From assembly GCA_947568835.1 (NCBI GenBank), contig OX387604.1, positions 11,499,076 through 11,563,075 on the forward strand: 64,000 nucleotides of DNA. Reading direction: 5' to 3'. The position numbers and the translations under genes were made by a program. The DNA is from Protonemura montana. Lineage: Eukaryota > Arthropoda > Insecta > Plecoptera > Nemouridae. Below the pieces are notes generated by a model, which did no database searches, was not told the DNA's origin, and saw only the letters and a program-made list of their open reading frames with translations. Shown here in pieces: positions 1 through 64,000 of this stretch. Positions within the stretch are counted from its first letter, which is position 1. Each line of letters starts with the position of its first letter.

Positions 1-2868
1 TGTGTCAATTTTAATAATGTCCGTCAGTAAATATTGGCTCGCAAGTGTTTGTTTCTACGCATGCTTGAAAGAACTACCAACACATGAACCTTCGCTGATT
101 AATTATTCATTGAATCAACAGAAAATGCCACATAAGTGATGTCCCAAATATATACAAACAGACAAATGAATGCATAGTTACCTAATGCGTAATTGCCTTA
201 AGTACTTGTCTAGTTCTCGTTAAAATTGAAACGTCACATTGAGTGAAAGCTTTCATTATAAATGTATTTTTGGAAGACATATATTTGAACTCAGCTAACA
301 ATTAGATCGCTTGAAATATGTTTATTTATTTATTCTCTGCATTCGCTACAAAATAAAGGAAGAGCATAATTTTCTATCAAGAAGCAATTCGTAATCAGCC
401 TTCAGCCACTCAAAAAGGACACGAAAACATAATAATGTGAAATTACAATTTGAGACAAAATCAAATTGAACGCTTATTGTGTTAACTTGAATGCAAATCA
501 ATTTCAGAACTAGGCGTCGGCGTTCGTGCTTCCACCATTCTACAGACGATTTTTCTTGAGAAGAAGCCGAAAAAAATGTCCAAACTTTTTATAAATTAAG
601 TTTTGTCAGCGACATAAAAAGAAAAATGCAAATTCAATTTCACAGAACAATAAGACAATCCATTACTCGAAAACATTTGCATTTCATAACGAAGAATTTA
701 ATTAGAACCTCTTAGGTTATGATGCGCGAAATGTCAACGCATATAAAACAAAAACCCATTTTTCCTACAAGTGCAAATTTTATTCCAGAAAATTCGATTA
801 CAATTTCCTCTTCACCTATCGTGCTAGCCTATTGTCAAATATATTAATTTCAAGTCTGTGACCTCAACTAACCCATTCCCCGTAAGTCCCTGTTGAATTT
901 TGATCAATTCACGGACACATTTTAAAGGGACCCAGCATATTTTAATATGCATTACGTGGCTCCGCCTTGCCCCCTCCCCCCTCCACCACCACCACCACCT
1001 CCTCCTCCTCCTCCTCCTCCTCCCACACCTCGACGCCACCTCACACCCCAGCCAACGCGACTTGCTTCATCCTCGATGCCGATTTCAACCGATTTACATT
1101 TGCATAATTCGCTTGACAGTTTCAAATCTCTCATTTGCATGCAGGTAAAATAGGACAAGCTGAATCCAGTGTTCTTTATTACTCCTTCTCAAGACTATCT
1201 TTGTTTAGTTAACAACTTACTGCCCCATTCCAACCTTTCAATAATTGAACAAATCAACAGCTTTCCCACTATCAAGCCAACACTTTAGATATTTCTTAAC
1301 TGATTCCTAGCCGAAAGACAAGACTTTTGAGTTTGTAAGGCTTTCCACAGCTTCCAATTTCAAAATCAAACTCTAGGTATAAAGGTATAAAAGTAGCTGC
1401 TTGCTTATCAAACGAGTAACATGAGTCAAAACTTGTCAATTCTTTAAGTTTTCGCTAAGACCTTTCGTCTAACAAGCAAATAATTGTATGGCAAAGTATT
1501 GCTCTGTAGCTATCCGGATCTGAACTCTAATTACATAATCGATCGAGTATGAAGGGTCTTAAAATACACACTACAAACACCACGCGGGCGCATCTCAACC
1601 TTAATTTGTGTTTGTCGGCATTTCGAGTGGGTAAACTAGCTTGCAGCGAAATAATGCACTTTCCTTGTACGTGTAGAAAATACGGTGTACTTGAGTACGT
1701 TCTGGAGCCAATCAAGTCGTCCTGATTTAAAAGTAGAATAGAAGATAAATCGCATGATGCATTAACTGAGTTGGACACGATTAATAATGACGAAATGAAG
1801 ATGACCAATTAAGAAGCATGAAGAAATAAGAATGTGTTCCTGCCTAACATCATACATGGACAATAAACATTTATTACATTCTCATGATTTGCATGGATTT
1901 GTATGGACTTTTTAACTAACCTGCAGAATATGCGATTTGTTTTGCGTTTTGAACTTTTTGCTTAATGCCAGATGAGCACTAAAATAATTTTTAATAACCA
2001 AAAAAAAATAAAGTGGCTTATTGGAATCTCTTTTTTTTAAATCAAACCAATCTATTACTCTTCAATACGGATGACAAACTATTTAAAACTGTGTTTTGTG
2101 CAAGCATTCGAAGTTTTAAGAGATTTTAAACAAACTTTGTATTGTATCGTTTTCGTCAGGATCACAATCTTTATGCACCCAGGCAATTCATTCTCGGCAT
2201 CTTGCAGGCTGAGATTTTCTGATTGTGTTGGGTTACGTACAGGTAATGGTTTTACCTGTTTTTACACACAAACATTTAATTTTATTATCAACCACTAATC
2301 ACCACGTAAATGAAATCACATTCCTATCATCATTCCTATCACCAGGTAAATGAAAATTAGATCTCAACATTTTACATGTTGAGATATATTATATATGTGC
2401 TATTTTGTGTCTAGTTCTGGTTCCTTATTTTTGTTTTGTTTACTGTGAAAAAAAAACAATGCTGGGGTGACAGAAATCATTTAAGAATGATCCTCCGAAT
2501 GACTAGGTTTTGGAATCATAACATAGCGGAAGGCATTGACAATGAATTGAATTTTTTTGTTGTATTTTCCTATCTCTAATCGTAACTGAATGAGGTGTGT
2601 TGTGATTCCAAAACAATTCACTTCAATTATCTCAGTGCGAGTTTGCTGAAATTACTTTTGGAGAATTTCTATTCACTAAATGTTGTTAACTTCCCGATTT
2701 GACGAAAATAACTGAGTATTTTAAGGCACAATTTTAAATACATTTTCTTTCCGGATCGATTTTATTAAAATGGAAACTAGGAAAAAGTGCCCGATTCCGA
2801 GTTTGATGACTCTGATAACGTATTGTCTGATAAGGTATATGTTTTGATTGATTTGTTAAGAACCATAG
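1..2868. other. gene-free AT-rich stretch
   Basis: No open frame here has recognisable protein motifs, and the longest frames are under 100 codons. It holds the trinucleotide repeat at 982-1023 and a small perfect hairpin at 2361-2385 (9-bp arms ATCTCAACA/TGTTGAGAT, 7-nt loop). Nothing else stands out. Confidence 0.6.
982..1023 (+). repeat. (CCA)n/(CCT)n microsatellite
   Basis: A CCA run passes directly into a CCT run. The proline-, histidine- and glycine-rich open frames that overlap it on both strands are artefacts of the repeat. Confidence 0.9.
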
Positions 2869-2940
2869 TCCTCGGTAATATAGTGGTCAGTATCCCCGCC
2901 TGGCACGCGGGAGGCCGAAGTTTGATTGACCGCCGGGGAG
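2869..2940 (+). tRNA. tRNA-Asp-derived sequence with GGC anticodon, probably a pseudogene
   Basis: This 72-nt block matches the animal tRNA-Asp layout. The acceptor pairs fully (TCCTCGG with CCGGGGA, one T-G wobble), the D arm TATAGTGGTCAGTAT is typical, and the anticodon stem is a perfect CCCGC/GCGGG. A run of five T at 2941-2945 follows, as for a Pol III terminator. Two things are odd. The anticodon loop reads CTGGCAC where tRNA-Asp has CTGTCAC, so the anticodon is GGC (it would read alanine GCC codons) instead of GTC. The T stem keeps only two of five pairs and the loop reads TTTGATT in place of TTCGATT. An intact acceptor and anticodon stem beside a wrecked T arm suggests a retired gene copy. 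The family assignment is firm, the loss of function is inferred. Confidence 0.75.
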
Positions 2941-3537
2941 TTTTTAGTGATTTCTTGCCAGTTTTTTGGTCCGATAACATTTGAGAATTATCAAGTAGAA
3001 GCCGAAATACATAAGGAAAAGTCATCTTGTAATTTTTCAAATAAAAACGTGAAAAGAACATTATTGGTACTTTATTTTCACTGTAATGCAAAAGAATAAA
3101 AGAAATCCAACAAAGACTAAATGTATGGAATGTCTTAATTACGTTACGATGCATCTGTGTAGACAAAACAGAGATCAGAGAAGCTGGTTGAGGTACTATC
3201 AGTTAAATCAATACTTGCACTGCAATGCATTGCATACTAAAAAGCACGCATACAAGGATCCCGCAGCTTGAAAAAAATCACTGGGTAAAATTTTACAGTT
3301 TTCCAAAAATTCTTTGCGATACTACATTTTTGGGGTCGTCTAAGAAATCAGGACTCAGACGGATCTTTATTTGTGCAACACTTTTTGTACATTAATGAGC
3401 ATGGACGGTCTAATTATATTATTTCACCACTTTCAATAGTGGCCCACGAAAAAACTTTTCAAAAGCAATTAATTTCAGTGGTAAATTCAACAATAACTAG
3501 CCCCAAATTTTATAATTATGTTGCTAAAAATAAATAT

Positions 3538-3660
3538 TTGATTGATTGATTTGTGACATGTGACGTGACGCAGAGTTTTGAGAGCGTGCCCTGTGGCTCT
3601 GGTTTATAATGTCGTCTGTGAATGAGTGCATGATCATACTGTTGATGATTATGGGACATC
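3538..3660 (-). repeat. 5S-SINE family, diverged 3' fragment
   Basis: Read on the minus strand this is the 3' part of the same SINE seen at 14333-14745. The shared order is the CACTCATTCAC block, the degraded gtcgtc/acacc block and the terminal AATCAATCAATC tail, which lies at 3538-3550 on the plus strand. It is clearly more diverged than the other copies and lacks the 5S-related head. Confidence 0.6.
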
Positions 3661-4666
3661 ATCGTGGAATACGGATGACACGAGTCTAAACACAAATATC
3701 AAAATATATCTCACAAATATGATTAAGAAACAATTTGGGGCAAATGTGGATTCACTATTTATTTAAGCACTTCATACGTTTTGGTCATCACAACAATTTA
3801 CTTAAATTAAGAATCTTGCATATTTTCTACAAAAAAAGTCTCAATTTTCTCTCGTTTTAAGAAGTGGTACACCACAATACAATTACAAATTTTAGCAAAA
3901 CTCAAAGATATTATCCAGAACGACCTTCATGAAAACATTTAGACCAGCTTTAAAAACAAACACACCTTTATAGTATTGTGTTTTCATTTTAATTTGATAG
4001 AGTAATTCAAGTCAAGAGGGTAATTTTCTTTAAAATTTTAATGAAATTGCAGGAAAATTGCATTGCTGAATCGATTTAAACTTTGTAGAAGTTAAAATAG
4101 TTTTCATTTTATAGCATGAAAGCTTCATAAAAAATGTATACGTAGTAATTGAACGAAATATAGCGCAACACATAACGTAAATATTATGAAACATGGTTTC
4201 AATGTTGAAGCTGATTTCATTAGAAAAGCATGCATCTGCCACAGTAGAATCGAATGAATGACTACGACTCCTTTTCTCCTAGCACTACGAAAGCAACCCT
4301 TCGCAGACTATAATACATGTAAGTTGGGAAAATTAAGTTTTAAAGCCATGCTCTCAGTCACGAGCAGCGAAATATCAGGCTCAATTTCCAGCCACGTCCA
4401 TTAGTGTGTTATTGAATTATGTGATCGTTGGTGGCACCAATCATGGGGCTGTAGCTCTTGGTGGTTCATTAAAGGTGTCTCCAACATCAGCGTTGAAGCC
4501 GCCGGAAATAAGGGAGAGAGCCTGTGGAAGCAACAGCTCAAGACGAACCTATGCCTAACGCTGTAAAGAAATTCAATGAAGGTGCCGAGTACAGGAATAA
4601 GACGAAGAGAAAACCATGACCTCATGAAAATCATGACATGATGTCAGAGTTTTCTTTTGTGTCGTG

Positions 4667-4692
4667 CCCCCCCCCCCCCCCCCCCCCCCCCC
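4667..4692 (+). repeat. 26-bp poly-C tract
   Basis: An uninterrupted run of C in AT-rich surroundings. It is the longest of five C runs of 15 or more in the window, all on the plus strand. Confidence 0.95.
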
Positions 4693-5757
4693 ATATAAAA
4701 GTTCCCGTTATTAATTTAGTATTGTGTGAATTGTTAAGGAGAACGAGTATCACTTTTAGGGAGGTTGTGTCAGGTGGACTGCGCTATCACCTGTGTTCGT
4801 ATAAAATATTTTAATACCTTGAAACCAAATCTAGCCTTGACACTACTACCATACTACCATCTTATTTTCAGAAGATTCTGTGTCAATTATTTAGTACTTT
4901 GAAGTGTTTTTTTATCCCAGAAACATTTTTATTATTCACTGCATATATGATGAAGATTTATTTCCAGCATCAGGAAGTATCATGGGGTATATCTAAAACG
5001 TATTACTTGAGATATAAAAGTGATCAAAGGCTGATCAAAGGCAACACAAATAATTGTCTCAGACTTTTAGACGTACAAGCATGGTTGTTTTGCGTTTTAA
5101 TATGTTAACCACGACAAATCAGACTACTCTAACATCGAATTTTAAAAACTATGATGATAATACGAATTACCATGTAGTGATTCCGATGAAATGAATCCTT
5201 ATTCGTCTGCCATGGAAAGGGAATCGACATTAAACCGGAAATCCGTGATTGTTGGGGTTCCAATCGAAAATTGTGTTGCCAAATCGACCCCGAGACGTTA
5301 AGCAACAGTGAATGGAGTAATGGACATGGACTGGTGACCGTTCGTGACCCTATAAATAATACACGATAAAACGACAGTAGTCTTGACTCTAGAGCAGAAC
5401 TGATCAACTTTCGGAAAAGCAGTAATGTTTTTTTTTTGTATTTACCAACAAAAAAATGCAGAAGGTGCAAAGTAAAATACTTTCAAAGAAAAAAGTTATC
5501 TCAAATGGCTGACATACATAATCAATCCCAACGTCATTGGTTATAAATTCTATAATAAAGCAGTAGCTATTTGCAAAATTAAACCAACAACTGTGAATGT
5601 ATCATATTGTAAGAGTACTGTAAACAAATTTCTGGTTCTAAATGCATTTTATACATTTGACGAATTTTTGTCTTGTACAATGTGAATTGGAATTGTATAT
5701 ATACATATATATCGACATGTCTCATGCTAAAAGCGGCCAATTGTGATAAAAATAAAC

Positions 5758-6249
<492 letters not shown>

Positions 6250-6772
6250 AAGTACTACTTATCAAATTGGAAACACCAGTTCTCGTTATTTCATAGAGGT
6301 AAGCAACATTACGCTGGGTCAGAAATTGAACGGGCGACCATCATACTCGTAACTAGTTCTGTTCAGGTGAATGTATTGAAGTTAGGCCAGGTTTTACCAA
6401 ATTCTTCAATTCTGGGTAAAGCTTCTAACTCACAGAAAAATCCGACTTTCACTGGATGTGATTGGTTGTCGCCATGCCAATTATGAATTTAAATTTTGGT
6501 AAAATTGGGCCTTATTAAAACAACTTCTTTTGCCGAACTTATCAACCTCTTGACAGCATGGTATATGTGAAGGAATCTTGTTGTTCGATTTGGCCATTAG
6601 AGCTCCCGACAGAAATAGACTGAGTGGCGCTGGGGTCCCTCCTCCCTTCTAAGTTGGTTAAAGGTTCATCATTATCCTCATCAAAACCCGCTCATTCACC
6701 TACGCCATAAGACCAATGCCACGGTGTCCATTGTCAAAACCATGCGTCGTTAAACACCACAAATCAATTCAT
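6250..6772 (+). repeat. 5S rRNA-derived SINE (SINE3 type), copy 1, with nested MITE
   Basis: The head at about 6262-6345 follows 5S rRNA in order: CACCAGTTCTCG (5S CACCGGTTCTCG), then GGTAAGCAAC (5S GTTAAGCAAC), then GCTGGGTCAG and GGGCGACC (5S internal promoter GGTTAGTACTTGG..GGGTGACC). A unique middle follows, then a conserved tail (6660-6772) ending CGTCGTTAAACACCAC and AAATCAATTC, the start of an AATC tail. The copy is split by a 127-bp MITE at 6385-6511, and SINE sequence resumes directly after it. In this SINE class (named SINE3 in fish), Pol III transcription starts from the 5S-type internal promoter and the 3' tail is normally borrowed from a partner LINE. The family identity of the tail is inferred. 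Confidence 0.75.
6385..6511 (+). mobile_element. Harbinger-like MITE inserted in the SINE
   Basis: A 127-bp insertion bounded by TTA on both sides (6382-6384 and 6512-6514), the target duplication typical of PIF/Harbinger elements. The 20-bp ends are inverted with 16 of 20 matches: GGCCAGGTTTTACCAAATTC on the left, and GGCCCAATTTTACCAAAATT as the reverse complement of the right end. There is no coding capacity. A related copy of the core lies at 48666-48740 in the opposite orientation. The superfamily call rests only on the TTA duplication and the GGCC ends. Confidence 0.65.
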
Positions 6773-7689
6773 TTTACACATTAAAAACAGGACATTCATT
6801 GCAAATCTAAACAATTACCTATTAAAATTCCTGTGCAATGTTAACGACACATAGGTAACACAACTGCGTCCAGAGTCTCATTCGTTTATTCATCTCTCTA
6901 ATAAATCGTTTTTGTAAAACACAGTTATGTCGGTAGGGCTCCAGCATAGTTCACTGATTGTCAGCCAGGTTCAGCTTATTTAAAGCCGAGATCTAAATTA
7001 CGAGCTCATTACAGTGATACAAATGAGGACAGTTACTCCGATATTTCAAACTCTATAGTGTAGATCTCGCAGGGTTAGCTAGTGCCTTTGTTGCTGGTGC
7101 TGGTGCTGGTGCTTGTGCTTGTGCTATTTAAACGTTTCACTCACAGAATTAACTATAAATCAGTACCTACCCTAAGGGCAGAATGAGCCTGTAGTCATGT
7201 ACAACCCATCCCGGTGAGGCCTAGACGTAGCTCGCGGGAGGATAGGGAGGCCTCAGACACAACCCTAGCAACTATGCTAAGCTGACAAATTAAATACTCA
7301 AACATTCCAGCGAAAATTGTGCCCGTTAATTTAAGCACCAACATGAAGAGAAAACGGTTCAAGACGATTTCGGCTAGCCAGTTATTTAAAAATATTTTTA
7401 ACATAATGAATCCGAATGTAAGTAATGAGATTAGGACGCATACAATGAAAAATATTTCCGGAAATGTCATGATTATCGCAAGTGTCTGAATCCTATCGTA
7501 ATTTGTATTATGTTATTGGTATAGTTTGCAACACCTTACTATGAATCGTTTGCAGTGTCGCTTTGGTAAGATATACACAAAGTAAAAAGTAAATAGGGAA
7601 ACTAGAGTTGGCCATCAATTTAGTACGCACTGGAAATTTTCTTAATATTCTTAACTTCCAAGTGCAAAGAAACAAACTTATAGGATAGA
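6773..7689. other. gene-free stretch
   Basis: No supported gene. It contains a short hexanucleotide run of GGTGCT/TGTGCT units at about 7090-7127. Confidence 0.5.
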
Positions 7690-9570
7690 TGTTAGTGTTG
7701 ATGTAAGAAGGTTGACAAGGGGCTCCGCCCCTTGGCGCCCTCCGGGCTCAGTGCGGTAGTTATGATCTGTCTATGGCACACACCATGTGAAGTGTCTCGC
7801 ACGAAAAGTGTTTTGCGCACAACGAGTTTCGCACTATATTTTTTTCAAACAAACCCCCAAAAAGTGCCCAAAATTGCCCCGCGGTCTTCCAGACCTCATT
7901 AACTCACTCTACACAGTCAATTCCAACCCATATAAAAAAGTTTCAAAAGCGAATCATAAAAACTGTAGAAACGAATCAAAATCCACTATTTAATTTTGCC
8001 GAATATTGGCCCCTGGGTGTGTGAACACTAACCTCCTACTGCAAAACGTCAATTTCAGCAAGTTTTTCCAGGTTCAAAGATATAACATAAAAAGTGTAGA
8101 ATAGGATCGAGAGAAAGGAAGGTATTTTGATTTTTTGGATTTCCCCCCATTGGCGCCTCAAATCTAAAACTTGTCGAACCTTGCGAGTCCGCAGGTATAA
8201 GTACAATGTGTACAACCGGAGAAAAAAACAATTGTCCAAAATTTTCCCTCGGGTGATGCGACCCCAACTAAACAATGCAAAACGTCAATTCCAAGACGTT
8301 CCAGCGTCGCAGTAGTTATGACAGGGGGCTTCGCAAAGTCGGCACAGTTGGCACAGTCGGCACAGTCGGCACAGTCGGCACTCAGACAGTAGTTGTGTGC
8401 CATGTGAAGTGTCACGCACGTAAGTGTTTTGCAGGCAACGTGTTTCGCACTAAATGAGTTTCAAACGTACATTTAATAGCAAAATTAAAGTCGCTATAAA
8501 TCATATTTCTGTAACCCGAGAGTCGTCCCGAGAGTCGTCCCGAGATATTTACATCAGGGCCCTGAACGCCAGATTTGCCCAACCTCTTGACACTACGATC
8601 AAATTCAGTAGTTATCAAAAAGAGAACAATAAGGGCAAATGATGGTTTATTTAATTTTATTTTATTTCGTGGCCCTCTCCTTAGCATTCAAAACCCAGTT
8701 CAAATAGTTTTTCTTAATAAGGGAAAATGTTCAAAAATAACAAAATGTTCCGCCAAAAAGAGCCCAAAACTGCCCTGCGGTGGCGTCAAGACCTCATTTC
8801 CACACAGTTAATCGTCAATACCAACCTATTATCGTAATATGTTTCAAAAGAACATTTTTAAACTGGAGAAAATAATCAAAATGCATTATTTACTTTTGCC
8901 CAAAATTTCCCCTCGGGTATAGAAACCCTGGCCACTAACTTAAAAACGTCAGTTCCATCATGCTTTTCAAGCTTCAAAGATAAAACAACAAAAAATGTGG
9001 ATCGAGAGATGACCAAAATGCACCCTCAAAAAGGGCCGGAATTTTCCCCGCGGGCGTTGCAACCTAAAATATCCACTGTTAACTGTCAGTTTCAACCCAT
9101 CGCTAAAAGTTTCGAAGAAAAATCTTAAAAACTGTGGAAACGAATCAAATGCGCTATTCAATATTGACCAAACTTTCCCCCCGGGTGTGGGAACATTAAC
9201 CACCAATTAGAAAACGTCAATTTCAGCAAGCTTCTCAAGTTTCAAAGGAATAATATAAAAACAATGGAACAGAATTGAGAGAAATAGAGAAAAGAGAACG
9301 GTATTTCAGGTTGTTGGATGTCAAACCTGTCGAGTCCGCAAGTATAAATAAAAGGTGTACAATCAAAGATAAAAATTGGGCCAAAAAGTTTTAAAAAATC
9401 CCCAAAATCCCCCCCCCCCCCCCCCCTTCCCACCGACACCACCGCCCCCCAAAAAAGGGTCCAAAATTGCCCCGCGGGTGTCGCGACCTGACGGCGCAAT
9501 GCAAAATGTCAACTGCAAGACGTTTCAAAAATTTTCGAATGAAAATCTCTTAAACTGTAGAAACGCTTAA
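7690..9570. repeat. complex block of diverged tandem repeats
   Basis: Several sequence boxes recur in the same order. The box CCATGTGAAGTGTC..CGCAC..AAGTGTTTTGC occurs at 7783 and 8400 (617 bp apart). A box like AAAACTGTAGAAACGAATCA occurs near 7958, 8860, 9128 and 9551. A box like AACGTCAATTTCAGCAAG occurs near 8045, 8946 and 9208. CAAAATTGCCCCGCGG-like motifs precede or follow them. This fits three to four old copies of a larger unit with internal deletions. No long open frame crosses the block. The source element is not recognised. Confidence 0.65.
8338..8383 (+). repeat. 9-bp minisatellite (GTCGGCACA)n
   Basis: About five tandem copies of GTCGGCACA, one with a T variant, inside the larger repeat block. 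A second short tandem, CCCGAGAGTCGT, repeats at 8517-8546. Confidence 0.9.
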
Positions 9571-10026
9571 AGACTCGAGTTTTTACGGAAAGTAAACTTA
9601 CACACAGGCGCTTTATTACAAGTAAAAAAGATAGAAGATAGATAGATGGATGGATGATAGATGATAGCGTCGGATAACTAAATACTTAGATAGTTTATTT
9701 CTGCTAATTTGTTGTTTGTGTGCTTGTCCAACTTACCTTGGGTCATGCATAATCCCACTCTTAACTATTAAAATAACATGAACCTACTAAATACATCGGG
9801 ACAAATTATTATTTATATTTAACTTTAAAATGCTGAGAAATTAAAGGACTCGATAAATTCACTCACAGTTCATCTCCGAAGATTATAATAAAAAAATCCA
9901 GTATACTTTATCGCAATATAAAGCTTATTTATAGTCAAGCTATCTAAGTACTTAAATCAATTACCGTTTTCCAAGTTCTAGTCTTAAAACTCGTTCGGAG
10001 TAACTAGTAATTGCTTGTGCTAATTT
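9571..10026. other. gene-free spacer
   Basis: No gene. A short GATA/GATG-type run lies at about 9631-9667. Confidence 0.5.
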
Positions 10027-10031
10027 ATTAC
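10027..10031. repeat. left target-site duplication ATTAC
   Basis: ATTAC directly abuts the left end of the transposon and is repeated directly after its right end at 13820-13824. Confidence 0.6.
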
Positions 10032-10511
10032 GTACGGGTCATTCCATATCAAGTGCCCACACTCAAAACCTTCACTATCTCAGAACTTGACGAAATTTTC
10101 AGGAGGGTTAGAACACCGGAAATAAAAAATCTCTTTTAAAGTTTTTTTCCATACGCCTAGCGGTTTGCCCGTGGCAGGGGATGGAAAAATAAAATATTTT
10201 ACTTTTTGCCCCGCACGGCCATTCACTATATTCACTCTAGCGTTTGAACAAATAAACTTAAAACGATGGGATTAGTTCTAAAATGATAATCGTGCTTTCA
10301 TTAACAAGAAAAAATGCATAAATTGCTTACTTATCAAGTTTAGGGGTAGAAAAAATCCACCCTTAAATTTCAACCCTTAATAACTCGAGAAGTAATTTTT
10401 TTTTTTTTTTTTGTTTTGTTGTGAAGCATCTCCTGTCTATTATCTTTCCATGAAAAAAAAATTAATCATTAACAGCCGTATGATCAGAAGTTATGAGATT
10501 TTTATTGTATA
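10032..10511 (+). repeat. left terminal inverted repeat of transposon
   Basis: Starts GTACGGGTCATTCC. It is the reverse complement of 13340-13819 over all 480 positions by eye. Homology stops at 10512, apart from a further 6-base match. It contains a 17-base T run and a 9-base A run, both preserved in the other arm. Confidence 0.92.
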
Positions 10512-10704
10512 GATGTGTATGAATTTAGAAGTGCTTTTGCTAAATAGTTTGTTGAGCATGAACCAAATTGAATTCAGAAGCATTCGATTATGCTAAGTTT
10601 GTCATAGCATAAATAAAGCTTGAAAAGATTTGAATTTGGGATGGAGTCGAGCAATTAAAATTTTATTATAAGGATGTGATATTTTTGGGCTTTGTGCTAT
10701 AAAC

Positions 10705-10953
10705 ATGATAATATGTGGCTCTGGTCACGATACTAGGTCTGTGTTTCTGCCGTGCATTATGACCACGGATCTGACGAAATTCATATTTTACCTACTTCTA
10801 TTTAAAGAATCCCACCACGAACACGTGCAGCCCTTGCTACCTGTTTCTCTTTTCAACCCTTATGGCCGGAAGTTTAGCCGTGAGACAGCGAATTCAGTTG
10901 TTTCTGCATTGGTTTCTTGGTCAGTCGCAAAACACTTAGCTCAGTGCAAGTAG
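10705..10953 (+). CDS. small open frame in transposon leader, function unknown
   Basis: An 82-codon ATG-initiated frame between the left inverted repeat and the transposase, in the same orientation. I see no domain, signal peptide or zinc-binding pattern. It may be leader sequence, a remnant of a second gene, or an alternative 5' exon of the transposase. No other copy of the element is available here to show whether it is conserved, so coding status is doubtful. Confidence 0.2.
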   Translation: MIICGSGHDTRSVFLPCIMTTDLTKFIFYLLLFKESHHEHVQPLLPVSLFNPYGRKFSRETANSVVSALVSWSVAKHLAQCK

Positions 10954-11135
10954 ACGAGTGATTCGAAGTTTTCTTTGCATTATTTTTGTGCGTCGTGAAT
11001 TGAGGGGTGTTAATAATACCGTTGGAAGTGTCTTGTGAACATATTTTTAATTAATAGCAATAGTATAGTAATAGCTAGTTTATTTAATAGTTATAATCAC
11101 AGCGTTTAGTTTTGTATATTTTATGTAATTTAATC

Positions 11136-13205
11136 ATGGACTCGTTTACTCGAGCGAAGTGCTGCAATCCTTTTAAACACGTTTCCCACACACAGCTGAA
11201 GTCTCTCCTCAACGTCCAGCCGTGGATGATTGAAAAGATTTCCTCGATTCCAGTAGGAAGCAAAATCTGTGCCAAATGTAGGAAAGATTTAAATAACTAC
11301 GTAAAACCAATCAGCAGCGACTCTCCAGTGACGACGACGACCTCCAGCGATGGCGACAACTCGCAGCCCGGCTGCAGTGGTGCAAACGCCGAGAGTCAAG
11401 CATATTTTTTCCGACAAGACGCTGCTTTGTCTAACATCAACGTGGGCTTGGCGGAGCTAGGGCAATCGCCCATTGTTAAGAAAAAGTTGGCGCAATCCAG
11501 TTATCCCAGGAAGAAATTGAAGAAACTCGAAGGTGCGCTTAAAAGAACCACTACCTCCGACGCTGAAAGCGACAGTGGCCAAGATTCAGCTGATGGTCGC
11601 GAAATGATTAATCAGCTGAAAGAGAAGTTTCACTCGTCCACATCCAACAGCGAGAAAGTGCATGTTCTAACTGTCCTCCCGAAGAGCTGCTCTGTCCGGC
11701 GAACAGTGGCAGAGTTTCAAGCGTCAGAGCGCATGGTCCGCAAGGCAAAGAAGCTCGTCCTGGAAAAGGGAATTTTGTCAACCCCGAATCCAAAGCCAGG
11801 AAAAACAATTGACCGAGCCACAGTTGACCGAGTAAAATCTTTTTACAATTCAGACGATGTGAGCCGAGCCATGCCGGGCAAGAAAGACTATGTTTCCGTC
11901 AAGGAGGCGAGCGGCACTCGAGTGCACATCCAGAAAAGGCTCGTACTCTCAAACCTTAAGGACCTCCATACCCAATTCAAGGACAAATTTCCTAATAAAA
12001 AAATAGGATTTTCAAAATTTGCAGAGCTGCGGCCGAAGAACTGTGTGTTGCCTGGTGCCAGTGGGACTCATTCGGTGTGCGTGTGCACTATCCACCAAAA
12101 CGTCAAGCTAATGATCATCGGTGCCGACTTGACGAAGTTGACAGTGGACCAATCTTATCCGATAACATCTTACCACGACTGCCTTGAGCAGTTGGTCTGC
12201 GACAGTCCCCTCCCCGAATGCCATCTAGGCGAGTGTGAGGAGTGCCCGGGCATCGAGCCGTTAAAGGAGCGCCTCACGCAACTGCTGGACGACGAAATGG
12301 TGGACAATGTTATCTACAAGCAGTGGGAGAGCACCGACCGATGCACCCTGCAAACGCACATCGATTCATCCGAGGAATTCGTGGACAGTTTTTGTGCAAA
12401 ATTAGTTGCTCTGTGCCGCCACTCTTTTATTGCTAAAAAACAATCTTCGCACCAATCGGACATCAAGTGCGGTCTCCTGCCCGGCGAGTTTTTGGTGATC
12501 TGTGATTTTGCCGAAAACTATGCGTTCGTGCTACAAGACGAGGCCCAGGGGTTCCACTGGAACAATGCGTCCGCCACCATCCACCCCTTCGTGGCATATT
12601 ACAAAGAGGGCGGGGAAGAGCGCCACATCAGCTTTGTTGTAATTTCTGAGAGTTTGATCCACAACACTGTCGCAGTGCATCTATTCATAAAAAAACTCGT
12701 GAGCTTTTTGCACAATAAATTTCAGACCATAAAGAAGATGTTCTTTTTTTCTGATGGGGCAGCCTCGCAATATAAAAATAGGAAAAATTTTGCCAACTTG
12801 TGCCACTATCAAAGAGACTTTGGGGCCGACGTGGAGTGGCATTTCACGGCGACGTCACATGGGAAGAGCGCCTGCGACGGCGTCGGAGGGACGGTCAAGC
12901 GGCTGGCAGCGCGGGCGAGTCTTCAGCGCCCCTACGAGTCGCAAATAATAACACCCCGGCAACTCTTCGATTGGGCGGTCGAAGCCATCCCGACCATCAA
13001 CTTCACATTCGGAACTATTGAGGAGCACCAAGACACAGAACAGCTGCTAGCCACACGATTTGCGTCATCCCGGCCAATTCCCGGCACGCAAAAACTGCAT
13101 TGCTTCGTACCCGTGTCTGAGCACTCAGTAGCCACGCGGGTGTTCTCCTCCTCGCCGTTGTTCGAAGAAGCCAGAGTGATAGGTCAGAGTGAAACGAAGA
13201 AATGA
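11136..13205 (+). CDS. transposase of an unassigned DDE/D-like family
   Basis: Encodes 689 aa in one exon. The ATG at 11136 is chosen because the open frame upstream begins only with non-ATG codons. The N terminus has a Cys pattern (Cys9-Cys10, then Cys45-x2-Cys48 in KICAKCRKDL), probably a zinc-binding DNA-recognition module, followed by a Ser/Thr-rich linker. The middle carries VCVCTIHQ (about residue 316) and a Cys-rich stretch (about 348-372). The C-terminal half has three blocks that look like an RNase-H-like catalytic core: CDFAENY (Asp457), SDGAASQYKNR (Asp540) and SHGKSACDGVGG (His575, Asp581). These residues are proposed as catalytic by position only. Sequence style matches widespread uncharacterised animal proteins with the SDGAASQYKN and HGK..CDGVGG signatures. 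There is no stop or frameshift. Position between perfect inverted repeats makes a transposase role very likely. Confidence 0.85.
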   Translation: MDSFTRAKCCNPFKHVSHTQLKSLLNVQPWMIEKISSIPVGSKICAKCRKDLNNYVKPISSDSPVTTTTSSDGDNSQPGCSGANAESQAYFFRQDAALSNINVGLAELGQSPIVKKKLAQSSYPRKKLKKLEGALKRTTTSDAESDSGQDSADGREMINQLKEKFHSSTSNSEKVHVLTVLPKSCSVRRTVAEFQASERMVRKAKKLVLEKGILSTPNPKPGKTIDRATVDRVKSFYNSDDVSRAMPGKKDYVSVKEASGTRVHIQKRLVLSNLKDLHTQFKDKFPNKKIGFSKFAELRPKNCVLPGASGTHSVCVCTIHQNVKLMIIGADLTKLTVDQSYPITSYHDCLEQLVCDSPLPECHLGECEECPGIEPLKERLTQLLDDEMVDNVIYKQWESTDRCTLQTHIDSSEEFVDSFCAKLVALCRHSFIAKKQSSHQSDIKCGLLPGEFLVICDFAENYAFVLQDEAQGFHWNNASATIHPFVAYYKEGGEERHISFVVISESLIHNTVAVHLFIKKLVSFLHNKFQTIKKMFFFSDGAASQYKNRKNFANLCHYQRDFGADVEWHFTATSHGKSACDGVGGTVKRLAARASLQRPYESQIITPRQLFDWAVEAIPTINFTFGTIEEHQDTEQLLATRFASSRPIPGTQKLHCFVPVSEHSVATRVFSSSPLFEEARVIGQSETKK

Positions 13206-13339
13206 GTGAGTAAAAAGAATCTTTGTAGTACTTACACACAATTTTTAAACTGAAAAATTATATAATCTATCAATTTACGGGTGAATTGCATGGACCATGC
13301 TAACAGACTTGCAGAAACACAACTAAATGCACACACATT

Positions 13340-13819
13340 TATACAATAAAAATCTCATAACTTCTGATCATACGGCTGTTAATGATTAATTTTTTTTTCA
13401 TGGAAAGATAATAGACAGGAGATGCTTCACAACAAAACAAAAAAAAAAAAAAAAATTACTTCTCGAGTTATTAAGGGTTGAAATTTAAGGGTGGATTTTT
13501 TCTACCCCTAAACTTGATAAGTAAGCAATTTATGCATTTTTTCTTGTTAATGAAAGCACGATTATCATTTTAGAACTAATCCCATCGTTTTAAGTTTATT
13601 TGTTCAAACGCTAGAGTGAATATAGTGAATGGCCGTGCGGGGCAAAAAGTAAAATATTTTATTTTTCCATCCCCTGCCACGGGCAAACCGCTAGGCGTAT
13701 GGAAAAAAACTTTAAAAGAGATTTTTTATTTCCGGTGTTCTAACCCTCCTGAAAATTTCGTCAAGTTCTGAGATAGTGAAGGTTTTGAGTGTGGGCACTT
13801 GATATGGAATGACCCGTAC
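13340..13819 (-). repeat. right terminal inverted repeat of transposon
   Basis: Mirror image of 10032-10511, same length, no difference found by eye. It ends GGAATGACCCGTAC. The transposase stop codon lies 134 bp before it. Confidence 0.92.
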
Positions 13820-13824
13820 ATTAC
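13820..13824. repeat. right target-site duplication ATTAC
   Basis: Matches 10027-10031 on the other side of the transposon. Confidence 0.6.
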
Positions 13825-14332
13825 AGCTGTTATTGACTTTCAAAATGTAAGTATACCTATATCTCACATTATTCGTTACTTCAACTTCTACGAGGCAAGC
13901 GTGAGATTCAAATGAATCTAATTATTATTAGTTGATTAGGTGTCAGAATATCTAATAGCGAAGTTTGCGGCGGCTGATTCAATTTGTTGGTTGAGACTTC
14001 GGAGGTAGCCAATTTGCTGGGTGACGACCGACGGACAGCTGGCTATAGTTTTGAGTTCAGACATAAACCAGCGCCTACGCCACCCGTCTAGCTGGAAATA
14101 ATAATAACCAAACTTCTACTGTATACGTCATAATGATAAGACAATAGGACGGTAACAAACCGGTTTGTGTGATTCATGGTCTAAAAGAATCAGACTAGGC
14201 ACATTGGCCTAAAGTAAATCGGAACAAGTATTTCAAATCAGTATAACCGTTGGTAAAACGTTTCCTTAATAAATCCACAGATTATTTTTTAACTACAAAG
14301 TGACCAGCGTGTTTCAAAAAGCGACAATTTAT
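13825..14332. other. gene-free spacer
   Basis: No open frame or repeat worth calling between the transposon and the SINE. Confidence 0.5.
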
Positions 14333-14745
14333 GGATTGATTCATTGATTTGTGGTGTTTAACGACGCACTGTTTTGACAACGGGCTCTACGACACTGGTT
14401 TAATGGCATCGGTGAATGAGTGGATGATGATGATGGTGAACCTAACCTAGCCAAGAAGGTAAGAGGGGAAACCCGGTGCCGGCAAGTAGCCCACTCCTGT
14501 CGAAAAGCACCAAGGGGAACACTGGCTTAGCACCCTTCCGAAGGACACAAATCCATGCAGTCGAGAGGATGATAAGCAAGGCGAATGAAGTTGCTGTACT
14601 AACTTTCATCCCTCCCATCTCTCTCCCGAACAGAACTGGGCATGTGCATGATGGTCACTCATCCAATACCTGACCCAGCACAGTGTTGCTGAACTTCGGT
14701 GATCTCATAAGAACTGGTGTTTCCAAAACGCCAAACCGTTTGGTA
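14333..14745 (-). repeat. 5S rRNA-derived SINE, copy 2, near full length
   Basis: On the minus strand the head (about 14745-14650) reads CACCAGTTCTTATGAGATCA, then CCGAAGTTCAGCAAC, GCTGGGTCAG and TTGGATGAGTGACC. This tracks 5S rRNA (CACCGGTTCTCGTCCGATCA, CCGAAGTTAAGCAAC, GCCCGGTTAG, TTGGATGGGTGACC), including the internal promoter. A unique body of about 200 bp follows, then a tail ending CGTCGTTAAACACCAC and AATCAATGAATCAATC. It is the least damaged copy in the window and serves as the reference for the others. Confidence 0.8.
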
Positions 14746-17700
14746 TTATTTCTGGAGAGCATTCCATTAAACTAAATTTAATTATCAGCTAAATTTCATA
14801 ATGTTGACAGATGGATGGACGGGTTTAACGCAAGTGTGGTTTGCACCTTTCGTTTAAAGTTGCAATGTGCATTCGATATAAGTACAAGTATGTTGGCAAA
14901 TCTCAGTGATACGTCAGTATTGGCTTATCGACCATTATTGAGTATCAATAATTGGGTTCCTAAATCTTTGGCACCCATGATGCAATCGTTATAGAGTCTC
15001 CTATCGGAATTTTGGAGGTTTATTGATTGCGGTGTGGTAGAGATTAGGTAGACAAATATCCAGAGGTCACAGTCGAGCCCAGTTTCGATACTTGGTTGCT
15101 CTTTGTAGCATAAAACTGATTTTTATATCGCTTTCTTCTCATTCATTTAGATAATGAAGTCCTAATAAGACTAAACTAATTGGCCTGTGCTCTCTATGCA
15201 TATTTAATAAGCTTTACAATTATTTTCATTTTAATTTGTGTATGAAAAATTGCTAAAATTAGTCTCAGGCAAAATATTTACTGGTGTCGCTCACCCTTTG
15301 TTGCTTGATCTCTATCAAGCAAAGTTGTCCAACTAACAGTACTTGTTTTTTTAAGCTGAGCTCACTTTCGCCTACTGCATTCACGAGGGATGGAGCATAA
15401 AGAATTGTTTGCTGTTCTACGCATGTACAAAGCCAGACAAGAACTAATGCAGAAAATACAGGAGATTTTCAATAATTCAAATTACGAGAGCTTAACCAAC
15501 CCTCGGTGATGCGATACTCTCATATATTATTGCGACTCAAACTGAAAATTAAAACGAAGTAATCGAAGGATTTTTTTTTGATAACATTCGCTTTATGACA
15601 AAAAATATATAAAAGCTGTTATAATCCCGGATTTTTTTTACATCGCGCTTTTGACATTAGTAATTTCGTTATTATGGCATTCTAGAACAGCACTTTTTCT
15701 TCCGGGTGTCAACCAAAATAGGGGCGACAGCCATGGCTCCCATGACAGTTATCAAAAAGTCTCGGTAAAAAAGGGAGCACACTTACAACTCAGTAATAAT
15801 TATTTTCAGCTCAGGAGCGTTTTTGCTAGCAAAAAAAAAACTCGATCGTGTGAAGAAATTTAATAAAATGCACGGCCATTTTGTGGGAAATTGCCAGAGG
15901 TATGACTATGATCAGTATTCTGAAATTATTATGAATATGCATAATTTTTCTGTGGCCCATTCTTGACAGGGTTATTTGCATGGAAGGCTGCGGGGCGGGA
16001 AAGCAACGAATTCAGGCCATGCAGGAACCATGAGCAGGTTTCCCCACTGCGACATGTGGGGCGAGCGAATGCGGCCTGCTCCAAACCCAGCTCTCCTTAC
16101 GATGATCAATGGCAACCAAACTTATGACATAACGAAAAAAAAACTGTAAAACCCCCCAAAAACTTGGAAACTTTTTCATTTTATTTATTTTAAAGGAGTT
16201 ATTTTCAGAGAAGATATATATGAGGTGATTACACCTTCAAAGTGAGCCTGAAGGAATACCTAAGAAAAACCATGAATATTTCCCGAAAATGCCTAACTTT
16301 CCAGGTACATTTGAGCATTATTCCTGTGCATGGGCATCACCGCAAGCTGTACTGTCACATCGTAACTATACACGCCATTGTGGGCCGAACGGCAGAGAGG
16401 TTGGGTACCCATTTTCATCAATCAGAAAAATTGAGCAAGGACATTTAAAAAGTGTCGGAATGTCCAATTATAAATAAAGGTGAAGGTATCCCAGCCATGC
16501 ATCCGATAGATTTTGCCCAAAAAATCTTTTTTATATTCAGCATTTCTACGAAAATTCGTAAAGACCCTTCAATTTACGCATGAAATTATTTACGCATCGT
16601 ATTTCATTAAAACATGTTAATCGTTATCACCTCTGTTATTATTATGCCACCACCGTAATAAGCTGTTCATTCATCTTCACGTACCCTTCGATCGAGTAGG
16701 TATTGGCCAAGGGGCTTTCCGTAGACCTTAGGGGTGCAGATTGCTAAGGGGGTAGGGGTGGGTGGGTTTGGGGGTCGGGGCAGGTGCACGTGTGCTTGAC
16801 ACACTCCCCGAAACTATCGGACAGCGACGCGAATGGGGGTGGTGCGGCAGGGTGGTGACGGGGGATGAGACGGCTGCATCCCTTGATCACCCACCGACAC
16901 TAGGGGTAGTAGGTGAGGTCATTGGTAAACCCGAACAGAAGGGTGGAATATTCAAATTTGAGGGGAATGAGTAATGGTTTTGTAAATTAACTAGGGAGGG
17001 CTCCATTTGGAAGCTATATAGCTCGGTGGCATGGATGGTGGGTGGAGATGGGTATGACTAGATTTTTGGTTACATGGATAGAATTTTTAACAGAGCAATA
17101 CCAAAGAAGCCGACTAGTTCGTTTCGCTAATCGAGAGAAGTCAGACAGCAAAGAAGAGTTAGAAGCAATTTCATTTGACTTGTTAGCCGAACTAAAGCTC
17201 GATCGTGATTGAATATCATTCATAAGTATGATCCGCAAAAAATCAATAAATGGGGTTAATTTAAGGTAAGAAAATGAATTCATTTTCAGGGTTGTGTGCT
17301 CTCAAGCTCAGCTACTTCGATTGCTGCAGTTCAATCGGAACGCTACTTTAGCAAGGCACATGCACATGCGTGACAATAATTATATAAAGTACCTACCTAT
17401 CAACGTCGAAAATCTGAATGAAAATCATTTTTCAGGAATGAAATACCAAAAAGGTAGAACACAATAGAAATTTATCGGAATTTACATCTCAAATCAGATT
17501 AAAATGACGATGGCCCGATTTGAAAGTTAGGTCACCATGACTATCAATTCAACTCCAATTGAATAGTTACTCAATCAGGACCAAAGGAAACTTTCAAATC
17601 ATAAATTTGAGTATCGCTTAGTTGAAAGTGCGAGTGAGTGAGTGTTGGTGTGCTGGCTATGTGTGTGTGAGTATGACGAATCCCAACTCTCGGCTACGAG

Positions 17701-20700
17701 CAATCTGCTTATGGATTTACAGTGTATTTCTAACTCATGGCAGAGGCAAACACGTACGACTAACTGAATCATCCCAAGCTCCCTCCCCTCACATGTAAAT
17801 CTACTTCAATTTAATTTACCATCCCAAATAAATCCCGGTATCCCTGTTCTTGTTGCTAGTACTCGATACATGCACCATTATATCTTAGACTCGAAGCGTT
17901 TAGCTGTACATTGAAATGAATACATCCGAGTACATAGACATTTGCAGAGAGAGTACACCCGCACTGACACGTGATCTACCCGTGAATATAATACTGCAGC
18001 CAACGCCAAATTTCATACTGCATATAAAACTTACTGACAAAATAATACAACCGGATGTTTGTTAAATTTTTAACTAAAACTTAAACGAGTAAAACTTCAA
18101 CAACAGTAATATTGATCTGGGGAAAATATGGCCTTCACCTAAGAAATTCTAGTCTAGTGCATTTGCCACAAATGGAATTTGGCGTGGACTGTGGACCTGC
18201 GAAGATCGCAAAGATCGCATAATCTGGACGGTGCCGAGCTCAGCGAAAGAGTGTGGAACTTGTGCCCAGCGTGGAACTTGTGCCCAGCGTGGAACTTGTG
18301 CAGCCTTGTTAATTAACTAGGATGCTAGAAACCAGCAGCCAGAACAATGAAGATTCTTGGCTCTTCGCAAAACCGCAATGAAAAAGTTTGAAAACTTGTG
18401 AAGAAGGAACAGATTGCGATGACTTAATGGGATGTATTACCTATTCGGATAAGATAGCCTCGGTTTTGAACTACACATCTTTTGGCATGCATCTCTCTAT
18501 TAAAAAAAATATATATTTTATAGGGTGCCCCATTATCATAACCTTTGGAACGTGTAATTTAAACACTATTACACACCCGCCCACATCACCGCAATAAAAA
18601 TATCTATACAAGCCTGTACTACATCGGGGGTTGTTCAAAATCAATTACGGTGGCTAAAAATGGGACTAAAAGCTTCCAATCAAAAAACTGATCAAATTAT
18701 TCATAGCTTTAATACCAAGCGGGCTCGAAACTTTGAAACTGGATTACAAGGTAGCAATAAATACATGCAAAACAGGGGTGATGATTTTTAGATGTCTTAA
18801 TTAATTTTCTGGTTTCTTCTAGTGGAATATTTTCTGTCGCAAATTGCATAAAGTATAAGTTGGCCATTAATTCATGATCTGGTAAAATTATTCTGCAGCT
18901 ACTCTACGAAAGAGGGGTGATTACAGGTAATGATCTCATCCCCCATTATTATCTAGCTTAATTTAAGCTTTTAGGTAGTTTTTTTTCTCGGTAAATCACA
19001 TAGAATGTAAATATGAAAAAAGCATAAATAAAAAATGACCCCAAAAATAGTAAAATCGATTGATTCGTCGTGAATCGACAGAATAGGGAGAAAGAAGCGG
19101 TCATCACAACACATCCACGCATTTACGAAATAAATCATCATTAGAAAATAAGTTGCTTCCTTTAAAAACAACCCGTTCGACCCGTCAACCCATCCAACCA
19201 ATTTATTTCAAGTGGAAAAGAATAACGGTTATTGAAATTCACAACAGAAACAATGTTTTGAGTTTGAAAGATGTGACAAGTCTGTGTACCTACAGTCGCC
19301 GCAGTCGATCTTGCTGCGAAAACTTTTTTGAATTAACTTTCAGCTCGCGCAGATCGTTCTAATTCTCAAGAATTTCTTTTTCAATGCGTTAATTATGCGT
19401 TTCAATAAGTTATTTCATTTTCTTTTGTAATAAAAAAAGTCACGACGATTGGCTAAAGCAAAGTTTAATTAATTGGCTATTTTAATTTCATTTCGCTAAC
19501 GAGAAGGGCTTCAATGGACAATAATTTGTTTTCAACCAGATTTATACATGACCAGAGCTCTGATACATAATCTAATCCTTGCAGTAGCTTATTGATTAGT
19601 ACAATTAGCTGCTGATATTTCTAACTAGTTATTGAAAGATAATAAATATTAAAACTTTTCCAAAGTTCAAAACTGCAGCCACACCGTGTTGTCTGTCAAA
19701 TGGCTGTTATAATTATTTCACATCGCCAGGTCACGGAGTAGAGTCGGTTTTGTAGCTGACAGAAGCCGACAGTCGAACCTGGGGCTATTTTAGGATTGAC
19801 AGAACTAGAATACGACAATTCGCACGAGCAATGCATCGACATACTCGATATTTTCCCTCTCATTATGAATAATTAGTTTCACGGCGTTAAGAAATAAGTA
19901 TTTAATAAACCTTGATAATGCATGATTTTTTTTCGAGCTAGAAAAAATGCCGAGGCCAAACCGTTTCAAAAATTACAATCATAACATGCTATGCTCGATG
20001 GATATACCTACACCACTAAAGTAAAAATCAAGATTGAATGGCTTTCGGTTTTTGACGATCATTCGCAACTAACTAGTTGCTTGTCAACCTCAAATGTTAA
20101 GACAAACGCATAACAGCATCTGATACTTATTTATTCTTGGATTATGTCGGTGTTATTGATTGATCACAAGGAAGTTTCTTGGATGTAGCATGAAGAAGAG
20201 GATTTATCATTTTTGTTATTAGATTTTCTTGCAGGCTGCTATGGAAGGTGCTGCGGCGTAGCGGCTAGGTCGAGAGGTAGCGAGGACCTGTTCGGGATAT
20301 TGCGTTAATACTTGATGCGATCTAAAGAATAAGGATTGTTTGGGATATGAGCTAGATGCAGTGGGTAATACCGTCGGCTGTGCGCTGTCGGCCTTCCGCC
20401 TGCCGGCAGGAGCAAGATGGCCCTGCAGGAACCTCATCATTGGTATTAATCATAGAGTTTCTTCAGGGAGCCGCCATAGCTGCGATCTTGCGATCCTGTA
20501 AAACTATAAAGCTTCCTGGTGCCAGCTAAGATGATAGGAGAATACACTTTGCACTTTAGACACAACGTATAAATCTCCTGCAGCGCAAGGAAACTAGTCT
20601 ACCCATCTGAGATGTATGGATCACATGAAACCAGGATGACGGAGATAAAAAGCCATTAAGAATAAAAAAACGCGAGATGTCAGCTCAAAAACGAAAATAA

Positions 20701-23617
20701 TATAGCCAACAAAATTGGAAAACGTGTCTGGTATTGCGGCAGGTGATTTTCTTTAAGAATTCCTCCATTTTATCTCTCTATAACGGAGAGCTTACAATGG
20801 CTGACAGATTTAATTGCGCACATTACTGTAATCCATTCTTATAGAAACTTTTCCTGCATGGAAAGAATACATAAGACGTCGGCGCCTGCCACTGTCTTTA
20901 AGCTATGACGGAAATTACTCATTTTTGCCGCGAGAATAGCATAGATGTAACATTTTGCTTCGTTTTTTTTATTATTAAATGTCTTGCCACGGTGAAATTA
21001 CGAACGAAAAATTATTATAAAATGTATAAGCCTACTTCCGCTATTTTACCCTTTCATTTAAAAGAGTGGGATGACGGAATGAAAATGTAAAAAGATATAC
21101 GAAACGATATTTCGAAAAACTAATTTACTGTTCATCAGAAAATAAACGAGCGTCGAAATTACGGGGTAAAATAGTGTCGAGAAAGCCATAGAGACGAGAT
21201 TAGAGATTAAAAGCCAGTTTGCTGATAAAAGTACTTGATGGAGATGAAAAGGTGGCACAGACAAGGGGAAGTGTTCGGAGCAGAGGGCACGGGCGCACAA
21301 AATCCAGATTAGATGGACGTCGATTGTGTCATTTACTGACTATGAAAGGTGAGCTGCGATCCTGCCGGAGCTTTTCCTTCTGCTGCCTTGCTCCGCTGCA
21401 TGCTTCAATTCTGTCTGGATCTAACTTTGTTAAAGACTCATTTTCTTGTGATCGAACAACAGAACCTAATTTCGTAGCAACTTGACTTATAACGTACAAC
21501 GAACAACGTATAAAAGCTTTTCTCAGAGCCACTATCAGGTCAATAGGGTCAGACGGTGAATCACCTAAGACCTTTGATTACTTTCCAATCATGATGCTTT
21601 TTGTTCACTTCACGTACTCGTTCGTCCAACACAATAAAACCGATTTCTGTGGCCACTCTTTAACTGTCCACCTGTCCCACAACTCGAAATTGTGACAGAT
21701 GCAATCAATGAAATGTTTTGGAAAAGTTAATTGCTTCACTGAGTTTTCATCTCAAAAAAAAAATCCATCAGCTATCAAGAGCTGCACGAATTTGCGGTAG
21801 CAGGGAAAGATAGTCTATAGATATATATACCTGAAACCCCTAACTCTGCCAAAGAGTTTCCCTGGCGTTTCAAGCTATTTTCGTCTGGCTACCCACTTTC
21901 TGATGATTGATAACGCTGCGATTTCATGCAAAGCAGACGGCCTATCTGTGTAATTTGTGAATAACTCGAGATTGATCGCGCGTGTTAGCCTTCACAGTTC
22001 ATGACGCGCAGAGCGCTGTCCGAAATCACGTGACATTCGCTAATTCAATCGGTTTTCATTCACAGGTTCGAAACGGGACGAGAAATCGTGGAAAATAAAT
22101 TCAGAAAGTACTTTGGGGTGAAGCTCGAAGACAGTGGAGATTTATAAGTAAGCTATACAATTTCTTACACACTTTATAGGGTATCATCATGGCTATTTGT
22201 AGTTCTTACTGACTAACTACGAGGATAATTTTCTTTACGGCCGCTTTAAGAAAAGCGAATTCGCTTACACTGCAGCTTTCATTCTATTTTACCTCTTTCT
22301 ACCATTGGTGCATGTCCCCTTTAGTAATTCTACTCACATCTCTGCCCATTAGCATCTTCGTTCTTATTGTGTACATACAAAAGAATCCTCATTTTAGTAC
22401 AACTTATCAATTAATTGTATGAATGTATGTATGCATATATATATCTATATACCCTCTTTTCTTGGACTAATTCTAAAAGATGAGAGAAAAGTTAATTGTA
22501 CCGATGCACGCTTACAAAAATATCACAAAGACTAGAAAGAGAACAGACATTTTATCTTTTTATAAAAATATGCAAATCTTAAAGGATCTTTTCCCGTATT
22601 GTGTAATTGAAACGACCCGTCTGTTTTAGCAGAATAAATTCTCGGTAGCTGATCAACGAATTTCATTCAACAGAATAGAATTTCAAATTACAACAAAGCA
22701 TTTATATAATAATTGTTATAGTGTCTATCTTATTGATGTAGCTGTGGCTGTGGCAGTGGCATTGCTTTGAAATGTGTCATCAACATAGCTGCCATAACGG
22801 CATGTAATTGAGTTATAATACCCTTCTCACACTAGTAGTTAATGACTAAGTTCCAATCATCCTTTGATATCATTTAAACAATGTTTCTACGGTGATATTG
22901 TCTGTGGATCTCCTTCCCCTTTATGAACACGTTACTCAGATGTCATTTGAGCCTAAAATATACCTTCAACGTCCATGTCTTAATTTACTCTTCAAAAACT
23001 CTAAGCGAGTTCTCTTGCATTAGCAAGTCTTTAAAAGTAGATTCCTAACAATTATTTGAATACGTGTTTTCCCTCAACGCATTCATTGGAAGAAAAATTT
23101 GGAATAGCAATATTTGTCCAACAAAAAAACAAAGCCAACAATTTTCTTTTCAAATATTATAAGATATGCCACGCAATGAACTTTGAAATATTATTTCTGT
23201 TGATGCCATCGTTAATGCTTTCTTTCATTTAGAAGCAAAATAAGCGTATTTAGTTCTAAAATTGTACTTCTGTGGTTGCCTCTCCCCCCATCCAAGCACA
23301 CACAACCACCCAGTCACTATACCCCACGCTGCCACGCATAGGTATTCAGAGTTCGAATTTACAGATCGCATTTTATCATTTTGTATTGATATAAAAACAG
23401 CGTCGATAGAGGCCGATGATATCTAGCTGCCACTTTAGAGGTGCTTACAAAATTAACATGATTTTTCGAAATGCGAGCATGTTTGATCACGTGATGTCGT
23501 AACGGTAATTTTTTCATGTCCACTTGATATCCACTTGATAGGCATTATGAATATTCTATTTTATGTATATAGCGTGACTAAATTAGAAACGAAAGAGAGT
23601 GCACCGTAGAGTACAGT
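14746..23617. other. 8.9-kb gene-free stretch
   Basis: No frame here shows a recognisable domain, and the longest are under 90 codons. Landmarks are a G-rich patch (about 16740-16870), an 18-bp minisatellite (18253-18303) and an isolated GC-rich patch (about 20220-20450). Short conserved exons or non-coding RNAs could have been missed. Confidence 0.5.
18253..18303 (+). repeat. 18-bp minisatellite, 2.8 units
   Basis: Two identical copies and a partial third copy of GTGGAACTTGTGCCCAGC. Confidence 0.9.
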
Positions 23618-23850
23618 GAATCGATGATTGATTGATATGTGGTGTTTAACGACGCACTGTTTGACAACGGACTCTCTGGCACTGATCTAATGGCGTCGGT
23701 GAACGAGTGGTTGATGATAAGAATTATGTTGAAACCAACCTAGCCTAGGAGGGAAGATGGAAGGAAGGGAGGAGGGGCTGCGGGCCTTCTGTCGAAGGTC
23801 ACCACCTGCTTAACCCCTATGCGAGCAGAGGTCAACGCGGTCACTCTTTT
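23618..23850 (-). repeat. 5S-SINE family, 3' portion
   Basis: On the minus strand it carries the conserved CACTCGTTCACCGACGCCAT block and the CGTCGTTAAACACCAC end with an AATCAATCATC tail. It lacks the 5S head. A separate head portion of the same family and orientation lies at 24450-24675. Confidence 0.7.
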
Positions 23851-24449
23851 GGGGGTCGAAAAATATTCGTAAAAATCAGAGAAAAAAAAAACAGTGTATA
23901 AAGAGTGTGTCTACAGTCGATAAACCATTTTGTTAGTGAAACTATGGTAAAACATATACGGGGTGAATTTTTAAAAGAGGGTCAAAGTTAATTTATTTGA
24001 AGACTTTATGTGACCACACAGTAAGTCAAATTTAGAAAAATATGAGCAATCATGACCTCAACATTTCCTTTCATCTTTTCTAGAATAACTTTCGACTCTC
24101 AAAAGTTTGACCGCCTAGGCGTCTGCTGCAGACCGTCTGCACTCCCAATTTTTGGTAGAAGCCGAGCTGCTAAATTTCAACATCAACAACCGCTTGCACA
24201 GACCACCCGACAGCCAATGAGCAACAGAGGTAAGTATAATGGGGACTTCCCGATTTCGAGCATAAAAAACTCAAATAGAAAAACTTTGAAGTCCGATAGA
24301 ATTACTATCTGACGTCTGAAAACTTTGATTCAACATCGGATACTACATCGGATGCTTATGATGCTTATGATACTAAGCTTATCAACATTAAGACAAGAGG
24401 ATTAACTACTTTGCAGACTCTAAACGTCTCTTCCAGAGAACGGTACATC
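23851..24449. other. sequence between two SINE portions
   Basis: About 600 bp without a gene. It separates a SINE 3' portion from a SINE 5' portion in the same orientation, so it may be an insertion into one SINE. I see no clear inverted ends. Confidence 0.4.
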
Positions 24450-24675
24450 AGAGGAACAACAGGATTTCTCCGCACATCACGAGGTTGACAAGCAAAGCGA
24501 GTTGATGTACTAGTCTAGCCCTTCAACCTCTCTCTCGAACAGAACTGGTCACGAGTATGATGATCATCCAACCAATTCCTGGCCCAGCGCAGTATTGCTT
24601 GGACTTAGGTAATCTCACTCTAACGCGTTTTATAAACAGGAAAAACCGTTTGGTTACCACCGAGAGCACTAAAAA
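24450..24675 (-). repeat. 5S-SINE family, 5' portion
   Basis: On the minus strand the 5S-like head is present: ACCTAAGTCCAAGCAATACT, then GCGCTGGGCCAGGAATTGG and TGATCATC, followed by the CCAGTTCTGTTCGAGAGAG body seen in copy 2. The 3' tail is missing here. Confidence 0.7.
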
Positions 24676-27600
24676 CCTGCAGATAGATGAACAACAGTCT
24701 AAGCGCTGCACTAAAATGCATTGGAAAGCGACAAGAGAGTGCATTTTCGTTGGAACCCCGGAAAAAACTTCGACAGTGCAAGTTCTAACTACAATGACCA
24801 TTTTCGACAATTTTGAAAGATTCCATTAACTCGGGGACGGGGGTAGTGAAAATGAAATTTGGCTTTACAAAGAAAAATAACCGCATAAGTATTTTCCCGT
24901 GACTATCAACGGCTAAGCCAATTTCTTTTCACTGTATTAAGAACTTTGATATCGAAACACTCAGTATTCTTCGTTTAAAAAAAAAATCGGCTATAGATCT
25001 ATTTTTTTCAACAGTCGATTGCGATAAATTGATTAAGAAAATTAAAAACTAAAATTATTTCCTCACACGTTATTTCAAAAATGTTCCTATGAAAATATGT
25101 TGATTTTCTGAACGCAGACGGAGACAGAACTAACAAAGAGAAAATCAAACCAAAACGGGTAACAAAATCAAACTGGAACAGATCAAAGATTTATTTTCTA
25201 TTATGTAGAATTAAAGATTATATCGTTGATTATATGCTTCTAAGACCCTGATAAAATGCAATTGTACTTGGAATCCGTATGTAACCTTGATTGTCACCGG
25301 AAAGATCATAGTTTTGTTACGTTCTACCAGGCTCATTACGATGGCTTTTGAGATGACAACGTCCATTGAGCAATATCACAATTTGGGGGAAAAACTAAAC
25401 GTAATAATATTTTCGGATTAATTCCAGGTGATAGTGCATTATTACTGACCACTAAAGTTTCCGTCACTTGATGCTTTCCTGTCGAACACAAGCTTAATAA
25501 TAAACCAACCCATTACCGAGTTAGGAAAAGCTGCAAAGCTAATGGTCACGATTAAAATTAACGCTAGAGTCTGAGCATATTTAAAAAAATGAGGTATTAC
25601 ATACCCACTCTCAACCAATGTTATTAAATGTCTTATGTTTACGTTACATTTGTTATCGTTTGTTTTCTTTTATTTGCGTAAATGTTAATGGTATCAAGAC
25701 GAGTGGAAAAATGAATTTTAATCCAACTTTTCTCGCCAAAAGGCATTCGTTTTCAACGCGCTCACGTTCACCGGATTATATGGAAGAACCGTGCACGTTG
25801 AAATTCATCTCTTATCAAAGACAACTTTCATTTCGGGAAAAGTGTTTGAAAACGTAAAAGTATCATATAATTATAATACCGTGAAAATTGCATTATGTAC
25901 GTAAATCAGATGAAAAACGAATAATTGTACAAATCTACTACCATACATGCATCACATGTCATATCAATTAGTATGGAGAACGTTTTAATTTTCAATATTA
26001 TTCCATTTAAACTTAAAAATATTAAAATATTATATTGGTTTAGATGCACATAATACATCTGTAAGAATAATAATATACAAAATTTCCTGTCTCTGATTGG
26101 CTGTGACCATGTAGAAATTACTCATGTACATGAATGCAACTAATTAGAAATAAAATTAAAACAAGTGTCAACTAAAGATAAAGGCCCACCCATGAATGGA
26201 TATAAAATCACGAGTTTCTTATTCTATCCAGAGTCTCGCCAGCAAATTATCCTTTTACTGCAGGATAAATCTGTCCCTTGAAACATAAGATTAACCACGT
26301 TGAAAATCAATCAAGGCGCAATTAGATCGAAAATGTGACATCCAACGTTTATCAGTTTCGTATTTTGATTAGAAACACAAGACTTCCAGTCGTAAAGACT
26401 TCCCAGCTCTGGATGCGAAGCCAGAGCACTGAGAAGCAAACATTCTTACAACATTTCCTATTACAATTACCACGATGACAGACTTACTGAGCGAGCTAGC
26501 GGTCAAAGACATTGATCACAAACCCTCACACCACCCGGCAACCGTGCGAGACTAGGGTTAGATCTAACCTCATCATTAATCACATGTCGTTGTTCACAAA
26601 GTAGGGAACGACGTCGACGACGACGGTGACGACGACGGTGACGACGCCAGTGGTAGCGGCCATCTTGCCAACTCTAATAAGGACGCCCAATATTTAAACC
26701 TTGTCATGACCGCGCAACCATGGGTTTGCTAAGGAGAGCGAGTGGCAATGTTAAATGGCAATTGCATAGAGAATGGGAAATGTAATGAATCTTAACTAAA
26801 CAAAGAACAATGTCTGGACTTGAGCAGTAAGCAAGCATTTGCAAGCATCTGCAAGCATCTGCAGGCATCTACAAGGTATGTTTAAGTGCAACTCAGGAGT
26901 ATTATGCATATCAATTCAATGGAGGAAAATGTAAGGCTTCATATGCGGATCCATATTTATAAAACGTTTCCGATGTATTTATATTGATTGGTAGCTTTAA
27001 AAAAATGTGTTTCTTTACTCCAGCCAGAGCATCTATTTTAAATTAAGATTGACTCATCTTTGAGACAATCAACTTTTAATCATCCCATTAGATGGGTAAG
27101 ATAGAGAATACGTCTAGCAATTATGAGCGACTAGATTGCTGTAGCACCCGTTTTGAACGTAAGAAGCTATTGTTCTTCGTTGTTAGTGTGTGCCTGTGAA
27201 GGGAGCACGTGGTAGAGAGCGTAGCCAAGGTAAATGGGTGCTCCACTCATGCCGGATGTCATCTAATTCGCATCCGGCAGTGGGCGGGTGGTAAGTCAGA
27301 TCTCGTGAAGCCTGGCTACCACACAGCCTCTCGGTCCCTGGTGCTCAGTTCATGGTCCTCTCACATCCAAGTAATTGCAGTCTCTGCTGGGATGAAACCA
27401 ACCAAAACCAACAAACCTTGCCTATCCAGCGATGACAATTCGGCAAAGACAACGTGGGCGTTCACGAGAAGACGACGAAGATGATAGTGATGGAAGGAAA
27501 AGACAAAGATAATTATAATTGTTTCGTAATTAGCTTAAGATGGCCTACTGTAAGGGAACAATCTCGGAAGTCGGAACTGTAAAACAATGCAGATGTCTGT

Positions 27601-30600
27601 AATTGCAAGTAATCTTATAGGCAGCTTAAGTTCTTAGCAGGTAGATTACGGATTGTAGTGAATCCAAAATCGTGGATGGCATTGCATTGAATAATAAGAA
27701 AATAACATCTCATCCACAAGCTCTCATACCTTTGTAGATACTGGTAAAGTTAAAAAAATGATAAGTGACGTTTACAGTGCTGCGCGCTTTTAAGGTTTGA
27801 CGGTTCAGTCAATTGATTTTATTTTTCTACGTGCGGTATCTAAAACGGTTAAGAAGATGATTAAACAAATTTGAGGCTAAGTGCTTTGTCAGCACTTTCC
27901 TGTAACACACTTTTCCGAGGGTTGTCAAATGAAAGAATCTTGGCGACGGATATTTTCCAGCGCTAGGAAAAGCGATCAGGCTAACTTGAGCCGTAAGCTC
28001 TCGGGCATCTTTATAAGGGCTTCTCTGCCTGCTTCTCTTTCCTGTTCGCGCACTTTATTTGCTATTCTCGGGTTTCTAAGAGGGAGAGATTAGCATTTCC
28101 TGGAACAACAAAAGCATGATTCATAATTTATCTAGTTCCTAATGATGATCAGAATTCACAGCACATCACTCTGTTGATAGAATAGCTACCAACCTACAGT
28201 AATATACACACTACAAAGCACAAATCATTCGAGCAAATCTTACCACTACTCACCCTCTCTCTCCTTACCACTCCCTCCCACAGACAGAAACCGCAGGAAC
28301 ATCTGCATTTCAGAGTCAAGTGCATTTTAATGCTGGCGCAAAAAGCACTACGTCCTGTTTTAACAAATTCATTGTAATTTGACTCGACATTTTCAAATTG
28401 GTCTCGTCTGCAAGACAAAAAACTGTATCTTTTCAAATGACTAAGAGTCGGTAGGCAAGGAACAAAGTAACCATATCCCAGGCATTGATATAATGATTAT
28501 GCCCTAGAGAAATAATACGACAAACTGTGCTTCCGTCGTCAAAGCGGAGGATGCTGTGCGGTGGCCAGGTGCTATGGCGCGGAATGGTGTGTCATGGGCC
28601 AGAGCGCCTCCGCCTTGTTCCGTCGCGACCATCGAAGGCCAAGCGAGATCTCGACAACGGACAAGGGACCAACGATCGGACACTATCCTTCTCTCTCAGT
28701 CTCTACCCACCTGGATACAAACCGCGATCTCCAAGCACACCTGACATGATTTGCTAGCTTCCGGTCTGTGGGCGGTCTAGGTAAATACTCCCCTTACGGA
28801 GAACCTGAGCCGACGCTCATTCATCCTGATTGTTGGAACATTGTTAGGTGATGAAAGGCGGTGTGGTCCTCGATTTAATGACGGTTGGCGATAAAAAAAA
28901 ACGGTTAAATTGGAAAATTGGCGATAAGATACGCTGTGAACGAAAGTAATAAGAGTAGCCATTTATATTACATCAAATCTATATGGTTGCTTGCATCCAC
29001 AATTAGCTTTGTGCAAACACGACGGAAAGACAAGAAACACTGAATCAGAAGTACTGCTTCATAACAACCATCAGAGGAACTGAGTCTCTGTTAAAGGTGG
29101 TGTAATGCGTCGGCTTACACCGAAGTAGGTGTTTAAGTGTTATGAAAGAAGAAACGACCGAAATGTCTCCTCGTTTCATGCTCAGAAGAGGTCACTTTGG
29201 TCAATCTTCAGGTCTGCTGCGGTCCACCACGCTCGACTTGCTTGATAGTTTTTACCGACCTTCCACAGGCTATGTTTCTTCCCCTCGACGCAACCGTCCA
29301 GACGCCGACGACCGACCCCTCCCCCCCCCCCCCCCCTAACCCACCCAACCATCCCATGCGCCGCAACGTACACAACCACGACTGCAGTAAGACCCATGAC
29401 CACGACCATTCGCCTGAGCTCACCCACCCCGAAATTCAGAAGACCCTTTGCTCTTTGAATAATGTGTCACTGTCAAGCTATATATTATTTTGCAATGACA
29501 TTTTATTATTTAGTGAGCCGATAATAGGTATTCCCTTGACCTGGTCGCTGTTATATTGTTCACTTGTCCAATGGGTCAGTAGCAAGCGAAATAAGAACAT
29601 ACGTCACAAATCGAGATTAAGCGGCGACATGTTCTGTGTGTGTATGTTGTGGATAAATAGTGCAGCAATATTGGTTTAAGCTAATTTATATAATTATACA
29701 TAATATTTAGACATAATTAAGTGGTTAATGGTACCTATGAAAGCAGACCTCCATTTGGATTTTTCAATGCAAATTTCAAACTGGTACAATTGTCAAAAAC
29801 AATTTGTGATTGAAAAGGAAAATAAGTTACATTGTTACAAAAGCATAAAAAACAAAGTTTTTAGAGCAAAATAGTCAATATATAATGGTATAGTAAAATT
29901 TCTTGCAGCGAATTGTAAGGTTTTTCAAGATAAGAAAAAAGTTTCTCGGCCCATGATTCTGGGCCCATTTTTCTGGGCTCATTCATGAGTCCTGTCTACG
30001 CCTTAGAATTTTGGAATTGGACTCAATGCTTGACTTTGACATGTGCCATGCGTACAGTCACCGACAAAATATTAAGAGATTGGCATTGCAGATTCCATAA
30101 AGTTATCTATAAGGTTATCAACGTTGATAATCATCAAGCGCACGAGGCAAGTGCTCTTGTAAATGAACCTTCGTGGAAACCAATGAACCTTGCCTTCCTA
30201 CCCCCAACCAAGTCACCTTATCGCAAGCAGACAGGAGACATTCACTATAAAGTCAGATAGTAGATACAGATAAAAGCCCATTCCATGACATGTGCCATTT
30301 CCTTCTCCCACCCAAGTGGAAGAGCAAAATGAGATAATATGATAGAGTAACATAAACTTATTGGAACATTGATGATTTAAAGACTTATTTCGCAATAAGT
30401 AATCTGATTAAATGGATTTTGAAATCTACTAGTACTTCAGTAAATGCACGGGATTGTGTCAACCCAAGCTTAGATTTAGTATGAGACGAGTACACACGCT
30501 CTCTAGCGACTAGACACTAATATTACACAAATTTGCAGTGTAATTAATAAAGTTCGGCGATGGTAAAATCGATCGAGTTGAGTAGACCCCAAGCATAGCC

Positions 30601-31643
30601 GTTATTTCTCTGCGAAAACGTGTTAAGAGCGGGCTCTAGCGCTATTGTATATAACACATTCTAACAACTCTTACGACGAGAGAGTTGTCGCAATGAATTA
30701 GTTTGGCCTCTGCACCCTTGTAGAGTTTTGGGTGGAGGTGCCACTGTCAGAATAGGTGCCGGATTTGATCGTGTTTGAGTTCTATCTCTGTGACAGGAAT
30801 TCCCACGCGAATTACGCTTTCCCACACAATTATCTGTTACAAACAATTTGGTCTTGCATGGAAAGTATAGCAGGGCCTAGAAAATAATGTAGCTACCTAA
30901 TTAGCAAAGCGAAATTATGATTAATTAAACTTTTAATGCTTGTCAAGATGATCCTCCTGTAACTAACCTAAGACGAGTAAGTTTCCTGGTATAGTGTTGT
31001 TTTCTTATTTCTCAGCAACTTAAGTTTCATATTGAAATTTACACATATATCTCATTCAATTAGCCGTAGTATGTTTAATTATTGGATTGAATTGGAATTA
31101 AGAAAGTGAGTTCACCTGGAACGGGCAAACATATGAGGAGACAGTTAAACGTTCATGTTCAAATACCAAGGGCCCAGTCCAGCTTCCAAGATGTAGCAAC
31201 TCCCAACACCCAACCATTTCAGACCAGCCAAGGGTAAGACACTTGAAGTTAAAGCAGTCAAGAATACCCTTGCTTCAGTAATTATACATTGAGTACACCA
31301 ACCCTTGAATATGCCAAGAGGTTAATATTTAATTAAAACACTGTTTTCAAATAATACTATTTAATAAATAAATCTTACTTAAAAATATTGCAGACTCATT
31401 CTCTTAAAAATAAAATAAAGCTTACATTGAAAAAAGAACACTTCAAATAAATAAACAAATGTATACACATAATTGACGTGTTCGTTTCTTTTAAGCCATT
31501 TACTTAAATTATGCATGTAAGCAATAAATAATACTTCTCACGGAATCGATTGAGATAAATTGAGATGCACCGTCACTGCAGCGAATTTTTGTTCATCACC
31601 TTCACACAAATGATTGAACCCATCGTCAGGCAAATTCTGTCAG
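24676..31643. other. 7-kb gene-free stretch
   Basis: I see no supported gene. GC-richer islands at about 27180-27480, 28530-28760 and 29200-29420 break the AT-rich background, but their frames lack motifs. Minor tandem repeats are GACGACGGT units (26611-26646) and 10-bp GCAAGCATCT units (26831-26875). A 16-base C run is at 29321-29336. The 160-codon frame at 29197-29679 owes its length to a proline-rich low-complexity patch. Confidence 0.5.
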
Positions 31644-34600
31644 CTAATAGCGTCTTAACTGAGCTAATAAGTTAATTAATGGAACGTAAAGCACTTTATC
31701 GACGTCAGTAGCCCAAAGAAAGCTGAGATGACTGAACGATTCGGAAGGAACACGGTAACTGCCATGCACATTTGGTAACTCGTTAGCCAGCCAGTTGAGG
31801 TCCTGCAACAGATATTTACAAACTTAATATAATTTTTTTATGATTGATTCTGCTTTTACAAGTTTCGGATTCATAAACTTAATGAGTCAAAATTTCGTTT
31901 TAAATTCAGTTATTTCATCCAGTGGTCTCTAATCAAAACCAAAAATATATATTTAAAAATTCCAAAATAAACACAAATGAATATAAGTCACACTAATCAA
32001 TGTCGATTTCGTAACGAGCATCAATTTCTTACCTTAAGATCAGTAAAAGGATCACTGTCACCATAAAATATGGCTGTTGGTGACGTGATTTTGGCGAGAT
32101 TATATTCCAATGGTAATGACTGATTGTATCGTAGCATATTTTCGTCAGATCCGTAATCGTATTTGCTGAAATTGCCAGTATGCATGCCTTGCATGAAATG
32201 CGCCATGGTCCTTGTCGATGTTTGTGTGGGATAGTGGCCAAATAATATCGGCAATAATGTCTGCAAAGCGTAAACACACCGGTGTTGAAACAATCTATTA
32301 TCCTGTAGCACATTGAGCAGAGGATAAAATACACACATGCACATGCACACACTCACACAAATGCACACACCACACAGGTTATGTCGACCATTAACCATGA
32401 CTGAGGCTGTCCCTGTAAATGAGAATCTATTTCGACGGCCTCCTCACTAGTAGATAGACCTAACTGACCTACTTCCAATTCTCGTTCAAGTTACGTAGAT
32501 TTTCATAAAACTAATCAAATAGAAATGCAATCTCTCATCATGTTTTTTATCACTGGGTCGGCGTACGAATTTTGCATCTTGCAGCTACCGCTTGGAATTT
32601 TTTCACCATATACGTTCCGAACTTCCGAATTGATGGCGAGATGAATAAAATAGAAACTCGTTACATGAAAAAATAATGAAACTGCGGAAGAAAGGGTCCC
32701 AGGCAATGAATTATCTTTCCCGTTTATCTATATTCTATATACCTGTGCACACAATATTCGCACAAGTTAGTTATTTGAGTTATCCCTGGTTTCAGGGGGT
32801 GCAAGATATTTTTAATCAATTTTTGGGGGCGCTTCGGTTTGGTTATAGAGGTGTGCGAAGTGCGAACTCTCGGCTAGTAATTATTTATCGATTCCTTTCA
32901 GCTCTGCCGACGTACGTCCAAGATTGGCGATAATTACATATTTTTTTAGGCTGGATTGGTATTTCGGTAGCGATCCATTCCTGTAATCCGCATTCAGAGA
33001 TATCGGTCTACCTAAAGTATCATTGACAAATACTTTTCATTATTCATTCCGATGTTTGAATACCTTAATTCGTATCATGAAGAGAATTATGCAAATATTG
33101 GAAGTTGAAGCCCGTGGAATGGAATCCAATCCAAAGTCGCTATAAAATATAATTTCCCTTGAGCTGGAACGGGAATAATCAGTAAGTCGGCCAGTTACGA
33201 AACCGAGCTCTTGTCACCGCCTCAAGCATAGAGTCTATAACAAAGACTTAAATGCCATAAAATCTAACCGTGTGTTTAAAATCTAAAATCCACGACATTC
33301 AATTGCTCCTAATAAAGAGCAATTGAATTTCGTGGCAATAGTGGGATGTTCTGATATGGCATAGAGTATATTTGGTTGTACCAAAAGGGCTGCACCATAC
33401 TTCATTCCGGTTCCGATTGCGAGGGGCTAATATCGTAAGGGCTGGAACACATTTAGTTCCGATGGCTAGAAGCTAATACCGAAAGGGCTGAGACACAGTT
33501 GATTCAGAGTGTTATGTGATTAATACCGAAAGGGCTAAGACACATTTGGTTCAAATGGCTAGGGACTAATACAGAAAGGGCTGAGACGCATTTGATTCCG
33601 ATGGCTAGGAGCTAATACCTAAAGGGCTAGGACACATAATTAAGAGTGTTATGTGATTAATACCTTAAGGGCTAGGACACATTTGGTTCAGATAGCTAGG
33701 GGCTAATACCGAACGGGACGTACTTGGTTTAGATGCCTTGCATAACCCGCGACTGTGTCCAGTATGCGAGCACAAAAACCGCTTCCGATGAACTGCTCCG
33801 CACAGACTGGTTGCAGACGCCGCTGAAGACGCTCAGGGGTGGGCGGAAACCCAAACATCCCTGAGTATCCCGTGATTCGCTAAAGAAACAAGATCGTACC
33901 GTGAAGGACACGGATTAGTCCACGAGCTATTTATCCGGGCAAGGCACACACAACTCCGAACTCCATCTCTGTCTGGTGTCGACGAAGATAAATTAATGAT
34001 AGGCTGCGTTTGCCTCCCACGTGAACAGTGCTGATCCGAACGAAACAAAACTTGGCTCGCTACACCAACGCAGCGGCGCTAAGAAAAAAAATCGATTAAT
34101 ATTTTGCATTATTCGCTGAGCAAATCCAAACAAACTGAAAGTTATCAGCTGGTATTAAAAACCGCAATAAATATGCGCATAACTCAATTTTTTAAATCCG
34201 ACCGGTATCACGGAACTCGGGTGTGCCGCTGCTATGGGATCAGAGGCCCATGTATACCATCCGAAATGCATTCTTTTTAATGAATTTATTTTACTCGTTT
34301 TCTACTTCTTTAAAATTAGCATTTAATTGTAAAAAAGCGTGCTCAGCTCGACCACGAGCATAGTGCGGAAGCAGTTCTATCGACACGGAACTACATCCCC
34401 TGCCCACCCCCACACCACCGAGTGCATCACTGATAGCGCCACGTGGTCGTTGCGCTGGTCACCGGTCACCGGGAAATCCGAGTCGCATCGCCTCCTGGCT
34501 TTCATATTCACACTTTTTCAACCGAGGATTAAAAAATAAAGAGGATTTACTTTAGTAAGCCATATTCCAATACGATCATCAGCGCCAAATGTGCCATGCG

Positions 34601-37600
34601 CACCGGGAAACAGATCGATTTACTTATAGGTCAGTTCCCAGTTAAGTATTGTAAGTGTAACAGCGCGGCGTTATGATAATCACCGTCATCGCCACTACAA
34701 GAATCTCGCTCCTCTTTCGCAATGAAAGTGTCTTCGGGAAATGCACGCTATGCAGTGTAAAATACTGTGTTTTTTCATGTCATCAACATTCCGAATGGAA
34801 GGCTTTGTAATTAGGTGAACTCTTGGAAGACTTAAGTGGTGGTAATTAGTACCTGGAAAGCCTTCCAGAAAGGCGCTGAGTATCTGAGTATGCTGGTGTT
34901 GTGCTGCAGCTTAACAACTGGGGCCAGTAGAATCGTTAAATCAAGCTTAGCATTGTAGTGTGGCTTTTCAGACAGCATGACCACTGCAGTGGTAGCTCCC
35001 ATCGAGTGACCAATGAAATGTAATGTCGGTTGATTTGTCACACTCAACACGTAGTCGATCATGGCAGGGAGATCGTAAATACCAATTTCATGCCAGCTGA
35101 AACATTTAACACTTTAGCAGGTTAGCAGTGGTAAGGTAGTGCCTATCAACTACACTTTCAATGTTACTCCAGATAAATACTTGTCTCGAAATGAATTGAT
35201 ACGAATGGGTTCAAAGGAAGAAATAATTTAGTGCATATTGAGGTTTATCTTCCTTGAAAGAAATTAAACGGGAAATATTTCATTTTGTAGGTCATGGTTC
35301 TTAGAAGTAAATTGATTCCGATGTTAAAATAACAATAATACAAATAATACAATTTAAAGTTTTTATATCTACCTACCTGAAATCCCAGAACTGAGCGTCT
35401 TGTCTTGACATATTGACATGCTGACTTGAATATATATTTCCTCTCAAATTTCCCATCCATACGTCATATCCGGCATCTGACATACGGTACCCTGTGGATG
35501 ACAAATTATGTTCACATAGTGTTCAGGCTTACGGTACAGTCCTGGGTGACCCCCTACCCGTCCCCTCTTTCCCTCTTCTCCTACACCCATCCATCGGCGT
35601 GCTCGAACGCATCCTTGGCGACAACTCATGTGGGGCTTCCGTAAAGGTAGCAAGTGACACACCATGCTGACTAGCATTTCACTGTCACATAATTAAACAT
35701 GTAAGAAGCCCATTTCGGCTGTCAAATAACAATAAACGCTCCTTAGAAGGGCACGCAAACGCTTAAAAAAAGTACTAAAAAGTAGGTAGTAATTTACGTT
35801 TTAGAAAGTAAAAAAATAATTTTTAGGTTTTTGAAATGAAACTTTTTCTTCGCAATTACGCGCTATCTATAAAATATCTCGCTATGCTTGCAAATAATGC
35901 TATTTTGACAGACTTTTCAAATTGAATCGGGTTTCATTCAGAATCCCTGAATAGCTAAGCTCAATTTTCCAAACGTTCGCATATTATTGTGGACTTGCAT
36001 GTCACTCTGCGCTGCAACACAGACGTTTTCTATGGCCAGAAGCAACCCCTACCCCAGTCCCTGTTTCACTGAGATTTCCTCGACAACTTATTTTCTGAGG
36101 GTTTCAACGAAAACCGCTTTTATGAAGACACCACAAGATTGAGAATCTCATTCAATGGCTCGTATACTCTTCGACTCGCCTCATTTCACTGTACGTACAG
36201 GACATTCCGATCAAGTTCCTGCACACCTAGGGCACACTCTCACTAATCACTACACTTTTCAATAATATTGAACAAAAGGCACAGTTTAAAAAGAAACTTG
36301 ACACGCAATGATATCCAGATAAATATTGCATACGAGTGATTTAATAGGTTGGTTAATATCTTGTAACTCAGTTCGAGACTTTTTTTTCGCAGAGCATTCC
36401 GATTTTGCAAGAACTTTTTGCAAAAAAATATATAGATGCTTTTCTTTAATCCCGAGAGAGTGGCACAGGAATCCAGTAAAAGAGTTTGATTTCATGAAAA
36501 TTAAATAGATTTCTGCTTCGCTCCTTTATTTATATACGGATACCTATAGTTTACTCCTGCACAGCTGTTTTAAACTAATGAAACGAGCGTTCGCATATTT
36601 AAGGAAATTACATTCTTCCAGTGAAGGATGTGATATTTTCTAATTACACTACAACCTTATCCATCTCTCATGCAGATGATCTACGAAATTACATTGCACT
36701 CAAAACTGCATGATAATTAAACCATTAAATTATTTGTTTGTTGCAATTTAAGGTTTATTTATTTTTACATCACCAACTTGTTAAGTATCATGGAGTGCAT
36801 CTGTTATAATTACGGTTCCAATTATCTTTCAATAAGACTCACGAGCAGTTGAGCGTGCTTATGGTTAAAAAGATAGCACGAGTAAATAGCAAAGTAATCA
36901 GCGAAATGCTTTCCTTAACCGTTTAATTACACGGTGTAATAATTAACATGCACTCTCTAAAATCTAGGACGACACGTCTAAAACGATTCAGTATCCCACA
37001 GAATTGTTTTCTATTACTCTGACCATTGCAAAGTGTAAACAATAATGCCACAGCATGGCTAGACACTATAAAGTTAAAAAAATATATGCCAGAGTCACGT
37101 TGACAACAGATGTGTGCCTTACCTAATGCATTATCAGGTCCGGTTAGCACCCAGTCCAAGGAGCTTGCAAAAACCCCATGCTGTAGAAACACGATAGGTT
37201 TACTGCTTGTAGATTTGTCGCGATGTCTCACATCTGTGCCAAAACGTTGCCATTGTTTGCGGTACCCTTTCGTGTGTGAAGTCCTCTTGCTCTGCGAATC
37301 CGAGGAGTAACGTACCCTGCCACTGAACGGTATCCGGTGTAAGGTCAACAAATACCCATCTTCTGACGCAAGGGTGTGAATCTCCATAGGGTATCCGTGC
37401 TGGACAATTAGATCGGGCTAAACGTAGCAGGAACAAGACAAAGTAAATGATTAGACAGGTTATGTACAGAACTTGCGATGCACATGACGCCAAGATAATC
37501 GAAGGAATCGTCAGACATGACTTCCAAGAACTGATGTGCAACAGTGACTAATCAGCAAAGGTTCCGGTTAAATGTTTGGAAGCTATTGTGACAGTATTTT

Positions 37601-38128
37601 GTGAATAATAAGTAAAGCGAGTGTCACGATAAGCATCGGGTTATTGTATTAATATCAAACTGGCAGTCAGATAGGAGTGTAGTCTGAGACTGGAGACAGA
37701 GGAGTTTGAGAGCAGCATGCCTCGCGAGGGACAAGTTCCGCCTGTTGATAGTAGTGCCAGCAAATTCCTTGCTGAGCACGTAACGCATTCATTATGACAC
37801 GAAGACAAATGTTTTGGTTGGAATGAACCACGTCAACGGAGCAAATCTTGATGCACATTGAATAGAATACCAAGTTTCTAGTAGCTCCCATATGATGTAT
37901 GCTCTATATGAGGTGGTGTTTCGGATTGCGTTTGCTATAACACAACACGCCTAGTTATTGTTCCATGTAGTCAGAGTAATCAGAGAAATTATTGTTCGGT
38001 GTACTTACAGTCGTCTCGAAGTTCTCTTGGAACGTATTAGGTAAATGCCTGGCGACGGTTAGTCCTAGTAACGAGGCACACACTAGCACGCAACGGCGCG
38101 TCACTCTACACATGCTCGGCGACGGCAT
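31644..38128 (-). CDS. acid lipase (gastric/lysosomal triacylglycerol lipase family)
   Basis: Spliced gene; exons 38128-38009, 37417-37123, 35491-35377, 35096-34853, 32260-32033, 31802-31644, each with GT/AG borders and compatible phases (0, 1, 2, 0, 0). The joined frame gives 386 aa. The N terminus (MPSPSMCRV..VLVCASLLGLTVA) looks like a signal peptide. Next come the family's entry motif HGYPMEIHTLASEDGYLLTL, the oxyanion motif LQHG, the nucleophile elbow GHSMG, the acid motif GDSDPFTD and the histidine motif FSHLSFLW, so the Ser-Asp-His triad is complete. It should hydrolyse acylglycerols or cholesteryl esters in the gut lumen or lysosome. Family members usually have about 40-60 more residues in the cap between exon 4 (ends WKAFQ) and the next exon (starts TLLPILFG). 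A candidate missing exon lies near 32515-32680 but does not splice in phase. Start alternatives are 38128 and 38113. Confidence 0.85.
32515..32680 (-). other. possible missing lipase cap exon
   Basis: A minus-strand frame reads TSFYFIHLAINSEV..GEKI..GSCK..YADPVIKNMMRDCISI. It loosely resembles the cap segment of acid lipases, where two cysteines follow a loop after the FLP-type motif. The acceptor at 32683-32682 would enter in phase 1, whereas the preceding exon ends in phase 0, and no GT donor follows before the stop. It may be a decayed exon, a miscalled one, or chance. Confidence 0.25.
33290..33335. repeat. near-perfect hairpin, 19-bp arms
   Basis: Arms at 33290-33308 and 33317-33335 pair at 18 of 19 positions around an 8-nt CTAATAAA loop. 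It lies in the long lipase intron, about 50 bp before the minisatellite. Confidence 0.85.
33384..33738 (+). repeat. minisatellite with 137-bp higher-order period
   Basis: Monomers of about 46 bp start CTAATACCGAAAGGGCT and vary at the other end. Type A ends with TTCCGATGGCTAGG-like sequence, type B with AGAGTGTTATGTGATT. The order is A-A-B-A-A-B-A-A, and the B block recurs at 33507 and 33644, 137 bp apart. It lies in the long lipase intron. Confidence 0.85.
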
Positions 38129-39612
38129 CTGACACTGGCCACTTCCTCGTTCGAAGAACGCACGTTGCCGTCTAGCGGCGCTGCACCAAGTCAGCAGTCA
38201 GCGGTGTGGCACCTTGTGTCCATTAAAACGAAATTAAGATAAGTCGGCTAGAGGTGTTTCAATTCGAGTTCCTCGAGGAGTGAACCTGAATGCTAGCGCC
38301 AGCGCCAACATTTCCTCGGTCGGACCTCTGCAGGTCGCGTTGCTAACCGTCGCGTCCAGTAGCAGGACTCCGGAGATTGGTAGCTCGTTCGCCGGCGACA
38401 ACGACGACGGCGAACACAACACAGTACGATGAATCAGGCCATTGACGCTATGCTCAAGCTGACCCTGTTACACAGACTACACTACTGGAACACTGGAGGC
38501 AAGGCCGCATTTGTGTGTGCTCAGTAAAATCAACTTACAAGAAGTATTTTTACGAGGTCAAGGATTTAAAAAAGAATGTATGGAATGTTTTTTTATAAGG
38601 TAGTAAAACCGGTCTAGTTAAATTGTACAGTAAGGTACTGTGTATTGTTACGATGTCAACATTTAGAATGCATGAAACTACCTCTGGCAGCACTTCAGAA
38701 ATTACCAATTCAAAATATGAGCAAACACGGTTGCTTTCTCTGCACCTTTCGCTCTTCTCGTGCCATCTGAAGCAAGAAGCTACTGCCACGCTACGTTAGT
38801 GATGAGATAACAGGGTGCCGACGTCGACGCCGACGCCGAGGCCAGGAAACGGCGCCACTTCCTCGAAATATCCTCGCGCAAAAAGCGGCGTCGCCAGCAG
38901 GCTCCGAATTTGGAACTCGTGATACATAATTAAATGCGCCTGTGGAAGGTGGATAGTATTTGTTCTCTGGAAGGATGCTGATGTGGTGCTGTAGGCGCTG
39001 GATAGCGCGGGCGAGCCCTTGTAGCGAGAGCACTTGCGGTTATAAATCGTGAAAAGAAGTGGAAAAGAAGTGGAAGAGGTAGGACTCATTTTCACTCATG
39101 GGCGAGTCGCGCAGCGCCACGCCGTCTAATACAGCACGCAAATACTCTAAAAGCGTTGCCGCTTTCATGGCTGTCGAAAACGAAAGTATTCGTGTCTTGG
39201 TGGAGACTGAAGATCATTGGTATGCTCCCGCATAAAATTGTTTCCACCGAAATATTATCGAAAGCAAAAACAACAATGAGGCGATCCCTTTACGTAACAC
39301 ACACACACAATGATGAACGTGCACATTGAACTCCACTAGACTTTTGATCTGGTTACGCTCAGCTTCCATCATGACCACAACCCTGATCTTTCTCAAAGGT
39401 CATCTCAATCTAGTTTGTAAAATCCATTCAACAGTGTGTCTAGCAAGCAAATACCCATTATACAACACTAGCTTCCGAGATAAGAAACCAGGAATTTGTG
39501 AAAATGTGAAGCTCATTTTCTTCTACTAGTTCAGTTTCGTTTGAGAGTGTGTGTGTGCATGAAGGAGAGTAGAATCTATTAAAATTGCATCAGTATTTCA
39601 TTTGCCAAAGGC
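38129..39612. promoter_or_regulatory. shared upstream region of divergent lipase and UGT genes
   Basis: 1,484 bp separate the two start codons, which point away from each other, so both promoters must lie here unless untranslated exons sit elsewhere. The half next to the lipase is GC-richer. No TATA box is evident at either gene. The small frames inside lack motifs. Confidence 0.45.
39531..39536 (+). promoter_or_regulatory. possible UGT initiator (TCAGTT)
   Basis: TCAGTT fits the arthropod initiator consensus TCAKTY and lies 77 nt upstream of the UGT start codon. The match is short and could be chance. Confidence 0.25.
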
Positions 39613-42600
39613 ATGCGTCTTTTGATAGCCAGTGCATTTCTGTTCGCTTTAGTATGCATGCTCTGTGCCAACTCAAATGCAGCGCGGATCCTGGGCGTAT
39701 TCCCGGTGTCTTCGGTGAGTCACCAAATCGTGTACCGCGCCCTGATGAGGGCACTCCACGCGCGGGGCCACGACGTGGTTACCCTTACTACCAACCCAAC
39801 GGCCGGTCTCAACCTGAAGAACTTCACTGAAATCGATCTGTCGAGGGTTTACGAATACTGGAAGAAACGTTACGATTTTGCAGGGAAGAAAGATTTGAAA
39901 CCAAGTCCAGAAGAAATGATGGCCGATTTCATGGAATCTGCTAACGATATCTGCGAGATCGAACTGTCACACCCAGATGTCCAGAAACTAATATCTTCAA
40001 ACTCTACGCAAAACTTCGATTTGATTATGATGGAATGGGTAATCTTTCCGTGCATGTACGGTTTCGCACACACTTTCAACGTGCCGATGATCGGCGTAGT
40101 GTCGCACGGGGCATTCCTGACCGGGTACGACGCCGTTGGCAATCCAGCGCACCCTGCCTACTGCCCCGATGTCTTCCTCCCTTACACAGACCACTTGAGC
40201 TTCGCTGAGCGTCTTCATAGTACGTTATACAATATCTGGTATCGATACAAATGGCATTTCTACGTGCTACCGCGCCAAGACGCCATCGCAAGACGTCACT
40301 TTGGTGCTGCGATGCCTTACCTCGGTGACATCGAAAACAATGTCAGTATGGTATTTGTCAATAGTCACTTTACGCTCCATGTGCCTAGACCCAACGTACC
40401 GGCAGTCATCGAAATGGGCGGATTGCACATAAGAAGACCCCAGCCTCTGAGAAAGGTAACTATTATTTTGATTAGATCTAGCTTTACATGAAGAAAATAT
40501 TATATAATAGTTTATTTTTTTAAGATGGAATGCAATAAAAATGATTCTGAATTCAGTTAATAAACACACACACATGGAAAGTAATTTATATTAAATAAAT
40601 GACAATGCAACAATTAAAATAAAGGAATTAATAATGCTTATTACAGTGTGCCGGCGTGAAATTGAGTCAGTAGATTCAGATTAGGCCACTTTATCTGCCC
40701 GTGGGCTGACCTCAGTGACATCACTATTTTTCTTTCTTTTATCATCGTAAGATTCTCGGGTGTTTGTTGCATTTTTCAAAGTCCATGCGGCGGTCTGTAA
40801 AATGCGTATACGCTAGTCACGGTCCAACGGATCGTATCTTGTATCACTATTTCAGTGCAGCATGCAGAATCTACCTAGCTCGAACGTTAAAATTTTAATT
40901 ATAACAAAAATATGTAAAGCATATTTCAGAAGCTTACTCCTCGTTTGCGAATTTCATCCAAAATATTTTGTTAATAATGGCAATCAGGTTCCATTCCAAA
41001 GAAGAAAAAAAAAACTTCTTTTATATGCACGCTCTCTCTGCACAACTTTTACCTAACGAAGGAAACAAAATTCAAATTTTTATAATAGACTAAATGAAGA
41101 ATAAATCCACGAGTCCATAATTTAGAAATTTTAAATATTGTCGTTATTAAGATCGTGAAAACATAGCCAAATGAATACCAAAAATGATTCCCATGTTCAG
41201 CTTTTCACGAGCCTACATTTCTTGATATTGAATTTCAAATGCAAGAATGTTTTCTTCATTAGGCCCGCGGCATAAATTTTAATGTATAATATTAACTAGC
41301 GGTGTGGCTAAGAGATGGGGCAGCAAAAAGTCGACAAAGAACGTGTTTCGATGCTGGGATGGGAGGTTAAAACGAGCGAAATAATATTGCGTTCATTAAA
41401 ATCCAAGGATCATAGTTTCCGTTTGAGAACTGTAGCTCTAATGAATGCATACCCAAAATAGTTTATGAAACCTGTATAACACGATGGGTGTAGCCAACAC
41501 TACGGTTTTATTAGGATATCAGAACCACTAGTAAAAATGGCAGCTCTCCCAGTCGCTTAGCTACATTAACCCATAAGAAAGTATAGGCCAATGGGTCACG
41601 AAACCGCACGATCGTCCATTTTAACTAAGAGTTGTTATCCAAAAAAAAAAAAACTGGCATTAAATAATTCGCATCTGCTGTGCGAAGAAAAGATTGAACT
41701 TTGCAACCTTAGAAACATATGGGGAAAATGAAAGCGAGGAAAGGCCAAACTAAATAATGCACGACTATATTCTGACTTAATGTCGACCTCTGTTCTCAGG
41801 ATCTCGAAGAATGGCTACAAGGATCTCCCGAAGGAGTCATCTACTTCAGTCTAGGCTCAAACGTGCGCAGTGACCGTATGCCCGAGCATAAACGTCAAAT
41901 GTTTCTGGACGCATTCTCCGAATTGAAACTACGAGTCTTATGGAAATGGGAATCAGACACCCTGCCAGGGCAGCCGAAGAACGTGAAGCTTGGCAAGTGG
42001 TTACCACAGCAAGACATTCTTGGTGAGTCATACACAGCCCCCGCCCACCTCTTTATGCACTCTGTAATGCACTTTTCGCTTGCTTCCAGTTCCAGCGAGA
42101 CTGAAACGTCATTATTCTCCTGTCCAGGGTATTTTAGCGCCAGTCGCTGCCCATCGCTTAATCAACGTTGAAAAATCGCATTCCTCTACACAATTATTTA
42201 GCCAGACAAATACTGCGCTAAATACGACTTGTAACTCATTATGAAAGCATAGAAATAGTTTGTTTCTTCTTTTAAATCCGGTACTGTAAAGGATATGCAT
42301 TAGGATATTGACCTAATCCTTAATTATGCAACTTGCCGACAAAGATAAATTTCTGCGTTGACCATTATCGAAAGGGTTAGCGGCTTATTTATTAACAATG
42401 TGCAAGTATCATCCTATGCCCTTAAGGCAAAATAACTCCTCACCAGTCTATTTCATTGAAAATCGATCGGCATTCAGACTCTTTGCAGCTCGGCTAGGTT
42501 AATTGTGCATAATTTACAACATGTCTCTGTGCTTGGTCCAGCACACCCGAAGATTCGGGTGTTTATCACCCAAGGGGGGCTCCAGAGCACCGAAGAGGCT

Positions 42601-44103
42601 GCACATGCTGGGGTGCCCATGGTTGGGATGCCCTTCATGGCAGACCAAGGACTCAATGTCAGGAAAATGGTGGCTGCTGGCGTCAGTGTACACCTCGACT
42701 TTCCAACCCTCACCAAACAAGCCATCTTAGACGCTCTCAAGAAAGTGCTTTCAGATGACAGGTAACGACATTTTACTTGCTATTACTCTCAACAAATAGT
42801 CAGAAAATCGGCCATGTAATGTTTAGAGACAAGATGTATGTCCATGCTGTAAAATGCGATAATGAGGACAATGATAACATATAGCGATAAAATTATACAT
42901 TCATAGAGCCTTTATGAAAACAGTCGCGTCGAAAGTAAACAGCGTAATGATGTTTTCTCGCTGTACTAAACAATACGAAAAATTCATCCCTATAAATGAT
43001 GAGACCGCAACAGGTGCAAGAAAAGATAACATAGAAATGGTGGATGTTACAATGAATCCATTCTTTGCTAAAATATCTTTAAGATAATAAAGCTCAGCTT
43101 ACATTCCAGGAAATAGAAGAAAATCGAGGCATACATTTAAAAAATATTTGTTATCATAGGAGTTTCTAACTACAGTAAACAACATGCAGTATAAAATGGC
43201 ATTTGAGAAGTAGCAAAGTTTGGATTTGAAGGGTAGTGATATAATACCAGTTGATGTGATGGATGTATTTTGTTGAATGCTGGTTTGTGAAAATACCATG
43301 ACATTCTTTATAATAGATGACACCCACATTTCAAGACGACTTTTTCCCCTACAGAGAGCAAATACTTGAAGCAAAAATGTATCATTAAAATGTTTGTGTG
43401 CTGTGATATGGAACATAAAAATTTGAAAACTTCTGGCATTATTAAGAAGTTAAAATAAATTGCGGATATTCAGTAAATATCGAGTTAATAAAAAGGAAAA
43501 TGAAAACATGCAAGATAGTAAAAGAAATACAGTAAAAAAAATCAATTTGGAATTGTATAATATTAATGTATGTGTTCAGAATTAATTATTTCGGAAAACA
43601 TTTTCTACCGCTACCGGAAAATGGAGACATCACAGTTAGCCTACTTCTGGTCTGCTTAAGAAAATTAATTAAAACAAATCTGAACGCATTAATTAATAAA
43701 ATTAGATCTTAAACTACAAGTAAACACTAATTACAGATAAGAAATCAGAATAAATTAGTTTCTCCACGCGCTATAACCCGAGCATCTAGTCACACAGTAT
43801 GATTCTTCTTTCCGTTTTAGTTATCGCAAGAACATGAAGGTGTTGTCACGGTTGGTCAAAGACCAACCGGAGACATCACTCGAGCGTGCTGTCTGGTGGA
43901 CAGAATATGTACTACGACACAACGGAGCTCGTCACCTCCGTAGCGCTGCAGTCGACATGCCATGGTACCAATACCTACTACTAGACGTAATCGCAGCGCT
44001 AGCAGCGGCTCTCGGCACAATATTATGGGCCGTTTGGTTCCTACTGTCATTCATTTACAGGCTAGTTGTGCCAAAACCACTGTGTCGCGTCAAAAGAGAT
44101 TAA
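39613..44103 (+). CDS. UDP-glycosyltransferase (UGT)
   Basis: Four exons: 39613-40455, 41800-42022, 42542-42761, 43821-44103. GT/AG borders and phases 0, 1, 2 agree, giving 522 aa, the usual UGT length. Residues 1-23 are a signal peptide. FPVSSVSHQ carries the expected catalytic His37. The C-terminal sugar-donor domain holds the UGT signature running from WLPQQDILAHPK (joined across exons 2-3) through VFITQGGLQSTEEAAHAGVP to MPFMADQ. A membrane helix (about 478-503, DVIAALAAALGTILWAVWFL) and a short basic tail ending RVKRD suggest an ER type I membrane enzyme facing the lumen. It would transfer sugar from a UDP-sugar to small lipophilic compounds, in detoxification or hormone and pigment conjugation. 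The substrate cannot be told. The QGGLQST spelling is common in insect UGTs. No damage is seen. Confidence 0.93.
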
Positions 44104-44121
44104 TTAAAGTTCTGAAACTAG

Positions 44122-44127
44122 AATAAA
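44122..44127 (+). terminator. UGT poly(A) signal AATAAA
   Basis: AATAAA 19 nt after the UGT stop codon, with a second overlapping copy just downstream. Confidence 0.55.
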
Positions 44128-47027
44128 TAAATATACAAAATAACTTTTAAAGAGTTCGTTAGAAGATAAGAAATATTTGTATTACTAATACATCTCATTC
44201 ACGTCTAAATATTTTTGTAAGTTACATTAATGTTTTCTGATAAGTAATAAATAAATATAATTAGGTATCTTGATTGATTAGCTCTTTGTTTATAAGCTAA
44301 ATAATTGTTACTGTTTGCATATTAAACCAAACGTTAATATAAATATGTTTAAGAACTGTCTTTTTCCTATGGAACGACTGTCAGTGTGATATTACCACGA
44401 ATGGATGCTGCAAATTTCACCAAACAATCACAGCTGTAACGCGAGATCAGCACACGCGAATGTTACACAGAGAAAGCAAACATGACGAGTAACACACAAT
44501 TCCCGATTCACTGATTTCGCTAAACGCAATTTGTCTGTAAAGCAGCAACCAATTGATATAACAAGATTGATTCTAAGAAACCACAGTACATGTATGTTCC
44601 ATTTTCTTACTCCAGAGAAAATCTCCCATGTCTCAAGCAATACAAACTTTATTTTTATAATCATCACGTGATCAGAAACATTGCAAGTGCTAATATAATT
44701 ACTGTCAATTAATTTATCGCCACAAGAGGTCGAATCCAATGATGTGAACATTTTTCAATTATTTAATGAATCGAATGTGAATAAATGTTGTCTTGAAAAT
44801 AAAACGGTTACTGAAAGTTTGATTGAATGCTATTTGGTTCCTAGTATCAAATCGATTAAACGCATAGAGAAATGAATTAAGCGTATTCAGTCTTGACCTT
44901 ACATTCTAGTGCAATGCTCTCAACACCCTATAAAGTATGTCTATATGTACAGTATACCCACGTTAAATATAACTACATTCAAAGTTGGTTTAGTTCGCAT
45001 TGTATAATTGATAGCGATTTAAGTTCCACAAGTTATGTTTGAACGTTACTACCCCTGTGAGGTAGGCCATCCGCGAACCCGTTCCACGCTGCGAGGGCAA
45101 ACTTAACTCAAGATTCTCACATTTTTTTGCAGTTAGCGTCACATACATAAGTAACTGGTGTTTCTTTTTACTTCTGCCAAATTACTGCCAAAATTGTGCA
45201 CAATTCTGCTTCTGTTAATACTGCTACAAAAAAAAAACTATAATGTGGTTATACCAATACTTCTGCAACTGCTCCAAACTTAAAGATTTTTGTCACGAAA
45301 TGGGTGAGGATTGGGAGGGATTGTTACTACTGCAACTTCGATTAGAAAATTACTGCTAAAATGTAATGTTTACATAAAACTCTATGAAACTACTTCGTCA
45401 AAAACGCTATGAAGATTTACTGCTTTAGCAACGCTTTCACGATTATTGTCAAGAAAAACAAAAGAAACTACAACTACGACTTCTGGTATCTTTATATAAG
45501 GTGACGGAAAACCACGGAAACGGCAAGAAAATCAAAACAAACTAGCAAGGCATTGTTCAAATACACCTTCACCTTTTGCTAAGTACACTTAAGAAGAATA
45601 GCAGAAAACGTAAAACAAGCACCAAAGTATTTTTTCTTGTCTTCATTTAAAAAACCTCAAATCTAGCAGTTTTTTAAATATTGACCGAGCTAAACTGGGA
45701 TCATTCGAGTCAATAAAACGTAAGTGAAGATATTACTGACATAAAATTGCACCTTCTTCATTCGAGAATATCCTCAAAACGTTCTTGGTATGACTATTAA
45801 CATAAAATCGCTACCCCCCTTACCCAAAATGAGTGGGTACTTGCCACTTGCTCCTGCTCGCGAGGAGAATATAGCAAAAGATGTGCCACAACGAGCCAGA
45901 GGGAGGGCGAAATGGATTAAACTCCAGTCCATTCTCCTCCTATTGTCTCTGCATGATTTAATTAACTGATATATTATTGGCACAGTATATTACCAAGCAC
46001 ATTGTTTTATTTGGGCAGTCAATCCATAAATCCACTTATCTTCTTGCTTTATAAGTAACAACAGTCTCCATCTGAAGTACCTTTATGTGGTATTATTATG
46101 TGGTACCATGTAGTATTGATCCGTTCCTATCTTCGTCGTACTTTAAAAATGTGTTTTAAGTTGGACATAGAAAGCAAGCTTTATTTCATTTTGGTACGCG
46201 CTCGCCTAGACATTTGTTCGATAAAATATTGTTTTAATTATTGATTTAAACTTTAAAAAGGAAATCACGTCATCTCAAAGTTTCGCTCTTCTAGCGCCTA
46301 CGTAACCGCGAAAACTTACGTGGTATTTCTTTCGTCGATAACACAAAAAAAAAAATAATAAAATATTCTTACCAACTGTAATTTGAATTAGTGTGCAAAA
46401 AATAAGTACCTTGACAAAATGACGCCAATAAAAAAAATGATCGAGCAAAGTGTCCAACACGCCTCCACCTTGGCAGGTCCTAGGTTTGAGCCTGTCGAAA
46501 ACCTATAATCGACACTTTTTTCACGATTTTTCTGGATCAGGAAGCATCGTACTCTTTTTCTATGTATCGCTTTTTCTGTTTACGCTCAATTTCTGTAAGT
46601 CGTTTTCTATTATCAGAAAAAACAACTCGTGATAATGAGATGATTATATTTGCCATTGCTTACACGTGAACATCCATTGTCATTGAATACAAATAAATAT
46701 TATTTTTCTCGGTTTTCAGAATTCAATCAAATTGATTCGCAATGCCTGCTTGGTACCTGTCGAAAGTAAAATATTCTTTCAACTTAGTTGCATAGAGGGC
46801 TGTCATTAGACGATATACGATTTCTTTTTGTGTTATATAATGGTCTGTGTGTTGCTTTGTGTGCTTATGCTTATGCCTATTCTAATGCTTAGGGATCTGC
46901 ATGCTCCAATTAGGGAGATAGGAGTTATCAACAAGGCTGATTTTCCGAGAAAAACTTTTGAAGTTGTCGGAAATCCTTTTGGTTAAAGGGATAGACCGGA
47001 ACGAAGGTAACAAAATACAGTCACCTG

Positions 47028-47050
47028 ACACACACACACACACACACACA
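47028..47050 (+). repeat. (CA)n microsatellite
   Basis: About 11 CA units. Confidence 0.95.
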
Positions 47051-48665
47051 AGCATTCGTAATATATATATAAACATATCAAAAAGTGTATACATTTATAT
47101 AAATAATGAACGAAGGGTGGTTGTGTGGAAAAAGGTCATAATAATATAACGAACCTAAGCGAGATGATGTTTTAAATATTTGATATCATTGGTGTGAATA
47201 TTCGTGTCATTGTGAACGTACCCGTGTAAAACGGTTGAATTGGATATGTTTTATATTTCGTCTCATGTTTTGCTGTAACTAACTAGTAAATGAGACTAAA
47301 AATAGATTGTGGAATGTAGACAAACTCAACTATACCAGTTGCGATGCTAACACCGGAATGCTTGTGGCAATAAAGTATCTAACTAAATGAATTATCAAAA
47401 TGTAAAATAGACCAATTATTGACATTTTATGTCATTATAATCTACGCATGACGGAAAATCATGGAAAATATTTCTCTATTACGCATTTTGATGGCACGAG
47501 GGGGAAAATACCTTTCCATGAAAAATAAATTCCACGATTACCTGATCGTTCATATTCGAAAAAAATTGCTTGCCGCAGTAAAGTTTCGCACTACGTTTAA
47601 ATTATTTTTCCAGAACAGCATGTTTACAATATTCTGCATAAATAAATGTCATTAATATTTCTTTGAACGGGTAGAAAGTAATTAAAATCTTAGTGGTGCG
47701 CGCATTTGCTTATTCTCGTATTTGATTTTCTTTTCTCTTCCTTTTCCTTTTCCTAAACAAAAAATAAATAAAACAACGAAAACCAACATTTGACTTCTGT
47801 GCTTGGTAAATGAGCGAAGATCATCTCATGCTTGTGACTTGGAACGTCTTACCCAAGTCTTACCTAATACCATTGAGACTCGACATTCGAAACGTCATCT
47901 CTCCTGTATCTCGAAACTATCGCTACGCGAAACTTGCACAACCGAAATACAATTTCCACTTTTCTCTTTCTTTTGCCACCTTACGTTTGATAGGAAACTC
48001 GATTGAAAATTCACACATTCAACTGGATCATACTCAAAAGTTGGTCCTAACTGCGCTCCAATAGTGCTCCACACTATACTCCAGCTCACAAATCTCTTCG
48101 CTGGATATGTAATATGATAAGGAATGGGCTCTTTGGCTATTAAAAAGTAACGACTACAGAGCCCAACTAGTCTGAAATAACGATTACTTGGATAAAAAAT
48201 GCTTCCCTCGCATAAAATAAAAAAAATAAAAATAAACATTTTGATGGAAACTTAGCTGATTTAGTAAAACATTCCGATTTTACCAAAAAGAAATCTGGAA
48301 AGAAAATGAGTATTTTTTCTTTTTTTCTGTAAAATCTCCAAATGACGTTAGACATAGGACCAGAGCGAGGAAATTATGAAAATACGTCAAATTTACGGTA
48401 TTTAGATTGAACAACACTTTTTTTTTCGAAAACGCAGGAGTTTAAACTGAGCGCACAAAATAGTACACAGAAAGGGTCATGACAATTTTAGAAGTAATTT
48501 AATCAGTAGAGAGAGAAGAAAAATTACACATAAACTCACTTACACAAACGCAGAAAATTGCTCTTTTGGGAGTGAAACTGAAGATTTCGCTACGCTCGCA
48601 CGTATCAATAACATTTTCGAGTGCGTAGTACTAAAATTTTCTTAACTTCTAGATAAAATGGGAGT

Positions 48666-48740
48666 TATATTAATTATCATGGCAACAACCAATCACATGC
48701 GGTGAAAGTCAGCTGTTTCTGTGAGCTAAGAGTTTATGAA
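48666..48740 (-). mobile_element. core of second MITE copy
   Basis: The reverse complement matches the middle of the MITE at 6385-6511 over about 65 bp at roughly 80 percent identity. Shared pieces include AGCTCACAGAAA, GACTTTCACC and TGTGATTGGTTGT. The terminal inverted repeats are not recognisable here, so this is an older or truncated copy. Confidence 0.55.
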
Positions 48741-49629
48741 TTAAAAAATATTGCAATACCGGTTCTATGCCAAAGAAGATCTCAATCGTGACTCGTGAAA
48801 ATTGCCTATGGGGTCGATGTTTTAAAGAGGGCCGGGGCGCATAAAATTAGAGAAAATCAAAGAAGAGCAGACATCGACCACACGAACAAAGGAAAGTTTT
48901 GCTGAACGTAAAGCCACTTCCAATCCCCAAAAAAACATAATAACTTGCACAATGTTTAAAAAAATACAAGGAAAATATGTCAAAGTCTCCAAGATTTATT
49001 AACAATCACTCCAAAATTAATTGACGCCAACTATCAATGTTTTCGTAATGACCCGCTTGCCTCGATTATTGGAGTTCTTGTTCTTAAAGTAAGTATCAAT
49101 CATTTGCCGTTTTTCATATAGCACCCAGCAAGGCTGTGATCCGAATTTCACCGTCAACCGTCAACAGCCAACCATCAACTGTTACAGAGCAAACATACAT
49201 GTATGTATCCTTACGTATGAAAAGCTCACTAAACTGTCGGTGTTTGGTTAAGCTTGGTTGTGCTTCAGACAATTGCTAACATCAAGATTGAAAATGACAT
49301 CTTGGCGCTAACAGAAAACAAATTTAATCTCTAGATGTCACTGTTCATTTTTTTTTTATCGTGCAAAGTAACTGGAATCCAAGGTGGCGAAGTGTGACTG
49401 TGTCGCGATCCCAGGCTGCTAAAGCAACTCTGAGATAATTTGATGTTTTTTGTGTTGTCGAGGTAGTATGCTTCCATAAGCTCCAGAATGCACGACTCTG
49501 CATTTAAACATATTACCAAATGATTTTAGTCGCTCAGTCTTCCAAAGCAAACTGAAGAAGAATATTATCGTTTAATTTTATATTTTTAATCAAATTCTTG
49601 AGCAACACTGTTAACCTAACATCTTCTCG
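48741..49629. other. gene-free stretch
   Basis: AT-rich with no supported feature. Confidence 0.45.
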
Positions 49630-49784
49630 CTGAGCTGAGCAACCTTGTGACAGCATGGATTTGTGGAGAAATCATGTTGTTCGAATAGTACCGTCCATCG
49701 GAAGGGACGGTTTAGTTAAGTTTTAGGATATTTTAGGTTAGGTTCATCATCAGCCTCATCATCACCCAGCCATTCGCCAACGCC
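49630..49784 (+). repeat. 5S-SINE family, truncated at both ends
   Basis: Shares TGACAGCATGGATTTGTG and TTAGGTTAGGTTCATCATCA with the other copies, and TCATGTTGTTCGAATA with copy 1. It lacks the 5S head, and its 3' tail is replaced at 49785 by a perfect palindrome. Confidence 0.65.
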
Positions 49785-49812
49785 ACTAGCCTATTCACGT
49801 GAATAGGCTAGT
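49785..49812. repeat. perfect 28-bp palindrome
   Basis: ACTAGCCTATTCAC is followed directly by its reverse complement GTGAATAGGCTAGT with no spacer. It sits exactly where the SINE similarity ends. Confidence 0.95.
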
Positions 49813-52800
49813 CACAAAGCAAACAACCAGGGATGTGATTTAATTTAATTTTAATAATGACATTCATATCCGATATAAGTAAGATTTAAGGCGTTCTTCT
49901 TTGGATATCTTTAAGAACGGAAACAGTTCTTCAAGTTTTTTAAGAGAAGATTGAAACTATTTGTCACAGACGTGAAGGTTTATTATTTTATTATTTTTTT
50001 ATTTTTCATTTATACTATAAATAGGCTTGTCAACCGCTACACGTTATGTATGTTTGATTTTTCAGCCAAATATCGCTGTTTTTGCTCAAATTTGTGTGCA
50101 ATATTGATTGCTGTCAGATATTCAACAAGCTTACCAATATTTCGTGAATAATCATAAAGTATATTGACAATTGAGTCATCTATATTTGGTCGGTGGCACC
50201 AGAAATCCCATAAACGGTCCTGGATGCAGTCAGTTGCTTCATGTATGTGTGTGTGGACAGCGAAGGAAACGATGATGCGATAAGATTGTGGGCTGGGGGA
50301 TGGAGAATGGAGCGTGGAATCTGAATAGTATGTAGTCTGAGTGAACAGTGGCAGCACTGCACAAGCTAAGCAAAAGCGTATCCATCGGCAGGCGTGGAAT
50401 GACCAACTGTTGCAGGATACCGGACTGGTCGTGCCTCCGGCAATGGTCATCGAAGACGAAATCTGACCGTTTTACTTTTTACAACCCCGGAATAAATTGC
50501 TTGTATTTGTGTGAACCTATATAGTATACTATACGTCTAACCAAGGTAAGTTCTAGTTTTGAAACTCCATTCATTTTTTTACAGTTTTTTTTATGAATCA
50601 GTATATTATACAAAGGAGCGGGAGTAAAACCTTTTACGGGAATGTTGCCTGCCTTTCATGAAAATTGTTGAGACTAAACCAACAAGGAATGTAGCTAGTA
50701 GCGACGTTTAATTCACCTTATACATTTGCATTTTATTATAAGCAGGAAGTTTTATTTTAATTTAAAGCGTTTTAACCTGTTTTAAAAGGATAACCTATCA
50801 AATATAAATCATGGTAACATGAGATACTGTTTACCATTTTCGAATTTTACGTGCCACTGACAATGTGAAAATTAATTGTTTGGTTTTGTTTCGGGATTGC
50901 GTAGAGCACTGTGCGTGTGAAATGAAAATTAACGTGGAATTCCTTCGAATTCCGTCTGCTCATCCAATTATCGAAGTGACTTAATAGTATATTCTGGCTA
51001 AATTACGACGAATCTGAATGCTTCCAAGATTCCCAAAACGGCTACTTAATCCATTGATGAGCCGCAGGCCAACGGCGAGGGTGGAACTGGAAGCCTTACC
51101 GAAGGTCAAATGCTCAAGCTGATTCTAGCACGGCTCTGAACGGCTTATCACGGCCCTAGAACTTCGAGTTCACTCTAGAACTGCTTTAGAACTTCTCTAG
51201 AACTGCTCTATCACGGTATAACGGCACTATGCACTACTCTCTAGCACAAAGAGTCATTTTATGAAGAAATGAATGCAGTGACCCGGGTTGATTGCATGTG
51301 GAAGAGCTCATCTCTTCGAATATAAAGCAAAGAGAGCGAAGACGATGAATACATTGCTTGAGACTAAAAGAAAACTTAACTCGTGCCTGTTCCCTATCCG
51401 GCAGAACTCACCCACGTATACTGCTCGTTGGTCGCTTGAGCCCACCAGTTTCTTTCTTGCACCCATGACCCCCCTTACCCACCTCACCCACCTACGTCGC
51501 TCGTCCAACGGCAAAGATTCCGATATAACGCGGTGAACGGTCCCCCGATCCCAACACGGGACCACACTCTCAGCCGCAACCTCATGCGCTCTTTTATATA
51601 CAAACGGTAGACGAAAGAAACTATTTAAATTGTCGGGATTATTTGGAAAGAAGCCTGGCAAGGGTGGCACACATTGCTTCGCCTTCCTCACACAGACGTC
51701 GAACAAAACATAGACTATAATGGCTTGAATTTTCGGCTGCAAGATAAAGGAATGGCAAATATTTTCTCTCTTTGGCTTTCTCGATCAGCTCATTCAATAG
51801 AAACGTGTTCGAAAGAGCGTGACAGGTTGCCAGGTTTCAAACTGCCCTCTGGTGCAAAATGTCCCGCATACACACTACGCACTCACGCACACTTCAATTC
51901 CAGGTGGATCAAAATGAAGAAGTCGGTATATAACGGTTATATTTTTCTCAGTTCGTCCCTATTTTGAAGTAGCTTCCATTTTTTTTCAGTGACGTCCAGG
52001 AACAATTTGCCAGACGTTCATAGAATTGGCCAAAACGAAGACTGTATATTGTTAAATGCAAATAAAATCAACTATTACATTTTGGCATTAATAATGAACA
52101 GAGTAAAGTTTTGTGCATATGCTACAACTGCTCAATATGGTAGATTGCCGACGCCCTATAAGAGTCAAACAACACTTGCCAACCAAAGATGCAGGTATCT
52201 TGTGAATGCCACAAAGGTGGTATAAACTCTACTCAATTTGCCCACGTCTCTGTTGCGCAGCCAAGGAAAACAAATAAATAGTGTCAATTGTTCGGTCTGC
52301 AATGACAGCATTCTCTCCAGCCTTCGACGAAATCAATGCAAAGTGTTCACCAATGCGGAGGGTAGTTGAATCGAATAACAATCCCCTTGCGGGTATTAGT
52401 ACCAATATTACTGTGTGCACTGCACTACCGATGGTAGAGACGGCCATAAAGCACCTGACATGGATCCACACTTATCAGTCTAATAAAATGAAATAAACGT
52501 GTGTGTGCACGAGAAAATAACAAGACCACATAAATCAATTGAACCTCGTCTCCCTTAAGGGAGCGACATACGACCCTTGAGCATTATTTCATCGCGACAA
52601 TTGCAAGAACGATTGCAAATGTAAATGGCAGCGCGGTTTTTCGAGTTACCACGGTCTTCGATTACACTACCCGTCAGGAACTCTTGTGCGCGTGCTGTGG
52701 CAGTTAGCATACATCATTTTCCGGTTGCCGGTTCCGGTAAAGTTGTCGGCAAGCTGATGGACTCTCATGGAGTCATGCTTTGCTATTATATAAGCATGAG

Positions 52801-55800
52801 TCCAGCAGCAGGAGAAGCAGTAGCCACTAGCCACATATCAGATCGATCAAAACAAACACCACATTTATAGCAACTAGTGGTGATAGTAGCAGCATCGCGA
52901 CAGAAGAAAATAAATCAGGATTACTTTATCCTCGTTGATAATATAAAACGGAGCGGTCTAGGGGAGTTATTGCATGCAATAATGCTTGAAGCTAACTCAG
53001 TAAACATGCGCCTTTAATAACGCTTAGAGTGTGAACTTTAGTGTGTTTGGTGGTGGTGTATCGGTACGATTACAAAATCCAGCGAAATAGTGACCCGGGG
53101 TAACAGACATTGCTAAGATATCCTACCTTCAACCTTCAACGGCGTGAAGCTCAGCAATTGTAAAAGTGTCGGCAATTTGTGATGCGGCTGATGTTTACAA
53201 CTTACCTGAAACAAAATAGATTCATTGTAATTGCATTGATGTTTACTACTAGTGAACGGCTACGCAGTTTTACAGGCGCGGGGAGCTAACTATAAAACTT
53301 TTAGATTTCGTATTTAGTGCCAAAGAGGAGTCCCGCTGTAAATTTCAGCCATGAACATTTCGACCAAGGCACGAATTATCTAACGTGACTTCTTTAAACC
53401 CAGGATAGCATCACACCACACGGCAGAGTCGGTACCTGGGACAAGGACACAAGGACGAAAAAACTCAAGGACGACGGTTAGTCCTAAGTTGGTGGTTTCT
53501 TTACTTTTTTTTGTGATAAAAAAATGTTAACAGCAATAAAAATAATAATAAATTACAACTTGTAATACATTAAATAGGTGTGAATTTGGCTTGAAGACAG
53601 AAATACGACGAAGAGCTGTCAATTACTGAATATTGACTGAAAACAGTGTCCTAGACGTAGCAGCTAAGCTGAGCTTAAGCTGCTACGTAACCTCCTTGTA
53701 ATTCTCTCATTATCCTGCCACCTTGTAAGAACGCCGACTCAATCAAGCAGCAAGCTTGAGAAAGCTTTGTCTCTTGTACCTGCCAAGTTGGTTCAACGAC
53801 CACATCGTACAGCGATAATCACAGTTCCGATTTGCTTCCAGCAAATCACGGAGCATTTATACAAAATGCAATTTCGGTCCCCTTGCGATCCATTAATTAA
53901 CTAAGTATTGAAAGTCGGCAGGCCACGAATTTTTTCTGACGCAGAGCGTTTTGATCTATCCAGGGTGAATCAAGAGCTATGGGCAGGGGCTAGGTATGGG
54001 GGACAGAGGGGTAGGTTGAGCGGGGTGTGAATCTCAGCACGTCGAATGCATTTGTTACAGCGGCGAGCTCCAGAAAACCTGAATAAGAGGATACCAGTCA
54101 GGGTTGGGCCACTTTTTTTGCCCCGAAAGTCGAGGGAAGTGAGCGAGAAAAGTCATCAGTGTCCCATTCCATTCTATTTTACGAGCGACAAGCCGACCCC
54201 ATGACCGGAAACCCTAAAGTTGTGCTCGCCGACTTTCAACATTACTTTCAAAGAAGTAAGGAAAAGATCTGCTGCTTGCCATAGTGTGTGAGGTGCTCAA
54301 TAATGGTGGAGATTCGGGACAGTGCTTGTTGAGAGTTTCACGGGGTACGCATCCCCACTTCTCACTCTGTGTTGTGTCATGGCAGGCGTCACTCTTCGCA
54401 TCCACTTTGGACGCACACCTGACGTCGCCAACGCCAGCGCCAACGCCAGCACCGACGCCAACGCCAACGCCAACGCCAAAGTCAACGCACATGTGCGCCT
54501 CTCTTTACCAGCGACGTACACTTCTTCACAGCGGGACTGATTATAATATCAATCAAGACTTCCAGGCGTACCGTACCGCCCTGTTTCGACCATGTGGGAG
54601 GAGACGTCTTGTTTTACGCCTAGCGCTTGGCTTCGAGAAGATAGAGCACACTTTCATGCGATTCATTTTGATAGGCTAGCACAAATAGACAAGTGCTACA
54701 CAATCACGGTCGCTTATGAATTAAAATGAAAAACACTGTGCGCCATATATGTATGAGCAATGCATTTTACTTACGTGCACAACATTGCATTTTAAAAAGG
54801 GAAAATAGTGACAAATTGTATAATGTGGCTTGTAGCGTAGGTCTTTTGTTGGTTCTCTTCTTAGATGTGAGGCTGTAATATTGTTCAACGAATGTGACTA
54901 ACGTTCGACAGGTCTATACTGTCACCACTGATTTGCAGCGGTTGCTTTTGCTCGGTCGGTGGTTTCGGTGGTTCGGCTGTCTTAGGTTGCCATGTCTACT
55001 TGCCACCTGGTCCACCCAATGCAGAGGGTCTACTTGGCGATCGCTAACCTGCCGAGCGGTCAGGCCATGAGTACCTAGCTAAACATCCCCAGCTAGCCTA
55101 GCCAGTCTAGGGCAGGACCACACATACAATTACAGGATTTAAGGATAACAAGCTTGCTGAAAAGAATTTGACAGGAAACCGAAACTGTGGTCACAAACAG
55201 ATCCCCTTCTCTCCTCCCTCACCACCCACCACACCAATCTATAACGTCACGATGTTTTTCTTTCGAATTTGTGTGTAGGACGGCACTAATGGCATTGTGT
55301 ACTTTTTTCACATGTAAGTAAATTTAAAAATTACACTGGCATGCACTACCCTTTGTCATCACGTTTTTAGGGCAGTGTTCATGCTTGATTCTGCGTTCCG
55401 TAAAAGTGCGTTTTGACTGAAGGCGCGTTCTAAAATAGCGAACTTCCTCTATACTTATAGCCAATTTAGTTAATAGGCTTTGAACGAGATTATCAATTAG
55501 CACGGATGAAACTCTGCAGCCAGATAAACTAGGGACCCAGAAAATGGCACGGGTCATTAATATTCATCTTGTTTCAGAAACATAAAATGTCACTAAAACC
55601 ATGTAGACAGCCTATTCCATTCAATCAATTAGTCATTCAAAATCGGATCAATCTAAAAGCCAAGGTAATGAGATAGGCTAAACTAAAACAGATCAACGTT
55701 TTCTGGGAGATCCAAAACGGCTATTGTATCAAAAGCGATAAATTGGGACCTAACGGACTTCCGGAAAAGTTATAAATCAGACATTGAAATATGAAACAAA

Positions 55801-58800
55801 TCTAACGATATGATAAGCGAAGTGTCAACCATAGTTATTAGCACAGGAATTAGCTATAGGTACTCATTTGGTTGAGTGTCGTGACATACGGGGAAATGTT
55901 TTATGCAGTGTATACGTCCACAAGAACCTGTCCTATGTATTAAGTTGTGCATGTCTGTGCTTTCCTAACGTCTTAATATGCAAGTGCATTGCAACTTACT
56001 ATCATGTTCGTTTCCTTTCACCTATTTATTACTCCTGGTTCAATTTTATAATGCGTATTCTAGCACATTGAGTCCCATTTTGTCCATGAATTAGTCCCAT
56101 AGCTTAAATGGCTGAATAAGGAATTAACAGTTCGTTACATCGTTCTGCAGCCAATCAGAAGCTTGGCATCAGGTTAACGGAGCGTTCTGAATCGAAATCG
56201 ATTCATTCAATGTGTAGCGTGGACGATATAGATTGACGTGACATTGCCAGAGAAGTAGACGTGCTGAAAAGGCGTTCGTTATTAACAATGAGGCCTGGTA
56301 AGTGGATACAAACCAACCATGGGTAAGTATTAGAAAGGAATGCTGAAGAATAAACAGCCAACAAGCAACCCAGCCAGCCAGCCAGCCTGCTAGCTAGTAG
56401 TGGTAACCGGGTGGTTTTTAAGCGTGGGTGAAGTCGATGGCATATTAGAGTAGGAGTCCACAACCAGACGAAGCAAAGGAACACATGGGATTAAACACGC
56501 TAGAGTGACTCCACCTAGGTTACCTTGCATCTTACTCTAGACCGACGAACTTGCTAGTTCCCTTCTCTATGTTCGACTCGGAGCGGACAGACGGAGCGGA
56601 CATGACAAGGTGGGGTCAGTTTAAAAGGCGCCGGTAATGAACGTATATTATACCTATGAATGTTTTACAGGTATTGTACTTGAGTCAATGTGTCTAGGAT
56701 ATTACCTATAGTCCCACGTCACTTATGTATGTTTTGTTAGAAATTACCGGTATCTGTGCAAAAAAAGAGCGAGCTTACCACAATCAACTTGCAACCGGAA
56801 TAACTTAAAAAATATATAATAGAATAAAGAGCAGCACTATCAAACTAGTGTAATATCATGTGATTTACATGTAGAATAAACATCAATCGCAGAGCAACTC
56901 GTCATTCATTTACTATTTGTCACAATTTCGTCGTCATTTCAGTGACAAATATTTCCCAAACAACGTTCGCAATATTTGAGCGCATCGTGAGCTCGATACT
57001 GTCGCAATAATAATTGCTCTTCCACGATTAAATGAGTAATACAACAATGCTGCAACGGCTATATAATATGAATCCACAAGCATACCAATCAAGATTATCT
57101 CATAGCAATGGGCCACGATTGGTGCTCCCTCCTGCTGTATAATGTATATTTGCTTCCATTGATTACGGCTAAAATCATCGATAACTTGCTATTCTAAAGC
57201 TTGTTAAAGCGCGAAATTATACCTGGTAAGCTTACTAGAAATCCTATTGCAAGCTTAGCTCAGCTCACGTCGGCCGGCCAATAAAATCTCAACTTGCCAT
57301 GATATTTTAGGTTACAAGTTTTTTCTTTCGTTATTCGCTTCCATAACCTCAAAATCGATCATGTGACAGTGAACTTACGAGGAAAACTGTTCGTGTAATG
57401 TACTTTAATTATTAGTGCAACTGCACGTGCATGTCACCGACTTCGGAATTGTTTATAAATGTCAGTGTGGATTGTGTAATCGAGATCGAATATCGCAATT
57501 ACCTGCTTTATTACATGCGTCTGTGCTGGCGCCCGATCTCGTGCACAGAACTAAACTTGACATTCGTAATAATTTAAAGAACGCAAGGGCAAACGATTTG
57601 GAGAAAAAAATTAAAAATTCCGAATCAAATTGTGTGATGAATGAAAGAATATAGCGTGGTAAATGATAATATGTACAAACGCAGCGCAGTTAGCAATGGT
57701 TTGAACGAACAAGGACTACATATTAACACATTTAGTATTATAGTATTTACAATTGAGTTAACATACATACATATTATATCAATGTACATGAGATATAAAG
57801 AGATACCTAGAAGTGTGAATATATTGACGCATGTCTCTTGTTAGTATCACTGGGAAACACTTCATATACCAGTTTGCTTATTTAATCAGTGCTATGCACG
57901 ATAATGCATGGGAGAATATAGAACACGAAATCTTTTTTTTTAACAAATAAATATGTAATTATATGGCGGAAATTGTGGACACGTGGAATTTAGATTTTAA
58001 CCTATGGTTAACGATCGAACATCAATTACCTTCGGCTGCAGCACATGACAAGCTGTCAAACCCTTTCTGTGTGCATGTGAACTTAGGCCATTGCAATGCA
58101 TGAAAAAGTTATTCATAAAACACATAAAACATCTACGTACTAGCTATAGGTACATTGGAAATGGGAACAGGCTGTGGGGGATTTTGAAATTATTATTGGT
58201 TTGCAAGAGAGTGTGCATATATGCGGTGACGTCCATAACAGAGAAGTTGAATTGGTATTTGGCATAGTATTATTCGTATAAATTTGAAGCTACTGCGAAC
58301 CAATTTCTGATGGCACCTCATTGTTGGTATTTTAACATGCTAATACTGGACGAGTGGTTGAAGTATTTTGAGTATTTGAGTTTAACATAAAACGGAGTAG
58401 TGGTGGGGTGGGAGTGAGTGTGTGCAAGGCACCCTTCGAGAAGAGAGCTTGATGATCCCATACTTCAAGCCCATCCTCTCTGCATTTGCGTCAACCAAAA
58501 TGAATGTTTATCAAATGATTTTGATAAAACAAGCATTGAAGAGGGTGCGACTAATTGTTTGAGTTCGTAAGTAGATGTAGGATGAGCTTTCGGCTAGAAA
58601 TCAAAATTTCTTGGTCTGCAGTAGGTTTAGGCAATGCTCGTCATATTTGGAATACGAACGTGCCTATTTAAATTAGCCTGCGAGTGTGACATTAAATTCA
58701 AGAGACATCACCGGAATAGGTCATTCCACAACGTTTGTTTGTATAGGTTAAGGGTCCTAAGTATACACTTCCTCTGATCAGGTTGGTTAAGCTTGCAAGG

Positions 58801-59329
58801 AATTGATAATACCACGACATTAAAACTGAAGATGCGTAGCAATTGTCGCCGAATTTATCTGATTGATTTCACAAGCGAGGCTTCAAGTAAAAAATAATAA
58901 CACTGAATGTTTCCAAATCAGTTCAAAATAAGTACAACCCAAAGAAATTGGAAAAGGTTGAATATTTTACCTTGACGAGAATCGTGAACATTGTCATTCC
59001 GGCTTTTAATATATTTTCCGTGTGCTTTGATGCTTGTACAACCATAGACCTTTGATTGATGATGACAAACACAAATCATGGGCTTTAGACACATGCCATT
59101 CTTTTATGTGGCTACATTTCTCCACGGTTTAGGTGAATATCCATTTATATTTAATCAGTTTACAATAATTAAGTAGTCTTTTAACCGTGGGCAATTTTTC
59201 TGTTTAGGTTTTGTTGTCCGCGGAAGGAAGAGAAGAACAGACATTTCCATCAATCATTGATTGGATAGGGTGTGAAGAATTTTGCTTCGGAGGGTAAGGT
59301 TGGGGAGGGTGGTAGATTAGGGGATGAAA
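49813..59329. other. 9.5-kb gene-free stretch
   Basis: No supported gene. It contains a degenerate CTAGAACTGCTTTAGAACTT-type repeat (about 51160-51225) and a GCCAAC hexanucleotide array (54426-54486). The frame at 52229-52471 on the minus strand shows no family motif I recognise. Confidence 0.5.
54426..54486 (+). repeat. (GCCAAC)n hexanucleotide repeat
   Basis: About ten GCCAAC or GCCAGC units. It gives rise to overlapping Pro/Thr, Asn/Ala and Val/Gly frames that are not genes. Confidence 0.93.
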
Positions 59330-60321
59330 ATGGGGGAACGACAGAGGATCGTGGCGTTAGAGGACCCAACGCGTTCGTTCAGCAGCTTCGTTCGTATCAA
59401 TCGAATGGCGGCGAGTGCCGGTTGTTAGTTGCTCAATGCCCAGTACACTGGTCTGTCTGTGCATGGTCTGCGTACACTGTCCCCTCATAGGAAGTGGGGG
59501 CGAGGGTGCACCTTTCCTTCCCAGTTGAGACCTGAAGTCCACGGTGCGACCAGCCCGCAGCGCGTCGCGCCAGCGCCATCGCCAGCGCCGCGTTTCAGAC
59601 AACGCAGCCAACGCCAGTCAGCACAGTGCTCGGCATCGGACGAACCGAAGCCGACTACCCCCCCTCCCCCCCCCCCCCCCTTCTTCAACGGGCCACGGCT
59701 CCCTACCCCGCACCGCGTACTCCCCAACAAGGCGGTCTCACTCCGAACACAGTCTCGTCTCGCAGTTCGTTCCCTACCGGTGTGCTGGCGTGACGTTCAA
59801 AGAACGCACTCTGCTCTGTGAGATCAGGATTGAAGCAAATCAGTGGGGACACTCGCTTGCCAGCGTCAACATTTCATCGACTACCACACGCTCTCCGGCG
59901 GTGACAACCAACTTTGGCAAGCAGTTTGAGAAGGTGTTTTCAGAAAGAGTGTGCCATCTCGTCGTGCCGTTTCAAATATCCGCTCTTCTTAGCACGCCGC
60001 GTCGTGCGAATTACATCCTTGTAGCAGTGCCGTCGTTAAACATTGGATTCGCGTGTCCGTCAAGCGTTTGTCAGTGCCGTGTATTATCCGCGTGTTCTCC
60101 TGTCGCGTCGGGTCTCGCCGAGAAAAGCTCGCGAGAAAGCTTGTCAAGTGGGTAAATTGATCACTTGTTAATGAAATGACGTAAAATTGTCGCATTGACA
60201 GTTTGACGAACAGAAAATGTAAAATATGGTAGTGTTCTGTTTGGCTTGCTCGAAAAGACATGCATAAATTGTTGTGGATCAAACAAAGTGGTCAATTATA
60301 GTGGCCACTTTGGTGCTAATA
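59330..60321 (+). promoter_or_regulatory. CpG-rich promoter/5' leader region of kek1
   Basis: GC and CpG content rise sharply from about 59330 and stay high to about 60150, unlike the AT-rich flanks, then the sequence leads into kek1. The open frames at 59429-59821 and 59544-60155 have no domain and overlap in different frames, so I read the region as promoter plus 5' untranslated sequence. A donor-like GTAAAT at about 60151 could mark a leader intron. A C-rich run with one T lies at 59658-59680. Confidence 0.5.
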
Positions 60322-62535
60322 ATGACTGATCGGCGAGTTGCCGTTGCCGCCGTTGCCACCGGTGGCAATAAGTGGATGTTGTGGCAAATCGTGGTGGTTT
60401 TGTGCGGTTTGTTAGCGTGTGTCGCGACAACCTCTAACTTTTGCCCCACCGTGTGCGCGTGTAAGTGGAAGGGTGGCAAGCAAACTGTCGAGTGCGTGGA
60501 CCGGGCGCTCATCACGATACCGGCCAACGTCATCCCTGAGACGCAAGTGTTGGACATGTCGGGAAACAATCTGCAGATCCTGCCCCGAGATATGTTCGTC
60601 CGTGCCAACCTACTCAACCTGCAGAAGGTCTATCTGAGAAGCTGTCGCATCGGACAGATCGACGAGCACGCGCTCCATGGGTTGACCAATCTTGTCGAGC
60701 TTGACCTATCCTACAATCTGCTGACGTCTATACCTACTTCGACCTTTAAGGACGTCCCGTTACTGCGAGACATCACCCTCGCCAACAACCCCATCCAGAA
60801 GATCGAGAGCAATGCATTTTGGTCGTCGCCAAATCTGGTCAAGCTAGATTTATCCAATTGCCAGCTACAGATAATAGCACCGAAAGCGTTTGAAGGGGTT
60901 GAGAAACTGGAGTCGCTCAAGTTAAACGGCAACCGTTTAACCGAGTTGAGGCCGAGAACTGTAAACTCATTAAGACGATTAAACGGCATTGAATTACACG
61001 AAAACCCGTGGCTGTGCGATTGCCGTCTCCGCGAAGTGAAACTTTGGCTGCAGGATAACAACATCCCCTATCCCGTGGCACCGAAATGCAGCGGCGGTCC
61101 GGAGAGGATCGCCGATCGGTCGTTCGCAGAGCTGGAGGTCGACGATTTCGCGTGCAAGCCTGAGATCCTGCCCATGAGTCGTTACGTCGAGGCTACGACC
61201 GGGGAAAACGCCACTGTCGTGTGCCGAGTGGGCGCAGTGCCTCCGGCTGCGCTCCACTGGTACTGGAATGGGCGTCTCCTGGTCAACAACTCAGCGTTTA
61301 GTTCCCATCAACGGGTCTACATCTTCGTCGATGGACACTTCGAGAAGAGCAGCACGTTGGTGCTCACCAATGCTCAGGAGACCGACTCGAGCGAGTTCTA
61401 TTGTGTGGCGGAGAACCGAGCCGGCAACGCTGAAGCCAACTTCACTCTGCACGTGTCCATGCGTACAGCAGGCATGGCCACCCTCGGAAGCGGACAAATC
61501 GCCGGGCTAAGCGCCGCATTAGTGATCCTAATCCTTTTCATCCTATTTGTCATTTTGGTTCTCCTCGTCCGTCTTCGGCGACTTCCTTTTTCCGAGAGCA
61601 AAACGCCTGGGCAAATCGAGGCGAGTGTTAACATCGAAACCACAACCTCGAACTCTTGTAAACCCTCCTCCTTGCACCCCGCACAACCTTCCGATACATC
61701 ATTCACGGAGCGAAGTAAAGTAGTCACGAATGACTTGAAGGTGGCGTGTAACCCGATCCAGAAACCACCTCGACTCACGGAACTCGCCTACACTACCAGT
61801 CACTACGACAGCAATGGCAGCGTAATCAATACGGCGCCGTTCGCTGGCGCTACCGTCATCTCGGCCACCAATAATCCCGACCTTATCAAAGATACGAAAC
61901 GCCTAGTCGCTGCCGCCGAGCTGAAGCACACGAGTAGCAGCCAGCACGCAACACCTAACCAGCTGCAAGCGGAGAGTATCGAGCTGCGACCCGGCAGCGG
62001 CGAGTACACTCGCGAGGGCTGCGATTCACTCTACCCTTCCGCTCTGTGGGACCACCCACAGCCTCCTAGTCCGTCTCCGGAGCACTTCATCCGACGCACC
62101 ACGAGCACTGGCTTCAACTACGACTCGACTGACAAGACTCCAATTATCAGCGATGGCCAAAGCATGGGTGGTTCTGAAGAAGAAGACTTCAGCAGAACAT
62201 TTCCGCGACAGCACCACAACGGGTACCCACCCGACTACGGTCTGCCGATCATTCCGTCGGGTGTGGAGCAGAAGCAGCAGCATCATCAACAGCAGCAACA
62301 ACAGCAACAGCATCCGCATCCGCAGCACCCTCAGCATCCGCGAGAAGGCGTCGCAGTCAATAGTAATACGAGTCCTTCCACCTCGCCGACGTTGGCAGGG
62401 CTTCCCTCCGCGAAGACGCTCAGGGTTTGGCAGCGAGGGGTGCCTGTACTTCCTCCGGTGACAGCCTTAAAGAGGGTGCTTTCTCGGAACTCGCCCGACG
62501 AGGGATACCAAGAGGGATGTGGTACGGATGTCTAA
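60322..62535 (+). CDS. kek1: Kekkon-1 type LRR-Ig transmembrane protein
   Basis: Encodes 737 aa in one exon. Order: signal segment MLWQIVVVLCGLLACVA (from residue 19), LRRNT (CPTVCACKWKGGKQTVEC, 41-58), about six leucine-rich repeats, LRRCT (NPWLCDC to DDFAC, Cys232-Cys278), one C2-type Ig domain (Cys301-Cys361, with WYWNG and DSSEFYC), a membrane helix (393-416), and a long cytoplasmic tail with a His/Gln-rich run (about 650-670). The C terminus is GTDV, a class I PDZ-binding pattern. LTNAQETDSSEFYCVAENRA and the SMR.AGMA.LGSGQI.GLSAAL stretch before the helix match Drosophila Kek1 as I recall it, closer than Kek2 or Kek5. Kek1 is known to bind EGFR and damp its signalling. Starts at 60322 (A at -3) and 60376 are both possible; the open frame upstream begins with GTG. 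Confidence 0.93.
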   Translation: MTDRRVAVAAVATGGNKWMLWQIVVVLCGLLACVATTSNFCPTVCACKWKGGKQTVECVDRALITIPANVIPETQVLDMSGNNLQILPRDMFVRANLLNLQKVYLRSCRIGQIDEHALHGLTNLVELDLSYNLLTSIPTSTFKDVPLLRDITLANNPIQKIESNAFWSSPNLVKLDLSNCQLQIIAPKAFEGVEKLESLKLNGNRLTELRPRTVNSLRRLNGIELHENPWLCDCRLREVKLWLQDNNIPYPVAPKCSGGPERIADRSFAELEVDDFACKPEILPMSRYVEATTGENATVVCRVGAVPPAALHWYWNGRLLVNNSAFSSHQRVYIFVDGHFEKSSTLVLTNAQETDSSEFYCVAENRAGNAEANFTLHVSMRTAGMATLGSGQIAGLSAALVILILFILFVILVLLVRLRRLPFSESKTPGQIEASVNIETTTSNSCKPSSLHPAQPSDTSFTERSKVVTNDLKVACNPIQKPPRLTELAYTTSHYDSNGSVINTAPFAGATVISATNNPDLIKDTKRLVAAAELKHTSSSQHATPNQLQAESIELRPGSGEYTREGCDSLYPSALWDHPQPPSPSPEHFIRRTTSTGFNYDSTDKTPIISDGQSMGGSEEEDFSRTFPRQHHNGYPPDYGLPIIPSGVEQKQQHHQQQQQQQQHPHPQHPQHPREGVAVNSNTSPSTSPTLAGLPSAKTLRVWQRGVPVLPPVTALKRVLSRNSPDEGYQEGCGTDV

Positions 62536-63171
62536 ATCTTCCTCCCGCTCCCTTAAATAACCCGTAATCCACTTTCTTAAGAGATCGCGAATCTGGAAAG
62601 GATAAAGGTGTCTAAAAAACTGACTTTCTTTGACATCGAGTAATTTGTGTCCCTGGTGACAGAAATGGCAGGCGAGAAGTTCCAAGCCTGGCTTGCTGTC
62701 AAATTTTCTCATGACTGAGTGAAATTGGCTGGGGTTTAACAGGGGGAAAAGTTTGCTCAACTGGTTGTGAGTTTTAAGAAACGTACGTCCGCATTAAGCA
62801 CCGAGTATGGGACACTCTGCGTTGGAATTGACAGCAGATATGTGAAATGAATAGTGTTTGTTGCGAGAGAAATAATATATTATAAAAAGTGATACGTATT
62901 TATATAATCCCAAAAAGTCTGTTTGTAATGTATGATTTCGCTAGAGACTTGTGTGTAAAATGCGAAAGAATGAGTGGATACCGAATCGAATTGAATGGGC
63001 TCCGTTGCCGGTTGCCGGATTTATATTTAATCGTAATTTATACAGGAGTACATGAAATGAATCAAGGAATATCCTCGAGTCACGTCGACCCCCCTGCCGC
63101 GAATATTTTGATTAATCACCTTGTGACAGTGCAGCGACGATCTTCCTAATCAACCCCCGGTGTGTTATTTT

Positions 63172-63177
63172 AATAAA
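63172..63177 (+). terminator. probable kek1 poly(A) signal AATAAA
   Basis: The clearest AATAAA downstream of the kek1 stop, about 640 nt away, giving a plausible 3' UTR length. Confidence 0.45.
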
Positions 63178-63274
63178 ACGTCTAATTAAACACAAGTGTG
63201 GTTAACAATATCTGTCTGTATCTCATACGTACCCCACCTCCAGCCACTACATATTTCTACAGAGTGTTCGCCGT

Positions 63275-63295
63275 CCCCCCCCCCCCCCCCCCCCC
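63275..63295 (+). repeat. 21-bp poly-C tract
   Basis: Uninterrupted C run, one of five of 15 or more bases in the window. Confidence 0.95.
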
Positions 63296-64000
63296 ACAAG
63301 TCCCATGCATCGCGCATCCCTAACAGTGATTGTTCTTACCAATACCGGCTACGGACATTTGTGTAAATGGATCAAGCTTTCCGTTCGATATTTATTGTCT
63401 CAAGAAAATACATTACCTACTCTAATGTATTGCAATTTGCAGTGAATATTGCCAGCAGTGGCAAACGACTGATCAAAGCAAGTTGCTACTAATTGTGCCG
63501 TGGATGTGTTTGTATACTATGATTACTCAAAAACTAAAATTAGTTGTTAGTAAAAACACCTTATAGCAGAGTATTTGTTTTGCTATCAAAAATGAGATAA
63601 AAAATTAACAGTTCGTGTTCCGATAGGTTTGGGAATCCTTGTCCACCATCGTCGATTATTCTGTTAATTTGACATTCTGTAAATTACGTTTATTTCAAAT
63701 GTGGATACGAGCTAGAAAACAGCTGATACCAAAGGTACTGTAACATTATAATGATGACTGGGTGAACACTTAGAGCCTGTGTCTTTTTCATGAATAATTA
63801 TGGAAAGAAATTGTAAAAGACGGATTAACACTTTGAATTGCATTACAAAATATAACGACCAAATATAACTATGGCGGTCGCGGTCGAATAACAGATCTTC
63901 TCTTCTCCCATTAGTAACTAATTTGGCTTCAGTTAATTGTGGAACGTTGGTACGGATTCTTTATACATTGTTCTACTTAGCAATAGAATCCAGCCGACGT

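Follow-up and report, generated by a model that had tools for sequence, protein, structure and literature searches.

A young, intact DNA transposon family in Protonemura montana with the features of a Sola-type element

Sola transposons, for which the founding paper is reportedly that of Bao in 2009, include the Sola2 group, in which GGG-type ends occur. Their profile, as given in PMC10741241, comprises an Asp-Asp-Asp transposase, a 4-bp target-site duplication, a length of mostly 2-9 kb and terminal inverted arms of 11-1124 bp, and for Sola2 PMC3627910 describes 4-bp duplications rich in A and T and a transposase of 888 aa. A second point of comparison is Galileo, a Foldback-like member of the P superfamily, in which one of the routes to longer arms is the uptake of the final piece of the transposase ORF and several subfamilies coexist; it makes a 7-bp duplication, its transposase is of the P type, and no functional copies were found there (PMC4168063).

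Here we describe an element of P. montana lying in a stretch of 64,000 nucleotides of contig OX387604.1 (hereafter the window), which we read, with a probability of roughly 0.78, as a Sola-type DNA transposon, most likely Sola2-like, that moves by cut and paste, is intact and looks autonomous. It spans window positions 10036-13815 (3780 bp) and carries perfectly matching arms of 476 bp (Table 1). The initial annotation had given the inverted ends 480 bp, and counting inward from 10032 and 13819 all 480 positions are complementary, with the first mismatch at position 481, but the outermost GTAC is the target-site duplication, which was counted as arm because it is palindromic. In the copies fetched from the genome the element begins GGGTCATTCC, and for many genome copies the match to the arm sets in only at base 2 to 5. 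Within the 64-kb window the element matches only itself and its own arms. The window also holds an ATT microsatellite of 61 units (5759-5942), fragments of ordinary animal genes for a lipase (36926-37387) and a UDP-glycosyltransferase (39613-40488), and one open frame for a protein with leucine-rich repeats and an immunoglobulin domain (60274-62532), which we take to be kekkon-like.

Table 1. Parts of the transposon and its flanks, in window coordinates.
Feature	Position	Strand	Basis or remark
Left target-site duplication copy, 4 bp, GTAC (palindrome)	10032..10035	.	Other copies begin at GGG with other 4-bp duplications
Left terminal inverted repeat, 476 bp, starts GGGTCATTCCATATCAAGTGCCCAC	10036..10511	+	Pairs with right arm, zero mismatches
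Transposase gene 5' leader	10512..11135	+	Between left arm and ATG; putative promoter region
Transposase gene, 689 aa, single open frame including stop codon	11136..13205	+	Open frame, copies, relatives
Cys-rich N terminus CCNPF...H...CxxC (C9, C10, H18, C45, C48)	11160..11279	+	Conservation
Predicted RNase H core, residues 451-597	12486..12926	+	Asp457 12504-12506, Asp540 12753-12755, Asp581 12876-12878
Right terminal inverted repeat, 476 bp	13340..13815	-	AATAAA at 13345 inside
Right target-site duplication copy, 4 bp, GTAC	13816..13819	.	Other copies' duplications

The length of the duplication was read from 40 fetched copies, the first of 42 that reached the highest protein score, together with the ends of 10 more. 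An exact 4-bp duplication flanks 47 of these 50 copies and the remaining three are off by one base; the total combines 37 of 40 scored by script, L017 (TAGA, by eye) and nine of the 10 further copies, and stands at 46 of 49 without L017. The duplicated bases differ among copies (ATAG, GCAT, GTAC and others). ATTAC, proposed at the outset as a 5-bp duplication, is rejected, as GTAC sits between it and the element and the other copies show 4-bp duplications; the ATTAC flanks are a coincidence of the window site, with an arithmetical chance of 1 in 1024 at a given site. An empty site likewise indicates 4 bp and not 5: copy L037 interrupts a 58-bp tandem satellite (flanks G000:C14:12187999-12193065), and 20 other units of this satellite are uninterrupted at the corresponding site, 17 with a single ATAC and three with a base change there. 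The 46 exact sites, read on both strands (92 readings), reveal a symmetrical bias of the form RC-NWWN-GY, in which C adjoins the duplication in 56 of 92, and A or T occupies each of the two central duplication positions in 80 of 92 and the outer two in 59 of 92.

Search of the host genome, 258.5 Mb in 34 contigs, recovered 56 collinear copies, far beyond chance, comprising 54 young copies (the window copy included) and two older ones. They were obtained by pairing 63 matches of an N-terminal query (150 of 256 candidates scored) with 148 of 150 matches of a C-terminal query (150 of 346 candidates scored), the two left out belonging to a second family described below. Forty-two copies tie at the top protein score across all 689 aa, the N-terminal part of the 54 young copies is 99-100% identical, and the genome holds 206 exact matches to the 25-base end (control, 0). 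Across 39 fetched copies (all but L017), private substitutions number only 8 in 147,420 bases, or 5.4 per 100,000, a value that is biased low because the copies were chosen by protein score. If bases mutate as in flies, at about 3 per billion in each generation, this would mean an age of about 20,000 generations or fewer. The family has thus spread very recently through the host genome, which bears out the original view of an intact and probably young DNA transposon. Element position 2612 is T in the window copy and two others and C in 32 of the 35 copies of standard length.

Five of the 40 fetched copies are of a length other than 3780 bp (L017 taken as the script measured it), and the two length variants that were resolved, L014 and L016, have indels in the 17-T run or its mirror; the homopolymers noted as matching are therefore identical within the window copy but vary between copies. 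Six of the eight private substitutions fall in an arm, always on one side only (39 copies compared), so that the arms of inserted copies drift independently. Continuous homogenisation in inserted copies is thereby rejected, and any homogenisation would have taken place in the parent element. Just beyond the arms, the first 30 bp of the leader match the mirrored right side at 22 positions (P about 1e-6 against 30% random matching, for a boundary picked after the fact), and hence the duplication of this stretch predates the part that is now identical, which suggests that the arms were homogenised in the parent.

The single 689-aa frame is unbroken from its ATG at 11136, as had been noted, and its product has 945 relatives. 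The Cys-rich N terminus recognised earlier is retained among them: C45 and C48 are at least 90% conserved in 63 sequences, and in 47 relatives the equivalent residues C10, C11 and H19 are at least 90% conserved and C47 and C50 are invariant. The N terminus probably binds zinc. Asp457, Asp540 and Asp581 are conserved in the 63 sequences, and the core has a predicted RNase H fold that matches solved structures of retroviral integrases and of Mos1, at about 10% identity and thus as a shared fold only; Foldseek alone gave weak support for the fold, and the fold comparison covered a limited set of listed fold families. The suspected D-D-(D/H) core accordingly stands with respect to Asp457 and Asp540, and Asp581 is likely the third active-site residue in the predicted structure. 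A C-terminal beta domain present in most relatives is missing from the window lineage, including an older copy, L123, which shares 87-89% identity and runs collinear as far as the same right end; some alignments of the relative P0002 to retroviral integrases reach the integrase C-terminal domain, which the window protein lacks. A Bemisia relative goes by the name 'Cc8L18.2', under which no publication was found.

A query with the missing domain uncovered the second family, B; of 189 candidates 150 were scored, and almost all of these have a frame of 863 codons. One complete copy, 4111 bp long (G000:C1:3233672-3237782, L057 plus L051; duplication TAAT), encodes a protein of 860 aa that is 46.7% identical to the window transposase and keeps the C-terminal beta domain. 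Family B resembles the window family (A) in its GGGTCATTCCAT end, its arms of about 480 bp and its 4-bp duplication (exact in 10 of 10, with an AT-rich centre), and differs in the kept domain and in imperfect arms (467 identities, 9 mismatches and 11 gap bases). Its 24-base end occurs 328 times (164 + 164), corresponding to about 164 copies, and all six copies compared agree at each of 2111 bases. Four family B matches lie within about 14 kb (G000:C5:12177326-12191390), and two same-strand ends are 90 bp apart (C1:22022459 and 22022549). A third family of about 2.4 kb is represented by G000:C1:4190035-4192433 (L126, L127), with ends GGGTCATTCCATGT and the duplication TTAT, both read from one copy; the arms of this copy are alike over at least 440 bases and about 70% like those of family B. 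Among the matches listed, third-family ends are spaced 2398-2399 bases apart at least four times, and GGGTCATTCCATG, the end that this family likewise carries, occurs 670 times in the genome (control, 3). The terminal GGGTCATTCCAT is common to the three families and their inner arms differ, which suggests that these 12 bases may be the recognition or cleavage signal of the group.

These families bear on whether the full-length element moves itself. It could instead be a passenger, its domain-less transposase being inactive and another family, for example B, moving it. Family B would be equipped for this role, having a protein with the C-terminal domain, an abundant end, the same outermost 12 bp and, at 10 sites, 4-bp duplications that are AT-rich in the centre. 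However, beyond the outer 12 bp the arms of A and B are alike only in short or T-rich stretches, and L123 also lacks the domain, so that a domain-less lineage persisted while new intact-frame copies arose. We therefore regard a passenger as unlikely and retain the autonomous-looking transposon as the preferred reading.

With regard to its class, the element had been left without a superfamily. This is upheld in so far as a Pfam profile search (E 0.05) found no match for the family among 63 members and brought up no Sola model, but published accounts of Sola agree with the element in duplication, Asp triad, size and arm length, so that it probably does not fall outside the named superfamilies. 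The 4-bp duplication (47 of 50 exact, and the unfilled satellite site) and the Asp-Asp-Asp RNase H core (conservation and predicted fold) both agree with Sola, and 3780 bp and 476-bp arms fall inside the published ranges. The fit to Sola2 is partial: one amoebozoan set has AWWT duplications, compared with the A/T preference here that is strong at the centre and weaker at the outer positions, and by description the amoebozoan arms are 12-21 bp and the transposase has 888 aa, in contrast to 476 bp and 689 aa. Sola membership is likely, as a match of traits to published descriptions rather than a comparison with any named Sola sequence.

Other superfamilies disagree in at least one trait. Transib requires a 5-bp duplication; Ginger shares the 4-bp duplication, although no Pfam match to an integrase, as the Gypsy-type core of Ginger would give, was obtained (63 members, E 0.05). 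The duplication of piggyBac and Kolobok is TTAA, whereas those found here vary, and duplications of at least 7 bp exclude hAT and Mutator as well as P and Galileo. A cut-and-paste transposon of a superfamily yet unnamed, whose 4-bp duplication and Asp triad converged with those of Sola, is favoured by the missing Pfam match, by searches of viral and of prokaryote contigs with two conserved peptides apiece, which brought up no relative, and by the much shorter arms and longer transposase described for amoebozoan Sola2. We consider it quite improbable, since the traits readable in print agree with Sola and relatives as numerous as 945 make a wholly unnamed group less likely. No related publication was recognised, by title, among those listed for the terminal sequence 'gggtcattcca' and its variants.

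The family has also given rise to short palindromic derivatives. All five that were fetched (L058, L059, L060, L061 and L062) open with the right half in inverted orientation and close with right-end sequence in the normal one. Four are young, with paired arms of about 1.35-1.5 kb around a centre that is short, asymmetrical or rearranged (rearranged in L062), and L061 is older, its second arm being just 92 bases. Genome-wide there are at least 39 such right-right pairs, 39 of 39 with the gene 3' ends outward, a lower bound because 150 of 346 C-terminal and 150 of 256 N-terminal candidates were scored. No opposed pairs occur among the 63 N-terminal matches, a search that left-left forms without N-terminal codons would escape, and for family B the spacings among the first 100 of its 328 ends point to no palindromic derivatives. 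The palindromes fall into 10 spacing classes, four of which occur 6 to 12 times each, and have exact 4-bp duplications in 14 of 15 cases (4 of 5 fetched and 10 of 10 further). That collapsed or chimeric reads produced the identical arms and the palindromes is largely refuted, for although some library methods are known to create palindromes artificially, these lie at different sites with their own duplications and in recurring spacing classes, and full-length copies at unrelated sites have the same arms and their own duplications, which shows the arms to be genuine. In four classes 8 of 8 arms share six differences absent from 35 standard-length full copies, which speaks against an independent origin of the 10 classes; judged by these differences, the palindromes probably trace to one founding event with later rearrangement of the centre. 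The way in which Galileo arms take up the end of the ORF is comparable to these palindromes, and its coexisting subfamilies are also alike, but its 7-bp duplication and P-type transposase set it apart from the 4-bp element.

As a working model, the 689-aa transposase would bind the element ends, perhaps by its Cys-rich N terminus, and cut at GGG/CCC; the RNase H active site (Asp457, Asp540, Asp581) would then join the 3' ends to RC-NWWN-GY targets with a 4-bp stagger, the repair of which would leave the duplication. In this model DNA binding, catalysis, present activity and Sola membership are inferred. In the founding event of the palindromes, repair or replication may have copied the right half twice, by gap repair or by replication switching template between the arms, and the products would have spread with their own duplications, presumably via the transposase of full-length copies. 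A bolder and rather doubtful proposal is that a Sola-type lineage dropped its integrase-like C-terminal domain yet kept transposing, and that its long identical arms are at once the product of, and the supply for, the copy-one-end repair that spawned the successful right-right palindromes.

In the titles and abstract openings found, no experimentally tested Sola element is reported, which is weak evidence, and a survey of the ostracod Darwinula lists Sola2 among its families and many elements as active now or recently. The P. montana element is promising as a likely living example of the known but little-studied Sola group and not a new kind. Its ends and target are defined and its natural copies numerous, and as a near-identical, intact family it would make Sola transposition directly testable, and the loss of the domain here beside the successful, domain-keeping family B offers a ready comparison of the role of that domain.
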